A stretch of 64,000 nt of DNA, from positions 62,001 through 126,000 of the forward strand of contig NZ_JAPDHX010000006.1 of assembly GCF_025972045.1 (NCBI RefSeq), given 5' to 3'. This stretch comes from Micropruina sonneratiae (GTDB taxonomy: Bacteria; Actinomycetota; Actinomycetes; Propionibacteriales; Propionibacteriaceae). This document shows positions 1-64,000 of this stretch, in pieces (within the stretch, counting starts at the first letter, position 1; every line of letters begins with the position of its first letter). The position numbers and the translations under genes were made by a program. Below the pieces are notes generated by a model that saw only the letters and a list, made by a program, of their open reading frames with translations, was not told the DNA's origin and made no database searches.

Positions 1-2
1 AG

Positions 3-116
3 CTGCAGGCCCTGATCGACGGGCTGACGCTGCACGTCCTGCTCGGCCGGGTGCCGGCCGGGTCGGCCGAGCGGATCGTGCGCGCGGCGGTCGGCCGGCT
101 GGTCACCCGGTCCTGA
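3..116 (+). CDS. C-terminus of a TetR-like regulator (partial)
   Basis: The reading frame enters from the left edge and stops at TGA 114-116, giving 37 residues that begin LQALIDGLTLHVLLG and end with LVTRS. The pattern 'QALIDGLTLHxLLG' followed by a short arginine-rich helix is typical of the last helices of the ligand-binding domain of TetR-family repressors. The DNA-binding part lies outside the window, so the family call rests only on this tail. It converges on the DinB-like gene that follows on the other strand. Confidence 0.5.
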   Translation: MQALIDGLTLHVLLGRVPAGSAERIVRAAVGRLVTRS

Positions 117-137
117 GTCCGGCGCCGGTCCCGGCCG

Positions 138-692
138 TCAGGGGCGCCAGTGGGGATCGCGGCCGATGAAGGCGACCAGCCGGTCCTGCGCGAGGGCGTC
201 CGCCGCGACGGGTCGCTGGACGCCGAACTGGCCGGACTCCCGCAGCATCGGTCCCATCGCCTCCATCCCAGCCAGCAGGCCGGCGCAGGTCGCCTCGTCG
301 AGGCGTACCTCGAGACCGGCCGAGCGGGCCAGATCCCAGGTGTGCATGAACACGTCGGGGGTGTAGAAGGTGTCGATGGCGCCGCCCAGCCGATGGGTGC
401 CCACCTGGGGGTGGGTGAAGGGTGCCGCAGCGCGGTCGGGATCGTCGAGCAGCGCCTGCACCGCCGCGCTCTGGGCGACCCACGAGCCGGCCGGATCGCC
501 GGGGTCCCCGGACGGGACGGCGACCCCGCCGGCGGCCAGGAACGCAGGGAACCAGGTGGTCAGGTGACCCACGACGTCGCGGGCCTTCCATTCCGCGACC
601 GGGGTGGGGGCGTCCCAGTCGGTGACCTGCTCGACGACCCGGCTGAAGGTGGCGGCCCGCTCGCGGTGGTGCCGCGCGAACTCAGCCGACAT
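138..692 (-). CDS. TIGR03086-type DinB / maleylpyruvate isomerase-like protein
   Basis: This 184-residue protein matches the metal-binding DinB-like fold of mycothiol-dependent maleylpyruvate isomerases. The N-terminal signature is TPVAEWKARDVVGHL (about residues 29-43) and a second conserved segment is DVFMHTWDLARSAG (about 113-126), where the histidines would help bind the metal. Family members in actinobacteria are thiol-dependent transferases or isomerases, mostly of unknown substrate. It is the third gene of an operon after ArsR and AHSA1 genes and overlaps the AHSA1 gene by 11 bp. The exact reaction cannot be told from sequence. Confidence 0.8.
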   Translation of the reverse strand: MSAEFARHHRERAATFSRVVEQVTDWDAPTPVAEWKARDVVGHLTTWFPAFLAAGGVAVPSGDPGDPAGSWVAQSAAVQALLDDPDRAAAPFTHPQVGTHRLGGAIDTFYTPDVFMHTWDLARSAGLEVRLDEATCAGLLAGMEAMGPMLRESGQFGVQRPVAADALAQDRLVAFIGRDPHWRP

Positions 693-1164
693 CGGCCAGC
701 AGGGCGTCGAGCTTGGCGTAGCCGCTGTTGACGCCGCTCTCCATGCCGGAGTTCAGCCAGGCGTCTCGGCCCTCGAAGCTGTCGGTCAGCGACTGGGCGT
801 GCAGCCGGGTCCAGCCGTCGCCCAGGTCGGTGACGGTCAGGGTCTCCAGCGCCACGCCGTCGGGCATCCCCTCCCAGGTGAAGGTCTGCACGATGCGGTC
901 GTCGGTGAGCTGGTGGAAGCAGCCCCGGAAGGTCTGGACGTCGTCGGGGCCCCGGTCGAAGTAGCGCCAGCTGCCGCCGTCGCGGGCGTCCCAGTAGTCG
1001 ATCTCGGCGGTTCGGCTGTCGGGGCCGATCCACCGCACGAACAGTTCAGGGTCGAGGTGGGCGCGCACGACCAGCGCCGGGGTGGCCCTGAAGTCGCGGG
1101 TGACATGGATGATCGGCACGGTCGGGTCGGCCTCGATCGAGGCGGTGGTCAGGTGTTCGGTCAT
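682..1164 (-). CDS. SRPBCC / AHSA1-domain protein
   Basis: The 160-residue protein is one complete START-like (AHSA1) domain. Typical marks are TRDFRATPALVVRAHLDPELFVRWIGPD near the start (helix-grip fold entry, W followed by GPD) and DGWTRLHAQSLTDSF near the middle. Such proteins bind hydrophobic ligands and very often sit directly behind an ArsR repressor, as here. The start overlaps the ArsR stop by 4 bp (ATGA), so the genes are translationally coupled. The ligand is unknown. Confidence 0.85.
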   Translation of the reverse strand: MTEHLTTASIEADPTVPIIHVTRDFRATPALVVRAHLDPELFVRWIGPDSRTAEIDYWDARDGGSWRYFDRGPDDVQTFRGCFHQLTDDRIVQTFTWEGMPDGVALETLTVTDLGDGWTRLHAQSLTDSFEGRDAWLNSGMESGVNSGYAKLDALLADVG

Positions 1165-1496
1165 GGTGACTCCTCGGTGTCTGCCAGCTGCACCAGCACC
1201 TCGTCGAGGCGCCGGTAGCGCTGGTCGGCCAGCTGGGCGTAGTGCTGCACCCAGTCGGTCAGCCGGCGCAGGGCGTCGGCCTCCAGGTGGATCAGTCGGC
1301 GCTGCGCCTGCGCCGACTTGGTGACCAGCCCTGCGGCCGCCAGCACGTTCAGGTGCTTGGACACCGCCTGGATGGTCATGTCGTAGGGGGCGGCCAGCTC
1401 TGAGACCGTCGCGTCGCCGAGTGCCAGCCGGGCGACAAGGTCGCGCCGGGTGGGGTCGGACAGTGCCGCGAAGGACGCGTCGAGCGGGTCCGTCAT
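1161..1496 (-). CDS. ArsR-family repressor, probably autoregulatory
   Basis: The 111-residue protein carries a winged helix-turn-helix: SDPTRRDLVARLALGD (about 13-28) is the usual ArsR entry helix and DMTIQAVSKHLNVLAAAGLV (39-58) the recognition helix-wing. No arsenic or metal cysteine motif is visible, and members next to AHSA1 genes usually sense something other than metals. A GGAGGACC ribosome site lies immediately upstream. Two copies of a 17-bp operator-like sequence flank its promoter, which suggests that it represses its own three-gene operon. Confidence 0.88.
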   Translation of the reverse strand: MTDPLDASFAALSDPTRRDLVARLALGDATVSELAAPYDMTIQAVSKHLNVLAAAGLVTKSAQAQRRLIHLEADALRRLTDWVQHYAQLADQRYRRLDEVLVQLADTEESP

Positions 1497-1506
1497 GGTC
1501 CTCCTA

Positions 1507-1569
1507 AACCGGTCGGTTGAATAAACCCTAGAACGACCCCCGGCTCATTGTCAACCATTCGGTTGAATA
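1507..1569 (-). promoter_or_regulatory. ArsR operon promoter with two operator copies
   Basis: On the minus strand a TTGACA -35 (plus 1549-1554) and a TAGGGT -10 (plus 1525-1530) are separated by 18 bp and precede the ArsR gene. Two inverted repeats of the form AACC-N4-GGTT lie at 1507-1518 and 1553-1564, and they are followed by the same downstream bases, so that 1507-1523 and 1553-1569 agree at 15 of 17 positions (AACCnnTCGGTTGAATA). One copy covers the -35, the other lies just downstream of the predicted transcription start. This is the layout of an autorepressed operon; binding by ArsR is inferred. Confidence 0.75.
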
Positions 1570-1607
1570 TCGTCCGGACCGAGTCCGCAGAGGGTCCGTG
1601 GCCGGGC

Positions 1608-4055
1608 TCAGATCTCGGCCAGGGCCTCGGTCGGGGACGCCTTGGCGGCCCGGCGCCCGGGCAGCACGGACGCCAGCGCCGCGGCCACCACCGCGATGAG
1701 GACCATGCCGAGGGTCTGCGGCAGGTTCACCACGAGGCCGGCGTTCGAGCCGAGCGCGGAGGCCACCGCCTCGGCGCCGAGCCAACCGAACCAGATGCCT
1801 GCCGCGATTCCGACTGCCACCCCGACCAGAGCCAGCAGCAGCGCCTCGACGAGCAGCATCAGGCGTAGTGAGCGCGCCTGCAAGCCGAGCGCACGCATCA
1901 ACGCCGACTCGCGGGTGCGCTCCAGCACCGACAGCCCCAGGGTGTTGCTGACCCCGATCAGGGCGATCAGGACGGCCACCCCCAGCAGGGCGGTGGTGAT
2001 GCCGAGCAACAGGTTCAGCACCGACTCCATCGAGGCCGCCTCGATGACCCCGCCGGACATCGCGTACTCCTGGTTGCCGACGAGTTCGGTGACCGCGGCG
2101 GCCACGGAGACCGCGTCGGCGCGGTCCGGCACCGACAGCCAGACGATCGCCGAGGGAACCGTCCCGCCGAGCCGCTGCAGGGTGGCCTGCGACACCAGCA
2201 CCTGGTCGGAGTCGATCAGCGGCGAGGGCACCACGCGCATGGTCAGGGTGGCCGAGTCGGTCTTCACGGTCGCGTTCTGCCCCGCGCGCACCTGTGCGAA
2301 CTGCGGCACGTAGACCTCGTCGTCGGCGATGGTGGCGGGGGCCCCGGCGGCCACCGTGGCGGCGGCCGGGTCGTAGCCGATCACCCTCAGCCGGCCGTAG
2401 TCGTCGTCGTTCACGGTCACTTCGGCGGCGGTCATCGGCATCACGACCGAGGCCTGGACGCCGTGGATTCGACCCAACTGGTCGGTGAGGTCGGCCGGCA
2501 CCGAGCGGACGTCGCCGCTGCTGCTGACCGCGATGTCGACCGGGCGGTGCTGGTCGATCTGGTCGAGCACGTTGCCCCGGATGGACGCCGTGGCGACCTG
2601 CAGGGTGACGATCAGCCCGACCGCCAGCATCAGTGCGGTGGCGGTGGTGGCCGCCCGGCGCGGATTGCGCACCGAGTTGTCGGCAGCGAGTCGGGCGGTG
2701 GGCCCGAATCGCCCGACGAGGCCGCCTACGAGGCGCAGCAGCGCCGGCACGAACAGCGGCGCGGCGAAAAGGACGCCGAGGGCGACCAGGGCACTGCCGG
2801 CGATCGCGCGCGGCAGGGCCTCGTCGGTCCCGAGCCTGCTGACCGACAGCCAGAGCCCGAACACGATCAGCACGCCGCAGACGATCCCGCGCACGAGGCC
2901 GGCCCGCCGCTTGGCCTGAGCAGGCGGCTCGGTCTGCAGGGCCTCCAGCGGGCGCACCCGGGTGCCGCGCAGCACCGGCAGCCAGGCGGCGAGCACGGTG
3001 ATCAGCACCCCGACCGCGAAGGCCAGTGCCAGTTCGCCGGCGGGCAGGCTCAACCCCCAGTACAGCGAGCCGGTGAGTGAGGCGCCGATCAGTGCCAGGC
3101 CCACGCCGAGCAGCAGGCCCAGTGCGGAGCCCAGGACGCCCAGGGCGACGGCCTCGAGGCCGAAGCGGCGGCGGACCTGCGCACCAGCGGCTCCGACCGC
3201 CCGCAGCAGGCCGATCTGCCGCCGGCGCTGCGCGAGAAGGATGCTGAACGTGTTGGCGATGGTGATCATGCCGACGACCGCGGCGATGGCCGCGAAGGTC
3301 CACAGCAGGTTGCGGAAGGCGTCGAAACTGCCGGTGAAGTCGCCCATCGCGTCGGCGCGGGCCTGATCGGCGGTCTGCACCTTCGCGCCCTCGATCTGGC
3401 CGAGGGTGTCGGTCAGGTCGCGGGCCAGCGTCGTGGCACCGACGCCGTCGGCGGCCTTCACCAACCAGGCGCCGGTGCCGACGGCCGGGTCGACCCCGCT
3501 GCGGGCGAAGTCCGCGGCGGCCACGTACACGCTCTGCAGGAACAGCGAGCCGGGCTGGTCGGTGAGGCCGACCACGGTGTAGGTCGCCTCGTCGAAAGCG
3601 GAGGTGAGGGTCTCGCCCAGCCCGACGCCGAGGGTGCGGGCCGCGTCGCGGCCGAGCAGCAACTCGCCCGCGGCGACCGGCGGCCTGCCCTCGGCCACCC
3701 GAACGTCGCGCAGCGAGTCGCTGACGGGCAGCGCGATGGCGTCGGCGTAGAGCGAGGCCTGGCCGTGCTTGAGGGCCAGCGTGCTGGTCAGGGCGGGCTC
3801 GCTGACCGCGACCCCCGGACTCGAGGCGATCAGGCGTCCGGCGTCCTGCAGGTCGGCGGTGGAGCCGCCGTCGATGCTGACGAGCACGTCGGCGGCGCCG
3901 TAGCGGGCAGACTGCTCGCGTTGGACGCCGTTGTTCTCGGTGGCGACCAGGATCGACGACCCGGCCATGAAGGCCACCGAGATCGCGATCGCGATCATCG
4001 TGGCGACGAAACGGGACGGGTGGAACCGCAACTCCCTGAGGACCTGGCGAAGCAT
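1608..4055 (-). CDS. ABC exporter permease, FtsX/MacB family, two FtsX domains
   Basis: This 815-residue integral membrane protein starts with MLRQVLRELRFHPSRF and a first membrane helix, followed by a large extracytoplasmic region (about 45-240), three helices, a central helix group (about 400-470), a second extracytoplasmic region and three C-terminal helices ending in the ASVLPGRRAAKASPTEAL motif. That double-FtsX layout is typical of actinobacterial exporters of the MacB/LolCDE superfamily. The ATPase gene directly upstream overlaps it by one base (TGATG). Substrates for this class range from lipoproteins and antibiotics to peptides; none is indicated here. Confidence 0.9.
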   Translation of the reverse strand: MLRQVLRELRFHPSRFVATMIAIAISVAFMAGSSILVATENNGVQREQSARYGAADVLVSIDGGSTADLQDAGRLIASSPGVAVSEPALTSTLALKHGQASLYADAIALPVSDSLRDVRVAEGRPPVAAGELLLGRDAARTLGVGLGETLTSAFDEATYTVVGLTDQPGSLFLQSVYVAAADFARSGVDPAVGTGAWLVKAADGVGATTLARDLTDTLGQIEGAKVQTADQARADAMGDFTGSFDAFRNLLWTFAAIAAVVGMITIANTFSILLAQRRRQIGLLRAVGAAGAQVRRRFGLEAVALGVLGSALGLLLGVGLALIGASLTGSLYWGLSLPAGELALAFAVGVLITVLAAWLPVLRGTRVRPLEALQTEPPAQAKRRAGLVRGIVCGVLIVFGLWLSVSRLGTDEALPRAIAGSALVALGVLFAAPLFVPALLRLVGGLVGRFGPTARLAADNSVRNPRRAATTATALMLAVGLIVTLQVATASIRGNVLDQIDQHRPVDIAVSSSGDVRSVPADLTDQLGRIHGVQASVVMPMTAAEVTVNDDDYGRLRVIGYDPAAATVAAGAPATIADDEVYVPQFAQVRAGQNATVKTDSATLTMRVVPSPLIDSDQVLVSQATLQRLGGTVPSAIVWLSVPDRADAVSVAAAVTELVGNQEYAMSGGVIEAASMESVLNLLLGITTALLGVAVLIALIGVSNTLGLSVLERTRESALMRALGLQARSLRLMLLVEALLLALVGVAVGIAAGIWFGWLGAEAVASALGSNAGLVVNLPQTLGMVLIAVVAAALASVLPGRRAAKASPTEALAEI

Positions 4056-4810
4056 CAGGCGCCGAGCTTCCGCATCGCGTCGAGCACGCTGTCGGCGTTG
4101 GGCGTGGCCAGGTCATCGACGATCCGTCCGTCGGACAGGATCAGCGCCCGGTCGGCGTAGGCGGCCGCGTTCGGGTCGTGGGTGACCATCACGATGGTCT
4201 GGCCGAGCTCGCGGCTGGCGCCCTGCAGGTGGGTCAATAGTTCGGTGCCGGCCTTGGAGTCGAGGGCGCCGGTCGGCTCGTCGGCGAACAGCACCGCCGG
4301 CCTGGTGATCAGCGCGCGGGCGATCGCCACGCGCTGCTGCTGGCCGCCGGACAACTGCGACGGCAGGTGCCTGAGCCGCTCGGTCAGTCGCAGCGAGGTG
4401 ACGATGGAGTCGAACTGCGCGGCGTCCACCTTGCGGCCGGCCAGGTCGAGCGGCAGCAGGATGTTCTCCTTGGCCGTCAGGGTCGGCAGCAAGTTGAAGG
4501 CCTGGAACACGAAGCCGACCTGATCGCGACGCACAGCGGTCAGCTTCCGGTCGTTGAGGCCGGTCAGTTCGACCCCGCCCAGCCAGACCTGCCCCGAGGT
4601 GGGGGAGTCGAGGCCGGCGAGGCAGTGCATCAGCGTCGACTTGCCCGAGCCCGAGGGGCCCATGATCGCGGTGAAGCTACCGGTCCGCAGGTCGAGGTCG
4701 ACGCCCGCCAGGGCGTGCACCTCGGCGTCGCCGGTGCCGTAGGTCTTGGTCAGCGCCACCGCGCGGGCGATGACATCGGTGGGGGTTGCCACGGGGATTG
4801 TTTCGGTCAC
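4055..4810 (-). CDS. ABC exporter ATPase, LolD/MacB family
   Basis: The 251-residue protein has a Walker A motif GPSGSGKST (about 52-60), the Q-loop in FQAFNLLP, the signature LSGGQQQR and the Walker B segment LFADEPTGALD. The ADEPTGALDS sequence is characteristic of the LolD/FtsE/MacB group. It is the ATPase for the FtsX-type permease encoded immediately downstream. The stretch 4811-4959 upstream holds no gene I can support. Confidence 0.93.
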   Translation of the reverse strand: MTETIPVATPTDVIARAVALTKTYGTGDAEVHALAGVDLDLRTGSFTAIMGPSGSGKSTLMHCLAGLDSPTSGQVWLGGVELTGLNDRKLTAVRRDQVGFVFQAFNLLPTLTAKENILLPLDLAGRKVDAAQFDSIVTSLRLTERLRHLPSQLSGGQQQRVAIARALITRPAVLFADEPTGALDSKAGTELLTHLQGASRELGQTIVMVTHDPNAAAYADRALILSDGRIVDDLATPNADSVLDAMRKLGA

Positions 4811-4959
4811 AGCTCAAACATAGGGAAAGGGCGCGGGCGTTCGAATCGTCCACGGGCCACACCTGGGGTAGCGATGGCACTACCACGGTCTGGGTCGATC
4901 GGCCCGTGGACCCCGGCGGTGGGTGCGGTGGACCGCGCCGCCACACCGGGATGCTGTGA

Positions 4960-6414
4960 CTAGCCCCCCGGCCGGAAGGCCGAGCCCATGGACGCCAGCG
5001 CACCGTCGGCGACCGGCACCCGTCCGGTCTGCGCGGCCTTCACCAGCGCCGCGTGGTCGGCCTCGGTCTGGTCGGCGTACAGCCTGGCGAAACGCGAGAA
5101 CGCCCTGGCCGCCTTCTCGCCCTTGCCCAGGTAGCCCGCGATCATCGACGCCCCGGAGGTGCGGGCGTGACCCTTGGCCAGCAGGTGTCCGACGATGCCG
5201 GCGTAGTCGGTGAGGGCGGTGGCGGTCAGGCCGTCCAGCGGCACGGTCCCCTTCATGTTGCGGAACTGCCGGACGTAGTACTGCCGGCCGTCGACCTCCG
5301 TCCAGCCCAGCAGCGGATCGGAGACCGTCTGCAGCGCCTGCTGGTACTCGACGACCCGCTGGCCCTGGTGGGCGTGCCAGGCGCTGTCGCCGTGCACGTA
5401 ACGGGCCAGCACCGAGCGCCGGGCCTGCTTCAACTGCAGGAACAGGACGTCGTCGGGCGAGCTGCCCTCGAGCAGTGCCACGTACGCGCGGAGCCCCACC
5501 GAACCGACCCCGACGACCTTGTGGGCGATGTCGACCAGGTGGTAGCCGGCCACCACGCGGCGCCAGTGCGGGGCGAGGGTGTCCAGGTAGGCGTCGAGGC
5601 CCTCGGCCAGCAGCTCGTACTCCTCGCCGGTCACCGACCGGATCAGCGGCGGGTCCTCGACGATCCTTCGCTCGCCCTCGTCGGTGGAGTCGGTGAACTT
5701 GGGCAGGGCACGGTCGGAGGTGCGCTTGCGGGCGGTCTTGCCGGCCCGCTTGATCTCGTCCCGCAACTCCTTCTCGGTGGCGGTTTCGTGCAGCCGCTCG
5801 ATGTCGAGCCGGTTGTAGGAGCGGGCGAGCAGTGGCATCGAGGCCAGCAGGTCGACCTCGTCGCGGTAGGCGATCACGCAGGCGTGCACCGCCTCGGCGA
5901 TGTCGTCCTCGCCGTAGCCGTTCTCGCGTCCGGCCACCCAGACCGCGGCGGCCAGCCGGCGCAGGTCCCACTCCCAGGCGCCGGGATGCGCCTCGTCGAA
6001 GTCGTTCAGGTCGATCACCTGTTCGCCCTCGGGCGAGCGGTAGAAGCCGAAGTTGCCCAGGTGGGAGTCGCCGCAGATCACCGGCATGATCCCGGTGATC
6101 GGCAGCATCGCCACGTCGGCGGCCATCACCACGGCGGTGCCCCGGTAGAAACCGTAGGGCGAGGAAATCATCCGGCCGACCCGGATCGGCACCAGTTCGT
6201 CCACCCGGCCCTGGTGCGACTCGTTGATCAGTTCGATCGGGTCCGGCCGGGCCTGGGTCGCGTTCCACACCCCCAGCGCCGAGATCGGCACCTTCTCGCG
6301 CAGCGACCGCCCGAGCGCGTAGCGCTCCTCGCGGGTCGTCCCGGTCTCACGCACCGACGCGAACGCGCTGCTGTCGGTACTGGCCAGGACGGTGTGGCTG
6401 GTGTGTTGCGTCAT
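4960..6414 (-). CDS. DUF2252 protein
   Basis: The start at 6414 (MTQHTSHT) is preceded by GAGAGGAGC at a normal distance, giving 484 residues. The protein matches DUF2252, a family with a protein-kinase-like/aminoglycoside-phosphotransferase-like fold: the central motifs VICGDSHLGNFGF and IDLNDFDEA resemble the catalytic HGDxxxxN and metal-binding D segments of APH kinases. GSVGLRAYVALLEG is another conserved stretch. Biochemical activity of the family is not established. It stands alone, with its own promoter region shared with nothing obvious. Confidence 0.85.
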   Translation of the reverse strand: MTQHTSHTVLASTDSSAFASVRETGTTREERYALGRSLREKVPISALGVWNATQARPDPIELINESHQGRVDELVPIRVGRMISSPYGFYRGTAVVMAADVAMLPITGIMPVICGDSHLGNFGFYRSPEGEQVIDLNDFDEAHPGAWEWDLRRLAAAVWVAGRENGYGEDDIAEAVHACVIAYRDEVDLLASMPLLARSYNRLDIERLHETATEKELRDEIKRAGKTARKRTSDRALPKFTDSTDEGERRIVEDPPLIRSVTGEEYELLAEGLDAYLDTLAPHWRRVVAGYHLVDIAHKVVGVGSVGLRAYVALLEGSSPDDVLFLQLKQARRSVLARYVHGDSAWHAHQGQRVVEYQQALQTVSDPLLGWTEVDGRQYYVRQFRNMKGTVPLDGLTATALTDYAGIVGHLLAKGHARTSGASMIAGYLGKGEKAARAFSRFARLYADQTEADHAALVKAAQTGRVPVADGALASMGSAFRPGG

Positions 6415-6440
6415 CGCAGCTCCTCTCAGCGGCAAGGAGC

Positions 6441-7439
6441 CTAGTCGGAAGCGTCCGCGCTGCCCAGAGCGGGGTCGCGGACGCCGACCCCGGCCAGGTC
6501 GGCGGCCAACCCAGCGGCCCCGTCCGAGACCCGGTGCAGCACGCCGCGCAGGCCCACCAGGCGCGCGGCCAGCACGTTGGCGGGCGCGTCGTCGACGAAC
6601 ACCACCCGCTCGGCCGGCAGGCCGAGGACGTCGACGATGTGCCTGAAGTACTCCTGGGAGGGTTTCGCGTGCCCGACCTCGAAGGAGTAGAAGGCCCGGT
6701 CGAAGTGGGCGTCCAGGGCGAGCGAGTCACGCATGTGGGCGCCACGAAGGCTCTGCTGGTTGGTGGCCAGGCAGACGATCAGCCCGCTGTCGCGCAGCCG
6801 GTCGACCAGCGCCAGGGCGTCGGGGTCGACGACGATGTCGTGCCACACCTGCAACACCTGCTCGACGGTGGCGCCGGTGCCCGAGGCGGTGAGCAGCCCG
6901 GTCAGCAGCGGCGCCAGTTCGGCGCCGCCGGCCAGGCAGTCGCGTTCGGCGGCGAAGGCGTCCAGCACGAAGGTGGGCCCGCCCAGGGTGGTCATCTCCT
7001 CCAGCCAGCCCGGACGGGGCCACTGCAGCACGCCGTCGGCGTCGAACAGCACCGCCTCGACCGGGGAGTCGACGGCGCGGTCCGGGGTGTTGAGGAAGTC
7101 TGCGGCGATGTGCAGCATCCGCTCCCAGTGGGCGCGGGTCGGTTCCACCTCGAAGTCGGGGACGGCGCGGGCGTCGACGATCAGGTCGTCGGCGGCGTAC
7201 ACCACGAACCGCCCGGGTTGCGGCCAGTCCGCACCACCCCAGGTGAACTCAACCCGGCCGTGCTGAACGGCCTCGATCCGCCCGCTGCCGCCGCTGCCGA
7301 ACGGGCTGCGGGCCAGGTAGTCGGTGCCGGCGACCAGGTCGGGGGCGTTGTGACCGAACAGCAGTTCGGGGTGGGCCACGAGTTCGGCCCAGTGGTTCTG
7401 AGGTGCGGTGAGGTCGGCGGTCAGGGTGAAGGCGGCCAT
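6441..7439 (-). CDS. SRPBCC-like domain fused to a HAD hydrolase
   Basis: Starting at MAAFTLTADL (7439) the protein has 332 residues. Residues 1-115 look like a short START/AHSA1-type domain (FTLTADLTAPQNHWAELVAH, later FEVEPTRAHWERML). Residues 128-310 are a HAD hydrolase: LFDADGVL gives the nucleophile Asp and the second Asp (about 133 and 135), LATNQ motif II (about 224), GHAKPS the motif III Lys (259) and FVDDAP motif IV (about 281-286). HAD proteins of this subgroup (variant 3) are phosphatases or haloacid dehalogenases. The gene is divergent from the epimerase-like gene at 7486 with only 46 bp between starts. The fusion is unusual. Confidence 0.8.
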   Translation of the reverse strand: MAAFTLTADLTAPQNHWAELVAHPELLFGHNAPDLVAGTDYLARSPFGSGGSGRIEAVQHGRVEFTWGGADWPQPGRFVVYAADDLIVDARAVPDFEVEPTRAHWERMLHIAADFLNTPDRAVDSPVEAVLFDADGVLQWPRPGWLEEMTTLGGPTFVLDAFAAERDCLAGGAELAPLLTGLLTASGTGATVEQVLQVWHDIVVDPDALALVDRLRDSGLIVCLATNQQSLRGAHMRDSLALDAHFDRAFYSFEVGHAKPSQEYFRHIVDVLGLPAERVVFVDDAPANVLAARLVGLRGVLHRVSDGAAGLAADLAGVGVRDPALGSADASD

Positions 7440-7485
7440 GGGCCCCAGTCTGGCCGAAACCCGATCCTCGGTGTTGACTCGACGC

Positions 7486-8448
7486 ATGCGACGAGTTCTT
7501 GTGCTGGGTGGGACGGCGTGGCTCGGGCGCGAAGTGACGTCGCGGGCGCTGGCCCGGGGCGACGAGGTGACCTGCCTGGCTCGCGGCCGTTCGGGGCAGG
7601 CCGTCGACGGCGTCCGTTTCGTCGCGGCCGACCGGACCGAACCGGGCGCCTTCGACGATCTGGCCGGCGAGTTCGACGAGGTGGTCGAGCTGGCCTATCA
7701 CCCGGTCGCGGTGCGCTCGGCGCTGGACGCACTTGCGGCCCGGGCGGCGCACTGGACGCTGGTCTCGACGATCTCGGTGTACGCCGGCGAGGCCGGTCCC
7801 GGTGCGGACGAGACTGCGCCGCTGGTCGAGGCCAGCGACGATCCGGAGGACTACGGGGGCGCGAAGGTAGCCGCCGAGCAGGCGTCGGCGGCGGCGCTGG
7901 GCGAGCGGCTGCTGGTCGTCCGGCCGGGGCTGATCACCGGCCCGGGCGACCCCAGCGACCGGTTCGGCTACTGGCCGGCCCGGCTCGCCCGGGGCGGCAG
8001 GGTGCTGACCCCGCCGCTGACCGACGCCGACGTCCAGGTGATCGATGTGGCCGACCTCGCCGACTACCTGACCGTGGCCGCGGCGGCCGGGGTGACGGGG
8101 GTGGTGCAGGCCACCGGTGAGAGCGTCGGGTTCGACCGGGCACTGGCGATCATCGCCGAGGTGACCGGTTTCGATGGCGAACTGGTCGAGGCGCCGGCGT
8201 CCTGGCTGGTCGATCAGGGCGTGGGCTACTGGATGGGGCCGCGCTCGCTGCCACTGTGGCTGACGCCGGAGGCGTCCGCGATGAGGCAGTTGTCGATCGA
8301 ACGGTTCCGCGCCACCGGCGGGGTCAACCGCCCGCTGGCCGACGTCGTGGCGCGGGTGCTGGGCTACGAGCGCCGGCTCGGGCTGGACCGCCCCCGACGC
8401 TCCGGGCTGAGCGCCGCCGAGGAGGCGGAACTGCTGGCGCGGCTCTGA
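7486..8448 (+). CDS. NAD-dependent epimerase/dehydratase-like (extended SDR) protein
   Basis: The start MRRVLVLGGTAWLG at 7486 places the nucleotide-binding GGTxxLG loop at residues 8-14. The 320-residue protein has the atypical extended-SDR pattern: a Rossmann N-terminus, WTLVSTISVYAG (strand with a Ser), EDYGGAKVAAEQ as the YxxxK active-site segment, and LLVVRPGLITGPGDPSDRFGYWPARLARGG. Such proteins are often annotated as reductases of isoflavone-reductase type or sugar epimerases. The substrate is unknown. The gene is monocistronic. Confidence 0.82.
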   Translation: MRRVLVLGGTAWLGREVTSRALARGDEVTCLARGRSGQAVDGVRFVAADRTEPGAFDDLAGEFDEVVELAYHPVAVRSALDALAARAAHWTLVSTISVYAGEAGPGADETAPLVEASDDPEDYGGAKVAAEQASAAALGERLLVVRPGLITGPGDPSDRFGYWPARLARGGRVLTPPLTDADVQVIDVADLADYLTVAAAAGVTGVVQATGESVGFDRALAIIAEVTGFDGELVEAPASWLVDQGVGYWMGPRSLPLWLTPEASAMRQLSIERFRATGGVNRPLADVVARVLGYERRLGLDRPRRSGLSAAEEAELLARL

Positions 8449-8453
8449 GCGGC

Positions 8454-8855
8454 TCAGGCGTCCGGCACCTGCCACGCCTCGTCGGGCAGTTCCTCGTCCT
8501 CGACCGGCGCCCGCGAGGCCAGGTAGGTGCTCAACGCCGACAGCACCGGCGCGGGCAGGAACAGCAGCCCCGAGGAGAGCACCAGCACGAGGCAGATGGC
8601 GGTGAGCACACCGGTACAGCTCCAGCCCACCCGGACGCGGTGCTTGCGCACCACGAGCGGGATCACTGTCAGCGCCAGCGGGAGCAACAGCGGCGGGAAG
8701 ACCTGCCAGCCGAGCAGCCGGAACGGTGCCACCCAGGTGACGTCGGTGCCGTTCGGGACCGCCACCAGCGGCATGAACGCGAAGAACACCGAGGCCGCGA
8801 CGACGTACACCACGGCACCCCACTGCCACAGCTTCGACTGGGTCGCCACACTCAT
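8454..8855 (-). CDS. Small membrane protein, unknown function
   Basis: This 133-residue protein contains about three hydrophobic helices (about 12-33, 45-68 and 77-105) and an acidic cytoplasmic tail ending VEDEELPDEAWQVPDA. I recognise no family. It is convergent with the epimerase-like gene (5 bp between stops) and lies downstream of ilvD behind a strong hairpin, so it is probably transcribed on its own. Confidence 0.65.
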   Translation of the reverse strand: MSVATQSKLWQWGAVVYVVAASVFFAFMPLVAVPNGTDVTWVAPFRLLGWQVFPPLLLPLALTVIPLVVRKHRVRVGWSCTGVLTAICLVLVLSSGLLFLPAPVLSALSTYLASRAPVEDEELPDEAWQVPDA

Positions 8856-8913
8856 TCGGTCAGTATGCCGCCCCTGTGCGGGTGGGAACGCACGAGGGAA
8901 CCCTTCGTGGCAG

Positions 8914-8940
8914 GAGGGCCGACGGTGATCGTCGGCCCTC
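8914..8940. terminator. Hairpin terminator behind ilvD
   Basis: A perfect 11-bp stem (GAGGGCCGACG at 8914-8924, complement at 8930-8940) closes a 5-nt loop. No T-tract follows on either strand, as is common for high-GC terminators. An imperfect second hairpin (CACGAGGG / CCCTTCGTG, 8891-8909) follows it in the ilvD direction. Confidence 0.65.
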
Positions 8941-8961
8941 CCGATGCACGAGTGGGCAGGC

Positions 8962-10932
8962 TCAGCCGGCCGTGCTCTCCACCAGAGGATCCGCGGCCGT
9001 CACCCCGGCGGCGGTGTCGGGCACAGCCGGGGGCGTCGGCTCGGCGTCCTTGATGCCGGGCTGCACGTTGAGCCGGTCGGGGTCGAGCCGCGATGCGCCC
9101 TTGTCGGCCGACTGGGCGAGCAGCGCGAAGATCTTCAGTGCCGGCGACACGATCCGCTGCCTGGTGCGCGGCTGCCAGCCGCGAGCCTCGGCGTCCCGGC
9201 GGCGCTGGGCCAGCACCGCGTCGTCCACCTCGAGGGTGACCCGGCGCTCGGGGATCGAGAAGGTGATGATGTCGCCGTCCTCGACCAGGCCGATGGTGCC
9301 GCCCGCGGCGGCCTCGGGCGACACGTGGCCGACCGACAGCCCCGACGAGCCGCCGGAGAACCGGCCATCGGTGATCAGTGCGCACTTGGGGCCGAGCCCG
9401 ACGCCCTTGAGGTAGGACGTCGGGTACAGCATCTCCTGCATGCCCGGGCCGCCCTTGGGGCCCTCGTAGCGGACGACGACGACGTCGCCGGGAGCGATCT
9501 CGCCGCCGAGGATCTTCTCGACCGCCTCCTCCTGCGACTCGGCGACCTTGGCGGTGCCGGTGAACTCCCACTGCTCCTGCGGCACGCCGGCGGTCTTCAC
9601 GATGCAGCCGTCCTCGGCGAGGTTGCCGTACAGCACAGCCAGCCCGCCGTCGGTGGTGTAGGGGTTCGCGACCGAGTGGATGCAACCGTGGTCGGGGTCG
9701 GTGTCGAGTTCGGCCCAACGGTTGGTCGACGAGAACGCCTCGGTGGTCCGGACGCCCCCCGGGGCTGCGTAGAACAGTTCGGCGTTCTCGGGCTTCACCC
9801 GCCCGCTGCGGATGTCCCAGTCACCCAGCCAGGTGTCCAGGTCGGGGGAGTGGACGGCGTGCACGTTGCGGTCGAGCAAGCCGCCGCGGTCGAGTTCGCC
9901 GAGGATGGCGGGGACGCCGCCGGCGCGATGCACGTCCTCCATGTAGAACTTCGTGGAGTTCGGCGCGACCTTGCACACGCACGGGGTGATCCGCGACAGG
10001 GCGTCGATGTCGTGCTGATCGAAGTCGACGCGGGCCTCCTGCGCGGCGGCCAGCAGGTGCAGCACGGTGTTCGTCGACCCGCCCATGGCGATGTCGAGCC
10101 GCATCGCGTTGCTGAACGCCTCCTTGGTGGTGATGGACAGCGGCAGCACCGAGGCGTCGTCCTCGTCGTACCAGCGCCGGGCCAGGTCGACCACCAGCTT
10201 GCCGGCCCGGACGAACAGGTCGCGGCGGGCGTAGGAGGTGGCCAGGGTCGAGCCGTTGCCCGGCAGCGACAGTCCGAGCGCCTCGGTCAGGCAGTTCATC
10301 GAGTTGGCGGTGAACATGCCCGAGCAGGAGCCGCAGGTGGGGCAGGCGTTCTGCTCGATGGACAGCAGCTGCTCGTCGGTGACGGTGGCGTCCACCGCCT
10401 TGTACATGGCGTCGATCAGGTCGAGCCGGGTTCCGCCCTCGTCGGGAGCGCCGCTGATCACTCGCGTGCCGAGCACCCGGCCGGCCTCCATCGGCCCGCC
10501 GGAGACGAACACGGTGGGGATGTTCAGGCGCAGTGCCGCCAGCAGCATGCCGGGGGTGATCTTGTCGCAGTTGGAGATGCAGACCAGGGCGTCGGCGCAG
10601 TGCGCGTTGACCATGTACTCCACCGAGTCGGCGATGATCTCGCGGCTGGGCAGCGAGTAGAGCATGCCCTCGTGGCCCATTGCGATGCCGTCGTCGACGG
10701 CGATCGTGTTGAACTCGCGACCGACCCCGCCCGCCTCGGCGATCGCCTCGGCGACGAGTTTGCCCATGTCGCGCAGGTGCACGTGACCAGGCACGAACTG
10801 GGTGAAGCTGTTGGCGATCGCGATGATCGGCTTGCCGAAGTCGGACTCTCCCATGCCGGTGGCACGCCACAGTGCCCGGGCGCCGGCCATGTTGCGGCCA
10901 TGGGTGGTGGTGCGTGAGCGCAGTGCAGGCAT
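8962..10932 (-). CDS. ilvD: Dihydroxy-acid dehydratase
   Basis: The enzyme dehydrates 2,3-dihydroxy-isovalerate and 2,3-dihydroxy-3-methylvalerate to the 2-oxo acids of valine, leucine and isoleucine synthesis. The 656-residue product starts [22 protein letters not shown], the usual IlvD N-terminus. The iron-sulfur cluster cysteines are in [11 protein letters not shown] and [18 protein letters not shown], and the conserved IALVEDGD-type segment appears as [14 protein letters not shown]-terminal tail of about 35 residues rich in Pro, Ala and Thr after the normal end makes it slightly longer than the usual 560-620. No other ilv gene lies in the window. Confidence 0.96.
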
Positions 10933-11025
10933 AGGGAGCAGCCTACGCCCGCGCTCCACAGGCGTAACCGCCCGGCCGGCCACTGACCCGAAGGTGTGCG
11001 CCGGAGGTTGGGTAGCCTGCCCGGC

Positions 11026-11397
11026 ATGCGCGGGCGGGACTTCTTCATCGTCGCGGCGATCGCACTGGGCATCGCGGCCGCGTTCCTGGCCGGACTGACC
11101 GCACTGGCCTCGGGCTGGTCGGCACCCAGCCCGCAGCCGCGCCCGTTGGCCGTCGAGATCGTGCGGGCCGTGTGGCCGCTGCTGCTGGGGACCGTGGCGT
11201 GCGTTGCCGCCGCCGCGCACCCGCGACCGTGGACGACCTGGCCGGCAGCGGCCCTGTTGGTGGCCGGCGGTGTGCTCGCCGTGCTGCAGGGGGGCTTCCA
11301 ACTCACCGCCCTCGGTGTGCTGATCGCGGCTCTCGGCCTGATCGGCGCGGTGCTGGACACCGCCCACGCCCGACGCCGGCGGAGCGGGGGAGCGTGA
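11026..11397 (+). CDS. Small membrane protein coupled to a beta-propeller protein
   Basis: Starting at [15 protein letters not shown] (11026), the 123-residue protein has four hydrophobic helices separated by short loops and ends with a basic ARRRRSGGA tail. No named family is recognised. Its stop overlaps the GTG of the next gene by 4 bp (GTGA), so the two are co-translated and probably work together in the membrane. Confidence 0.7.
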
Positions 11398-13205
11398 GCG
11401 GGCCCGACTCCTTCCACCGGCCTGAAGGGTGGCAGGAACTCGACGACGCCGGGGCCGGAGCCGAGACCGCCGGCGCGGGCGACGTCCCCCAAGCCGAGAC
11501 CCCCACCGGCCGGCGGCGTTGGTTCCGTCGCGGGCCCCGGCACCAGGGGCTGGGCCGGCGGGCGGCCGGGCCGGACTTCCAGTGGCCGGCAGCGCCGGCG
11601 CAGCCGGGGCCCGCCGAGCCTGCGGCGTCCCCGCCGGCCAGCGCCCAGCACAGCAGCCTGAACTCGTCCCCAGCCTCCTCGAGGCCGGACGTGCCGTCGC
11701 CGGAGGCGTCCCTGTCGCTGGCCGAGCTGGCTCAGCGCCGGGCCCGGTCGCGACGCAAGCGGCGGACGCGGTACGGCGCGACCGGCGGTGGGGCGTCAAC
11801 AGCGCTGGGCCGGCTTCTGGGGGTGCTGCGTGCCCTCGGACTGGGGGTGCTGGTCATGGTGCTCGTCCTTGCGGGCCTGCGTGCCCTCGTCGGCGGTGGG
11901 GGCCGGAGCGACGAGCCACGTCCCACCCGGACCAGTTCGCCGCCCGCCGACGAACTGCCGGCGGTGTGGACGCTGGCGGCCGATGAGTTGCGCGATGACC
12001 TCGAGGCACCCGAACTCCAGTCGGCGGTGGACGGCAGCTTCGATTCGAACCACCTGATCGACGCCGGGGCAACCTGGGTGGTGCTGAGCGGCGACGAGGA
12101 GGACCGGTCGATCGCGGCGCACGGCATCCGGTCGCGGACCGGTGATCAGGTGTGGCGCCACGACCTGGCCGACGGGCTGTGCGGCGCCCAGCTGCTGGGG
12201 GACCAGCTGCTGTGTGCGGCGTCCACCCGGACGGATCCGGCCACCGGCCTGGGGGTGGCGTGGCGCATCTCGCTGCTCGACCCGAGCAGCGGCCGGGAGA
12301 CCGGTGGGGTCGACTTCGACGGCTGGCTGACCATGGTGTACGTGAGCGGCAGCCGGGTGCTGCTGGTCGAGCAACGCCAACCGGCACCTCACGCCGTCCT
12401 CACCGTGCTGAATGCCGGGTTGGATCAGGTGGGACGGATCGACCTGCGGGACCAGGAGCAGCAGGACGGGCTGTTCAGCAACAACCGCATCTACAACCGC
12501 AAACTGCCCATCCCCGAAGGGCCGGCCCTGGACCGGCCGCGAATGCGGACCGTCGCCAAGCGGCTGGTCGCGTTGTGGGCGGGCCAATCCACGGCGTTCG
12601 TCGACCTGCACGCGGGCACCCTGGTCGCTCTGCCGCGCTGCTCGCGGCTGGTAGACGACGGGCGGCGGCTGTGGTGCAACGCGGGCGCCCGGGCGGTCGC
12701 CTACAGCTACGGGCTGAAGGCCCTGTACGAGACCGACCTCAACGTGCGATTGGCCTTTCCGGGCCGCGACCCGCGCGGCGGCGACGTCACCACGCCGGTC
12801 TTCCTCGACGCCGAGGGCCGGGCCGTGCAGGTGGATCCGGAAACCGGCAGGACGGTCGGCACCGTGGCCGAGACCCGGATCAGCTCGGTGTGGGGCCTGA
12901 CCGTGTGGCCGACGGCGGACTTCGTGGACGGGCTCACCCTGATCTCGGACCGGGACAACATCTTCGCGGTAAGCGGACGCCGCAACGAGGTGGAATGGAC
13001 GAGGGAGAAGCCCGGCTCGACCGGTGGGGTCTGGGCGTGGCAGGACAGCCTGCTGCTGGCGTCGCGGGAGCTGCGGTTGCTGGACCCGTCGACCGGTGAG
13101 GTGATCGCCGAGTACCGGCAGGTGCACGGCCTGGACACGGTGGTGGTCGACGAGGTGCTGGTCGGTGTCGGGTTGGACGAGCTGGCGCGGCTGCGGGACC
13201 CGTGA
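11394..13205 (+). CDS. Membrane-anchored PQQ/WD-like beta-propeller protein
   Basis: GTG 11394 with an upstream GGGGG site is chosen because it overlaps the preceding stop. The 603-residue protein has a disordered Pro/Ala/Arg-rich cytoplasmic N-terminus (about 1-125), a basic RRKRRTRYG patch, one membrane helix (about 150-172) and an extracytoplasmic domain with repeated sheet motifs of the type [21 protein letters not shown] and [13 protein letters not shown], as in PQQ-like beta-propellers. The cofactor-binding residues of true quinoproteins are not evident, so it is more likely a scaffolding or sensory protein. Confidence 0.75.
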
Positions 13206-13263
13206 GGTGGGGCGGCCATGCCGGCGATGCACCGATTCCACAGCCGGCGCCTAGACTGAGCCA

Positions 13264-13443
13264 ATGACGAACTTCTTCGAGGTCTTCAATCCCGGGGCTG
13301 CGCACGCCCGGGCCCAGAAGGATCTCGAGAAGATCCTGGTCGCCGACTACGAGAAGGGCGCCTGGGGTCCCAAGCCGCACGATCTCGAATCGGGTTCGGT
13401 GACGATCAGGATGCCGAAGGCCAAGCCCGACGATCGAGGCTAG
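13264..13443 (+). CDS. DUF6191-like short protein
   Basis: The 59-residue frame begins MTNFFEVFNPGAAHARAQKD and continues with KILVADYEKGAWGP; the FEVFNPGxxH start is typical of the short actinobacterial family DUF6191. ATG 13264 lies 58 bp after the beta-propeller gene. Function is unknown. The frame is closed by TAG 13441-13443. Confidence 0.7.
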   Translation: MTNFFEVFNPGAAHARAQKDLEKILVADYEKGAWGPKPHDLESGSVTIRMPKAKPDDRG

Positions 13444-13470
13444 CCGTGTGGGCGGCCGGCTCGCCGGCTG

Positions 13471-13989
13471 CTAGCGGATCGGGTCGGGGCACAGTTCGCG
13501 GCGTCCGCAGCCCTCGCAGTGCTCGCCCATCCAGAACGCGTCGAAGCGTTGTTCGAGCATGGCGACGAAGTCGGGTTCGCGGCCGACGGCGCCCAGCTCG
13601 AGGTTGCGGTTGGCCTCACTCTTGGCGCCCAGGCCCGCGCCGGTGAAGTTCGCCGAGCCGGTGTAGCCCAGTTCGCCGTCGACGATGACGATCTTCCAGT
13701 GGCTGCGCGGGCAGATCTGCAACTCCAGGCCGCCGTCGACCAGTGCCGGCAGGGTGTCGAACGTCTCGCGGAAGCTGCGCGAGGGCAGTTCGGCGTGGAT
13801 GACCCTGATCTGGACGCCGTCGCGGGCCAGCCGGCTGAACTCATCGAGGATGGGGCGGTAGCGGCGTCCGGCCCCGGGGACGTAGAGGTCCTTGAGGTTG
13901 GCGGTGGCGATCCAGATGGACTTCTGCGCCCGCAGCACACCCTCGGTGATGACCGCGCGGTACAGTTCGCGCCCGCTCAGCCACTCCAT
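13471..13989 (-). CDS. Phospholipase D-like protein with a single HKD motif
   Basis: This 172-residue protein carries one PLD catalytic motif, SHWKIVIVDGELGYTGSANFTGAGLG (the His, Lys and Asp of HxKxxxxD at about residues 118-125). Single-motif PLD proteins act as homodimers and include Nuc-like endonucleases and restriction-type nucleases. The C-terminus has four cysteines in EHCEGCGRRELC, which may bind a metal. Whether it acts on lipid or nucleic acid cannot be decided. Orientation is opposite to the preceding envelope genes. Confidence 0.78.
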   Translation of the reverse strand: MEWLSGRELYRAVITEGVLRAQKSIWIATANLKDLYVPGAGRRYRPILDEFSRLARDGVQIRVIHAELPSRSFRETFDTLPALVDGGLELQICPRSHWKIVIVDGELGYTGSANFTGAGLGAKSEANRNLELGAVGREPDFVAMLEQRFDAFWMGEHCEGCGRRELCPDPIR

Positions 13990-14057
13990 GCCGCGAGGCT
14001 AGCCGCTCGGTTCGTCCACATCGGCATCCACACCTGTGGAGAACTACAGCAGTGTGA

Positions 14058-14309
14058 TTAGCGGGTAGGGCGATTGGGACCCCACCAGCGCCGCCAGTCG
14101 CCCCGGACGGGGCCGAACATGTTGCGGCCCATATGTAGGCGCCCGCACCGAGGATGGCCTCCATCGCCGCGGGCACTCTCGGGGCCGCCGTCCTGCATCC
14201 AGTTGTGCAGAACCCCCTCGGGAACGTCGCCGAACGGGCGCTGCTCGGTCTGGTCAGGGGCGGACCCGACCCCGTCCAGGGTGATCGACATGGTGGCGAC
14301 GACTGTCAT
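14058..14309 (-). pseudogene. Broken dihydrofolate-reductase/RibD-type reductase gene
   Basis: From ATG 14309 the frame reads MTVVATMSITLDG, the entry strand of the RibD-C/DHFR-like reductase family. After HNWMQD the reading frame loses similarity, while a neighbouring frame gives MEAILGAGAYI, which is the expected continuation. The original frame then resumes as MGRNMFGPVRGDW and stops at WWGPNRPTR. Two compensating indels and a premature end, less than half the normal length, mark a pseudogene. Confidence 0.7.
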
Positions 14310-14355
14310 GAGGGACACCTTCTCTCGTTGTCGGCCGCAGCGGAACGCTGTTGGG

Positions 14356-15651
14356 TCACGCCGCGATCATGATCTCGACGGGAAACGGCAGCGCGTAGGG
14401 TCGGTCGATCGGTTCGTGCGGCAGGGGCGGCGGCATGCTCGCGTACTCGTGGCCGCTCGGGCTGCGCAGCGCGACGCTGCCGCCCGGCCCCGGTCTGGCC
14501 CGCCAGCCCGGGTGCTCCTTGAGCTGGTTGCACTGCTCGCACAGCCCTTGGCCGTTGTGGGCGGTGGTCGTCCCGCCGGCGTGCGCCGGCACCACGTGGT
14601 CGGTGTGCCGGATCGGGGCGCCGCACCACGGCGTCCGGCAAACCTCGTCGCGCGTCGCGATGAACGCCTTCAGGCCGGCGGGGAAGATCCTGCGCCGCGA
14701 CTCCATCGCGACCAGTTCGCCCGTGCCGGGACGGTTGTAGAGCCGGCGCAGCCACGCCCTGCCCCGACCGGACGCCGCGGCGGCGATCCGCCGGGCGACC
14801 CCGGCCGGGAGGGGACCGTACCCGGCCAGCCGGGCGGGCTCGTGCGACCCGCCCAGCAGGGCGGAATCGGTCATCACCAGCTGCACCTCGACCCCGACCT
14901 CGTCGGCGGCGGTGAGTCCGGTGGCCCGGGCGACCAGGGTGTCGGCCATCACCTGCCCCCGCGACCGGGCGTCACCGGCGGCGCGGGCGGTGTCGGCCTC
15001 GACCCCCAGGGCCGCCAGCACGGCCACGCCCTGGGCGACCGGCAGCAGTCCGCTGAGTCGCGCCATGCAGTCGGGCGCGGGTCGCAGGCTGACCCGGCGG
15101 TCGGCCTCGGCCTGCCCGATGCGCTCCACGATGCTGTGGGGGTCGAGTCGGCAGCCGACCCGCCGCGCCTCGGACGCCACCTGCCGGTCGGACAGTTCCG
15201 CCAGCCGGCCGGCCAGCTGCTCGTCGACCATTGCCCGGTGCTCACGGCTCAGGCAGGCGGTCTCACAGGCGACCAGCCCGGCGCGCCACTCGCTCACCAG
15301 CCCGGCGCGGAACAGGCGCATGGTGTGCGGCAGCTCGCGCGCCAGCATCATCGCCAGGCCCACCAGCCGGGTCGCGTGGTGCGGGGACTCACGACGTGCG
15401 AGCGCCACCTCGCCGGCGACCGAGGCCGGCACCCTCCGCGCGTTGTGCCCATGAACCTCGGCTTCGGCCTCGCGGTGCCAACGGAGCGCGACGCTCGCCC
15501 TGGCCTGCAGCGCGGCGGCGGAGTTCTTCAGCAGTTCGAGCTGTCCGATCAACTCGACCAGCTCCGTCGGCGAGTGTTCGACCTCACTCCTGCCCAGCTC
15601 GGTGACCATCGCGGCAACGGCCGCGGGGTCAAGGTTGGGAGAGGGTTTCAT
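14356..15651 (-). CDS. DUF222 protein with C-terminal HNH nuclease domain
   Basis: Start 15651 (MKPSPNLDPAAVAAM) is chosen because a promoter ends six bases before it, pointing to a leaderless message. The 431-residue product has the helical DUF222 domain (about 20-300: ELIGQLELLKNSAAAL, RLFRAGLVSEWRA) followed by an HNH domain (about 335-390) with CRTPWCGAPIRHTDHVVPAHAGG and GLCEQCNQLKEH, where the cysteines bind zinc and the histidines form the nuclease site. Actinobacterial genomes carry many DUF222-HNH copies, related to the mycobacterial 13E12 repeat family. It is surrounded by decayed genes. Confidence 0.88.
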   Translation of the reverse strand: MKPSPNLDPAAVAAMVTELGRSEVEHSPTELVELIGQLELLKNSAAALQARASVALRWHREAEAEVHGHNARRVPASVAGEVALARRESPHHATRLVGLAMMLARELPHTMRLFRAGLVSEWRAGLVACETACLSREHRAMVDEQLAGRLAELSDRQVASEARRVGCRLDPHSIVERIGQAEADRRVSLRPAPDCMARLSGLLPVAQGVAVLAALGVEADTARAAGDARSRGQVMADTLVARATGLTAADEVGVEVQLVMTDSALLGGSHEPARLAGYGPLPAGVARRIAAAASGRGRAWLRRLYNRPGTGELVAMESRRRIFPAGLKAFIATRDEVCRTPWCGAPIRHTDHVVPAHAGGTTTAHNGQGLCEQCNQLKEHPGWRARPGPGGSVALRSPSGHEYASMPPPLPHEPIDRPYALPFPVEIMIAA

Positions 15652-15657
15652 ATGGAG

Positions 15658-15686
15658 AGTATAATCAAACATACGTACGATTACAA
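15658..15686 (-). promoter_or_regulatory. Promoter of the DUF222 gene, leaderless layout
   Basis: On the minus strand TTGTAA (plus 15681-15686), a 17-bp spacer and TATACT (plus 15658-15663) are followed after six bases by the ATG at 15651. The A of ATG would itself be the transcription start, and there is no ribosome binding site. The local AT content is clearly higher than around it. Confidence 0.72.
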
Positions 15687-15791
15687 GGCTCCGACGCACA
15701 CTTGTTCGGCCGGTGACGTCGCGGTCGAGCCGGACCCGGCTCGACCTGACTCGCACGCTACCCGGAGCCTCTGACGGTTCCACCTTCCACC

Positions 15792-15925
15792 TCAGCGATC
15801 CGACCCCACGCGGCTCAGGTCGTTGACGAACCGATGCACCTGCTCGTCGGGGAAGGCGAAATCGAAGTTCCCGTCGGGTCGGCCAGATAGCCGTCCAGCG
15901 ATCCGATGGCCAGGTAGTAGAGCAC
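15792..15925 (-). pseudogene. N-terminal remnant of a second RibD/DHFR-type reductase gene
   Basis: GTG 15925 follows a GGAGGAG site and reads VLYYLAIGSLDGYLADP. A one-base deletion then shifts the frame; the next frame continues as DGNFDFAFPDEQVHRFVNDL, which is the expected sequence of this reductase family. The product stops after RVGSDR, far short of full length (about 180 residues). The rest of the 360-bp interval 15652-16010 holds the DUF222 promoter and the DUF2207 upstream region. Confidence 0.65.
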
Positions 15926-16010
15926 GGTCTCCTCCGTGAGGCCGGCATGGTCGGGTCAGCCTGGGCAGGGGCCATCCTTGCCGATACCTGTGGGTTGTTA
16001 CCGTTGAGCC

Positions 16011-17810
16011 ATGCGCCGCCTCTCCCTGTTGCTCATCGGCCTCGGCATCTTCGTCCTCGGCATGCTGCCGGCCACCACGGCACGTGCAGACTCCGACGAC
16101 GACAGCATCACCACGTACACAGTGACCGCCGACGTCGCCAAGGACGGCACCACCTCGGTAAAGCTCGCGTTCGACTTCGATTTCGGCTCCGACGAGGGCC
16201 GGGGTCCGTACCTGACCTTCCCGCTGCGGCAGGAGATCGCCAACGATCCCGACCATTGGCGGATGCTCGACATGAGCCTCGGTGACGTGACCAGCCCGTC
16301 CGGCGCGAACACCGAGGTGAGTACCGAGACCCAGGACGGCAACCTGCTGGTCCGGATCGGCAACGAGAACACGTACTTCACCGGCACCCAGTCCTATGTG
16401 GTGACGTACACGATCCGCGGCCTGATCGCCCCCAACCAGACCACCTCGGGTCTCGACGAGTTCAACTGGAACGTCATCGGCAACGGCTGGGAGATCCCGA
16501 TCAGCAACATCACCGCGACCGTCACCGGACCGGTCGACGTCACGCAGTCCGCCTGCTTCATCGACGGCGACACCTCCAACCCCTGCCAGGCCGATCAGCG
16601 AGGCGACACGGTCACCTTCACCCAGTCGCGGCTCTCCGACCACACCTACCTGCAGATCGTCGCGGGCTTCCCGGCCGGCACCTTCGTCGGCGCCGAGGCC
16701 AGGCTCGAGAAGCGGTTCTGGATCGGCAACATGTTCCCCGTCACCGCTGCGACCGGTGGCGTCACCGCGGTACTCACCGCACTCGGCCTGGGTGCCCTGC
16801 TGCGGCGCACCCGGCGCGGCTCCCGCGACCAGGTGTACCTGGGCCTGACGCCCGGCGTCACGCCGGCCAAGGACCAGCAGGTCGCCATCGGCCACGGCAC
16901 CTCGAACGCCCCGGTCGCGGTCCAGTTCACGCCGCCCCGCGACGCCCGGCCGGGTGAGATCGGCGTCCTGACCGACTCGACCGCCGACAACGTCGACATC
17001 ACGGCCACCATCATCGATCTGGCCGTCCGCAAGCACCTGACCATCGAGCAGCAGGACAAGAAGGACTGGACGTTCACCCGGCTGAACAACCCCGAACGGT
17101 TGACGCGTTACGAAGCGAAACTGGTCGACAAGCTGTTCTCCAAGGGCTCCGTGGTCACCACCGACGACCTGAAGGACAGCGACTACGCCGGCCTGCTCGA
17201 CAAGACCCGGGAGAGGCTCTACAAGCGGGTCACCGACGAGCTGCACTGGTTCACCAAGAACCCGAGCCATGTCCGCGGGGTGGCGATCGTCGGCGGCATC
17301 GGGCTGACCCTGGCCGGCGGTGCGCTGGGGCTCGCCCTCGGCTTCGTCGGGTGGGGGCTGGTCGGCCTGGCGGGGGTCATCTGCGGGATCGCCATGCTGG
17401 CCCTCAGCAACCGGTTCGGTGCCCGGACGGCCGAAGGCTCGGCCGTGCTCGCCCAGGCGAAGGGCTTCGAGCTGTACCTGACCACGGCCGAGGCCGACCA
17501 GATCAAGTTCGAGGAGGGCATCGACGTGTTCTCCCGCTACCTGCCCTACGCCATCGTCTTCGGCGTCGCCGACCGCTGGGCGAAGGTCTTCGAGCAGCTC
17601 GCCGCCGAGGGCCGCTACGTCGCCGACACCTCCTGGTACGTGGGCTACGGCTACGGTTACGGCCTCGGTTTCGGCACCCTCACCTCGTCGATGGACCAGC
17701 TCGCCTCGACCATGTCGTCCTCGATGCAGTCGGCCACGGCGGCGTCCAGCGGCGGCTCCGGCTTCAGCGGCGGTGGCGGCTTCGGCGGTGGCGGTGGCGG
17801 CGGCTGGTGA
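16011..17810 (+). CDS. DUF2207 membrane protein
   Basis: The 599-residue protein has a signal peptide (about 1-26, ending TTARA), a large extracytoplasmic DUF2207 domain, a membrane helix near 245-265 (TGGVTAVLTALGLGALL), a cytoplasmic region with RPGEIGVLTDSTADNVDITATIIDLA, a pair of helices around 425-465 and a C-terminal glycine-rich tail GFSGGGGFGGGGGGGW. This is the standard layout of the YciQ-like DUF2207 family found in many Gram-positives. Function is not known. The last codon region abuts the broken methyltransferase. Confidence 0.9.
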   Translation: MRRLSLLLIGLGIFVLGMLPATTARADSDDDSITTYTVTADVAKDGTTSVKLAFDFDFGSDEGRGPYLTFPLRQEIANDPDHWRMLDMSLGDVTSPSGANTEVSTETQDGNLLVRIGNENTYFTGTQSYVVTYTIRGLIAPNQTTSGLDEFNWNVIGNGWEIPISNITATVTGPVDVTQSACFIDGDTSNPCQADQRGDTVTFTQSRLSDHTYLQIVAGFPAGTFVGAEARLEKRFWIGNMFPVTAATGGVTAVLTALGLGALLRRTRRGSRDQVYLGLTPGVTPAKDQQVAIGHGTSNAPVAVQFTPPRDARPGEIGVLTDSTADNVDITATIIDLAVRKHLTIEQQDKKDWTFTRLNNPERLTRYEAKLVDKLFSKGSVVTTDDLKDSDYAGLLDKTRERLYKRVTDELHWFTKNPSHVRGVAIVGGIGLTLAGGALGLALGFVGWGLVGLAGVICGIAMLALSNRFGARTAEGSAVLAQAKGFELYLTTAEADQIKFEEGIDVFSRYLPYAIVFGVADRWAKVFEQLAAEGRYVADTSWYVGYGYGYGLGFGTLTSSMDQLASTMSSSMQSATAASSGGSGFSGGGGFGGGGGGGW

Positions 17811-17811
17811 C

Positions 17812-18258
17812 GTGACCGCGGGCGCCTTCGCGGGCTCGGGCGACGCCTACGACCGGTTCATGGGCCGCTGGTCGCGCCGGTTGGCTGCGCCGTTCGCGCA
17901 GTTCGCCGGCACCCAGGGGTACTCGTCCGGATCGGCTCCGCCGAACTGCTGCCCTTCGAGGACGCCCGCATCGACGCCACCCTCAGCCAACTGGTGCTGC
18001 ACTTCGTCACCGATCCCGACGCCGCGGCTGCAGAACTCGCCAGGGTCAACCGCCCCGGAGATGTGGTGGCCGCCTGCGTCTGGGACGCCGAACAGGGCAT
18101 GGGTCTGTTGAGCGACTTCTGGCAGGCCGCCGCGGCCGCCGGCGGGGCCGACCACACCGCACTGGAGTACCGCTTCGGTACCCCCGGCGAACTGACGACC
18201 TGGCTGACCAGGGCTGGTTTCGCCGACGTCACCGAGACCACCATCGTCACCGGCGCCG
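17812..18258 (+). pseudogene. SAM methyltransferase gene with internal deletion and lost C-terminus
   Basis: GTG 17812 begins VTAGAFAGSGDAYDRFMGRWSRRLA, a typical class I methyltransferase start. At about 17925 the frame breaks; a different frame (from 17931) continues with IGSAELLPFEDARIDATL and LVLHFVTDPDAAAAELARV. The segment between, which should hold the glycine-rich SAM loop (motif I), is missing, about 60 residues. After VTETTIVTGAVTR (about 18258) the similarity to a methyltransferase ends. It cannot encode an active enzyme. Confidence 0.75.
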
Positions 18259-18279
18259 TCACCCGTCCCGGCAGCCGGG

Positions 18280-18662
18280 CCGCGATCCGGCTGGTGCGCC
18301 CGCCCAGCCGATCGACGGTCTGGAAGGCGAGCCATTCCTCGCCCGGCTCGCCGCCCCCCAGCACTCCCTCGACCCGCAGCCCGTCCAGTCCCAGCGACTC
18401 CAGCAGGCCCGGCACCGGCAACTCGTCGGCGTCCGGCGTAGTGTTCGCCGGTCTCGGCGACGAAGCTCGGCCACGGGTCCAGCCGCAGCGTGCCTGCCAC
18501 CCCGAGGACGCCGCCCACCACCGCGGTGCCGGCGACGCCGAGCACCACCGGGTGCGGCACCAGCAGCCCGATCGCGGCGGGCGCCACCCGGCCCAGGGCG
18601 GGGACCCAACGGCGCACGGTGGCGCCCCAACCCGAGGAGTGCCGGGGCTGTTGCCAGGCCAC
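18280..18662 (-). pseudogene. Frameshifted remnant of a membrane-protein gene
   Basis: On the minus strand, GTG 18662 opens a frame reading RWVPALGRVAPAAIGLLVPHPVVLGVAGTAVVGGVLGVAGTL (here only as a description: a hydrophobic helix pair at about 20-55) and then PSFVAETGEHY. A neighbouring frame takes over with DADELPVPGLLESLGLDG and WLAFQTVDRLGGR, as if one frameshift had split the gene. It ends abruptly where the methyltransferase remnant on the other strand ends. It sits 23 bp downstream of the citrate synthase gene. No family is recognised. Confidence 0.4.
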
Positions 18663-18685
18663 GGCCCGGTTTCCCGCGCCGTCGC

Positions 18686-19966
<1,281 letters not shown>

Positions 19967-20056
19967 GCGTGTCTCCTTTCGGCGACCGGTGAGGGAGGCT
20001 CCGTCGCCTGCGGACCCACCCTAGCGCGGGCTTCCAGGGCTCCCGTGAGAACGATG

Positions 20057-20105
20057 GTTGACAAGTCAACAACAGCGGCTATGCTGAAGGTAGTTGAGAT
20101 TTCAA
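20057..20105 (+). promoter_or_regulatory. yceI promoter with two TTGA-N4-TCAA operators
   Basis: A -35 TTGACA (20058-20063) and a -10 TATGCT (20080-20085) with a 16-bp spacer lie about 95 bp before the yceI start. An inverted repeat GTTGAC-AA-GTCAAC (20057-20070) overlaps the -35. A second copy of the core TTGA-N4-TCAA follows at 20094-20105, just downstream of the expected transcription start. Such sites are typical for MarR-family repressors, but no MarR gene is in the window. Confidence 0.68.
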
Positions 20106-20179
20106 AAACAGTCTCGAGAACAACTTCCGGGGTTCCGGCCCCGGCACCTCGACCACCACAGCCTGAGGAGGCACACCCC

Positions 20180-20737
20180 ATGACCACCGCCGTTCCCGCC
20201 CTGACCGATCTGCAGGGCACCTACGTACTCGACGCCAGCCACAGCCAGCTGGGCTTCATCGCCCGGCACGCCATGGTGACCAAGGTCCGCGGCTCGTTCA
20301 ACGATGTCGAGGGCTCCGCCACCATCGACGGCGCGAACCCGTCGGCCTCCACCCTCGAGGTCACCATCAAAACCGCCTCGGTCGACACCCGCAGCGAGGG
20401 TCGCGACGCGCACCTGAAGTCGGCCGACTTCTTCGATGCCGAGACCTACCCCGAGATCACCTTCAAGGGCACCGGCTTCGACATCGACGGCGACACCGTC
20501 GAGGTGACCGGCGACCTGACCATCAAGGACAAGACCCACCCGGTCACCATCCCCTTCGAGTACCAGGGCGCGGCCACCGACCCGTTCGGCAACGAGCGCA
20601 TCGGCTTCGAGGGCTCCGTCGTGGTGAACCGCAAGGACTGGGACCTGAACTGGAACGCGGCCCTCGAGGCCGGCGGCGTCCTGGTCAGCGAGAAGATCAC
20701 CCTCGAGTTCGAGGTGTCCGCCATCAAGCAGGCCTGA
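20180..20737 (+). CDS. YceI-family lipocalin-like protein
   Basis: ATG 20180 follows GAGGAGG. The 185-residue protein is one YceI domain: YVLDASHSQLGFIARHAMVTKVRGSF at 16-41, then STLEVTIKTASVDTRSEGRDAHLKSADFFDAE and EITFKGTGF. YceI proteins form a beta-barrel that binds amphiphilic or polyisoprenoid ligands. No signal peptide is present, so it should be cytoplasmic, as is common in actinobacteria. The double operator suggests tight MarR-type control. Confidence 0.92.
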   Translation: MTTAVPALTDLQGTYVLDASHSQLGFIARHAMVTKVRGSFNDVEGSATIDGANPSASTLEVTIKTASVDTRSEGRDAHLKSADFFDAETYPEITFKGTGFDIDGDTVEVTGDLTIKDKTHPVTIPFEYQGAATDPFGNERIGFEGSVVVNRKDWDLNWNAALEAGGVLVSEKITLEFEVSAIKQA

Positions 20738-20763
20738 CCTCACACAGGCTTCCCGAACGGGGG

Positions 20764-20795
20764 GCACGAGCCCGGCTTCGGCCGGGCTTTCGTGC
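20764..20795 (+). terminator. Terminator behind the yceI-like gene
   Basis: An 8-bp perfect stem AGCCCGGC / GCCGGGCT with a TTCG loop (20769-20788) is extended by an outer GCACG / CGTGC pairing with a TT bulge. Confidence 0.85.
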
Positions 20796-20862
20796 GTTCG
20801 GACCGGACGCCTGGGCTTCCGCCCGGGCTGAACACTCCCTCGGCGCCGCTCGGCGTGCGAAC

Positions 20863-21308
20863 ATGAGCCCCATGGTCGTCCTGCTGCGGCTGCTGGCCGT
20901 CGTGTTGCTCACCCTGGCGGGCGGCGTCGTCACCCCGGCCACGGCATCCGGTTCGGGGGATCCGATCGCCGTGCGCGGGTCTACAAGGGGTCGGTGCCCG
21001 CCCGGGTGCTGGTGACGTCCGCGGCGAGCGAGGCCAGTTGCGGCGTCCGGCTCAGTGGCGAGGTGCTGGTGTTCGCGCGTGGTTCGTACGACGCCCTGAC
21101 CACGACCCTGTGCTCGGCGCCGAATCCTATGGACCGCGCGAAGCTGGGCACGGGCCGGACGCCGGCCCCGCTGACGCCGAGCCCAGCGGTGACGGCGGTG
21201 CCGACGCCCGCCGACGTGACGCCTTGGTGGGGGACGCCGACGGCCTGGCTGGCCGGTACCGGCGTCCTGGCGCTGGTCGCGGTGGTGGTCTGGATGCGCC
21301 GCCGCTGA
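20863..21308 (+). pseudogene. Secreted protein gene broken by deletion and frameshift
   Basis: ATG 20863 encodes a signal peptide (MSPMVVLLRLLAVVLLTLAG, cleavage near TPATA), but this frame stops soon after. A second frame picks up with VYKGSVPARVLVTSAAS and CGVRLSGEVLVFARGSYD, then LTTTLCSAPNP, a Pro/Thr-rich linker and a C-terminal membrane helix with an RRR anchor (ends 21308). That pattern belongs to exported TIMP/NTR-like proteins of actinobacteria. The first beta-strands, roughly 50 residues, are missing between the parts. Confidence 0.65.
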
Positions 21309-21309
21309 C

Positions 21310-21380
21310 GTTGCGCGCGTCCGGACACGTTGCCGCCGTTAGAACGCGCGCAACCTGACCGACCCCGCGCAACGTCACGC
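21310..21380. repeat. 71-bp palindromic repeat, copy A
   Basis: This 71-bp unit begins GTTGCGCGCG and contains its reverse complement CGCGCGCAAC about 25 bp later, so the first half can fold into a stem. It is 83 percent identical (59 of 71, no gaps) to the copy at 22349-22419. The two lie on either side of the AbiEi/DUF559-like gene in the same orientation. Confidence 0.8.
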
Positions 21381-22277
21381 ACCTGGACGCCAGCCCTGCT
21401 GCTGCAGCATCGAGCGCACGAGGAGATCGAGCTTGTCCGGGTGCATCGCCTCGGCCCAGGACCAGCGGACGATCGCCCAGCCGTGACTGCGAAGATCGAC
21501 CTCGCGGCGCTTCTCACGCATCACCACGTCGGCCGCCGTCTCGCCGTCGGCCAGCAGTTCCCCGTATTTCACCTTGCCGTCGAACTCGCCGAGCAGCTTC
21601 CAGCGGGGCCAGGCGAAGTCGGCCCGGTAGCGAGCGCCTCCGATCTCCAGGTCGTACTGCAACACCGGCACCGGCAGGCCGAGTTGCCACAGGGTCAGCC
21701 GGCTCACCGATTCACCGGGCGATTCACTGCGGGCGTCCGCGAAGCCGACGATCATTCGGGCCTGCGCGACACCGCGCCGGCGGTGCGCCGCCTCGAGTTG
21801 TGCCGACAACTCGCACGGGGGGACGCCGCGGCGCAGGGCGACGTCCGCCGCCGCCAGGGCGAGGCGCGCGTCGCAGCTGCGGGCCAGGTCGACGACGGTG
21901 CGCGGCATGGTCGTCCGGTGCAGCTCGTCGACCAGTTCGACATCGCCTTCCGGCAGGGGCGTCCGGTACTGGTGGATCTGCGCCCCCACCCGGCCTCCGC
22001 CTCGTCCCGGGGAGGTGTAGGTGACGCGGTCCAGCAAGCGGCGTTCGACCGGCAGGCCGTGCAGCACGGCGGCGGAGACGTGGCTGAACACGGCGCCCTC
22101 GCCCAGTACCGGCACGGTGGCGCGGATCAGGGTGCGATGCCGGGTAAAGCCCTCCACGGCGTCGGTGTCGAAGGCACCCCGTCTGAGACGGAACAGTTCG
22201 GCGTCCCTGACCATGCGGCGCACCTGGCTCGACCCGACGCCGCGGGCTCGTAGGTCTGAGGTTCGCATCAGCGGCAT
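21375..22277 (-). CDS. AbiEi-like / DUF559-domain protein
   Basis: Starting at 22277 (MPLMRTSDLRARG; the second ATG at 22268 is an alternative) the product has 300 residues. The N-terminus, RTSDLRARGVGSSQVRRMV then FRLRRGAFD, looks like the winged-helix antitoxin domain of type IV AbiEi proteins. The C-terminus (about 200-290) with ADFAWPRWKLLGEFDGKVKYG and MREKRREVDLRSHGWAIVRWSW matches the DUF559/Vsr-like nuclease fold: D and E/D-x-K residues are in place. Actinobacteria carry several such genes, usually without an AbiEii partner, as here. Function is unproven. Confidence 0.72.
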   Translation of the reverse strand: MPLMRTSDLRARGVGSSQVRRMVRDAELFRLRRGAFDTDAVEGFTRHRTLIRATVPVLGEGAVFSHVSAAVLHGLPVERRLLDRVTYTSPGRGGGRVGAQIHQYRTPLPEGDVELVDELHRTTMPRTVVDLARSCDARLALAAADVALRRGVPPCELSAQLEAAHRRRGVAQARMIVGFADARSESPGESVSRLTLWQLGLPVPVLQYDLEIGGARYRADFAWPRWKLLGEFDGKVKYGELLADGETAADVVMREKRREVDLRSHGWAIVRWSWAEAMHPDKLDLLVRSMLQQQGWRPGA

Positions 22278-22348
22278 GGCGGAGACTTCAGCACAGCCGC
22301 CGGGTCGGTGGACGTTATCCACAGGACCTACAACGAAGCGGTTTCGAT

Positions 22349-22419
22349 GTTGCGCGCCGCCGGACACGTTGCCGCTGCTGCAACGCGCGCAATGTGCCCG
22401 ACCGCGCGCAACGTCGGGC
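22349..22419. repeat. 71-bp palindromic repeat, copy B
   Basis: The copy begins GTTGCGCGCC and ends GCGCAACGTCGGGC. It aligns base for base with copy A at 21310-21380 with 12 mismatches. It lies between the AbiEi-like gene start and the end of the ornithine aminotransferase gene. Confidence 0.8.
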
Positions 22420-22445
22420 CTGGGAGGCTCGGCCGTCCACAGGCC

Positions 22446-23666
22446 TCAGGCCAGGGACGCCTCCAGCGCGTCCAGCGCCCCCTCGAGCTCTTCGCGGGTG
22501 ATCACCAGCGGCGGGGCGAGCCGGATCGTCCGTTCGTGGGTGTCCTTGGCGATGACCCGGCGGTCGAGCAGCCGGTAGCAGATCGTCCGGGCGGTCGCGA
22601 GCGCGGGGTCGATGTCGACCCCCGCCCAGAGCCCCTTGCCCCGCACGGCGGTGACGCCGTTGCCGACCAGGCCCGTCAACCGCTCGTGCAGCACGGCACC
22701 CAGTTCGGCGGAGCGGCGCTGCAGCTCGCCGGTGCGCAGCAGTTCGACGGCCGCCAGCCCCACCGCGCAGGCGAGCGGGTTGGCGCCGAACGTCGACCCG
22801 TGCTGGCCGGGCTGCAGCAGCCCAAGCACCGCCCGGTCGCCGACCACCGCCGACACCGGCAGGATGCCGCCGCCGAGCGCCTTGCCCAACAGGTACAGGT
22901 CGGGGACCACCCCGCTGTGTTCGCAGGCGAAGGTGGTGCCGGTGCGGCCCAGTCCCGACTGGATCTCGTCGGCGATGAGCAGCACGCCATGCTCACTGCA
23001 CAGTTCACGCACCCCCGGCAGAAACTCCGCCGGCGGCACCACAACACCAGCCTCGCCCTGAATCGGTTCGACCAGCACCGCCACGGTGTCAGGGTCGATC
23101 GCCTCGGCCACGGCGGCCAGGTCACCGAACGGCACGCTGCGGAAGCCGGGGGTGAACGGCCCGTAGCCGCGCCGCGCGGTCTCGTCGTTGCTGAACGAAA
23201 TCACCGTGGTGGTGCGGCCGTGGAAGTTGCCGTCCATCACGACGATGTTCGCCCGGTCCTCGGCGACGCCCTTGGTCTCGTAGCCCCACTTGCGGGACAG
23301 TTTGATGGCGGTCTCGACGGCCTCCACCCCGGTGTTCATCGGCAGGGCCATCTCCTTGCCGCACAGCTCGGCCAGTGCCTGCACGAAGGGCCCGTAGCCG
23401 GCCGAGTACACCGCGCGCGACGTGATCGTCACCCGATGCAACTGCTCGACGGCGGCCCTGGTCAGGGCCGGATGGCAGTGGCCGAAGTTGACTGCGGAAT
23501 ATGCCGACAGGAGGTCGAGGTAGCGGTTGCCGTCCAGGTCGGTCAGCCACGCCCCCTCGCCGCCGGCGATGACGACCGGCAGCGGCTGGTAGTTGTGCGC
23601 CCCCCACGTCTCGGCCTGCTCGATCGCGCACTGCTGCGCTGGGCTGGTCACCCTGCGATCCACCAT
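22446..23666 (-). CDS. rocD: Ornithine aminotransferase
   Basis: This class III PLP enzyme transfers the delta-amino group of ornithine to 2-oxoglutarate, giving glutamate semialdehyde. Start 23666 (MVDRRVTSPAQQC) follows CGGAGG at good spacing and yields 406 residues. Characteristic segments are WGAHNYQPLPVVI, YSAVNFGHCHP, MNTGVEAVETAIKLSRKWGY, and the PLP-lysine region LLGKALGGGILPVSAV with DEIQSGLGRTG before it. These match ornithine rather than GABA or acetylornithine transaminases. No arginase or proline gene is adjacent. Confidence 0.92.
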   Translation of the reverse strand: MVDRRVTSPAQQCAIEQAETWGAHNYQPLPVVIAGGEGAWLTDLDGNRYLDLLSAYSAVNFGHCHPALTRAAVEQLHRVTITSRAVYSAGYGPFVQALAELCGKEMALPMNTGVEAVETAIKLSRKWGYETKGVAEDRANIVVMDGNFHGRTTTVISFSNDETARRGYGPFTPGFRSVPFGDLAAVAEAIDPDTVAVLVEPIQGEAGVVVPPAEFLPGVRELCSEHGVLLIADEIQSGLGRTGTTFACEHSGVVPDLYLLGKALGGGILPVSAVVGDRAVLGLLQPGQHGSTFGANPLACAVGLAAVELLRTGELQRRSAELGAVLHERLTGLVGNGVTAVRGKGLWAGVDIDPALATARTICYRLLDRRVIAKDTHERTIRLAPPLVITREELEGALDALEASLA

Positions 23667-23769
23667 GGAAAACCTCCGCTCAATCACCGCGACAGCGCGA
23701 GTTCTTGCGGAACTGGACTGGTTCGACGCAAGAAAGCCAGAATCGTACCAGGACGCCGTGGCGAAGCCC

Positions 23770-25017
23770 CTAACGGCGTCCGATCCCCAGGGCTCGGCCG
23801 ATCCGTACCCGGCTGCCGTAGCTTATGGACCCCGTCCTGAACAGCCGGACGCCGAGCACCAGGAACGCCCAGCCGAACGCCCCCAGCACCACCAGCGCGA
23901 TGCCCGCCTCCCACCACGACAACCCGCCGGTGGCGTTGCGCAGCAGCGCCGAGACCGGGGCGGTGAGCGGGAAGAAGGTGAACACCTGCGACACCACGCC
24001 GTGCGGGTCCGACACCAGCAGGGACGCCGCGTACAGCGGCACGAACATCGACATCACCACCACGCCGAAGGCGTTGCCAGCCTCCTTCGCCGACGGCATC
24101 ACCGCCCCGATCGCCACCAGCAACCCGGTGAACATGAGGAAGCTGAGCAGGAACAGCGCGAAGCCGACGAGCATGGTCGCCGGATCGATCGGGATCAGTC
24201 CCAGCACCGCGGCCGCCCCCGCCTCGTCGGATGCCGACGGCAGCCCGAGCGACCCGCTGAACAGCCCGAACACGATGCCGGCCGGCAGCCCCACCGCCAC
24301 TCCCTGGACGATGCCGATCAGCGCCAAGGCGATGACCTTGCCGACGATCAGCGTGGTCGGGTTCATGGTGGTGAGGATCATCTCGGTGACCCGGTTCTCC
24401 TTCTCTTCCAGGGTGACGTTCAGCATCTGGTTGCCCAGCATCAGCACGGCCAGGTAGAACAGCACCAGGAACAGCCCCGGCGCGATCACCCCGGCCAGGC
24501 CGGGCGTGGGGCGTCCGTCGGCGTAGGTGACCAGGCTGATGTCGGCCCCGTTGACGGCCAGCTTGGCCACCACCGGGTCGCCGATCCGTTTCTCGACCGA
24601 GGCGCTCAGCACCGCCTGCGCGACCGCGCTGTAGCGGCCGGAGTCGAACAGGCCGAGATCCGTTCCGCGCACCTCGACGCTCTGGCTGAGCGGGTCCTTG
24701 GGGAAGTCGATGTGGCACTGCGAGGTGCCGTCGACGACGGCCTGGCGGGCGGCCGCGGCGTCGGTCACCTCGGTGCCGCCGGCGGCCTTCGCGATCGCCG
24801 GGTCGACCAGGCCGGACGCGTCGGTGTAGGTGAACGTCACCGGCTCGGAACCCTGATTCTCCGCCCGCTCGGCGGTGGTCTGCCCGCTCAGCGCGATCAG
24901 CCCGACGACGACCGCGATCAGCACCGGCACCGACAGCGAGATCAGCCAGAACCGCGGCTTGAACACGGTGCGGCGGAACTCGAAGCCGATGACGGTGCCG
25001 AGATTGTGCCGGTTCAT
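23770..25017 (-). CDS. ABC-2 type exporter permease, NatB-like
   Basis: Starting at 25017 (MNRHNLGTVIGFEFRRT) the 415-residue protein has one N-terminal helix (about 24-44), a large extracytoplasmic domain, and five to six helices from about 178 to 400, with LMLGNQMLNVTLEEKENRVTEMILTTM, the conserved coupling segment of NatB-type ABC-2 permeases. It overlaps the ATPase gene by 4 bp. NatAB exporters move sodium or drugs in Bacillus; the substrate here is unknown. Confidence 0.9.
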   Translation of the reverse strand: MNRHNLGTVIGFEFRRTVFKPRFWLISLSVPVLIAVVVGLIALSGQTTAERAENQGSEPVTFTYTDASGLVDPAIAKAAGGTEVTDAAAARQAVVDGTSQCHIDFPKDPLSQSVEVRGTDLGLFDSGRYSAVAQAVLSASVEKRIGDPVVAKLAVNGADISLVTYADGRPTPGLAGVIAPGLFLVLFYLAVLMLGNQMLNVTLEEKENRVTEMILTTMNPTTLIVGKVIALALIGIVQGVAVGLPAGIVFGLFSGSLGLPSASDEAGAAAVLGLIPIDPATMLVGFALFLLSFLMFTGLLVAIGAVMPSAKEAGNAFGVVVMSMFVPLYAASLLVSDPHGVVSQVFTFFPLTAPVSALLRNATGGLSWWEAGIALVVLGAFGWAFLVLGVRLFRTGSISYGSRVRIGRALGIGRR

Positions 25018-25931
25018 GCCGCGGCCTCCTGTTCGCCGTACACCTTGAGGAAGATCTCGTCGAGCGACATCCGTGCCGTGCTGAACCCGCGCAGCCGGAC
25101 GCCGGCGTCCAGCAGTTCGCGCACCACCAGGTTCGGCTCCACCCCGTCGGGCAGCTCGAGTTCGGCGTAGTTGCGTTCGCCGACGGCCACCCGGAAGTTC
25201 GCCGACGCGGGCAGGACGCCCGAGAAGGTGACCCGCATCCGGCGTCCGCCGAAGGCGTCCTGCACCTCCGCGACGGTGCCGTAGGCCTCGGCGCGGCCGT
25301 CCTTCAGCAACAGGATCCGGTCGCACAACCTCTCGACCTCGTCCATCTGGTGGGTGACCATCACCACCGTCGCGCCCTGCGAGCGCTGTTCGTCGACGAG
25401 GTCCATCAGCAGCCGGCGGTTGACCGGGTCGAAGCCCTTGGTCGGCTCGTCGAGGATGAGGATGTCGGGGCTGTTCATGATCGTCACGCCGAGCTGAACC
25501 TTCTGCTGCTGGCCTCCGGACAGCTTGTCCAGCCTGGTCCGGGCGTGCCCGGCCAGCCCGACCCGCTCCAGGTAGGCACGCGACCAGCCGTCGGCCTGCT
25601 CGCGGCTGAGCCCCTTGAGCCGGCCGAAGTACGTCATCACGTCGAGCACGGACTCCTTGCGGTACAGGCCGCGCTCCTCGGGCAGGTAGCCGAGCCGGGA
25701 GCCCTGGGCCGGGTCGAAGCGGCGTCCCTCGACCAGCAGCTGTCCGGCGGTCGGGGTGTAGATGCCGAGCAGCGCGCGGATCGTGGTGGTCTTGCCAGAG
25801 CCGTTCGAGCCGAGCAGGCCGAAGGTTTCGCCGGGCCGGACGGCGAAGCTCAGGTCGTCGATCACCACCTGGTCGCCGAACGCCATCCGGAAGCCGCGGA
25901 CCTCGATGGCGGGGATGGGTTGCGCGTCCAT
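25014..25931 (-). CDS. ABC exporter ATPase, NatA-like
   Basis: Start 25931 (MDAQPIPAIEVRG) gives 305 residues. Walker A is GSNGSGKTT (about 42-50), the signature LSGGQQQKVQLG and Walker B ILILDEPTKGFDPVN. The SGGQQQK signature, PTKGFDP and a C-terminal DUF4162-like region are typical of NatA-type drug or ion exporters. It forms one operon with the NatB-like gene. Confidence 0.92.
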   Translation of the reverse strand: MDAQPIPAIEVRGFRMAFGDQVVIDDLSFAVRPGETFGLLGSNGSGKTTTIRALLGIYTPTAGQLLVEGRRFDPAQGSRLGYLPEERGLYRKESVLDVMTYFGRLKGLSREQADGWSRAYLERVGLAGHARTRLDKLSGGQQQKVQLGVTIMNSPDILILDEPTKGFDPVNRRLLMDLVDEQRSQGATVVMVTHQMDEVERLCDRILLLKDGRAEAYGTVAEVQDAFGGRRMRVTFSGVLPASANFRVAVGERNYAELELPDGVEPNLVVRELLDAGVRLRGFSTARMSLDEIFLKVYGEQEAAA

Positions 25932-25992
25932 GGCCCCACTGAACCACATCCGCCGCCCCCGCCCGGTGCCCCGATGCGGCTACGCTGCCGAC

Positions 25993-26487
25993 ATGGACGT
26001 CGAACTGCCCATCGTCGTCGGCAACGACGGATCGGACTTCGCGCTGCTCGCGCTGGACCGGGCGCTGTGGCTCGGTCGGCAGCTCAAGACCGAGGTGCGG
26101 GTGATCAGGGCCTGGTCGATCAGCACGGCGCCCCGGCCCTCGACCTGGTCTCCCGGCTACGTTCCGCCGGCCGACGACTTCGAGGTCGCGGTGCGCGAAC
26201 GGCTGCAGCGTGACGTGGCGGCGACCCTCGCCGACTACTCCGACGTCAGCGTGACGCTGGAGACCCCGCACGGTCCGGCCGGCCGGGAACTGTTGAAGGC
26301 CGCCGAACAGGCGAGGGTGCTGGTGGTCGGCACCCGCGGCGCCGGTGGTTTCAAGGGGCTGCTGATGGGGTCGGTGTCGAACCAGGTGGTCGAGCACGCC
26401 GCCTGCGACGTGCTGGTCGTGCGTCGCGGGATCAACGAGATGTCCCCCGACCGGCGGCTGAAGCTGGATCGCTTCCTCGACCAGTGA
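25993..26487 (+). CDS. Universal stress protein, single UspA domain
   Basis: The 164-residue protein has the UspA strand-helix opening IVVGNDGSDFALLALDRALWLG and the ATP-binding motif GTRGAGGFKGLLMGSVS (G-x2-G-x9-G-S), so it should bind ATP. The C-terminal VVEHAACDVLVVRRG is standard. Its stop overlaps the GTG of the barstar gene (GTGA), which places it first in a Usp-barstar-RNase operon. The genes diverge from the Nat exporter. Confidence 0.9.
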   Translation: MDVELPIVVGNDGSDFALLALDRALWLGRQLKTEVRVIRAWSISTAPRPSTWSPGYVPPADDFEVAVRERLQRDVAATLADYSDVSVTLETPHGPAGRELLKAAEQARVLVVGTRGAGGFKGLLMGSVSNQVVEHAACDVLVVRRGINEMSPDRRLKLDRFLDQ

Positions 26488-26948
26488 CTCCCGCGGCCCC
26501 TGAACCGGCGCACCGGATGTCGCTGGCCGATGTGCTGGACGTCGAGGGCGACCGGCTCGTCTTCGCCGACGCGGCCCGGGGCGAGGCGCTGATCGACCGG
26601 TGCCGGGATGCCGGCTACACGGTGGTGGCGGTCGACACCACCGGGGTGCTCGACTTCCGCGAGGCGCAGCGCCGGATAGCGGTAGGCCTGCGGCTGCCCG
26701 AGACTGCCGGGCGCAACCTGGACGCCCTGGCCGACAGCCTGCACGACCTGGCGCGGTACTGGCCGGACTCGCCCCGGCTGGCGTTGGTGTGGTGCCATCC
26801 CGAACAGATCATCGAGGCCGACACGCCGGGGTGGTTCCGGCTCACCGACGTGCTCGTCGAGGCGTCCGAACGGTTGTGGCGCGGCGGCGCCGACCCCGCC
26901 GACCGGCTGTTCGAGACGCTGCTGCTGACCGACGGGCTGGACGCGTGA
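26484..26948 (+). CDS. Barstar-family RNase inhibitor
   Basis: The 154-residue product (GTG start) contains the barstar fold: VVAVDTTGVLDFREAQRRIAVGLRLP, then GRNLDALADSLHDLARYW (the acidic inhibitory helix region that plugs the barnase active site) and LALVWCHPEQIIEADTPGWF. It is translationally coupled both to the Usp gene before it and to the RNase gene after it. Its obvious role is immunity to the RNase encoded next. It is longer than classical barstar (about 90 residues) by an N-terminal extension of about 40. Confidence 0.9.
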   Translation: MTPAAPEPAHRMSLADVLDVEGDRLVFADAARGEALIDRCRDAGYTVVAVDTTGVLDFREAQRRIAVGLRLPETAGRNLDALADSLHDLARYWPDSPRLALVWCHPEQIIEADTPGWFRLTDVLVEASERLWRGGADPADRLFETLLLTDGLDA

Positions 26949-27433
26949 AGGGGCTGACGCCGCGGGGCCGCACCCTGGTCACGGTCGGTGCGGTGCTGGT
27001 GCTGCTGTTCGCGCTCACCCAGCTGCTGCAGAACAGGCAGGCCGACACCACCGTCCGGCCACAGGCGACCGCGTCCGCCACCGCATCCGCTCGGATGACG
27101 ACGACAGCGAGCGCCTCGACCACCACCACGTCGGGGCTGCCGTCGTGCACCGGCAGCCCACCCGAGGTGGCCGACGCCGTGGCGGCCGTTCGTGCCAACG
27201 GCCCCTACCTGCGCCCCCGCGACGACGGCGGCGTCTTCGGCAACCGGGAACGGCTGCTGCCGCAGCGGCGCAGCGGGTACTACCGCGAATACACGGTCGA
27301 GGCGCCGGGGGAGCGGTTCCCCGGCCCCCGGCGCCTCATCACCGGCGGGCAGTCCAGGCTGGGCGCCGAGCCCGAGGTCTGGTACTACACCGCCGACCAC
27401 TACGAGTCGTTCTGCGAACTGGTGGGCCTCTAG
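26945..27433 (+). CDS. Secreted or membrane-anchored barnase-like ribonuclease
   Basis: GTG 26945 overlaps the barstar stop (GTGA). The 162-residue product has one N-terminal hydrophobic segment (about 9-28, uncleaved anchor or signal), a Ser/Thr/Ala linker (about 38-62) and a ribonuclease N1/T1 (barnase) domain. Catalytic residues are recognisable: Glu in GYYREYTV, Arg in GPRRLITGG and His in YYTADHYESF. Barnase-type enzymes cut RNA after G. The TAG stop overlaps the convergent OpuC substrate-binding gene stop by 4 bp. The RNase and barstar order (immunity first) is the usual safe order. Confidence 0.9.
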   Translation: MKGLTPRGRTLVTVGAVLVLLFALTQLLQNRQADTTVRPQATASATASARMTTTASASTTTTSGLPSCTGSPPEVADAVAAVRANGPYLRPRDDGGVFGNRERLLPQRRSGYYREYTVEAPGERFPGPRRLITGGQSRLGAEPEVWYYTADHYESFCELVGL

Positions 27434-28353
27434 CTCAGCAGCCCCTTGGCCGTCAGCCAGTCCTTGGCGATCTGCGCCGACGACTGCTGCTTGTCGACGC
27501 TGAGCGCGTTCAGCGCCACCAGCTCCTCGGTGCTGAGCGCGGCGCTCACCTTGTCGATCACGGCCGCGGCCGCGTCGTCCACCTTGGTCGAGACGATCGG
27601 CACCACGTTCTGCGGCAGGATCAGGCTCTGCGGGTCGGTGAGCGTGGTCAGGTCGTTGGCGACGATCGACGGGTCGGCCGAGTAGATGTCGGCGGTGTCG
27701 CACTTGCCGTCCTTGAGGGCCTTGACCGTCAGCGGGCCGCCCGAATCTTCCACCGGGATCACCTCGACGTCCAGCCCGTAGGTCGACTTCAACCCGGGCG
27801 GTCCGTAGGGCCGCTTCTCCAGTTCCGAGTTGGCGCACACCTTGACCGTGCGGTTCAGCTTCGCCAGGTCGGCGATGCTGGTCAGGCCGTTGGTGGTGGC
27901 GAACTCGTTGGTGACGTTGTAGGAGTCCTGGTCGGTGGCCGCCGCCGCGGTCAGCGGACGCAGCGTGTCACCGAGCGCGGCGGGCAGCGCGGCGATCACC
28001 TCCTCGCCGGTCTTGGCCGTGGAGTCCTTGTCCAGGTACTGCAGCAGGTTGCCCGCGTACTCGGGGAAGACGTCGATCGTGCCGGCCTGCAGCTCGGGCA
28101 GGTACACCTCACGCTGGCCGATCTGGTACTGCCGGTCGATGGTGAAGCCCTTGGCCTCGAGCGCCTGCGCGTACAACTCGGCGATGATCTCGTTGGAGTA
28201 GTACTGCTGCGAGCCGACGACCAGCGTCCCGCCGCCGGCGGCCGAGGTCGAACCGGACGGCTGGGCGGAGGCCGACCCCAGCGGGTTGGACGACGAGCAG
28301 GCGCTGAGCGCCAGCACTCCCGCCGCGAGGGCGGCGGCGATGCGGATCTTCAT
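27430..28353 (-). CDS. Osmoprotectant/choline ABC importer, substrate-binding lipoprotein
   Basis: The 307-residue protein starts with a lipoprotein signal (MKIRIAAALAAGVLALSAC, lipobox LSAC) and continues with the OpuAC/OpuCC fold: LVVGSQQYYSNEIIAELYAQALEAKG, REVYLPELQAGTIDVFPEYAGNLL and NGLTSIADLAKLN. Such proteins bind glycine betaine, choline, carnitine or related compounds; the aromatic cage cannot be read with confidence. It is the last gene of a four-gene importer operon. Its stop overlaps that of the barnase gene. Confidence 0.92.
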   Translation of the reverse strand: MKIRIAAALAAGVLALSACSSSNPLGSASAQPSGSTSAAGGGTLVVGSQQYYSNEIIAELYAQALEAKGFTIDRQYQIGQREVYLPELQAGTIDVFPEYAGNLLQYLDKDSTAKTGEEVIAALPAALGDTLRPLTAAAATDQDSYNVTNEFATTNGLTSIADLAKLNRTVKVCANSELEKRPYGPPGLKSTYGLDVEVIPVEDSGGPLTVKALKDGKCDTADIYSADPSIVANDLTTLTDPQSLILPQNVVPIVSTKVDDAAAAVIDKVSAALSTEELVALNALSVDKQQSSAQIAKDWLTAKGLLS

Positions 28354-28379
28354 GGGTTTCCTTCTCGTATTCGGATGGG

Positions 28380-29042
28380 TCAGGCGGTGTGCAGCCGCCG
28401 GGCGGCCGCGCGTTCGGAGATCTCGAACACTCCTTCCATGAGCAGCGCGATCGCCACCACCAGCAGGGCGGAGGCGAGCATCTGAGGATAATCCTGCGTC
28501 TTCAGTCCAAGGAACAGGAAGCGGCCCAGCCCACCGGCGCCGACGTAGGCGGCCAGGGTGGCGGTGGCGATCACCTGCAGCGTCGCCGACCGGACGCCGC
28601 CGAGCAGCAGCGGCAGCCCCAGCGGGATCTCCACCCTGGTCAGCACCTCCCACTCGGACATGCCCATCGCGCGGGCGGCGTCCACGGTGCGGCGATCGAT
28701 GGCTTCGATGCCGGCGTAGGCGCCGGCCAGCACCGACGGCACGGCCAGCAGCACCAGGGCCACCATCGGCGCGACCAGGCCGATACCGAGAACCAGGCCG
28801 ACCAGGGTGACCACACCGAGGGTCGGCAGGGCGCGGGCCGCGCCCGACGAGACGACCACCAGCCCCCGGCCGCGGCGGGTGTGGCCGACCAGGTAGCCCA
28901 GGGGGATGGCGATCACGCAGGCCAGCACGACGGCGAGCAGGGTGTACCACAGGTGTTCCCAGCAGCGCGCCCACACCCCCGAGGGCCCGGACGCGTTGGC
29001 CGGGTCGAGGATCCAGGCGATGGCCTCGCTGAAGTAGTTCAT
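28380..29042 (-). CDS. Osmoprotectant ABC importer permease (OpuCD-like)
   Basis: From MNYFSEAIAW (29042) the product has 220 residues and about six membrane helices. The EAA loop EVLTRVEIPLGLPLLLGGVRSAT is present and ends in the typical IATATLAAYVGAGGLG. It overlaps the other permease gene by 4 bp and is followed after 26 bp by the binding-protein gene. Confidence 0.93.
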   Translation of the reverse strand: MNYFSEAIAWILDPANASGPSGVWARCWEHLWYTLLAVVLACVIAIPLGYLVGHTRRGRGLVVVSSGAARALPTLGVVTLVGLVLGIGLVAPMVALVLLAVPSVLAGAYAGIEAIDRRTVDAARAMGMSEWEVLTRVEIPLGLPLLLGGVRSATLQVIATATLAAYVGAGGLGRFLFLGLKTQDYPQMLASALLVVAIALLMEGVFEISERAAARRLHTA

Positions 29043-29680
29043 CGGCCCGCCGCCTTCGCCCACGGCATCAGCAGCCGGCCGAGCAGCACCAGCAGGCCGT
29101 CGACCGCGACCGCCAGCAGCACGGTGGCGATGATGCCGGTCAGCACCTCGGCGAGGATGCCGCGCTGGAAGCCGTCCACGAACAGCAACCCGAGGTTGTC
29201 GACGCCGAGCAGCGACGACACCGTCACCAGGCTGATCGTGCTGACCGCCACCACCCGCAGCCCGGCCAGCAACACCGGCCCGGCGAGCGGCAGCTCCACC
29301 TGCCAGAACCGGCTGAAGGTCGAGTAGCCCAGAGCGGTCGAGGACAGCCGCACGGGACGTCCGACCGAGTCCAGCGCGTCCGCGGCGGAGCGCACCATCA
29401 GCGCCAGGCCGTACAGGGTGAGCGCGACGATCACGTTCAGCGCGTCGCGGACGCCGAATCCGAAGATGGTCGGCAGCACCACGAACAGCGGTAGCGACGG
29501 GATTGCGTACAGCAGGCCCGCGGCGGTGAGCAGCGTGGCCCGGGACCAGCGTCGGGTGGCGGCGAACCAGCCCAGCGGAAGTGCCAGCACGAACGACAGC
29601 GCGATCGCCGGCAGCGCCAGCAGCAGGTGGGACACGGTCCGGGAGCCGATCAACTCCAGGTTCGCCAGCACCCAGCCCAT
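29039..29680 (-). CDS. Osmoprotectant ABC importer permease (OpuCB-like)
   Basis: The 213-residue protein starts MGWVLANLELIGSRTVSHLLLA at 29680 and has six membrane helices with the EAA loop segment TFSRFWQVELPLAGPVLLAGLR. The pairing of two different permeases in one operon is typical for OpuB/OpuC systems. The start is one base from the stop of the ATPase gene. Confidence 0.93.
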   Translation of the reverse strand: MGWVLANLELIGSRTVSHLLLALPAIALSFVLALPLGWFAATRRWSRATLLTAAGLLYAIPSLPLFVVLPTIFGFGVRDALNVIVALTLYGLALMVRSAADALDSVGRPVRLSSTALGYSTFSRFWQVELPLAGPVLLAGLRVVAVSTISLVTVSSLLGVDNLGLLFVDGFQRGILAEVLTGIIATVLLAVAVDGLLVLLGRLLMPWAKAAGR

Positions 29681-29681
29681 C

Positions 29682-30512
29682 TCACGCCTCCGGGCCGGGG
29701 CCGTCGGCGAGCCGCCCGGCGGGTCTGCCCAGGGCGTCCACCACCAGGGTGCCGCCGGCGGTCTCGCGCAGGTGCAGGTCGAGGGCGCCGCGGCCCAGTC
29801 CCAGGAAGTCGGCGACGAACGAGTCGGCGGGTTCGGACACCACCTGCTGCGGCGTCCCGGCCTGCGCGATCCGGGCACCCTTGGCCAGGATGACGATCTG
29901 GTCGCCGAGCGCCAACGCCTCGGCGATGTCGTGGGTGACAAACACGATGGTCTTGTGCAGTTCGCGCTGGATGCGCAGCAACTCGGCCTGCAGGTCGGCC
30001 CGCACCAGCGGGTCGACCGCGCCGAACGGCTCGTCCATCAGCAGGATGTTCGGGTCGGCGGCCAGCCCGCGCGCCACCCCGACCCGCTGCTGCTGGCCGC
30101 CGGAGAGCTGATCGGGGTACCGGTTTGCCATCGAGCTCTCCAGGCCGACCAGCTCCATCAGCTCGTGGGCGCGGGCGTGCGCCTGCGCCTTCGGCGTCCC
30201 GGTCAGCAGCGGCACGGTGGCGATGTTGTCGATCACCTTGCGGTGCGGCAGCAGGCCCGCGTTCTGCATCACGTAGCCGATCCGGCGGCGCAATGGCACC
30301 GGCGGCACGTCGGCCACGTTTTCGTCGTCGATCCAGACCCGGCCACTGGTCGGGTCGACCATCCTGTTCACCATCCGCAGCAGGGTGGTCTTGCCGCAGC
30401 CCGAGCTGCCGACCAGGACGGTCGTCTGGCCGGTGGGCGCCTCCAACGTGAACGACCGGACGGCTTCTGTGCCGTCCGGGTAGGACTTGCTCACGTCGTC
30501 GAAACGGATCAT
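29682..30512 (-). CDS. Osmoprotectant ABC importer ATPase (OpuCA/ProV-like)
   Basis: The 276-residue ATPase begins MIRFDDVSKSYPDGTEAV (an upstream GTG at 30521 is possible). Walker A is GSSGCGKTT, the signature LSGGQQQRVGVARGLA and Walker B ILLMDEPFGAVDPLVR, typical of the quaternary-amine importers. No CBS-domain pair follows the ATPase core, unlike E. coli ProV, so osmotic sensing by that route is absent. The region 30513-30584 shows no other gene. Confidence 0.92.
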   Translation of the reverse strand: MIRFDDVSKSYPDGTEAVRSFTLEAPTGQTTVLVGSSGCGKTTLLRMVNRMVDPTSGRVWIDDENVADVPPVPLRRRIGYVMQNAGLLPHRKVIDNIATVPLLTGTPKAQAHARAHELMELVGLESSMANRYPDQLSGGQQQRVGVARGLAADPNILLMDEPFGAVDPLVRADLQAELLRIQRELHKTIVFVTHDIAEALALGDQIVILAKGARIAQAGTPQQVVSEPADSFVADFLGLGRGALDLHLRETAGGTLVVDALGRPAGRLADGPGPEA

Positions 30513-30584
30513 GTCGCCCACTCAACCCCAATCGGACGGGGTTGTCTCCCCCCCAAGGAATACCCGGCGGTCGTGCGCGTGCCG

Positions 30585-31313
30585 TCAGTCGCGGGCGTAG
30601 GTGGTGACGAAGTTGCGCAGCAGGCGGTACGGATGCTCGACGCCGGAGGCCCGGGCCATCCCGATCAGGATGTCGAAGTCGTCGGGGTGGAAGTAGCCGG
30701 CGTTGCGGTAGATCGACATGCGCTGCTCCAGCGCGTCGACGTCGAGCTCGGGGTGGAACTGGGTCACGTAGACGTTGTCGCCGTGCCGGTACATCTGCAC
30801 CGGGCAGGCCTCGCCGGTGCCCAGCAGGGTCACCCCGGGCGGGGCGCTGTTGCAGGCCTCCTTGTGCCCGACGAACGCCTGGAACTTCTCGGGCAGGCCC
30901 TGCAGCACCGGGTCGGACGCCGCCGCCTCGGTCAGCGTCACCTCGATGGCGCCCAGCCCCTCGCCGTAGGTCCGGTCGACGGTGCCGCCCAGGTGCACGG
31001 TGACGGTGCCGATGCCGTAGCACATGCCCAGGAACGGGAAGTCGGCGTCGACGATCTCGTCGACGACGGCGCGGATGTCGGATTCGACCCGCAGCTGCAG
31101 GTCGGACTTGACCGCGTCGGAGATGTTGAACGGGCTGCCGCCCAGCAGCACCCCGGAGTAGTCGTCGAGCCGCAGCCCGGTCAGCGGGCCGGACTCGACC
31201 CGGATGTGGACCAGTTCGTCGGGCGCCAGCCCGGCGTGCTGCCGGACCGACTCGTATTCGTCCCTGGCCGCCTTGTCATGATCGCGGGTGGCCAGCAGGA
31301 CGAACGGTTTCAC
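30585..31313 (-). CDS. Class I glutamine amidotransferase-like protein
   Basis: GTG 31313 overlaps the stop of the ligase gene by 4 bp. The 242-residue product has the nucleophile motif GMCYGIGTVTVHLGG (Cys near residue 97) and the catalytic His-Glu segment VTQFHPELD, so a Cys-His-Glu triad is complete. It resembles stand-alone GMP-synthase-like amidotransferases (GATase1). The partner reaction is unknown; coupling to the carboxylate-amine ligase suggests a common peptide-like or amide product. Confidence 0.85.
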   Translation of the reverse strand: MKPFVLLATRDHDKAARDEYESVRQHAGLAPDELVHIRVESGPLTGLRLDDYSGVLLGGSPFNISDAVKSDLQLRVESDIRAVVDEIVDADFPFLGMCYGIGTVTVHLGGTVDRTYGEGLGAIEVTLTEAAASDPVLQGLPEKFQAFVGHKEACNSAPPGVTLLGTGEACPVQMYRHGDNVYVTQFHPELDVDALEQRMSIYRNAGYFHPDDFDILIGMARASGVEHPYRLLRNFVTTYARD

Positions 31314-32437
31314 GGCCGCAAGGGTAGCCCGTCGGGGCGATCGGCCCCGGTCGAGTCCACCAGCTGCCGCAGCGCCTGGGCCGGGCCGCCGGCCGCCCGC
31401 TGCCGCACGTAGCTGGGGCCGTGCCGCAGCAATTGGTCGATGAACGCCAGCTCGGTGCCGCAGCCCAGTTCGGCCGCGATCGGCTCCAGCCGGTTCAGCC
31501 AGTCCTCGATGCCCTCGCGCATCGGCCGGACCTTCTGGCCGACCCGCGGGGTGATCACGTCGGTGTCCAGGCCGTAGCGGGCCGCGCGCCAGCGGTTCTC
31601 CTTCATGAACCACACCGGCAGCTTGGCGATCGCGCGCCCGTCGTCCAGCTCGCGCGACATGTACTCGGCGAGGCACTGGGTGAGCGCGGTCAGCGCGGCC
31701 AGCTCGGCGAAGGTGGGCACGGAATCGAGCACCCGGTTCTCGACGGTGCCGAAGGTGGAGGGCCGCACGTCCCAGCGGATCTCGTTGGGGGCGGAGATCA
31801 TCCGCGCCTCTTCCAGCTCGGAGGCGTAGTGCTCGAACTCGTCCCAGGTCTCCATCGGGTACGGCAGCCCGTTGGTGGGCAGCTGCTGGAAGATCAGCGT
31901 GCGTTGCGAGGCGTACCCGGTGTCCTCGCCCTCCCAGTACGGCGACGAGCCCGACAGCGCGATGAAGTAGGGGGTGAAGCGGGCCAGCCCGTAGGTGATC
32001 GGCAGTGCCTTGTCGCGGTGGTCGACCCCGACGTGGATGTGGGTACCGAAGACGGCCATCTGCCGCCCCCAGTAGGCGTTGCGTTCCTTCACCACGTTGT
32101 AGCGCCAGAAGTCGAACGGCTGGGAGTCGGCGGCGCGGTCGATGGGGTGGGAGCCCGCTCCCAGCAGCCTGGTGTCGTCGCCGAGGATCTCCCGCACCCG
32201 GTGCAGGCTGCCGCGCAGGTCGTCCATCGCGGCATCGACACGGTGATGGACGCCGGTGACCAGCTCGATCATGTCTGTCAGGTATTCGCGCCGGATCGCG
32301 CCTGACTTCGGGTCGTCGACGGCGTCGAGGACCTGTTGGGCGCGAGGCGCCAGGCTGAGCGTGGTGGCGTCCACGAGCGCGAGTTCCCACTCCACGCCGA
32401 TAGTGGATTTTCCGCCCGGCACGAAGTCGAACCGCAC
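31310..32437 (-). CDS. Glutamate-cysteine ligase-like carboxylate-amine ligase (GCS2/YbdK family)
   Basis: The 375-residue protein matches the GCS2 family: STIGVEWELALVD near the start (ATP and metal-binding Glu residues), GAGSHPIDRA, GTHIHVGVDHRDKALP and LSGSSPYWEGEDTGYASQR, NEIRWDVRPSTFGTVENRVLD. Members ligate an amine to the gamma carboxylate of glutamate or a similar acid; the actinobacterial EgtA group makes gamma-glutamylcysteine. It is upstream of, and coupled to, the amidotransferase. No ergothioneine or mycothiol gene is nearby, so the product is open. Confidence 0.88.
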   Translation of the reverse strand: MRFDFVPGGKSTIGVEWELALVDATTLSLAPRAQQVLDAVDDPKSGAIRREYLTDMIELVTGVHHRVDAAMDDLRGSLHRVREILGDDTRLLGAGSHPIDRAADSQPFDFWRYNVVKERNAYWGRQMAVFGTHIHVGVDHRDKALPITYGLARFTPYFIALSGSSPYWEGEDTGYASQRTLIFQQLPTNGLPYPMETWDEFEHYASELEEARMISAPNEIRWDVRPSTFGTVENRVLDSVPTFAELAALTALTQCLAEYMSRELDDGRAIAKLPVWFMKENRWRAARYGLDTDVITPRVGQKVRPMREGIEDWLNRLEPIAAELGCGTELAFIDQLLRHGPSYVRQRAAGGPAQALRQLVDSTGADRPDGLPLRP

Positions 32438-32463
32438 GGCCGCAGTCTAGTGGGGCGCCGTGC

Positions 32464-33312
32464 TCAGGCGTCGACCCACCCGTACACCTTCTTGGTCGAG
32501 ACGATCCGTTCGGTCACCTTGTTCTTCACGTCACCGCCGATCACCCGCAGCCTGTCGTCGGGCAACACCTCGATGACGATGTCGACGTGGGTCGAGGTGG
32601 TGGAGTTCTGCGGGCTCTTCCCGTACAGCACCAGGTCGCCCGGGCCGACCCCCTCGACGCCGTCGTGCGCCCGGTCGTGCATCGCGCCCCAGTTGTACAG
32701 GTCGCCCGAGAACGAGAACCTGGGCACGGTGTTGCCCGCCTTGTTCCACGCCCAGGTCGCGAACAGCGACGACCACGGCATGCAGCCGCCGTAAGGCGTG
32801 CAGTTCTTCTTCTTGCCCTTCTTCTCGGTGACGCCCTTCTGGCTGCGGGCCGCCTTGATGATGGCTGGCTCGACGTTGGGCGGACGGCTCGGCGTGGCCG
32901 ACGGTTTCACCGTCGCCGTCTGGCACACCGACAAGGTGGTGGAGTCTCCGCCGGCGACGTAGACCGATGCCACGTAGCCGGTCTTCTTCTTGAAGGTCAC
33001 CTTGTTCCACACGTTCGACGCGCGGGTGCCGTTGCTCACCGTGGTGCCGATCGTGCGGCACTGCAGGGTGATCTTCGTCTTGTGCGGAATGCGGGCCAGC
33101 CGGTCGCTCTCGATGGTGGGCTGCTTGCGCAGCGACAGCGGCGTCGACTTGTTGGTGCGCACCGTGCCCTGCACCGTCGGCGGCTTGGTTGGCGAGGCCT
33201 TCGTGGGCGTCGGGCTCGGGGTCGGCGGGCCGGCCGCCGATCCCGTGCAACCGGCCAGCAGGAGGCAGGGAAGCGCCAGGCCCGCAGCCAGCCGCTCCAT
33301 CCGCCTCGTCAT
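32464..33312 (-). CDS. Lipoprotein with SH3-like and CHAP-like domains; nucleophile Cys replaced by Ser
   Basis: The 282-residue protein has a lipoprotein signal (LLLAGC, Cys 22), a Pro/Thr-rich linker, an SH3-like region (about 50-120: STPLSLRKQPTIESDRLARIP, KKTGYVASVYVAGG) and a C-terminal CHAP/NlpC-type domain. In that domain the position after PW, where the catalytic Cys belongs, is Ser 181 (CMPWSSLFATWAWNKAG), while the His is in STTSTHVDIVIEV (about 242). Other domain features (SGDLYNWGAMH, GDLVLYG) are intact. It may be an inactive, binding-only member. Confidence 0.75.
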   Translation of the reverse strand: MTRRMERLAAGLALPCLLLAGCTGSAAGPPTPSPTPTKASPTKPPTVQGTVRTNKSTPLSLRKQPTIESDRLARIPHKTKITLQCRTIGTTVSNGTRASNVWNKVTFKKKTGYVASVYVAGGDSTTLSVCQTATVKPSATPSRPPNVEPAIIKAARSQKGVTEKKGKKKNCTPYGGCMPWSSLFATWAWNKAGNTVPRFSFSGDLYNWGAMHDRAHDGVEGVGPGDLVLYGKSPQNSTTSTHVDIVIEVLPDDRLRVIGGDVKNKVTERIVSTKKVYGWVDA

Positions 33313-33345
33313 GCGCCAGACGGTAACACGGGGCGGTGACCGATC

Positions 33346-34821
33346 TCAGACCGCAGGCTGGCCCAACGACTCCCCGAAGCCGGCGTAGGGGGGCACGGTG
33401 GCCGAGCCGGTGTCCTCCAGCACGAGGGTGGGGGCCGTGGACGGCGTCCGGCTGTAGACCACGACCCCGGCGTCCGGGACGCTGCCGACATCCTCGCCCG
33501 GGACGCCGACAACCAGCCCGTCACGCATCGCCTCACCGTCGTTCAGGTCGCCCGACAGCACCGCGACCGACGAGCCGAAATGGTCGGCCGCCTCGACCAC
33601 CCCGCCGACGCCGCCGGCGCCCTGGCGGAGCAGGCGGGCGGCGCCGCCGCTGCGGTTGGCGCGGAACAGGGTGACCGTGCCGGCGCCCAGCACCGAACCG
33701 ACCGCCTCGCCCGGTGCGCCCACGATCGCGGTCAACTGGTCGACGGTGTTGATGCCCAGGGCGACCGCCGAGCCGAAGGCGTCCCCGGTCTCGTTGCTGC
33801 TGGGAATGCCCGCGGTGTCCTGGTGTACCGCCCGCAGCGAGCGGAAGGTCCGCTTGGACGGGTCGAAGTTAAGGATGTGCACCTGACCGGTCCAGCGCGC
33901 CGAGCCGATGGTCTCGTTGGGGGCGCCGATCAGCACGTAGTGGTCGCGGTAGGCGACCGCCGAACCGAAACCGTCACCGGACTCGGCGGTGCCGGGGACG
34001 CCGGCGGAGTTCTGTGTGACGGCCACGCCGCGGTAGCCGGTCGGGGCGGCCGCGGTGGCGGACAGCAACGTCACCATCCCGGCCTGCCGGCGGCTGCCGA
34101 CCGTCTCGTCCGGGGTGCCGATCACGATCGTCCGGTCCTGGCCGGCCAGCGCCGTGCCGAACCGGTCACCGTTCTCGGAGGTGTTGGGCACGCCGGGCGA
34201 GTTCTGGGTGAGCACAGTGCGCGGGGCTGCCTGGGTGCCGGACGCCGTGAGCGGGATCACCGCGACCTGCCCGGCCTCCCACTTGGTTCCGTCGTCGGCG
34301 GTGGGCGCCGAGACGACCAGTTGGGGGGCCGGCGTCGCGGCGTCCGGGGTGAGCAGCACCACCTGGGCGCCGAAGCTGCCGTGGGCGGCGGTGCCGTTGA
34401 AGATGTTGACCAGGGTGACCTCGTTGCCGGTGCCGCTGCGCAGCAGGTAGGCCGCGCCGCGGCTGCCGGCGCGGCCGGGCGCCCCGACCGCGAGTTCGGC
34501 GCAGCCGTTGCCGTCCAGGTCGCCCAGCGCCACAGAGGCGCCGAACCGATCGCCCGGCATCGACGTGGAGACGATCTGGCTGGCCGGGACGAAGCGCCGC
34601 TCGCCGTCACTGAACAGGATGTCGATCGCCCCGCGTTCGTCGTCGTAGCCGGGGACGCCGACCACGACGTCCGCCTTTCCGTCGGAGTTCAGGTCGCCGG
34701 CCACGCCGTTGCCGGGGTCGCAGGACGCCGCGGCCGTGGCCGCCGGCCCGGACAGTGCAAGGCCCGAACCGGTCAGGCCCAGGGCGACGAGGGTGGTGAG
34801 CAGACGGCGGGTGCGGGACAT
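33346..34821 (-). CDS. Secreted FG-GAP (integrin-alpha-like) repeat protein
   Basis: ATG 34821 follows GAGGCC. The 491-residue protein has a signal peptide (about 1-33, ending AATAAAS) and about six FG-GAP repeats: GDRFGASVALGDLDGNGCAELAVGAPG, GDRFGTALAGQ, GDGFGSAVAYRDHYVLIGAPNE, GDAFGSAVALG and ADHFGSSVAVLSGD. Several repeats keep the calcium-binding DxDGNG loop (DLNSDGKAD, DLDGNG). Such secreted propellers are common in actinobacteria and probably bind surface or extracellular partners. Confidence 0.9.
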   Translation of the reverse strand: MSRTRRLLTTLVALGLTGSGLALSGPAATAAASCDPGNGVAGDLNSDGKADVVVGVPGYDDERGAIDILFSDGERRFVPASQIVSTSMPGDRFGASVALGDLDGNGCAELAVGAPGRAGSRGAAYLLRSGTGNEVTLVNIFNGTAAHGSFGAQVVLLTPDAATPAPQLVVSAPTADDGTKWEAGQVAVIPLTASGTQAAPRTVLTQNSPGVPNTSENGDRFGTALAGQDRTIVIGTPDETVGSRRQAGMVTLLSATAAAPTGYRGVAVTQNSAGVPGTAESGDGFGSAVAYRDHYVLIGAPNETIGSARWTGQVHILNFDPSKRTFRSLRAVHQDTAGIPSSNETGDAFGSAVALGINTVDQLTAIVGAPGEAVGSVLGAGTVTLFRANRSGGAARLLRQGAGGVGGVVEAADHFGSSVAVLSGDLNDGEAMRDGLVVGVPGEDVGSVPDAGVVVYSRTPSTAPTLVLEDTGSATVPPYAGFGESLGQPAV

Positions 34822-34904
34822 GCGGGCCTCCTGAGCATTCGGGTCAACGCACAGGTGCATCGCCGCGGTCCCGCTGATACGCCTCGTGGACGTGCCGCGC
34901 CGCG

Positions 34905-35219
34905 TCAGCTGGAGAAGAACAGCGAGCCCAGACCGCCGCGACGGTAGTGCTTGTTGCCGCGATGACCCCACTCGGGTCCGTAGCCGTAGCCGGGGCCCGG
35001 CTGCGGGGCGGCGACGAAGCGGCTCTCGAGCTGGGTGATGTTCTCCAGCTCGCCGAAATCGAGGAACACGCCTCGACAGTTCAGGCACTGTTCGATGTGC
35101 ACGCTGTTGCGGTCGACGGTGCGCATGCCGCCGCCGCACTTGGGACAGGTGTAGCCGGCGGGGGAGGCGCCGGTGGGGGCGTAGGGCTCGTAGCGGGGCA
35201 GCGGGTCTTTGGTGGACAT
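34905..35219 (-). CDS. TFIIB-type zinc-ribbon protein
   Basis: The 104-residue protein has a zinc ribbon with two CxxC pairs, YTCPKCGG (about 24-27) and QCLNCRG (45-48), followed by VFLDFGELENI, exactly the zf-TFIIB signature found in small bacterial proteins of unknown function. The C-terminus is Pro/Gly/Tyr-rich (PQPGPGYGYGPEWGHRG). It starts 4 bp after the phosphotransferase gene, so the two likely share a transcript. Confidence 0.82.
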   Translation of the reverse strand: MSTKDPLPRYEPYAPTGASPAGYTCPKCGGGMRTVDRNSVHIEQCLNCRGVFLDFGELENITQLESRFVAAPQPGPGYGYGPEWGHRGNKHYRRGGLGSLFFSS

Positions 35220-35223
35220 GGTT

Positions 35224-36009
35224 TCAGGGTGCCATCCGACGACAAGCCGCGAGGAGTGGATCGGCCGTGGATCGGCTGTGATCGTGGCCGGTCTGGCTGA
35301 CGGTTCGGACTGCGGCGACGAAGACGGCCGCCCGCGCCGGCAGGTCGAGGGCCGGCCACGGGTCTGTCGCCGGCGGCACGGCCGGACCGCCGGCTTCGCG
35401 ATAGCCGTCCAGGAAGGCTGCCCAGTCGTCATCGGGGAGCAGTCCCGCCGCCCAGAAGCCGGCCGGTCGGGCCAGGTCCCAGGCAGGGTCGCCGAGACCG
35501 GCGTCGTCGACGTCGAGCAGTCGCCAGCCATCGGTCCAATGACCGAGCTGACCCAAGTGCCAGTCGCCGTGCACCAGCAGGGCCGGCTCGACGCGTGCGG
35601 ACGCCTCGGCGGCCAGGGCGGCGCCCAGGTCGCGGAGCTCAGCCGGAGCCCGCTCGGCGGCGCGGGTCAGCCGGGACGCCCAGCCGTGCCGGGGAAGGCC
35701 CTCGGGCGGTGGGGTGACGTGCAGGGCGGCGAGCAACGCCCCGGCGTCCGACCAGGGCGGGTCGAGCCGGTCGGAACTCAGTACCGGCACCCGCGGCCAG
35801 CGCGACATGAGCCGTCCGTCGGGTGCGCTGCCGGGCACGGCGTCCACTGGCGGCACGAACGCGGCGCAGTCGGCGGCCAACGCGAGGCGCCGGGTCAGGG
35901 CCTCACGATCGGTGCGCGGATGGTGCCGCTTGGTCACGGTGTGCCGGTCGAACCGCAGCATCGAACCGGACGCGGTACGCACCCAGGCAGCAGACGAGTC
36001 GGCCGACAT
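35224..36009 (-). CDS. Aminoglycoside phosphotransferase-like kinase
   Basis: Starting at 36009 (MSADSSAAWV; an ATG 9 bp upstream is an alternative) the product has 261 residues. The APH-family catalytic segment LLVHGDWHLGQLG and metal-binding LLDVDDAGLGDPAWD are present, near residues 148-185. The N-lobe is short with little glycine-loop signal. Most such proteins are small-molecule kinases with no role in resistance. It is divergent from the SRPBCC gene at 36072. Confidence 0.82.
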   Translation of the reverse strand: MSADSSAAWVRTASGSMLRFDRHTVTKRHHPRTDREALTRRLALAADCAAFVPPVDAVPGSAPDGRLMSRWPRVPVLSSDRLDPPWSDAGALLAALHVTPPPEGLPRHGWASRLTRAAERAPAELRDLGAALAAEASARVEPALLVHGDWHLGQLGHWTDGWRLLDVDDAGLGDPAWDLARPAGFWAAGLLPDDDWAAFLDGYREAGGPAVPPATDPWPALDLPARAAVFVAAVRTVSQTGHDHSRSTADPLLAACRRMAP

Positions 36010-36071
36010 GGTCTGCATTCTGGCGCGTCCGGGCAGTGCCGCGGAACGCAAGATCGTGGAAGGATCGGGGC

Positions 36072-36500
36072 ATGGACACCAGCCCGATCGTGCACGAGCT
36101 CAGCGTGCGCTGCACCCCCGAACACGCCTTCGAGGTCTTCACCTCCGGGATCGGCGAGTGGTGGGATCCCGCCTACACCGGCAACGCCGACACCTTCACC
36201 ACGGTCACCATCGATCCGCGGATGCGTGGCCAGATCACCGAACGGCACTCCGACGGCGCCGAGCACGACTGGGGCGAGGTGATCGCCTGGGATCCGCCGG
36301 CCAAGGTCGCATTCAGCTTCACCCTCGCCCAGGACCGGACCGTGCCGTCGGTGGTCAGGGTCACGTTCGTGCCCTCCGACGCGGGCACCCAGGTGACCTT
36401 CGAGCACGACGGCTGGAACGAACTGAACGCCGACGCGCGGGGTAAGTTCACCGAATGGCCCCATCTGCTGAAGCGTTTCGTGACGGCCGCCGAGGCCTGA
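36072..36500 (+). CDS. SRPBCC / AHSA1-domain protein
   Basis: The 142-residue product (MDTSPIVHELSVRCTPEHAFEVF) is a complete AHSA1 fold with GIGEWWDPAYTG, WGEVIAWDPPAKVAFSF and TQVTFEHDGWNEL, resembling polyketide-cyclase-like proteins. It is followed after 12 bp by the ABM monooxygenase gene and probably shares its mRNA. Confidence 0.85.
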   Translation: MDTSPIVHELSVRCTPEHAFEVFTSGIGEWWDPAYTGNADTFTTVTIDPRMRGQITERHSDGAEHDWGEVIAWDPPAKVAFSFTLAQDRTVPSVVRVTFVPSDAGTQVTFEHDGWNELNADARGKFTEWPHLLKRFVTAAEA

Positions 36501-36512
36501 GAGGGGAACATC

Positions 36513-36800
36513 GTGATCACCACCGTCTGCAACGTGCACGTCACCGACGACGGCATCGAGGCGTTCAAGGCCGCCTCGCTGGCCAACGCCGAGGCGAGCC
36601 GGCAGGAACCCGGCATCACCCGCTTCGATCTGCTGCAACAGGTGGACGACCCGACCCGGTTCATCCTCTACGAGGAGTACGTGGACGTGGCCGCCACCGA
36701 GGCGCACAAGACGACCGAGCACTATCTGACCTGGCGCCAGACCGTCGCCGACCTGATGGCGACGCCGCGGCAGACCTACCAGTTCGGCGACAAGCTCTGA
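36513..36800 (+). CDS. Antibiotic biosynthesis monooxygenase (ABM)-domain protein
   Basis: The 95-residue protein (GTG start, GAGGGG upstream) is a single ABM domain: DGIEAFKAASLANAEASRQEPGITRFDLLQ and TRFILYEEYVDVAATEAHKTTEHYLTW, with the conserved YxxxxAxxxHxxTxHY pattern of LsrG/YgiN-like proteins. These dimeric ferredoxin-like proteins are quinol monooxygenases or autoinducer-processing enzymes; the substrate here is unknown. Confidence 0.88.
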   Translation: MITTVCNVHVTDDGIEAFKAASLANAEASRQEPGITRFDLLQQVDDPTRFILYEEYVDVAATEAHKTTEHYLTWRQTVADLMATPRQTYQFGDKL

Positions 36801-36813
36801 GCGTGCCCGGCGC

Positions 36814-37650
36814 TCAGTAGCGCCGCCCCGAGCCGAGCGGACGCTGCGGGCGTCCGTCGTCGGTGGGGGCGAGACCCCCCTGACAGGTGGGGCAGTAGAA
36901 CATCGTCCGTTCCCTGGTGGGCGGCCCGATCAGCGCGACCCGGACACCCTCGCCACAGCGTCGGCACGGCAGCCCCGAGCGGGCGTGCACCCAGTGCGTC
37001 TCGCCACGCCGGGTGCTGCCGGTGGTGGACTGGACGACGGAGCGCCGGCCCGCCCGCAGCAGCCGGCCGGCTCGTTCGACGAGGGTGGCGAGCTGGCCAC
37101 CGGTCAGTTCGGCGACCGGCGTCCACGGGTTGAGGTGCTGCAGGAACAGCGCCTCCGAGGCGTACAGGGTGCCCAGCCCGGCGAGGTTGCGCTGGTCGAG
37201 CAGCGCGGCGCCGATCGTCGTGCCCGCGGCGGCCAGGTTGGCGCTGGCGAGGTCGGCGTCCCAGTCGGGGCCGAGCAGGTCGGGCCCCAGGTGCCCGACC
37301 AGGGTGTCCTCCAGGGGCGTCGTCACCACGTCGAGCATGCCCAGCCGCTGGCCCAGCGCCGTCCACTGCCGGGTGCTGAGCACGGCCCGGGTCTGGCTGT
37401 TGGGACGCGCGGCGGCGGCATCCTCGACCCGCCACTGGCCCTCCATCCGCAGGTGGGAGTGGATCGTCCAACCTGAGTCGAGGCGGTGCAGCAGGTGCTT
37501 GCCCCGCGCGACCACCTCGATGGTCGTCGCGCCGGTGAAGTCGATGGTCGCCAGGTCGGGCCAGCGCAGGTCGGTGCGGGTCAGTTCTTGGCCGGCGAAG
37601 ACCTGGTCGAGGCGCTGAGCGGTGCGCCAGACGGTGTCACCCTCGGGCAT
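36814..37650 (-). CDS. Fpg/Nei-family DNA glycosylase (Nei2/endonuclease VIII-like)
   Basis: The 278-residue enzyme removes oxidised bases and nicks abasic DNA. The catalytic N-terminal proline is in MPEGDTVWRTAQRLDQVF, with the Glu at position 3. The H2TH region is GTTIGAALLDQRNLAGLGTLYASEALF, with the conserved Asn, and the C-terminal zinc finger has CRRCGEG and YCPTCQG. The PEGDTVW start matches the mycobacterial Nei2 group. It is 9 bp from the lhr gene stop and in the same orientation, so the two repair genes form one unit. Confidence 0.93.
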   Translation of the reverse strand: MPEGDTVWRTAQRLDQVFAGQELTRTDLRWPDLATIDFTGATTIEVVARGKHLLHRLDSGWTIHSHLRMEGQWRVEDAAAARPNSQTRAVLSTRQWTALGQRLGMLDVVTTPLEDTLVGHLGPDLLGPDWDADLASANLAAAGTTIGAALLDQRNLAGLGTLYASEALFLQHLNPWTPVAELTGGQLATLVERAGRLLRAGRRSVVQSTTGSTRRGETHWVHARSGLPCRRCGEGVRVALIGPPTRERTMFYCPTCQGGLAPTDDGRPQRPLGSGRRY

Positions 37651-37659
37651 GGCGGGATC

Positions 37660-42213
<4,554 letters not shown>

Positions 42214-42252
42214 GTCGCGCACAACAATGCCACGCGGCACCGACAGGAATCG

Positions 42253-42766
42253 GTGCCGGGTGCCGCGGCCTACGCTGACTTGGCTGTACTCCCACCCCGA
42301 GCCGGACGCCGGCGCAGCCGCCCTGGCCGCGACCCCGACACCGCCGCGCTGCGCGAACGGCTCGCCCCGCACGTGTTCGGCAACCTGGTGATTCGCCCGG
42401 TGACGCTGGAACTGCTGCGCGACCCGCCCGACGAGCCCGGCCGGACCGTGTGCCTGCGCCGCTACTCGATCGTCGGTGACTGGCGGCGGTTCCTGGCGAT
42501 CTGGCGCCGCAACGTCGCCGTCCGGGAGCGGCACGGCTTCCGCTGCCTGTTCGCCGTTGCCGACGAACCCAAGGATCTATTCACCTGGGCGTTCGACTTC
42601 GTCGGCAGCTGGGCCGACCTCGCCGCGATCCAGCGGCCGTACTATCGCGATCCCGAACGGAAGCTGCTGCGCGGCGTCTTCGACTTCATGGCCGACTACA
42701 GCCTCGATCCGGCCCGCCGGCTCACGCTGGACGGCGGCGCCGGCAAGGCTGAAGAGTCAGCGGCTG
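42253..42766 (+). CDS. NIPSNAP-like hypothetical protein without a normal stop
   Basis: The frame from about GTG 42253 (TTG 42280 is an alternative, no ribosome site clear) reads LRERLAPHVFGNLVIRPVTLELL, then RRYSIVGDWRRFLAIWRRNVAVRERHGF, CLFAVADEPKDLFTWAFDFVGSWADL and YYRDPERKLLRGVFDFMADYSLDPARRL. The repeated pattern with HGF and W-x-FD resembles NIPSNAP-domain proteins. After PARRLTL the frame stays open to 43330, running antisense through the next gene. The +1 frame stops at 42769, which suggests a frameshift near the end or a truncated gene; I mark the recognisable part only. Confidence 0.5.
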
Positions 42767-43266
42767 TAGCTGTACCGGGAGCCGAGCATCCACATCAGCA
42801 CGGCCAGCACCACCGTTGCCGCGAGCTGGATCGGGTACAGCCAGCCGACCGGGAGGCCGGCGGGGGCGCCCAGCACCGCGAACACCGCGCCGAGCAGGGT
42901 GACCACCGGGATCAGCACCCGCAGGATCTGCAACGTCGTGGAGTACCCGCGATCCCGCTTGCCGAGCCGAGCCAGCAGCGCCGTGCACAACGCGAACACG
43001 AAGGCGAGCACGGTCAGTCGCAGCAGCAGGTCGGCGAGCACGTTGATCGCGGCCAGCGGCGAGATCAACAGCACCAATTCGAGCACCAGCGCGGTGATCG
43101 CCAGGTTGCGCGCCCACAGGAACCACTTTCCGGAGTCGATCAGCTGATTCATCCCCATCGCGGCCAGCACCCAGCCGACCAGGTCGAGCGACAGGGTCAG
43201 CGACCCGAGGCGGATCTCGACCAGGACCAGCACCAACCCGAGGGCGGCAAGACGCAGCGGAGGCAT
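42757..43266 (-). CDS. Membrane protein, unknown function
   Basis: Starting at MPPLRLAALGLVLVLVEIR (43266, GGGGG upstream), the 169-residue protein has about five membrane helices and a C-terminal ending LGSRYSYSR. The pattern with WVLAAMGMNQLIDSGKWFLWARN is seen in small actinobacterial membrane proteins without assigned function. It is in opposite orientation to the NIPSNAP-like gene and overlaps its run-on frame. Confidence 0.7.
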   Translation of the reverse strand: MPPLRLAALGLVLVLVEIRLGSLTLSLDLVGWVLAAMGMNQLIDSGKWFLWARNLAITALVLELVLLISPLAAINVLADLLLRLTVLAFVFALCTALLARLGKRDRGYSTTLQILRVLIPVVTLLGAVFAVLGAPAGLPVGWLYPIQLAATVVLAVLMWMLGSRYSYSR

Positions 43267-43288
43267 GCCCCCAGGGTAGCGGCGAGCG

Positions 43289-45205
43289 TCAGCCGCCCTG
43301 GTGCGGCAGGCGTCGCCGCACGTCGGGCTTGACCGACGCTCCTGGCTCAACCGGGCTGACCCACGGACCGTCGGTCGAGGGCAACCTGATGCCGCCCTCG
43401 AGGAACGAGTACCGGCCCTCGAGCACCTGCGCGGCAGTGGCGTCGTCGCTGTCGTCGGTGTTGTCCCACAGCGCGGTGAACAGCGCGCCCACCCGTACCC
43501 GGGCCTGCTCGCAGAACACCTGCGCCAGTTCGACGCCCTCGGGGTGCCCGGCCCGCTCGGTCTGCGCCCGAAGGCAGGCTGCGGTCATCGCGAACAGGTC
43601 GGCGCCGATGTCGACCACCCTGCCCAGGAAGGCCTGCTTGCGCTCCATCGCACCTTGCCAACGACCCATTCCGTAGAAGATGGAGCGGGCCAGCTTGCGG
43701 GTGGTGCGCTCCACCCAGCGCAGTTGCGCCGCCAGCGGGCCGTACTCGCCGAACGAGTTCGGCACCATGCCCTTGCCGGCCACGAGGGTGGGCAGCCAGG
43801 CGGCGTAGAAGGCGCCGGCCTTCGCCACCGCTCGGATCTTGTCCTCGCGGGACGCCTCGGGGTCGATGATGTCACCGGCCACGGCCAGGTGGGCGTCCAC
43901 CGCCTCGCGGGCGATCAGCAGGTGCATGATCTCGGTCGAGCCTTCGAAGATGCGCATGATCCGCAGGTCGCGCAGCACCTGTTCGGCCTCGATGCCGCGC
44001 TCGCCCCGCGCGCGTTGCGAGTCGGCGGTCTCGAAGCCCCGACCGCCCCTGATCTGGACCAGTTCGTCGGCTATCGTCCACGCCTTCTCGGACGCCCACA
44101 GCTTCAGCAGCGCCGCCTCGATCCTGATGTCGTTCGATTCGTCGTCGGCGAGCAGGCAGCACAGGTCGAGCATCGCCTCCATCGCGTAGGTGGTGGCTGC
44201 AATGTAGCTGATCTTGGTCGACAGGGCTTCGTGCCGGCCCACCGGTCGCCCCCACTGCACCCGTTGCGCGGACCAGCCGCGGGCCACGTTGAGGCACCAC
44301 TTGGCCGAGGTGACGCACATCGCCGGCAGCGAGAGGCGTCCGGTGTTGAGGGTGGTCAGGGCGATCTTCAGTCCGCGGCCCTCACCGCCGAGCACGTTGG
44401 CCTCGGGGACGAACACGTCGTCGAAGCGGGTGACCGAGTTCTCGATGCCGCGCAGCCCCATGAAGGCGTTGCGGCTTTCGACGGTGATGCCGGGCGAGTC
44501 GGCCTCGACCACGAAGGCGGTGACGCCGCCGCGGCGGTCCGCCGACTTCGGCACCCGGGCCATCACCACCAGCAGGGTGGCGATGGGGCCGTTGGTGGCC
44601 CACAGCTTCACGCCGTTGAGCAGGTAGCCGCCCTCGACGGGTCGGGCTTCGCAGGCGAGCCGGGCCGGGTCGGAGCCCACATCGGGTTCGGTCAGCAGGA
44701 AGGCGGACACCTCGCCGCCGGCCACACGGGGCAGGTACTGCCGCTTCTGCTCGTCGGTGCCGAACATCTTCACCGGTTGCGGGACGCCGATCGATTGGTG
44801 CGCGCTCAGCAGGGTGCCGATCGAGGCGTGCGCCGAACCGGCGAGGGTGAGCGCCTTGCAGTAGTAGAGATGGGACAGCCCGACCCCGCCGTAGCTGGTG
44901 GGCAGCTTCATGCCGAACGCCCCGAGCTCGGCCAACCCGGCGAACACGTCGTCGGGGATCGAGGCGTCGCGTTCGATCTGCGCGCCGTCGATGGACTCGA
45001 CGAAGGGCCGCAGCCGCTCCAGGTACGCCTCGCCCCTGGCCACCTGCTCGGCGTCGTTGGCCGGCCACGGATCGACCAGATCGAGCCGCAGCCGGCCCAG
45101 GAACAACTCCTTGCCGAAGCTCGGTTTGGTCCACTCCGCCTCTCGCGCGGCCTCGGCGACTTTCCGGGCCTCACGTTCGGTCGGCCCGCTCTGACTGGGG
45201 GACAT
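43289..45205 (-). CDS. Acyl-CoA dehydrogenase, long (VLCAD/ACAD9-like) type
   Basis: Start 45205 follows AGGAGG at good spacing (an ATG 6 bp upstream is less likely). The 638-residue flavoprotein has the FAD/substrate motifs FLLTEPDVGSDPARL, LWATNGPIATLLVVMARVP, FDDVFVPEANVLG and GRLSLPAMCVTSAKWCL, QIRGGRGFETADS, and the catalytic-Glu region LRIMRIFEGSTEIMHLLIAREAVD. A C-terminal domain of about 180 residues makes it longer than short-chain enzymes. It should take electrons from an acyl-CoA substrate; chain length is not clear. No beta-oxidation partner is adjacent. Confidence 0.93.
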   Translation of the reverse strand: MSPSQSGPTEREARKVAEAAREAEWTKPSFGKELFLGRLRLDLVDPWPANDAEQVARGEAYLERLRPFVESIDGAQIERDASIPDDVFAGLAELGAFGMKLPTSYGGVGLSHLYYCKALTLAGSAHASIGTLLSAHQSIGVPQPVKMFGTDEQKRQYLPRVAGGEVSAFLLTEPDVGSDPARLACEARPVEGGYLLNGVKLWATNGPIATLLVVMARVPKSADRRGGVTAFVVEADSPGITVESRNAFMGLRGIENSVTRFDDVFVPEANVLGGEGRGLKIALTTLNTGRLSLPAMCVTSAKWCLNVARGWSAQRVQWGRPVGRHEALSTKISYIAATTYAMEAMLDLCCLLADDESNDIRIEAALLKLWASEKAWTIADELVQIRGGRGFETADSQRARGERGIEAEQVLRDLRIMRIFEGSTEIMHLLIAREAVDAHLAVAGDIIDPEASREDKIRAVAKAGAFYAAWLPTLVAGKGMVPNSFGEYGPLAAQLRWVERTTRKLARSIFYGMGRWQGAMERKQAFLGRVVDIGADLFAMTAACLRAQTERAGHPEGVELAQVFCEQARVRVGALFTALWDNTDDSDDATAAQVLEGRYSFLEGGIRLPSTDGPWVSPVEPGASVKPDVRRRLPHQGG

Positions 45206-45243
45206 GCGCACCTCCTCGTGCCTGTGCGCCTACGGTAGTTCAC

Positions 45244-46056
45244 ATGGCCGACACCGAGACCCTGTCGATCCGAGCCGACGCCCCCGGACGCCTCCCGCCG
45301 GCCGCGCCCACGACGCTGCAGAGCATCCAGTTGCCCCTGGGCGTCATCGTCAACGCCGACCCGGAGTTCTCCACCGAGCCGGCGCACGCCACCCAGCGGG
45401 CCTGGATGAGCGCCGGTGAGCTCGACGGTCCCACCGACCTGTGGTGGCAGCTGGCGCGGCAGTTCCCCGAGTCCGGGCTGTGGCCGCTGGTGGCCCACAG
45501 CCTCGACGACCCGCACACGCGTCAACGGCCCTGGAGCGACGGTGAACTCTCCGACCCGACCGAGCCGGGCCGCAGCGCCGAGGAGTTCTTCGCCGCCACC
45601 CTCGCCGGCCACGAGGAGGTCGACCTCGACGGTTCGTGGCGCTACCCGCAGGGCTTCCCCGGCCTGGCCGAGCGGCTGCGGGCGGACGCCGACACCGTGA
45701 CCCTGCCGCGCGTAGGCCTGCCTTCGGGGTCGATCCTGCTGGTGCCGACGACGCGCCCGGCCGACGTCCTGTCCCGGCTGGGCTGGCTGGGCGCCACCAA
45801 CGTGCACCAGTCCGGCGACCTGACGGTGGTGCTGCGGTCATGGGAGGACCGGTTCGGCACGGTGCCGGTGGTGGTCGGCTTCGACACCCTGGCGACGCTC
45901 AGCGAGGCGGTGCCGTCCTCGGGCGAGCAGCTCGACCGGCTGGTCGCCGAGCACTACGCGTTCTGTCCCGACAACATCGACCAGGGCATCGACGACCTCG
46001 CCCAGTACGGCGCCGAGGTGGCCGGCAAGGCGATCTGGAACTTCTGGTGGGACTAG
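45244..46056 (+). CDS. DUF4253 protein
   Basis: The 270-residue cytoplasmic protein ends with the DUF4253 signature: VLRSWEDRFGTVPVVVGFDTL, LVAEHYAFCPDNIDQGIDDLAQYG and the terminal GKAIWNFWWD. The N-terminal part is variable. DUF4253 proteins have no known function. The gene is divergent from the acyl-CoA dehydrogenase. Confidence 0.85.
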   Translation: MADTETLSIRADAPGRLPPAAPTTLQSIQLPLGVIVNADPEFSTEPAHATQRAWMSAGELDGPTDLWWQLARQFPESGLWPLVAHSLDDPHTRQRPWSDGELSDPTEPGRSAEEFFAATLAGHEEVDLDGSWRYPQGFPGLAERLRADADTVTLPRVGLPSGSILLVPTTRPADVLSRLGWLGATNVHQSGDLTVVLRSWEDRFGTVPVVVGFDTLATLSEAVPSSGEQLDRLVAEHYAFCPDNIDQGIDDLAQYGAEVAGKAIWNFWWD

Positions 46057-46078
46057 CGACAGGCGGCCCGACGCCGGC

Positions 46079-47239
46079 TCACTCAGGGCTGTAGCGGTAC
46101 ACCTGGTCACCGGCGATGAAGACCCGCAGGGCCCGCTGCATCACGTCCAGCGGGTCGCCCGACCACAGCACGACGTCGCCGAGCTTGCCGGGTTCCAGCG
46201 AGCCGACCTGGTCGTGCACGCCGAGCACCGTGGCCGGGTTGATCGTCAGCGCCCGCAGCGCCACCTCGCGGTCGAGGCCCTCCTTGACCGCCAGGGTTGC
46301 CTGGTGCACCAGGAAGTTGATCGGCACCACCGGGTGGTCGGTGATGATCGAGATCTCCACCCCGGCCGCTGCCAGCCGGCCCGGGTTGGCCAGTGACCTG
46401 TTGCGCAGCTCCACCTTCGAGCGCGACGTGAACAACGGACCGATGAGCACCGGGATGCCCCGCGCCGCGATCAGGTCCGCGATCAGGTGGGCCTCGGTGC
46501 CGTGGTCGATGACCAGCCGGTAGCCGAACTCGTCCGCCACCCGTAGTGCCGTGGCGATGTCGTCGGCGCGGTGACAGTGCTGCCGCCACGGCAGTTCGCC
46601 CTCGAGCACCGCCGCCAGGGACTCGAGTTTCAGGTCGCGGCCGTCGAAGTCGGCGCCGCCCGCGGCCCGCTTGCGGCGGTAGTTCTCGGCGTCCACGAAC
46701 GCCTTGCGCAGCACTGCGGCGGTGCCCAGCCGGGTCGAGGGCATCGTCTTCTGCTCGCCGTAAACCCGCTTGGGGTTCTCGCCGAGGGCCGACTTCACCC
46801 CGGCCGGCGAGCGCAGCACCATCTCGTCGACGGTGCGGCCGTGGGTGTGCACGGCGACGCACAACCCGCCGACCACGTTGGCCGATCCCGGGTTGACACC
46901 GACGGTGGTGACCCCGCCGGCGAGGGCGTCGGCGAAGCCCAAGTCGGCGGGGTTGATGGCGTCCAGCGCCCGGACCTGCGCGGTCACCGGATCGGTCTTC
47001 TCGTTGGTGTCCTGCCCGGCCCAGCCCTCGGCCGCCTCGTCGACGCCGAGGTGGGTGTGGGCGTCCAGGAAGCCGGGCAGCACCCACTGGCCGGACGCGT
47101 CGATCACCTCGGCGCCGCGCGGCACCTTCGCCTTCGGGCCGAGCGCGGCGATCCGGCCGTCGGTGATGACGACGGTGCCGTCGAACGGCTCGCCGGTTAC
47201 TCCGACGACATGACCTGCAGTGATCGCGATGGTTGCCAT
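46079..47239 (-). CDS. Amidohydrolase-family protein (imidazolonepropionase-like)
   Basis: The 386-residue protein has the metal-dependent hydrolase layout: an N-terminal small beta domain (MATIAITAGHVVGVTGEPFDG), the first metal site LPGFLDAHTHLGVDE, a second-site region IDHGTEAHLIADLIAARGIPVLIGPLF and the late ITDHPVVPINFL with its Asp, and the closing LGVHDQVGSLEPGKLGDVVLWSGDPL motif. Substrate class (imidazolone, dipeptide or xenobiotic) is not clear. It overlaps the preceding oxidoreductase gene by 43 bp and is the last gene of a three-gene operon. Confidence 0.88.
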   Translation of the reverse strand: MATIAITAGHVVGVTGEPFDGTVVITDGRIAALGPKAKVPRGAEVIDASGQWVLPGFLDAHTHLGVDEAAEGWAGQDTNEKTDPVTAQVRALDAINPADLGFADALAGGVTTVGVNPGSANVVGGLCVAVHTHGRTVDEMVLRSPAGVKSALGENPKRVYGEQKTMPSTRLGTAAVLRKAFVDAENYRRKRAAGGADFDGRDLKLESLAAVLEGELPWRQHCHRADDIATALRVADEFGYRLVIDHGTEAHLIADLIAARGIPVLIGPLFTSRSKVELRNRSLANPGRLAAAGVEISIITDHPVVPINFLVHQATLAVKEGLDREVALRALTINPATVLGVHDQVGSLEPGKLGDVVLWSGDPLDVMQRALRVFIAGDQVYRYSPE

Positions 47240-48408
47240 GCCGCCACCCTGCCATCGGAGACCGGCCCGAGCAGCCACTCCGCCGCTGTCCGGACGCCGA
47301 TCCGGCGCGACGGCATGTACCAGTGGAAGAAGAGCCAGCGAGCCAGCCAGGCGGCCCACCCCGTCAACTGGACGCCGTAGAGCTCGGCGGCGCCGCGTCC
47401 GACACCGAAGCCCGCGCCGTGGCCGAGGCCGGGGAACCGGAACGGCCGCAGGCGCCAGCCGAGCAGGTGCCGCACGAGGTTGGCGCCGATGTGGGTGCCG
47501 TGGTGGATTGCCCACAACGCGTTGGCCGGGCAGGCGCCCTCACCGCCGGGCTGCGGCACGGCCGCCACGTCGCCACCGGCCCAGATCCGGGGTGCGACAC
47601 GCAGGAAGAGGTCGGTGATCAGCCGTCCGCCCCCGTCGAGGCCCTGATCGACCAGCCCGGGCAGGGCGACCGGGGTCTGGCCGATGGTGCTGATCACCGT
47701 CCGAGTGGCGATCGGCCCGTGCGGGTCGAGCCAGCCACCGTCGGGGCTGACCTCGGCGAGCCGGCTGTCCGGCAGGAACTCGACCCCGGCGCTCCTCGCC
47801 TGCGCGACGGCGTAGTCGGCCACCCGGTCGAAGCGGGGCCGCAGCATCGGCAGCGGACGCGTGCCCGGGTGCGCCAGCTTCACCCGCAGCCGCGGGTGCC
47901 GCTGCGCGATCGCCGTCGCGGCCTCGAGCCCGGTGAAGCCGGCGCCGGCCACCAGCACCGTCTCGCCGGCGGCCAGGGTGCCCAGGTGCGTCCGCAGGGC
48001 GGCCAGTCCGTCGGGATCCTTCAGCGACCAGCCGTGCTCGGCCAGGCCCGGCACCCGCTCGGTGGCGTCGAAGCTGCCCACCCCGACCACCAGCTGGTCG
48101 TAGCCCACCTGGGTTGTGCCGGACGCCGTCGCGACGCTCACCGTCCGGGCACCGACGTCGACGGCACTCACCCGGCCGTGCACCAGCCGGACGCCGGGCA
48201 GCAGCTGCGTCAGCGGCACCCGGGCGTGTTCGGGGCGGACGTGTCCGGTGATCACCTCGGCCGTCCAGCCGTGGAAGGAGTGCTCCGGCGTCGCCGACAC
48301 CAGGGTGACCCGGACGCCCTCGAGCAGCCCGGCCCGGATCGCCCGGGAGACGGTCCGGGCCGCCCACACCCCGGTGTAGCCCCCGCCCAGGACGACGATC
48401 TCGGTCAT
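47197..48408 (-). CDS. FAD-dependent pyridine nucleotide-disulfide-type oxidoreductase (NDH-2-like)
   Basis: The 403-residue product starts with an FAD-binding GGGYTGVWAAR motif, has VAGAGFTGLEAATAIAQRHP as the NAD-binding dinucleotide fold, and RIWAGGDVAAVPQP as the second FAD motif. This is the type II NADH dehydrogenase fold; a membrane-associating C-terminus (WAAWLARWLFFHWYMPSRR) is consistent with quinone reduction. It is coupled to the amidohydrolase and separated by one base from the acyl-ACP-reductase-like gene. Confidence 0.88.
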   Translation of the reverse strand: MTEIVVLGGGYTGVWAARTVSRAIRAGLLEGVRVTLVSATPEHSFHGWTAEVITGHVRPEHARVPLTQLLPGVRLVHGRVSAVDVGARTVSVATASGTTQVGYDQLVVGVGSFDATERVPGLAEHGWSLKDPDGLAALRTHLGTLAAGETVLVAGAGFTGLEAATAIAQRHPRLRVKLAHPGTRPLPMLRPRFDRVADYAVAQARSAGVEFLPDSRLAEVSPDGGWLDPHGPIATRTVISTIGQTPVALPGLVDQGLDGGGRLITDLFLRVAPRIWAGGDVAAVPQPGGEGACPANALWAIHHGTHIGANLVRHLLGWRLRPFRFPGLGHGAGFGVGRGAAELYGVQLTGWAAWLARWLFFHWYMPSRRIGVRTAAEWLLGPVSDGRVAAWQPSRSLQVMSSE

Positions 48409-48409
48409 C

Positions 48410-49504
48410 TCAGGCGGCCAGGGTGAGCGGGGCCGGTTCGGGCCAGCTGGTCGCCCGGCCGAACGACAGCGGGTCGGCCAGCGTGAAGCCCAGGGACGCG
48501 AACCGCCGGGCGGCGTCCCGCATCCGGAGGGCATGTTCGACGTCGGCCTCGCCGAGGGCGTGCGCGTCGTGCCCGTCGAACGCCATCAACATGGTCTCGC
48601 ACAGGCACGCGTAGGCCAGCCCACGGGGCAGGCCGATGTCGCCGCGGAGGTCGATGCCGGGAACGGCGGCCACCCCGCCGTCGATCACGGTCACGTCGGG
48701 ACGCTGCACGAGCAGGGCCGCGTCGGTGTTGCGGGGCTGGGTGTCGTCCAGGACGACCGCGCCGCGCTTGAACTGGGCCGAACCGAGCAGGGCGTCGGCG
48801 GCCGAGGTGAGGACCAGCACCAGGTCGGCCTCGCGCACAGCGTCCAGCGAGGTCGAGGTGTGCACCTCGACCCCGGTACCGCGGGCGGCGACGTCCATCG
48901 CCAGGTTCTGCAGCCGGCGCTCGCCGCGGGCGATCAGGGTGAGCCGCGTGCCGAGCGGTTCGTCGGCGAGCAGCCGCACCACGCACGAGCCGACACTGCC
49001 GGTGGCGCCGACGATCGCGACGTGCCCGCCCGGTGCCGCCGGCAGCAGCCGGCGCAGACCCTCGACGGTCAGGTGGGCCGTGAACGCGTTGCCGGTGGTC
49101 ATCGTGAGCCCCGGGCGCGGCCGCAGCAGCCGGCCGCCACCGGTCACCGGCGCGGTGAGGGCGCCCAGCCCGACCACCTCGGCGCCGAGACGTTCGGCCT
49201 TGTCGACGGCTTGTTCGACCTTGCTTATGACCCAGCGGCGGTCCTCGGTGAGCAGTTGGCTGGCGCCGACCGGGACGACGATCACCCAGCCGGCGGGCCG
49301 CCCGTCGGCAACGTCGCGGCGGTGCACGGTCGCCAGCGGCACGGGCGGCACGGGCAGGGTCTTCAGCCCCCAGTCCCAGGCTGCGGCCGGCATGCGACCC
49401 AGCGGACGCCACACCCGCGCCATGTCTGAGGCGACGTCGGCGCGCGGATGAACGAGGAAGGCGAATCGCTTCGCGGCGGCGGCGGCGGCGGTCGGGTCGC
49501 TCAC
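48410..49504 (-). CDS. Long-chain acyl-ACP-reductase-like / SDR-like oxidoreductase
   Basis: GTG 49504 follows AGGAGCC. The 364-residue protein has a dinucleotide fold VAIVGATGSVGSCVVRLLADEPL and LTLIARGERRLQNLAM (about residues 160-200), TMTTGNAFTAHLTVEGL before it, DTQPRNTDA, and a late segment YACLCETMLMAFDGHDAHAL. This order matches cyanobacterial acyl-ACP reductase (AAR), which makes fatty aldehyde, with the candidate catalytic Cys in YACLCE. Actinobacteria are not known for AAR, so a related dehydrogenase is the main alternative. The gene heads a three-gene operon. Confidence 0.6.
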   Translation of the reverse strand: MSDPTAAAAAAKRFAFLVHPRADVASDMARVWRPLGRMPAAAWDWGLKTLPVPPVPLATVHRRDVADGRPAGWVIVVPVGASQLLTEDRRWVISKVEQAVDKAERLGAEVVGLGALTAPVTGGGRLLRPRPGLTMTTGNAFTAHLTVEGLRRLLPAAPGGHVAIVGATGSVGSCVVRLLADEPLGTRLTLIARGERRLQNLAMDVAARGTGVEVHTSTSLDAVREADLVLVLTSAADALLGSAQFKRGAVVLDDTQPRNTDAALLVQRPDVTVIDGGVAAVPGIDLRGDIGLPRGLAYACLCETMLMAFDGHDAHALGEADVEHALRMRDAARRFASLGFTLADPLSFGRATSWPEPAPLTLAA

Positions 49505-49520
49505 GGCGGCTCCTGTCTCG

Positions 49521-49540
49521 AATGCACGGTGTTGTGCATT
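49521..49540 (-). promoter_or_regulatory. Perfect inverted repeat upstream of the acyl-ACP-reductase-like operon
   Basis: AATGCAC (49521-49527), six bases, GTGCATT (49534-49540) form a perfect inverted repeat 17 bp upstream of the gene start. It has the size of a TetR/MarR-type operator. The regulator is not adjacent. Confidence 0.6.
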
Positions 49541-49572
49541 GAGTGCCCCGGCGGGCGCGGTTGATACCGCTG

Positions 49573-49839
49573 TCAGGTGCTGAGCGTCACCAGGTAGGTG
49601 TGTTCGCCATCGCGTGCGATCACCATGCCTGCCTCTTCCGGGTCACCGTCGCCGTCGATCTCACGGATGGCCATGACCCGACCGGTCACGGTGCGGACGA
49701 CGTTCTCGGGTAGGTGGTGTGTCTCCCAGAGGTGGCCGTCGCCGTTTGCGCGGAGGTCCCAGGTGACCACCTGGTCCACGACGTACTGAGGTCCGCAGCA
49801 TTCGTGTTCCCAGCCGCCGACGAACACCTCGATCGTCAT
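49573..49839 (-). CDS. DUF6578-like short protein
   Basis: The 88-residue protein begins MTIEVFVGGWEHECCGPQY and has VDQVVTWDLRANGDGHLWETHH; the paired cysteines in HECCG may bind a metal. Close relatives occur in actinobacteria as DUF6578. The stop of the AI-2E transporter gene overlaps its start by 4 bp. Function is unknown. Confidence 0.65.
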   Translation of the reverse strand: MTIEVFVGGWEHECCGPQYVVDQVVTWDLRANGDGHLWETHHLPENVVRTVTGRVMAIREIDGDGDPEEAGMVIARDGEHTYLVTLST

Positions 49840-51074
49840 GACCGGCCGTCGTCCTCGGCCACCTCAGCCTCGTCTTCGGTCTCCACGACGCCCCCCGGGG
49901 CCTCCGGCTGGCCGTCCACCCGACCGGTCGGATCGGGATCGGGCTGGATCTCGTCGTCCTCGACCACGGCCGGCGCCTGCACCGGCGGCACCTCCTCGCC
50001 GGTGACCAGGTTGTCGAGGCTGCCGCCCATGAACACCGACAGCCAACGCGTCCGGGGGTCGGCGTCGAACAGCACCGACTTGCAGAACAGGGTCAGCGGC
50101 ACGGCCAGGATCGGGCCCAGCGGGCCGATGATGATCGCCCAGAACACCAGGGAGATGAACGTGGTGGTGATGTTCAGCCCGACCGCGTCGCCAGTCACCT
50201 TCGGCTGGATCACCATCGAGGCGATGAAATTGATCACCACGTAGGCGGCGACCATGATCACCATGGTCTGCCAGTCCCGAGCGAGCAGCGCCATCAGCGC
50301 CGGGGGCACCATGCCGATGATGAAGCCGACGTTGGGGATGTAGGCGGTGACGAAGGCGAGGATGCCCCAGGTGAGCACCAGCGGGATCTGCAACCAGGTC
50401 AGGATCCCCATGTTGATCAGTGCCACGGCCACGCCGAAGATCGTGTTGACGATCCAGTACTTGCGCACCCGCCAGGAGAAGTCGAGCAGCGCGGCGGCCA
50501 GGTTGGGCCGCAGCTGGGCCAGCTTGGACCGCTGCTCGGTGGTGTCGGTCAGGTCGACCGCGACGAAGGCGACGAACAGGAAGAGCGAGCCGAGGAAGGT
50601 CGCCCAGAACTGAACCGAGCTCATCACCCCGGTGACGTAGCCGAGCAGCCGGGTGTAGTCGAAGGTCCGCAGCCACTCGGTGATCGTCTCCTGGCTGACG
50701 CCCCAGGCCAGCAACTGTTGGGACGCGGCGTTGTACAGCTCGGTGAACCGGTCGGCGTAGGCGGGCATCGCCTGGACGAACTGGATCATCGCCACCGTGA
50801 CGGCGAACAGGATCGTGAGCAGGACCAGGAACACCACCAGCATGCCGGTCAGTGCGCTGACCAGCTTGGGGATCTTGTGGTCGTTGAGCCACAGCACCAG
50901 CGGGCGGACGGTCAGGACCAGGGTGATGGCCAGGAAGACCGGGGCGACCACGTCCCTGATGAAGTAGATGCCGACCAGGCAGGCGACGAGCGCGGCACCC
51001 GCGTAGAGGATGCGGATGCCCTCTGCCGCAACCACCGGTACGGCGGGACTCGAGGGGGTGCCGGGTGCGCTCAC
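49836..51074 (-). CDS. AI-2E family transporter
   Basis: The 412-residue membrane protein has about eight helices and the conserved FVTAYIPNVGFIIGMVPPALMALL and IASMVIQPKVTGDAVGLN segments of the AI-2E/PerM family, with the long middle extracytoplasmic loop (about 85-150). The C-terminus (about 365-412) is acidic and low complexity. Members act as ion or small-molecule carriers, not proven autoinducer exporters. Downstream it is coupled to the DUF6578 gene. Confidence 0.92.
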   Translation of the reverse strand: MSAPGTPSSPAVPVVAAEGIRILYAGAALVACLVGIYFIRDVVAPVFLAITLVLTVRPLVLWLNDHKIPKLVSALTGMLVVFLVLLTILFAVTVAMIQFVQAMPAYADRFTELYNAASQQLLAWGVSQETITEWLRTFDYTRLLGYVTGVMSSVQFWATFLGSLFLFVAFVAVDLTDTTEQRSKLAQLRPNLAAALLDFSWRVRKYWIVNTIFGVAVALINMGILTWLQIPLVLTWGILAFVTAYIPNVGFIIGMVPPALMALLARDWQTMVIMVAAYVVINFIASMVIQPKVTGDAVGLNITTTFISLVFWAIIIGPLGPILAVPLTLFCKSVLFDADPRTRWLSVFMGGSLDNLVTGEEVPPVQAPAVVEDDEIQPDPDPTGRVDGQPEAPGGVVETEDEAEVAEDDGRS

Positions 51075-51111
51075 GCGAGGAGTCTAGGCCCGCACGCGCG
51101 CCAGGAAGGGA

Positions 51112-51143
51112 GGCCCGGGGGCACGAATTCCGTGTCCCGGGCC
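51112..51143. terminator. GC-rich hairpin between dhaK-like and AI-2E genes
   Basis: GGCCCGGG..CACG pairs with CGTG..CCCGGGCC around an AATT-containing loop; one T is unpaired. It lies just after the DhaK stop on the minus strand and would end that transcript before the AI-2E transporter gene. Confidence 0.7.
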
Positions 51144-51171
51144 ATCCCGTCGTCGGGACCGCCGTCCCTGG

Positions 51172-52173
51172 TCACATACCGGCGCGCCAGCCCGCCGTCC
51201 GCACCGGGGCGTCGTACAACTCGGTCAGTTCGTCGTCCAGCCGCATCACGGTCAGCGAGGCGCCCGACATCTCCAGCGAGGTGAAGAAGTTGCCGATCTG
51301 GCTGCGGGTGACGTTGATGCCCTTCTCGGTGAGCACGTCGTGGGCGTGGTTGTACATGATGTACTGCTCGCTCAGCGGGGTGGCGCCCAGACCGTTGATG
51401 TACAGCAGCACGTTCTCGCCCGATTCGAGCTTCAGGTCGGCGAGCACCTTCTCCAGCAGCACGTCGACGATGTCGTCGGCCTTCATCATCGGCACCCGCT
51501 TGACGCCGGGCTCGCCGTGCACGCCGATGCCGAGCTCCATCTCGTCCTCGCCGAGCTCGAACGACGGCTTGCCGACGGTCGGCACCGTGCAGGCGGTCAT
51601 CGCAAGGCCCATGGTGGCCATGTTGTCGTTGGCCTTGGCGGCGATGCGGGTGACGTTCTCGAGGTCGTCGCCCCGGTCGGCGGCCGCGCCGGCCAGCTTG
51701 AACGCGACGATCGCGCCGGCGACGCCGCGGCGTCCGGCCGTGTAGGTGGAGTTCTCGACCGCGACATCGTCGTCGATGACGACGGTCTTGACGTCGATCT
51801 CCTCGAGCTCGGCCAATTCGGCGCCGGTTTCGAAGTTCAGGATGTCGCCGGTGTAGTTGAGGATCAGGTGCAGGACGCCGGCGCCGCCGTCGGCGGCCTG
51901 GGTGGCGGCCAGGATCTGGTCCGGGGTGGGCGAGGAGAAGAACGCTCCCGGCGCCGCGGCGCTGAGCATGCCCTCACCGACGTAGCCGCCGCCGAGCGGT
52001 TCGTGGCCGGAGCCGCCGCCCGAGATGACGCCGACCTTGCCCTGTACCGCGCCACCGGCGCGGCACACGTACAGCGGATCGTCGTGCAGTTCGACGATGT
52101 CGGCGTACGCCGTGGCGAAGCCGCGGTTCATCTCGTCCAGCACGGTGGCCGGATCGTTGATGATCTTCTTCAT
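51172..52173 (-). CDS. Dihydroxyacetone kinase, DhaK subunit (no DhaL partner)
   Basis: Starting at 52173 (MKKIINDPATVLDEMNRGF, GAGGAGAG upstream), the 333-residue product is a complete DhaK domain: GGGSGHEPLGGGYVGEGMLSAAAPG (52-76) with His 57, DDDVAVENSTYTAGRRGVAG, and the substrate His 219 in ELGIGVHGEPGVKR, which forms the covalent hemiaminal with the ketose. An ATP-binding DhaL domain, needed for phosphorylation, is neither fused nor encoded next door. It is the third gene of the E1-E2-DhaK operon. Related kinases act on dihydroxyacetone or erythrulose. Confidence 0.88.
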   Translation of the reverse strand: MKKIINDPATVLDEMNRGFATAYADIVELHDDPLYVCRAGGAVQGKVGVISGGGSGHEPLGGGYVGEGMLSAAAPGAFFSSPTPDQILAATQAADGGAGVLHLILNYTGDILNFETGAELAELEEIDVKTVVIDDDVAVENSTYTAGRRGVAGAIVAFKLAGAAADRGDDLENVTRIAAKANDNMATMGLAMTACTVPTVGKPSFELGEDEMELGIGVHGEPGVKRVPMMKADDIVDVLLEKVLADLKLESGENVLLYINGLGATPLSEQYIMYNHAHDVLTEKGINVTRSQIGNFFTSLEMSGASLTVMRLDDELTELYDAPVRTAGWRAGM

Positions 52174-52216
52174 GGCTCTCCTCAGAGCTAGGGGCAGCAC
52201 CGTCGCTGCCGTCGGG

Positions 52217-53581
52217 TCAGAGCAGGAGTTGAATGGGGCGGGCGATCAGGGCGGAGAAGGCCTGCAGGTACTGCGCCCCCAGCGCGCCGTCGATGGCGCG
52301 ATGGTCGAAGGACGCCGTGATCCGGCAGGTGGTGGCGACCGTGAGCTGGCCGTCGGGGCCGACCCAGGGACGTGGCTTGCCGGAGCCGATCGCCAGGATC
52401 GTGCTCTGCGGCGGGTTGAGGATGGCGGCGAACTCGTCGACGTCGAACATGCCGAGGTTGCTCACCGTCAGCGAGCCGCCCTCGAGTTCCCGCTGCTGCA
52501 GCCGGCCCTCGCCGGCCCGGCCGGCGGCGTCCTTGATGGCGGCCGACAACTGCGTGATGCCGAGTTGTTCGACGCCCCTGATCACCGGGGTGACCAGGCC
52601 GCGTTCGGACGCCACCGCGACCGCGACGTCGCTGCTGCCGAAGGCGAGCAACTCCTCCTCGGTCCAGCTGACGTTCGCCTCGGGCACCTTCGCCAGCGCC
52701 AGTCCGGCCGCCTTGACCAGCAGGTCGTTGACCGACACCCGCACCTCGGCGTCGGCGTTGATCTGGGCGCGCAGCTCGAGCAGCGGCCCGAGATCGAGTT
52801 CCCGGGTCAGGTAGAAGTGCGGCGCGGTCTGCTTGGACGCCTGCAGCCGGCTGGCGATCGCCCGCCGCAGCCGGGTGTGCGGAATGCGCTTCACCTCACC
52901 GGGCTCGACGGCCGGCACCGGGGCCGCGCCGGCGGCCGCGGGCTTGGGCGCCGAGGGAGTGATCGGCGGGGCGGCGTGGTGGGCGGCGTCGGCGTAGGCG
53001 GCCTCGACGTCCTTCTTGGTGATCCGGTTGTTCGGCCCGGTGCCGGGAATGTCGGCCAGTTCGAGGCCGTACTCGGCGGCCAGCCGGCGGGCCAGCGGGC
53101 TGGAGAAGATCCGCTCTCCCGGACGCCGCGCCGGGCGGGCCGCGGGGGCGGAAGGCGTCGGCGGCGCGGGCGGTGCCGGCTTGGGGGGCGCGGGTTCGGC
53201 GTCCGGGGCCTGCATGTCCTCGGCGACGGCGATCGTGGCGACCGTCACCTCGTCGTCGGCGGCCTGTTCGGCGGCCTCGACGGCTGAGGGCTGCGCGCCG
53301 GTCACGCTGGCGGCCAGGTTGGCCGCGATCGACGGGTCCTCACCGGGCTCGGCGAGCACCGCGATCGGGTCGCCGACCGCCACGTTGGTGCCGCCGTCGA
53401 CGAGCAGGGTGTGCACCACGGCGTCGGACTCGGCCTCGATCTCGACCATGGCCTTGTCGGTCTCGACCGTGGCCAGCACGGCGCCGCGGCTGACCGTCTC
53501 GCCGGCGGCTACGGTCCAGCTCTCCAGCAGGGCGGTGTCGGCGTCGGCGGAGACGCCCGGCATGCGAAGCAGCGAGGCCAT
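52217..53581 (-). CDS. E2 subunit of a 2-oxoacid/acetoin dehydrogenase complex
   Basis: The 454-residue protein has an N-terminal lipoyl domain (about 5-75, lipoylated Lys in ETDKAMVEIEAE), a Pro/Ala linker, a peripheral subunit-binding domain (SPLARRLAAEYGLELADIPGTGPNNRITKKDVEAA, about 150-190) and a C-terminal acyltransferase core ending with the catalytic SFDHRAIDGALGAQYL. It transfers the acyl group from E1 to CoA. The E1 gene ends 3 bp before its start. No E3 gene is in the window. Confidence 0.92.
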   Translation of the reverse strand: MASLLRMPGVSADADTALLESWTVAAGETVSRGAVLATVETDKAMVEIEAESDAVVHTLLVDGGTNVAVGDPIAVLAEPGEDPSIAANLAASVTGAQPSAVEAAEQAADDEVTVATIAVAEDMQAPDAEPAPPKPAPPAPPTPSAPAARPARRPGERIFSSPLARRLAAEYGLELADIPGTGPNNRITKKDVEAAYADAAHHAAPPITPSAPKPAAAGAAPVPAVEPGEVKRIPHTRLRRAIASRLQASKQTAPHFYLTRELDLGPLLELRAQINADAEVRVSVNDLLVKAAGLALAKVPEANVSWTEEELLAFGSSDVAVAVASERGLVTPVIRGVEQLGITQLSAAIKDAAGRAGEGRLQQRELEGGSLTVSNLGMFDVDEFAAILNPPQSTILAIGSGKPRPWVGPDGQLTVATTCRITASFDHRAIDGALGAQYLQAFSALIARPIQLLL

Positions 53582-53583
53582 GA

Positions 53584-55758
53584 CTATCCCTTCAGTTCGT
53601 TCAGGGCGGCGACGATGTCGTCGGTGTTGGCGTTGGCGGCCGTTTCGAGCGCCTTGGAGATGCTCGGAGCGGCCTCGCCGCCCTGGACCCGGATCACCGG
53701 CGCGTCCAGCCAGTCGAACAGCCGGCGTCCGATCTCACCGGCCAGCCAGCCGCCGTAGGAGGTGCCCTGGGCGCCCTGCTCGACGATCACCACGTTGTTG
53801 GTCTTCTTGACCGACGCCTCGATGGTCTCCCAGTCGAGGGACGCCCGGTCGAGCCAGCGCAGGTCGATCACCTCGCCGTCGACGCCCGACTCTTCGACGG
53901 CGTCCAGGCAGCGCTGCACCATCGACAGGTAGCTGATCAGCGTGACGGCCGAACCCTCGCGTCGGACGGCCGCCTTGCCGAACGGCAGCACGTAGTCGAG
54001 ATCCTTGGGCGCCAGGCCCTCCAGCTTGTACAGGTCGGCGTCGTGCTCGAGCACCGCGACCGGGTCGCGGGTCAGCATCGCCGCGTTGAGCAGTCCCACG
54101 TAGTCCAGGGCGGTGGAGGGGGCGATGATCCGCCAGCCCACCGAGGTGGACAGGATGCCTGCCGGGTCCATCGAGTGCTGCGAGCCGTAACCCGTTGTCG
54201 TACCGATCTTGAGCCGCATCAGCATCGCCATGTCGTGGTCGCCGCCGAACATGTGCCGGGCCCGGCCGATCTGGTTGAAGATCTGGTCGGCCGCCACCCA
54301 GATGAAGTCGGCGTACATCAGCTCGACGACCGGGTAGTAGCGGCCGTCGAGCGCCATGCCGCCGCCCAGGCCGGTGAACCCGGCCTCGGCGATCGGGGTG
54401 CCGAGAACCCGCCCCGGGAAGTCGACGGGCAGGCCCTTCGTCGCGCCGCGCGAGCCGCCGTTGAGCTTGTGCACGTCCTCGCCGAGCACCACGATCGAGT
54501 CGTCGGTCTCCATCCGGCGGTGCATCACCGCGGCGATGGTGTCGACGAAGCGCTGCTTGACCAGTTCGTCGGCGCCGAAGCTGTCGTCGGTGCGGACGCG
54601 GTCGCCGCCGTCCGGCCAGTCGCCGCGGATGCCGACGTCGATGAAGGACGCCGACGGCCACAGCTCGGGACGGATGCGCAGCTGCCCGGGGCGCCCGTTC
54701 GGGTCGGCCTCGGTGATCCGGCCGGAGAGCTCGGCCATGATCGCCTTGCACGACTTGCGCAGGGCGTCCAGCTGCTCGCGGGTGGCGATGCCGAGACGCT
54801 CGAGGTGCTTCTCGGCCAGGTTCAGCGGGTCGCGGTCGCGCCAGCCGGCCTCCTCCTCCTTGGAGCGGTAGCCGAACGCGCTGCCCGGGAACGGGCCGTT
54901 CTGGTGGAAGTAGCGGTAGGTGTCGGCCTCGACCACGGCCGGCCCGCCGCCGCCCCGGACGTGCTCGAGCACCTTGTCCATCAGCAGTTTGACGCTCAGG
55001 GCGTCCTGACCGTCGACGCGCCAACTCGGGATGCCGAAGCCCAGGCCGCGCACGCTCAGCCGCGGGTCGGCGGTCGACTCGTTGACCGTGGTGGAGACCG
55101 CGTACTGGTTGTTCTCGATGAAGAAGATCGTCGGCAGCTTCCAGGCGGCGGCGATGTTCAGCGCCTCGAGCGTCGAGCCGATGTTGGACGCCCCGTCGCC
55201 GAAGTAGGTGACCGAGACGGCATCGGTGCCGGCCAGCTTGTGCGACATCGCGAAGCCGGTGGCGAACGGGACGGCGCCGCCGACGATGGCATTGGTGCCC
55301 ATCGCGCCGACTTCCTTCCACTGCAGGTGCATCGAACCGCCGCGGCCGTGGCAGTAGCCGTCGGTGAGGCCGGCGATCTCGGCGAGGGTTCGGTACAGAA
55401 CCGAGACCACGTCTTCGGTCCAGTCGGCGCCGATGCTGAAGCCGTCGGGCTGGACGGCGTTGAGCGCCTTGGCCAGGAACTGGTGGTGGCCGCGGTGCGA
55501 ACCGTTGATCTGGTCCTGGACGGTGAGCGGAACGGCGGAGCCGACGGCTCCCGCCTCCTGGCCGATCGAGGAGTGCGCCGGGCCGTTGATCAGCTTCTGT
55601 CCGGCCAGGTCGAGAACCTGCTCCTCAAAGGCGCGGATGAGGTGCATCTGCACCGTCATCGACTCGAGCAGTGCGGCGTCGGCGGCATCCCAGTCCGCCT
55701 CGGTCGCCGTGAACTGATTCCAGGTGGCCGACGGCTGCAAAGGCTCGGTGATCGGCAT
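53584..55758 (-). CDS. Thiamine-dependent E1, alpha and beta subunits fused
   Basis: The 724-residue protein joins an alpha half (1-370) with the TPP motif GDGASNIGSTLEAL and NN at 187-217, HRGHHQFLAKALN, GYCHGRGGSMHL, to a beta half (about 390-724) with VLGEDVHKLNGGSRGATKGL, GTPIAEAGFTGLGGGMALDG, and YGSQHSMDP. Alpha and beta are normally separate genes. The best overall match is acetoin or branched/2-oxoacid dehydrogenases. ATG 55758 lies 10 bp after GAGGAGG. It begins the operon divergent from gntR. Confidence 0.92.
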   Translation of the reverse strand: MPITEPLQPSATWNQFTATEADWDAADAALLESMTVQMHLIRAFEEQVLDLAGQKLINGPAHSSIGQEAGAVGSAVPLTVQDQINGSHRGHHQFLAKALNAVQPDGFSIGADWTEDVVSVLYRTLAEIAGLTDGYCHGRGGSMHLQWKEVGAMGTNAIVGGAVPFATGFAMSHKLAGTDAVSVTYFGDGASNIGSTLEALNIAAAWKLPTIFFIENNQYAVSTTVNESTADPRLSVRGLGFGIPSWRVDGQDALSVKLLMDKVLEHVRGGGGPAVVEADTYRYFHQNGPFPGSAFGYRSKEEEAGWRDRDPLNLAEKHLERLGIATREQLDALRKSCKAIMAELSGRITEADPNGRPGQLRIRPELWPSASFIDVGIRGDWPDGGDRVRTDDSFGADELVKQRFVDTIAAVMHRRMETDDSIVVLGEDVHKLNGGSRGATKGLPVDFPGRVLGTPIAEAGFTGLGGGMALDGRYYPVVELMYADFIWVAADQIFNQIGRARHMFGGDHDMAMLMRLKIGTTTGYGSQHSMDPAGILSTSVGWRIIAPSTALDYVGLLNAAMLTRDPVAVLEHDADLYKLEGLAPKDLDYVLPFGKAAVRREGSAVTLISYLSMVQRCLDAVEESGVDGEVIDLRWLDRASLDWETIEASVKKTNNVVIVEQGAQGTSYGGWLAGEIGRRLFDWLDAPVIRVQGGEAAPSISKALETAANANTDDIVAALNELKG

Positions 55759-55838
55759 GGCTACGGTGCCTCCTCGTTGACGCGTGCCCCATCGCTGCGG
55801 GAGATGCGGGTTGGGGTAAGCTCGGGCTACAAACTACA

Positions 55839-55859
55839 AGACATGACCGTACATGTACA
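55839..55859. promoter_or_regulatory. Candidate GntR operator in the E1/gntR intergenic region
   Basis: GTACATGTAC at 55849-55858 is a perfect 10-bp palindrome and is preceded by AGACATG (55839-55845). The same AGACATG occurs in the palindrome between the kinase and zinc dehydrogenase genes, and TGTACA occurs before the aldolase gene. The site lies between the divergent starts of E1 and gntR. Confidence 0.6.
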
Positions 55860-55904
55860 GCCAAGTTGCGGGCTCGTTCCGAGATGCGGCGAAGGAGGGA
55901 CACC

Positions 55905-56681
55905 GTGACCACCACCCTCAATCGGGACTCCGCGGTCCCGCTGTACCTGCAGCTCGCCGATGAACTGCGCACCAAGATTCTCAGCGGTGAATGGCAGCCT
56001 GAGCAACGGATTCCGTCAGAGAACGAACTGAACCAGATCTACTCGATCAGCCGGATGACCATTCGGCAGGTGCTCGGCAAGCTCGTCGACGAGGGTTTGG
56101 TCTTCCGGGTTCACGGCAAGGGAACGTTCGTCGCGCAGCCCAAGATCGCGACCCGTTCGCCCTCGTACCACGGCGTCCGCGAACAGTTGGAGCAGCAGGG
56201 CTACTCGACCCGTACCGAACTGATCAACTCGGGCACCGTCGAGGCCGACGCCCGGCTGGCCCGCCAGCTCGATGTGCAGGTCGGCACCCCGCTGCACATG
56301 GTCGAGCGGCTGCGGTACGCCGAGGACACCCCGATCAGCCTGCACAAGTCGTACGTGCCGGTGCGGCTGGCCCCGGCCCTGCTCGACCACGACCTGACCC
56401 AGCAGCAGCTGTGCCAGGTACTGGCCGGCGACTACGGCCTCGACATGGTCTACGTGCACGAGTCGCTGGAGTCGCTCACGCCGACCCCCTCGGAGCTGAC
56501 CGCCCTGCGCGTGCGCCGCGGGACGCCGCTGCTGCTGCTCGAACAGCGGATCAAGGACGCCTCGCACCGCCTGTTCGAGTACACGCGGATCAAGTTCCGC
56601 GGTGACCGGGTGCGGCTGGAGTTCGACTACGACCTGAGCGCGCTGGGCACGACGAAGAAGCGCCAGTTGGCCTTCAGCTGA
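55905..56681 (+). CDS. GntR-family repressor, HutC subfamily
   Basis: GTG 55905 follows GGAGGG at normal spacing and is chosen over the earlier ATG codons. The 258-residue protein has an N-terminal winged helix (SAVPLYLQLADELRTKILSGEWQPEQRIPSENELNQIYSISRMTIRQVLGKL, about 8-60) and a C-terminal UTRA ligand domain (about 85-245) with TPLHMVERLRYAEDTPISLHKSYVP. UTRA domains sense sugar phosphates or amino acids. It probably controls the surrounding carbohydrate genes. A bidirectional terminator follows. Confidence 0.92.
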   Translation: MTTTLNRDSAVPLYLQLADELRTKILSGEWQPEQRIPSENELNQIYSISRMTIRQVLGKLVDEGLVFRVHGKGTFVAQPKIATRSPSYHGVREQLEQQGYSTRTELINSGTVEADARLARQLDVQVGTPLHMVERLRYAEDTPISLHKSYVPVRLAPALLDHDLTQQQLCQVLAGDYGLDMVYVHESLESLTPTPSELTALRVRRGTPLLLLEQRIKDASHRLFEYTRIKFRGDRVRLEFDYDLSALGTTKKRQLAFS

Positions 56682-56711
56682 CGCTGACGTTCGCGCGCCG
56701 GCCGAGCAGAA

Positions 56712-56757
56712 ACAGTGTGAGTCCGAACATCGAGTTCAATGCTCGGACTCACACTGT
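56712..56757. terminator. Bidirectional terminator between gntR and the kinase operon
   Basis: A perfect 15-bp stem (ACAGTGTGAGTCCGA, 56712-56726; complement 56743-56757) encloses a 16-nt loop that itself contains a short GAAC/GTTC pair. It is followed by TCTTT on the plus strand and TTTCT on the minus strand, so it can end both the gntR message and the opposing kinase operon. Confidence 0.85.
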
Positions 56758-56897
56758 CTTTCAGACCCCGTCGCCGCGCTTGTGGCGACGACGGTGTGCG
56801 GCAGCGGGGAGGGGAGTTCCACGGGTTGCGGGTCGAGCCCGCGGCGCCGGCGCTCCAGGGTGCCGGTGATGTCGTCGATGCCGGTGATCCACTTCAC
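56736..56897 (-). CDS. Possible 53-residue protein at the end of the kinase operon
   Basis: GTG 56897, close after GGAG, opens a 53-codon frame reading VKWITGIDDITGTLERRRRG, then LDPQPVELPSPLPHTVV, and stopping inside the terminator at 56736. It lies 5 bp after the dehydrogenase stop on the same strand. The composition is protein-like with a helical first half, but the stop lies inside the terminator stem, so either the terminator acts after translation or the frame is not used. No family is recognised. Confidence 0.3.
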   Translation of the reverse strand: MKWITGIDDITGTLERRRRGLDPQPVELPSPLPHTVVATSAATGSERQCESEH

Positions 56898-56902
56898 TGC
56901 TC

Positions 56903-58240
56903 CTATACGCCGCCGCCCGCCGTCGCGGCCCGCGCCAGTACTCGATCGATCAACTCCGCCGTCCACTCGCCGGTCATCACCAGCAGGTCGGGCAGGGTGA
57001 GCCGGTCGCGCATGTACGGCAGCGCCAGCAGGGTCCAGGCCACCTGATCGGCCGAGACCGGGGGAGTGAGCTCGCTGAACCGGGCCGCCGCACCCCAATG
57101 CCGCAGCGTGGTCGCCGACCGCTGGGGGGTGCCCAGGTAGCCGAACAGCGTCTCGAGCAGTGCGGCCCGGTCACGGTCGCAAACAGCCTTGTCAGCGGCG
57201 TTCCAGGCAGCGACCTTCCGCGCCACCGCCGTCCAGCACTCCTGCCCCAGCGAGCCGGAAGGGTCGATGGAAGCCCAGGTGTCGCGCACCCGCTGCTCCA
57301 GGTCGGCCGGATAGGTCAGGTCTGCCCAGGGCCGTTCGAACAGCGCGGACGTCTCGCGCACCTCGGCCCACAACGCGGTACAGACCACCGTCGCCACGCC
57401 CACCTGGGCGCCGTGCAGGTCGTGCTCGACGCCTCGGGCCATCGCGGCCATGTCGAGGATGTGGCTGGTCAGGTGCTCCGAACCCGACAGCGGCGCCGTC
57501 GAATCGGCGACGCCGATCACAAGCCCGCCGACGGTCAACGAATCGACCAGGGCCTTGCGTGCTCGGCCCGGGTCCGGGTCGGTGAGCCCCTCCACGGCGT
57601 CCAGCACGGGCCGGACCGCCTCGTCGGTGAACGGGCCGTCCAGGCCCAGCGAACAGGCCAGGTACCAGTCCGCCGGGGCCGACCAGATCGCGATCGCGTC
57701 CCCGACGCCCGAACGGTTCAGCCGGGCGGGTGCCGCGTCGATGACCCGGTCGTCGATGATCAGCCCCGTCGGCCACACCGAGGGCCTGGTGCGCTTGGCA
57801 CCGCCGATCACCAGGACGCTGAGCGGATCGGAGAAGCCGTTGACCGAGGCCGCGGTCTGGATCGCCACCAGGGGCGCACCAGAGCGCGCGGACACCACCT
57901 TGCCGAGATCGGTGATGGTGCCGGAACCGACGCTGACCAGCAGCGACGGGCGTCCGACCTCGGCCACGGCGTCCTCGACGGTGGCCTCGTCGAGCGCTAC
58001 CTGAGCGTGGGTGGCCCGGACCGTCACCCGGCGGGCGGCGCCCACCAGGTCGGCCACCCACGCCAGCAGGTCGCGTCCGTCGGCGAGTTTCGCCACGTCA
58101 TCGGTGAGGATGACGCGCTCGCCGTCGCCGGCCAGCCGACGGCACAGGGCGGGCAGTTCGCCCAGTGCCGCCGGACCGGTCGCCAGGAGGCCGAGAGCCC
58201 CCTGGGAGACTTCGCGGGCGAATGACTCGTAGCCGGTCAT
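56903..58240 (-). CDS. sn-glycerol-1-phosphate dehydrogenase-like enzyme (iron/zinc alcohol dehydrogenase family)
   Basis: ATG 58240 overlaps the kinase stop by 4 bp. The 445-residue enzyme has the NAD-binding GSGTITDLGK (105-114) and NGFSDPLSVLV, and metal ligands Asp 181 (GVGDAIAIWSAPADW), His 256/260 (GSEHLTSHILD) and His 276 (DLHGAQVGVATV). This layout is that of AraM/EgsA, which reduce dihydroxyacetone phosphate or a ketose phosphate. It is slightly longer than the usual 390-400. In Bacillus, araM also sits in a sugar operon with a kinase. The substrate may be another phosphorylated polyol. Confidence 0.85.
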   Translation of the reverse strand: MTGYESFAREVSQGALGLLATGPAALGELPALCRRLAGDGERVILTDDVAKLADGRDLLAWVADLVGAARRVTVRATHAQVALDEATVEDAVAEVGRPSLLVSVGSGTITDLGKVVSARSGAPLVAIQTAASVNGFSDPLSVLVIGGAKRTRPSVWPTGLIIDDRVIDAAPARLNRSGVGDAIAIWSAPADWYLACSLGLDGPFTDEAVRPVLDAVEGLTDPDPGRARKALVDSLTVGGLVIGVADSTAPLSGSEHLTSHILDMAAMARGVEHDLHGAQVGVATVVCTALWAEVRETSALFERPWADLTYPADLEQRVRDTWASIDPSGSLGQECWTAVARKVAAWNAADKAVCDRDRAALLETLFGYLGTPQRSATTLRHWGAAARFSELTPPVSADQVAWTLLALPYMRDRLTLPDLLVMTGEWTAELIDRVLARAATAGGGV

Positions 58241-59781
58241 CCGCGCCGGGTGATGGCCTGCAGCTTGTCCCAGATGGAGGGCATCGCCTGGCGGTACTCC
58301 TTGTAGATCTCGAAGTACTCGTCGTAGAGCGCAGTCCTCTTCTTCTTGGGCTTGTACGTGCGCAGGATGTTGACGGTCGAGTCGGCGCCCTGCTCGTAGC
58401 TCTCGAACATGCCCACCCCGACGCCGGCGACGATCGCGGCGCCCTTGGCGCCGAACTCGGTGCCGGCGGGCACGACCACCTGGCGGCCCAGCACGTCGGC
58501 GAAGATCTGCGCCCACACCGGCGAGTTCGCGCCGCCGCCGGCCATCCTGACGACCTTCACCTCGGTCGGGATGGCGTCCAGGCAGTCACGGATGCCGTAG
58601 GCGACGCCCTCGTACACCGCGCGCAGCAGGTCGTTGCGGGTGTGTGCGCCGGTGATGCCGATGAAGGACGCCCGGGCGCTCGGCTTCACGAACGGGGCCC
58701 GCTCGCCACCTGGGGCGGTGTAGCCGTGGAACATCACGCCTCGGGAGCCGACCGGAACCGAACTGACGACCTCGTCGAGGTACTCGAAGAAGGTGAACTG
58801 CGGGCCGCGGGCCTCGGCCTCACGGCGGAAGCTGCCGCCGAACTCGCGCAGGTACCAGTCCACGTTGGGGGTGCAGGAGTTCATCCCGAGGGCCCGGATC
58901 CAGGTGGTCGGGCTGTGCGGAATGACCCAGCCGACGTCGTCCGGCTCGATCGTGTCGCCCAGGTCATCGGTGGCCACCGTGACGATGCCGGCGGTGCCGA
59001 TCACCGCCATGCAGTCTCCGGGCCGCGCCACTCCCACGCCGAGCGACGACGCGGTGATGTCCATCTGGCCCTTGAAGACCGGGGTGCCCTCGACCAGACC
59101 GGTGACGCCGGCGGCCTCGGCGGTGATGCCGCCGATGTTGGTGATCGGCGACTTCGGCTCGGGCAGCACCGACTTGGCGTCGGTCAGGCCGAACGCGGCC
59201 AGTACCTCGTCGGACCAGTCGCGGGTGCGGACGTCGATGCCGGCCAGCGAGGCGTCCGACGGATCGGTGGAGAGGTCACCGGTGAGCTTGTACTCCACCC
59301 AGTCCTTGCACCACAGGTTGGTGGCACCCTCGAGGATCTCGGGTTCGTTCTCGACCCGCCAGCGCAGCAACGCCGACGCGGTACCGGCGTAGGGGCCGAG
59401 GCCGGAGATCTGGAATTGCTTGCTGATGGTGCCGTCGGCGTACCAGGTGTCGATGATGTCGGCGGCGCGGCCGTCGGTCCACAGGTACGCCGGCCCGGCC
59501 GGCTCGCCCTCGGAGTCGACCAGCCACGTGCCGTCGCCCTGGCCGGTGGCCGATACCGCGACGATGTCGGCGGCCCTCACCGACGAGCCCTCGATGGCGT
59601 CCCGGATGGCCAGGGTGGCGGCCACCCAGACCGTCTCCATGTCCTCCTCGGCCATGTAGGTGGTCGGGTTCACGATCGGGACGTTGTGCGCGCCGCGGCT
59701 CAATTCGTTGCCGTGTTCGTCGAAGATGGCTGCCTTGATCACACTGGTGCCGGCATCGATGCCGAGCAGGTACTGGGGCAT
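58237..59781 (-). CDS. FGGY-family carbohydrate/polyol kinase
   Basis: The start MPQYLLGIDAGTSVIKAAIFD at 59781 follows GGAAAGGG. The 514-residue kinase has the two FGGY halves: N-terminal GIDAGTSVIK, VSATGQGDGTWLVD and AYLWTDGRAADII, C-terminal GTAGIVTV, GGERAPF and RMAGGGANSPVWAQIFADVLGRQVVVP with GAKGAAIVAG. The AGTSVIK entry and length resemble erythritol kinases rather than glycerol or xylulose kinases, but specificity cannot be proven. It is transcribed with the G1PDH-like gene and divergent from the zinc dehydrogenase. Confidence 0.88.
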   Translation of the reverse strand: MPQYLLGIDAGTSVIKAAIFDEHGNELSRGAHNVPIVNPTTYMAEEDMETVWVAATLAIRDAIEGSSVRAADIVAVSATGQGDGTWLVDSEGEPAGPAYLWTDGRAADIIDTWYADGTISKQFQISGLGPYAGTASALLRWRVENEPEILEGATNLWCKDWVEYKLTGDLSTDPSDASLAGIDVRTRDWSDEVLAAFGLTDAKSVLPEPKSPITNIGGITAEAAGVTGLVEGTPVFKGQMDITASSLGVGVARPGDCMAVIGTAGIVTVATDDLGDTIEPDDVGWVIPHSPTTWIRALGMNSCTPNVDWYLREFGGSFRREAEARGPQFTFFEYLDEVVSSVPVGSRGVMFHGYTAPGGERAPFVKPSARASFIGITGAHTRNDLLRAVYEGVAYGIRDCLDAIPTEVKVVRMAGGGANSPVWAQIFADVLGRQVVVPAGTEFGAKGAAIVAGVGVGMFESYEQGADSTVNILRTYKPKKKRTALYDEYFEIYKEYRQAMPSIWDKLQAITRRG

Positions 59782-59854
59782 TGAGCACCCTTTCCGGACG
59801 GGGACGCGCTCCGCTGCGCGTTCACGGGTGGCAAGGATGCTAAACAATCTTGTA

Positions 59855-59866
59855 TAGACATGTCTA
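59855..59866. promoter_or_regulatory. Perfect 12-bp palindrome between kinase and dehydrogenase genes
   Basis: TAGACATGTCTA (59855-59866) is a perfect palindrome in the 125-bp divergent promoter region, preceded by TA to give TATAGACA. The half-site TGTCTA(TA) recurs before the aldolase gene and in a relaxed form before E1/gntR. HutC-type GntR repressors bind palindromes of this size with GT-N-TA type half-sites. Confidence 0.65.
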
Positions 59867-59906
59867 GTGGTGGACAGACGTGGTGTCGCATGCTACGAAA
59901 ATCGGC

Positions 59907-60941
59907 ATGCGCGCCCTGGTGAAGTACGCCCCGGGTCCCGGCCACGTCGAGCTCCGCTCAGTCGAGCGTCCCTCGCCGGGCGCGGGGCAATTGCTTGTCG
60001 ACGTGGCCTACGCCGGCGTGTGCGGAACCGACCGCAGCGCGCTCGACGGTCACTTCACCGGGCTGATCCCGCGCACGCTGGGGCACGAGGCGTCCGGGGT
60101 GATCTCGGCGATCGGGCCCGGTGTCGTGGGCGACTGGTCGGTCGGCGACCGGGTCACCTTCGAGACGGACGCCTACCTGTGCGGCACCTGCCTGTACTGC
60201 CGGGCCGAGCAGTACCAACGCTGCCCCCACCGCAAGGGCATCGGCACCACCGCCAACGGTGCGCTTGCGGACGCACTGGTGATGCCCGAACTGGCCGTCC
60301 ACAGGTTGCCCGATGGGGTGTCGCTGCTGGCGGCGGCACTCACCGAGCCGTTGGCGATCTGCGTGCACGCGGTCATCGAGCGCAGCCCATCGCTGGCCGG
60401 CGAGGTGGTGATCGTCACCGGTCCCGGTGCCATCGGCGCGCTGACCAGCGCCGTCGCCGGCCAGGTGGGCGCCACGACCGTGCTGGTCGGACGTACCCGG
60501 CACGCCGACCGGCTTGCCGACGCCGTCGCCCGAGGCATCGCCGACCACGCGCTCGACGGCGATGCCGTCGACGTCGAGGCGTACGTGAAGTCCCTCACCG
60601 ACGGCTACGGTGCGCACACCGGCTTCGAATGCTCGGGCGCCAACCACTGGCCACGGGCCCTGCAGCCGATGGTGCGCCGGGGCGGCCGGGTGGTGCTCGT
60701 CGCGCTGTACCACGGCGAGGTTCCGGTCGACTTCGACCTGCTGGTCAACCGCGAACACGAGATCGTCGGCTCGCGCGGCAAGAACGCGCAGAGCTACCGC
60801 ACGGCGCTGAGATTGATGGCTGACAAGCGCATCGACGCCGAATCGTTCATCTCCGACGTGCTGCCGCTGGAACGCTGGGAGGATGGCCTCGACCTCGTTG
60901 CCCAGGGTCGCAAAGTGGTCTTCGAGGTCGGGGGAGCGTAG
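59907..60941 (+). CDS. Zinc-dependent medium-chain alcohol/polyol dehydrogenase
   Basis: From MRALVKYAPGPGHVELR (59907; no ribosome site is visible, leaderless translation possible) the enzyme has 344 residues. Catalytic zinc ligands are Cys in AGVCGTDRSALDGHF and His-Glu in RTLGHEASGVI; the structural zinc cysteines are in CGTCLYCRAEQYQRC. The NAD fold is VVIVTGPGAIGALTSAVAGQVGA. It resembles sorbitol, threitol or galactitol dehydrogenases and should oxidise a polyol or sugar. It diverges from the kinase gene. Confidence 0.9.
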   Translation: MRALVKYAPGPGHVELRSVERPSPGAGQLLVDVAYAGVCGTDRSALDGHFTGLIPRTLGHEASGVISAIGPGVVGDWSVGDRVTFETDAYLCGTCLYCRAEQYQRCPHRKGIGTTANGALADALVMPELAVHRLPDGVSLLAAALTEPLAICVHAVIERSPSLAGEVVIVTGPGAIGALTSAVAGQVGATTVLVGRTRHADRLADAVARGIADHALDGDAVDVEAYVKSLTDGYGAHTGFECSGANHWPRALQPMVRRGGRVVLVALYHGEVPVDFDLLVNREHEIVGSRGKNAQSYRTALRLMADKRIDAESFISDVLPLERWEDGLDLVAQGRKVVFEVGGA

Positions 60942-60964
60942 CGCTAGCCAAGGTTCTCCCAAGT

Positions 60965-60982
60965 TGTCTATAGTTGTACATA
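60965..60982. promoter_or_regulatory. Candidate GntR operator before the aldolase gene
   Basis: TGTCTATA (60965-60972) and TGTACATA (60975-60982) are direct repeats one helical turn apart, matching at six of eight bases. The first is the exact reverse complement of TATAGACA found at the kinase promoter. A -10-like TATAGT (60969-60974) overlaps it, so a repressor bound here would block the aldolase operon. Confidence 0.55.
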
Positions 60983-61038
60983 CGAGTTTGTCCGTCGTTA
61001 CCCAGCAGACCCAGCGTCGAGTCATGTGGAGGAGCCCC

Positions 61039-61920
61039 ATGCCATACGTCAACACCCTTGATCTGGTCAATGCGGCCAAAGGCAGGGGCTACGCGGTTCC
61101 GGCGATCAACATCGTCGACCCACTGACCATCAAGGCGATCGTGGAGGCCGCCGACTCGGTGGGCTCGCCGGTCATTCTGCAGACCTCGGTGAAGACCGTG
61201 AAGTCGGCGGGGGCGGGCATCCTGCACTACGCCGCGAAGGACGCCGCCGAGGCGGCGTCCGTCGGGGTCTCGCTGCACCTCGACCACTGCCCCGATCGAG
61301 AGGTGATCACGCTGGCGCTCAAGCACGGCTGGAGTTCGGTGCTGTTCGACGCCTCGGATCGTGATCTCGACCAGGCTCGCAAAGAGACCGCCGAGGTATG
61401 CGAAGAGGCGCACGCACTGGGCGCCAGTGTCGAGAGCGAGATCGAGAACATCATCGGCGTCGAAGACGGCGTCGGCTCCGACAAGGCCAAACACTCCTAC
61501 ACCGTCGATCAGTTGATCGAGGTGGCCCTGGAGACCGGCACCGACCTGATGGCGCCGCAGCTGGGCACGGCGCACGGCATGTACTCCGCACAGCCGGTGC
61601 TGCTGCCGCAGCGCGCCCGGGAGATCACCTCCGCGTGCGACATCGCGGTCGTGCTGCACGGCGGCACCGGACTGAGCAACGCCGAGTTCGACGAGTTCAT
61701 CGACGCCGGGGTGACCAAGATCAACATCTCCACCGCGCTCAAGCGGGCCTACATGACCTCGGCGCTGGAGTACCTCAAGCAGTGCGAGCAGACCAACACG
61801 TGGGAGCCGACCAAGCTGTTCGAGCCGATGATCGCGGCGTCCAAGGACCTGCTGGTGACGTTCGCGGGCATCTTCCACTCGACCGGCAAGGACGGGGCTG
61901 CCAAGGGCGGTGCCCAGTGA
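61039..61920 (+). CDS. Class II ketose-phosphate aldolase (FbaA/KbaY/GatY family)
   Basis: ATG 61039 follows GGAGGAG. The 293-residue enzyme carries the class II zinc site: LHLDHCPDRE (Asp and His near 75-78), SVESEIENIIGVEDG, MAPQLGTAHGMYSAQPVL (His) and VVLHGGTGLSNAEF (His), with INISTALKRAYM for the phosphate. It cleaves a ketose phosphate or bisphosphate to dihydroxyacetone phosphate and an aldehyde. GTAHGMYSAQPVL differs from the usual GTSHGxY of fructose-bisphosphate aldolase. It is coupled by GTGA to the HAD phosphatase gene. Confidence 0.9.
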   Translation: MPYVNTLDLVNAAKGRGYAVPAINIVDPLTIKAIVEAADSVGSPVILQTSVKTVKSAGAGILHYAAKDAAEAASVGVSLHLDHCPDREVITLALKHGWSSVLFDASDRDLDQARKETAEVCEEAHALGASVESEIENIIGVEDGVGSDKAKHSYTVDQLIEVALETGTDLMAPQLGTAHGMYSAQPVLLPQRAREITSACDIAVVLHGGTGLSNAEFDEFIDAGVTKINISTALKRAYMTSALEYLKQCEQTNTWEPTKLFEPMIAASKDLLVTFAGIFHSTGKDGAAKGGAQ

Positions 61921-62690
61921 GCGGGCACGCGCTGATCCTGGACTGCGACGGCGTCCTGGCCGACACCGAGAAGGACGGCCATCTCGTCGCCTTCAACCAG
62001 GTGTTCGAAGAGGAGGGCTACCCGTTCCGGTGGTCGGAGGACGAGTACGCGGTACTGCTCAAGGTGGGCGGCGGCAAGGAGCGGATGAAGGCCTACCTGA
62101 GCCAGCACCCCGAGCTCGACATTCCCGGCCGCGACGACCTGGACGCCCTGCTCGCGCAGGTGCACAAGCGCAAGAGTGCGTGCTACCAGGAGATCGTGAA
62201 CAGCGGACGGATCCCCGGCCGCCCCGGCATCAAGCGACTGGTCGAAGCGGCACTGGACGCGGGGTGGCGGGTCGCGGTGGCGTCCACCTCGGCGATCCCG
62301 AGCGTCGAGGCGGTGGCGATCGCGGTGCTCGGTCAGGCGACCCGGAACCGGCTGTTCGGCATCTACGGCGGCGACATCGTTCCGGCCAAGAAGCCCGCGC
62401 CCGACATCTACCTGTACGCCCTGGAGCAGTTGGGCCTGCAGCCCGGCGACGCCGTCGTCGTGGAGGATTCCGAGTCGGGGGCGAAGGCGGCCGCAGCGGC
62501 CGGCATCGCCCACATCGTCACCGTTTCGCACTTCACCGCCGACGACCCGTTCCCCGACGCCCGGATCGTGGTCTCGGACCTGGGCGAACCCGGCGCCCCG
62601 GCCGCGCTGATCGCGGGCGACGATGTCCGCGACGCCGAAGGGCTGATCACCGTCGCGTCGCTGGAGCGCATCGTCGGCGAGCACCGGTGA
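61917..62690 (+). CDS. HAD phosphatase, CbbY/beta-phosphoglucomutase-like
   Basis: GTG 61917 overlaps the aldolase stop. The 257-residue protein has LILDCDGVLADTEKDGH (nucleophile Asp and acid-base Asp), the motif II Thr/Ser in VAVASTSAIPS, KKPAPDIYLYALEQL (Lys) and VVEDSESGAKAA (acidic motif IV). The cap follows motif I as in CbbY and beta-phosphoglucomutase. It probably removes a phosphate from a sugar phosphate made in this pathway or acts as a metabolite-repair enzyme. Confidence 0.88.
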   Translation: MSGHALILDCDGVLADTEKDGHLVAFNQVFEEEGYPFRWSEDEYAVLLKVGGGKERMKAYLSQHPELDIPGRDDLDALLAQVHKRKSACYQEIVNSGRIPGRPGIKRLVEAALDAGWRVAVASTSAIPSVEAVAIAVLGQATRNRLFGIYGGDIVPAKKPAPDIYLYALEQLGLQPGDAVVVEDSESGAKAAAAAGIAHIVTVSHFTADDPFPDARIVVSDLGEPGAPAALIAGDDVRDAEGLITVASLERIVGEHR

Positions 62691-63493
62691 GCGCAGGTTT
62701 CCCGACGGTTGCGGTGCTGCCGCCGGTGCTGATCGGCGCGTCCACCAAGGCGTACCTGGGGCTGGCCGAACTCGCCCGTTGGGCCGAGGTGGTCTCCGCC
62801 GGCCTCGGTGAGCTGGACCGCGGAAACCGTCCCCACGGTCCAGGCACGCCCTACCTGTGCGTGCCGGCGCCGCTGCTGCCGCTGGTCGGCCCCCCGTTGA
62901 CGGACGCCGGGCTGCTCGTCGGCGTCCAGGATGTCTCGCGCTTCGGCCCCGGCGCCCACACCGGTGAAACCACCGCCGAGGTGCTCGCCGAGCTGGGGTG
63001 CCGGCTGGTGATGATCGGGCACCCGGAGCGTGCCCGCGACCAGCACGAGACCCTCGACGAGTGCCGCGGCAAGGCGCTCGCCGCCGCCCGCAACGGCATC
63101 GTGCCGATCCTGATCGCCGGCGAGCCGACCCGTGGAGCCGACCCCGAAGCGGTCATCGCACCCCAGCTCGACACCGTGCTGGCCGACGTCCCGACCGACT
63201 TCCCGGTCATCGTCGCCTACGAGCCGTCCTGGGCGATCGGGCAACCCGAGCCCGCGCCGGGCTCGCACATCGCCGCCACGACCGGCTCGATCCGTGAGTT
63301 GCTGCACCGCCGCGGACGCGGCCACGCCGCCCGCATCGTCTACGGCGGCAGTGCCGTGGTCGGCACCTACACGGCCATCGTCGAGGCGTGCGACGACGCC
63401 GCCCAGCGTCCGGACGGCATCTTCCTGGGCCGCGGCGGGTTGGCGCCGGAGAACTTCCTGGCCACGGTGGACGAGGTGCGCGCGGTCAGCTGA
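62687..63493 (+). CDS. Triosephosphate-isomerase-like protein
   Basis: GTG 62687 overlaps the HAD stop (GTGA). The 268-residue protein has the TIM fold: catalytic Lys 21 in LIGASTKAYLG (in place of the usual NWKM), His 112 in MIGHPERARDQHET, and Glu 179 in VIVAYEPSWAIGQPEP, with the phosphate-binding IVYGGSAVVG and GIFLGRGGLAPENFL. All three catalytic residues are kept, but the N-terminal motif is unlike housekeeping TpiA. Relatives in polyol loci isomerise erythrulose phosphates. It ends the aldolase operon. Confidence 0.85.
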   Translation: MSAGFPTVAVLPPVLIGASTKAYLGLAELARWAEVVSAGLGELDRGNRPHGPGTPYLCVPAPLLPLVGPPLTDAGLLVGVQDVSRFGPGAHTGETTAEVLAELGCRLVMIGHPERARDQHETLDECRGKALAAARNGIVPILIAGEPTRGADPEAVIAPQLDTVLADVPTDFPVIVAYEPSWAIGQPEPAPGSHIAATTGSIRELLHRRGRGHAARIVYGGSAVVGTYTAIVEACDDAAQRPDGIFLGRGGLAPENFLATVDEVRAVS

Positions 63494-63716
63494 CAGGGAA
63501 CGCCACCGCCATCCCGTCGCCGTCATCCCGGGCGGGCAGGCGTCGCCAGCAGCCGCCCCTCCGCATCGCGCCGGTGTGGAACTGGGCGCGGACCGCAACA
63601 ACAGCGACCGAGGGATACTTCTCCGGATTGCGCGACCCGATGTCGAGAATCGCCGGACGGCTCCGTCCCAGGGATGAGGCGGCCACAATGGGCCGCACGT
63701 CAGAAGGAGAACCGTC

Positions 63717-64000
63717 ATGGCCAAGTACCTGCTGCTCAAGCACTACCGCCGCAACGCCGGACCCGAGAACCTCGTCGACGTCCCCATGGACCAGTGGACG
63801 CCGGACGAGATCGACGCCCACATCACCTACATGAACGACTTCGCCGCGAAGCTGGAGACCTCGGGCGAGTTCGTCGACGGCCAGGCGCTGGCGCCCGAGG
63901 GCACCTTCGTGCGCTACGGCGGCCCGGGGCTGTCGCCGGTCACCGACGGGCCGTTCGCCGAGACCAAGGACCTGATCGCCGGGTGGATGGTCATCGACGT
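63717..64000 (+). CDS. YciI/DGPF-domain protein (partial)
   Basis: ATG 63717 follows AGAAGGAGA. The frame runs to the window end: MAKYLLLKHYRRNAGPENLVD, then DEIDAHITYMNDFAAKLETSGEFVDGQALAP and PVTDGPFAETKDLIAGWMVID. The DGPFxExKxxxxG motif is the signature of DGPF/YCII proteins, often encoded beside ECF sigma factors, which could follow outside the window. The interval 63494-63716 shows no supported gene. Confidence 0.88.
   Translation, partial: MAKYLLLKHYRRNAGPENLVDVPMDQWTPDEIDAHITYMNDFAAKLETSGEFVDGQALAPEGTFVRYGGPGLSPVTDGPFAETKDLIAGWMVID

Follow-up and report, generated by a model that had tools for sequence, protein, structure and literature searches.

Ladders of TGT half-sites at 10-bp steps as candidate operators of a GntR/HutC-type repressor in Micropruina sonneratiae

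The locus around the E1, sugar-kinase and aldolase genes of Micropruina sonneratiae raises the question of whether its promoters are read by one regulator and, if so, through which sequence element. In a preliminary description of the window, that is, the whole 64-kb stretch that was analysed, two perfect palindromes and one repeat at these promoters had been assigned to a single GntR operator class on account of shared words. The elements are where they had been placed: GTACATGTAC (55849), TAGACATGTCTA (59855) and TGTCTATAGTTGTACATA (60965) each occur once in the window, and the words AGACATG, TATAGACA and TGTACA are shared among them as described. TATAGACA has two matches in the window, both of them the claimed ones; TGTACA has nine, and AGACATG five at four places, of which 32270 and 49421 are unrelated. 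Perfect palindromes as such are frequent in this window of 71% G+C, at 137 (10 bp) and 40 (12 bp); only six and two of these, respectively, are at least half A+T. The three regions are indeed the promoter-bearing gaps of the locus (Table 1): gntR and the iron-containing dehydrogenase gene converge, and the gap between them contains a terminator-like hairpin. As to the element itself, the assignment to one shared class stands, but its unit is not the palindrome: the element conserved is instead a ladder of half-sites WTGTMYA, one every 10 bp. To judge from sequence comparison, the three sites are very probably operators of the GntR/HutC-type repressor encoded in the locus.

Table 1. Genes, candidate operators and promoter-like elements of the locus, in window coordinates
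Feature	Position	Strand	Domains and remarks
DhaK, dihydroxyacetone-kinase-type subunit	51172..52173	-	TIGR02363 over cut-off
E2 acyltransferase	52217..53581	-	PF00198, PF02817, PF00364
Fused E1 alpha-beta subunit, 2-oxoacid (PDH-like) dehydrogenase	53584..55758	-	PF00676, PF02779, PF02780
TAAGCT, conserved -10-like hexamer (TANGCT)	55817..55822	+	just upstream of site 1
Site 1, E1/gntR divergon	55834..55867	-	ladder AACTTGGCTGTACATGTACGGTCATGTCTTGTAG (minus strand), contains GTACATGTAC; half-sites TTGGCTG, ATGTACG, ATGTCTT at 10-bp steps
GntR/HutC-subfamily regulator (GntR HTH + UTRA)	55905..56681	+	PF00392, PF07702
Strong terminator-like hairpin	56713..56756	.	between convergent gntR and Fe-ADH
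Iron-containing dehydrogenase, glycerol-1-phosphate dehydrogenase type	56903..58240	-	PF13685; NF002022 below cut-off
FGGY sugar kinase (xylulokinase/AI-2-kinase-like)	58237..59781	-	PF00370, PF02782
Promoter-like pair	59866-59837	-	overlapped by site 2
Site 2, kinase/Zn-dehydrogenase divergon	59849..59867	+	CTTGTATAGACATGTCTAG; also contains TAGACATGTCTA
HutC palindrome inside site 2	59851-59860		TGTATAGACA
Zinc-containing alcohol/polyol dehydrogenase	59907..60941	+	PF08240, PF00107; alternative start 59880
Site 3, aldolase promoter	60963..60986	+	GTTGTCTATAGTTGTACATACGAG, half-sites at 10-bp steps
Promoter-like TATAGT	60969-60974		overlapped by site 3
Class II ketose-bisphosphate-type aldolase	61039..61920	+	PF01116
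HAD phosphatase, beta-phosphoglucomutase-like	61917..62690	+	PF00702; TIGR02009 below cut-off
Triosephosphate-isomerase (TIM) paralog	62687..63493	+	PF00121

Among the locus genes scanned, none encodes a DhaL partner for DhaK. Three Dak2 genes lie elsewhere in the genome, which means that a partner exists, though it is not assignable. In the Micropruina loci L010-L013, no TIM paralog was found beside the HAD gene.

The ladder is seen in the spacing of half-sites in 44 promoter regions, which were hand-picked and include close relatives. A TGT-to-TGT spacing of 10 bp occurs in 41 pairs against 3.1 expected, with a maximum of 12 in 200 shuffles. Further peaks are at 5 and 15 bp for TGT-TGT and at 3, 7 and 13 bp for TGT-ACA. 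The HutC palindrome GTMTAKAC, with four nucleotides between GT and AC, is often completed by one ladder step; site 2 contains it, as do the GlpK-like and transketolase sites described below, and sites 1 and 3 deviate from it. It might be argued that the three sites are instead palindromic operators in their own right, perfect or nearly so, with AGACATG, TATAGACA and TGTACA as half-sites: these words are present, and TGT-ACA at 3 bp, which is the word TGTACA, is enriched in the same regions (24 vs 2.5 expected). However, TGT-N7-TGT is found in 36 of the 44 regions and GTMTAKAC in 20. Moreover, the relatives of site 1 lose both the symmetry and AGACATG and keep the ladder, which is conserved in L010-L013. 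In all four other Micropruina loci AGACATG is gone, being GGACATG in three and ATACATG in M. glycogenica, where GTACATGTAC is replaced by ATACATGTAC. Independent palindromes are therefore quite improbable.

Two matrices were used for scoring the ladder in the window: one from 27 sites of other genomes, ten of them Micropruina sites, and a cross-genus one from 16 sites, all outside Micropruina. The Micropruina E1/gntR sites were deliberately excluded from every matrix. The PFK-side site of L019 was left out of the 16-site matrix and of that scanned across further genomes, and the latter also lacks L136 and L138. With both matrices the three promoters rank first to third in the window: site 3 at 33.6 bits (cross-genus matrix, 29.6), site 2 at 30.8 (28.5) and site 1 at 23.4 (21.5). 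With the 27-site matrix, no other place in the window exceeds 9.6 bits, and the maximum in 60 simulated 64-kb sequences was 14.1 bits. The ladder around the shared words is thus far beyond chance. Site 3, like site 1, is conserved in L010-L013. Site 1 is the weakest copy among the three: it lacks the strict HutC palindrome and is not matched by the compact motif.

The compact motif, SWTGTMTAKASNNGTM counted with no mismatch, occurs at exactly four places in the genome, a count that, like much of that in other genera, is not blind because the pattern was written after the Micropruina sites and several foreign ones had been seen. Each of them lies at a promoter that belongs to this gene set. Two are sites 2 and 3; the third is in a divergon of a GlpK-like kinase gene and a HAD/RuBisCO-like pair, some 3.6 kb outside the window, and the fourth is at a split transketolase on a different contig. 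The many equal matches at unrelated sites that were to speak against a common operator did not appear, none of the four places being at an unrelated gene; this test covers sites 2 and 3, site 1 being too degenerate to match. With one mismatch allowed the motif is near noise, giving 44 rows where its reversed pattern gives 31. Two other patterns were set aside. The strict HutC pattern TGTNTANACA has only two places in the 3.52-Mb genome, one of them site 2, and so misses sites 1 and 3; since its reversed control has four forward and four reverse matches, rarity of TGTNTANACA alone is no evidence. The longer composite WTGTMTAKASWTGTMYA, searched with up to three mismatches, gave two places at zero, one at one and the rest at three mismatches (21 rows vs 15 for the control), the three-mismatch rows being mostly noise.

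The regulon thus probably includes the GlpK-like kinase with the divergent HAD/RuBisCO-like pair, and the split transketolase. The transketolase site was found first in the own genome and afterwards in relatives. In one genome (G066) the sole exact site precedes the likely ATG of the split transketolase by 45 bp, and in another (G036) the transketolase, GlpK-like, RuBisCO-like-protein and TIM genes all lie within the gntR cluster. These relatives support the predicted membership of the GlpK-like and transketolase genes.

The distribution of the motif follows that of the GntR gene. In six Micropruina genomes, 14 of 15 exact places are at promoters of this gene set, one (G004, C137:5487) being without such an explanation, and the Micropruina genome that lacks the GntR (G002) has no exact place. 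In eight genomes of other genera, all 12 exact places are inside gntR loci, spread over seven genomes; the Micromonospora genome (G013) has no exact site. Among 77 genomes of the family, a draw in which the Micropruina genome G003 is absent, exact sites were found in 7 of 10 GntR-positive and 4 of 67 GntR-negative genomes (Fisher p 1.4e-5), and without Micropruina in 3 of 6 and 4 of 66 (p 0.010). The reversed control pattern gave 1 of 10 and 12 of 67. The three GntR-positive genomes with no exact site (G044, G051, G082) show weaker hits with the matrix, at 16.1, 22.7 and 23.2 bits. Among 100 Microbacteriaceae, exact sites are present in both GntR-positive genomes, one of which was the seed, and in 4 of 98 GntR-negative ones; in the newly found positive genome the sole exact site precedes gntR by about 90 bp. 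It should be mentioned that the matrix alone gives up to 25 bits in loci that are unrelated and mostly richer in A+T, and that one locus of a GntR-negative genome scores 29.0.

The likely owner of the sites is the regulator of the locus itself. Its domain scores (PF00392, 80.7 bits; PF07702, 120.3 bits) give the GntR/HutC domain layout. It does not score as a histidine-utilisation repressor: against TIGR02018 it reached 139.3 bits, below the cut-off of 220, and none of the nine neighbouring proteins scanned is a hut enzyme. It has Asn at the position of NagR Arg38, and the Arg48 contact residue is conserved (R49 of P0001). Operator position -5 is T, not GG, in sites 2 and 3. Asn at the Arg38 position would fit T replacing G at -5, beside GT, and the dre-site class of NagR/DasR, with Arg38/Arg48 and GG at -5/-4, does not describe this pair. 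In the residue-base comparison, GG was present in at least one half for six of seven Arg rows; the exceptions were L028, an Arg row with no G at -5, and L021, an Asn row with G in one half.

The sites might be real operators with another owner of similar specificity, such as a further GntR/HutC protein or a member of the LacI family. The HutC-type consensus is common to many regulators in the HutC-subfamily account of PMC4494728, the genome has a GntR paralog, and a LacI gene lies near the PFK site in Microbacterium. However, the paralog carries Arg at the specificity position, and its upstream site, GATTGGTGTAGACCATTG with GG, is of another class. The sites are directly at the gntR gene in several genera, and the motif is tied to this GntR in the draws of 77 and 100 genomes, so that another owner has little probability. 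The footprints in relatives, the rarity in the genome, the co-occurrence with GntR and the residue-base match together support the single GntR operator class first proposed for the three promoters.

That the shared words are due to chance, or are core-promoter sequence of a generic A+T-rich kind in a genome with 71% G+C, can hardly be credited: promoter-like hexamers are overlapped by sites 2 and 3, and the window has further copies of TGTACA and AGACATG, but foreign-genome matrices place the three promoters first in the window and far above the simulated maxima, all four exact genome places are at this gene set, and the motif has the 10-bp spacing peak and co-occurs with the GntR gene.

Repression from these ladders might proceed as follows. 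In each operator the TGT half-sites stand in a row on a single strand, and because of the 10-bp spacing successive ones are on the same side of the helix. The palindrome-like pair would be taken by one dimer, and the extra rungs by further subunits or dimers. The TANGCT hexamer, present in the E1/gntR gaps of L010-L020, is considered a putative -10-like element of the gntR promoter. With sites 2 and 3 overlapping predicted core promoters, and site 1 just downstream of this hexamer, the bound repressor would block RNA polymerase by occlusion or as a roadblock, with autoregulation of gntR. Release might be caused by a metabolite of the pathway, and a phosphorylated sugar in the UTRA domain is the most likely one. 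The gene module suggests that a polyol or ketose would be phosphorylated and oxidised and then cleaved to triose phosphates, feeding acetyl-CoA; the regulon is perhaps for such a substrate. A bolder version, in which several GntR dimers bind cooperatively as a polymer-like ladder on one DNA face every 10 bp and switch an undescribed polyol/ketose pathway coupling the RuBisCO-like protein, the split transketolase and a dedicated E1/E2 dehydrogenase, is possible but rather unlikely.

Micropruina is a wastewater genus that stores glycogen, and the regulon points to a catabolic pathway in it that is worth identifying. Three words have led to a regulon that can be tested: it spans five promoter regions and comes with predictions of the owner, the footprint and the specificity residue. 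It links kinase, aldolase, E1/E2, RuBisCO-like-protein and split-transketolase genes that lie on two contigs and that annotation by itself would leave apart.

As in this locus, FGGY and Dha kinases, dehydrogenases and a TIM paralog are found in catabolic loci for tetritol, glycerol or dihydroxyacetone; for the combination here of E1/E2, a class II aldolase, a RuBisCO-like protein and a split transketolase, no matching locus was found. Literature searches on tetritol, RuBisCO-like and GntR/E1/Dha combinations gave no close published locus among the papers listed, and a search on Micropruina with GntR found no papers. NagR/YvoA and DasR are the nearest solved relatives of the regulator and share the Arg48 contact. 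In the NagR account of PMC4333415, Arg38 reads G at -5 of the dre-site; here, Asn stands for Arg38 and T, not GG, at -5 in sites 2 and 3. The HutC-subfamily account of Suvorova et al. (2015, PMC4494728) gives the consensus GTMTAKAC, with four nucleotides between GT and AC, and extra boxes 7-12 nt from the centre. Extra boxes are common to those operators and the present ones, as is the consensus where a site has the palindrome; here, the 10-bp rung is commoner than the palindrome; that account does not name this regulon. FarR, a HutC-subfamily regulator named there, has the direct-repeat operator TGTATTAWTT. At the level of operators rather than proteins, both have a TGTA-type repeat, that of FarR with a 10-letter unit and no strict palindrome; the unit here, approximately WTGTMTAKAS, differs after TGTMTA, and many sites also have the palindrome. 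Since HutC palindromes accompanied by extra half-sites have been described, and direct-repeat operators too, the regulon is new and its kind is known: the control circuit is new but ordinary-looking, and the repressor family is a known one.

When the gaps of the relatives were compared side by side, the conserved element was a row of WTGTMYA half-sites at 10-bp steps (a ladder of rungs) instead of a palindrome. At site 1, AGACATG is changed to GGACATG in three relatives and to ATACATG in M. glycogenica, and the rungs are kept; likewise, GTACATGTAC is changed to ATACATGTAC in M. glycogenica with the rungs kept. The preliminary description had assigned two perfect palindromes and a repeat in the three promoter regions to one GntR operator class. 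Its observation is right: the full words lie where it placed them, and each is unique in the window. The short words that it regarded as shared are indeed present, but they are less special, with 5 (AGACATG), 9 (TGTACA), and 2 (TATAGACA) matches in 64 kb. Perfect palindromes are common in the window (137 of 10 bp and 40 of 12 bp); A+T-rich ones are scarce (6 and 2, respectively). As a prediction from sequence, the single operator class holds once the motif is corrected: the row of half-sites, not the palindrome, is kept in the relatives' gaps.

Features of the locus and putative operators (C14 and C1, contigs of the own genome, G000, with the window at C14:62001-126000; L, extracted loci)
Feature	Coordinates	Strand	Sequence or setting	Basis
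Site 1 ladder	window 55834..55867	minus	TTGGCTGTAC-ATGTACGGTC-ATGTCTTGTAG; E1/gntR gap	
Site 2 ladder	window 59849..59867	plus	CTTGTATAGACATGTCTAG; FGGY kinase/zinc dehydrogenase gap	
Site 3 ladder	window 60963..60986	plus	GTTGTCTATAGTTGTACATA; aldolase promoter	
Putative operator	C14:129556-129571 (L060:11557-11572)		past window end; gap between HAD/RuBisCO-like pair and GlpK-like kinase	
Putative operator	C1:491732-491747 (L058:7733)		gap before split transketolase	
DhaK (window 51172-52173), E2, fused E1		minus		domain searches
GntR/UTRA regulator	window 55905..56681	plus	divergent from E1	domain searches
FGGY kinase, iron-type dehydrogenase		minus	divergent from zinc dehydrogenase	domain searches
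Class II aldolase, HAD phosphatase, TIM paralog			after zinc dehydrogenase, in this order	domain searches

The spacing was counted in 44 promoter regions, which were hand-picked and partly non-independent. TGT-to-TGT pairs at 10 bp numbered 41 (3.1 expected; maximum of 12 in 200 shuffles) and those at 20 bp numbered 11 (2.6 expected); when the set was cut to 27 regions, the counts were 23 and 8. Lesser peaks were found for TGT-TGT at 5 bp (11) and 15 bp (12), and for TGT-ACA at 3 bp (24), 7 bp (14), and 13 bp (16). Such smaller peaks would be expected of mixed direct and inverted half-sites. Of the 44 regions, 36 hold TGT-N7-TGT (shuffled mean 2.9) and 20 hold GTMTAKAC (shuffled mean 0.39).

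Micropruina E1/gntR sites were excluded from both scoring matrices. With a 24-column matrix built on 27 sites taken from other genomes, 10 of them Micropruina sites and including the counterparts of sites 2 and 3, sites 3, 2, and 1 scored 33.6, 30.8, and 23.4 bits; the best place in the window outside the three promoters scored 9.6 bits, and the maximum over 60 simulated 64-kb sequences was 14.1 bits. A 20-column matrix from 16 sites, all outside Micropruina, gave 29.6, 28.5, and 21.5, with all eight best places inside these promoters, and 29.7 and 24.2 for the transketolase and GlpK-like sites. A third version was imperfectly specific in other genomes: its scores reached 29.0 in a family genome lacking GntR and 25.0 in Ruminococcaceae, at an unrelated locus.

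The genome-wide search suggested by the preliminary description, carried out with the compact motif SWTGTMTAKASNNGTM, gave four exact places in the 3,516,312 bases of the own genome: sites 2 and 3 and the GlpK-like and transketolase gaps. Site 1 was not matched. The RuBisCO-like gene beside the GlpK-like gap is MtnW-like, with an NCBIfam score under the cut-off, and three other Micropruina genomes have retained the site in this gap. The split transketolase adjoins a DAHP synthase-like gene; its first half has a relative (46% identity; E up to 1e-40) in one other, G002, among six Micropruina genomes. In these six, 14 of the 15 exact places lie at these promoters. G002, which is 80% complete and without GntR, has none. 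An exact motif in G004 (C137:5487-5502) has no regulon-gene homolog within its 10-kb contig.

The compact pattern was composed after inspection of Micropruina and some foreign sites; the strongest tests are therefore the unseen genomes G029, G036, G066, and G111. In G029, a site lies directly upstream of aldolase-HAD, beside gntR, and in G111 about 90 bp upstream of gntR. The sole exact site of G066 is 45 bp upstream of the likely ATG of tktN/tktC, the split transketolase that the own genome had implicated first; a second, non-exact ladder (L136:7277-7296; 29.3 bits) adjoins this site. The gntR cluster of G036 comprises GlpK-like, RuBisCO-like, TIM, aldolase, HAD, E1, and E2 genes as well as the two halves of transketolase. 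Neither of this genome's two exact sites is in the cluster: one precedes a HAD paralog that faces a fusion of aldolase and dehydrogenase, and the other separates a divergent gene pair, of which one member matches DeoC, close to an FGGY kinase.

In eight genomes of other genera, all 12 exact places, found in seven genomes, were within gntR loci; the reversed pattern gave 2. Ten of 77 family genomes have a GntR ortholog (E up to 1e-60), and exact sites occur in 7 of these 10 versus 4 of the 67 others (Fisher p 1.4e-5; 0.010 without Micropruina). The reversed pattern had no such link (1/10 versus 12/67). The four GntR-negative matches to the compact motif had no nearby homologs of the regulon genes searched. 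Among 100 Microbacteriaceae, both genomes with the ortholog (one being the seed) have sites, versus 4 of 98 without it. Of the family genomes, G044, G051, and G082 have the ortholog but only weaker sites (16.1, 22.7, and 23.2 bits).

GntR relatives of 84-89% identity are present in Micropruina records, and same-genus matches agree in identities and places, which assigns the window to this genus. A similar gene group with GntR was found in Micropruina, Microbacterium, Herbiconiux, Agrococcus, Schumannella, and Mycolicibacterium komossense, and a smaller form in Micromonospora. The scan of the locus genes found no DhaL or DhaM to partner DhaK; other contigs carry three Dak2 genes. M. glycogenica shows an apparent natural deletion (L013, 8491-10611): E1, E2, most of dhaK, the FGGY kinase, the iron-type dehydrogenase, and most of the zinc dehydrogenase are absent from this locus, and gntR, aldolase, HAD, and the sites upstream of them are spared. 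G005 (L011/L129) has about 2.6 kb of extra DNA between gntR and the iron-type dehydrogenase, with an ORF (L129:729-1940) that presumably resembles HipA-type proteins. A phosphofructokinase gene (PF00365) adjoins E2 in Microbacterium, and Mycolicibacterium has an ORF resembling phosphofructokinase (L016:3988-5100 and L019:4174-5295 in these genera). Since each has its own GTATATAC-type site, phosphofructokinase may belong to the regulon there.

In NagR, Arg38 reads G-5 and Arg48 reads G-4, according to PMC4333415; at the Arg38 position, Arg goes with G, and Asn with A/T, weakly, according to PMC4494728. In the window GntR, the residue equivalent to Arg38 is Asn, and the second Arg is retained. 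Asn is found in 18 of the 19 distinct orthologs of at least 49% identity; the other (G044, L144) has Leu. The own-genome paralog has Arg there and GG in its upstream site GATTGGTGTAGACCATTG. On the assumption that upstream sites belong to the adjoining proteins, six of seven Arg proteins with upstream GTnTAnAC show G at -5 in one half or both (L028 has none); of the five Asn loci that have a site of this form, the Micromonospora locus (L021) alone has a G there, in one half. The paralog (C13:341376-342050; L008, L059) has a site class of its own, GATTGGTGTAGACCATTG, and its counterpart in G005 is preceded by a nearly identical site.

Sites 2 and 3 overlap promoter-like hexamers, and site 1 directly follows a conserved TANGCT hexamer. 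The likeliest mechanism would be repression by GntR through occlusion or roadblock at these sites, relieved when UTRA binds a phosphorylated sugar. The gene types suggest, as a guess, that a polyol or ketose might be phosphorylated and oxidised and then cleaved by aldol and transketolase reactions to triose phosphates, with an inducible PDH-like E1/E2 in the pathway.

For the HutC subfamily, Suvorova et al. (PMC4494728) describe the palindrome and, at 7-12 nt, weaker additional boxes, as well as the direct repeats of FarR. The ladder architecture is therefore one that has been described before, with a second rung that is unusually strong here. The predicted regulon is a new one of a kind already known.
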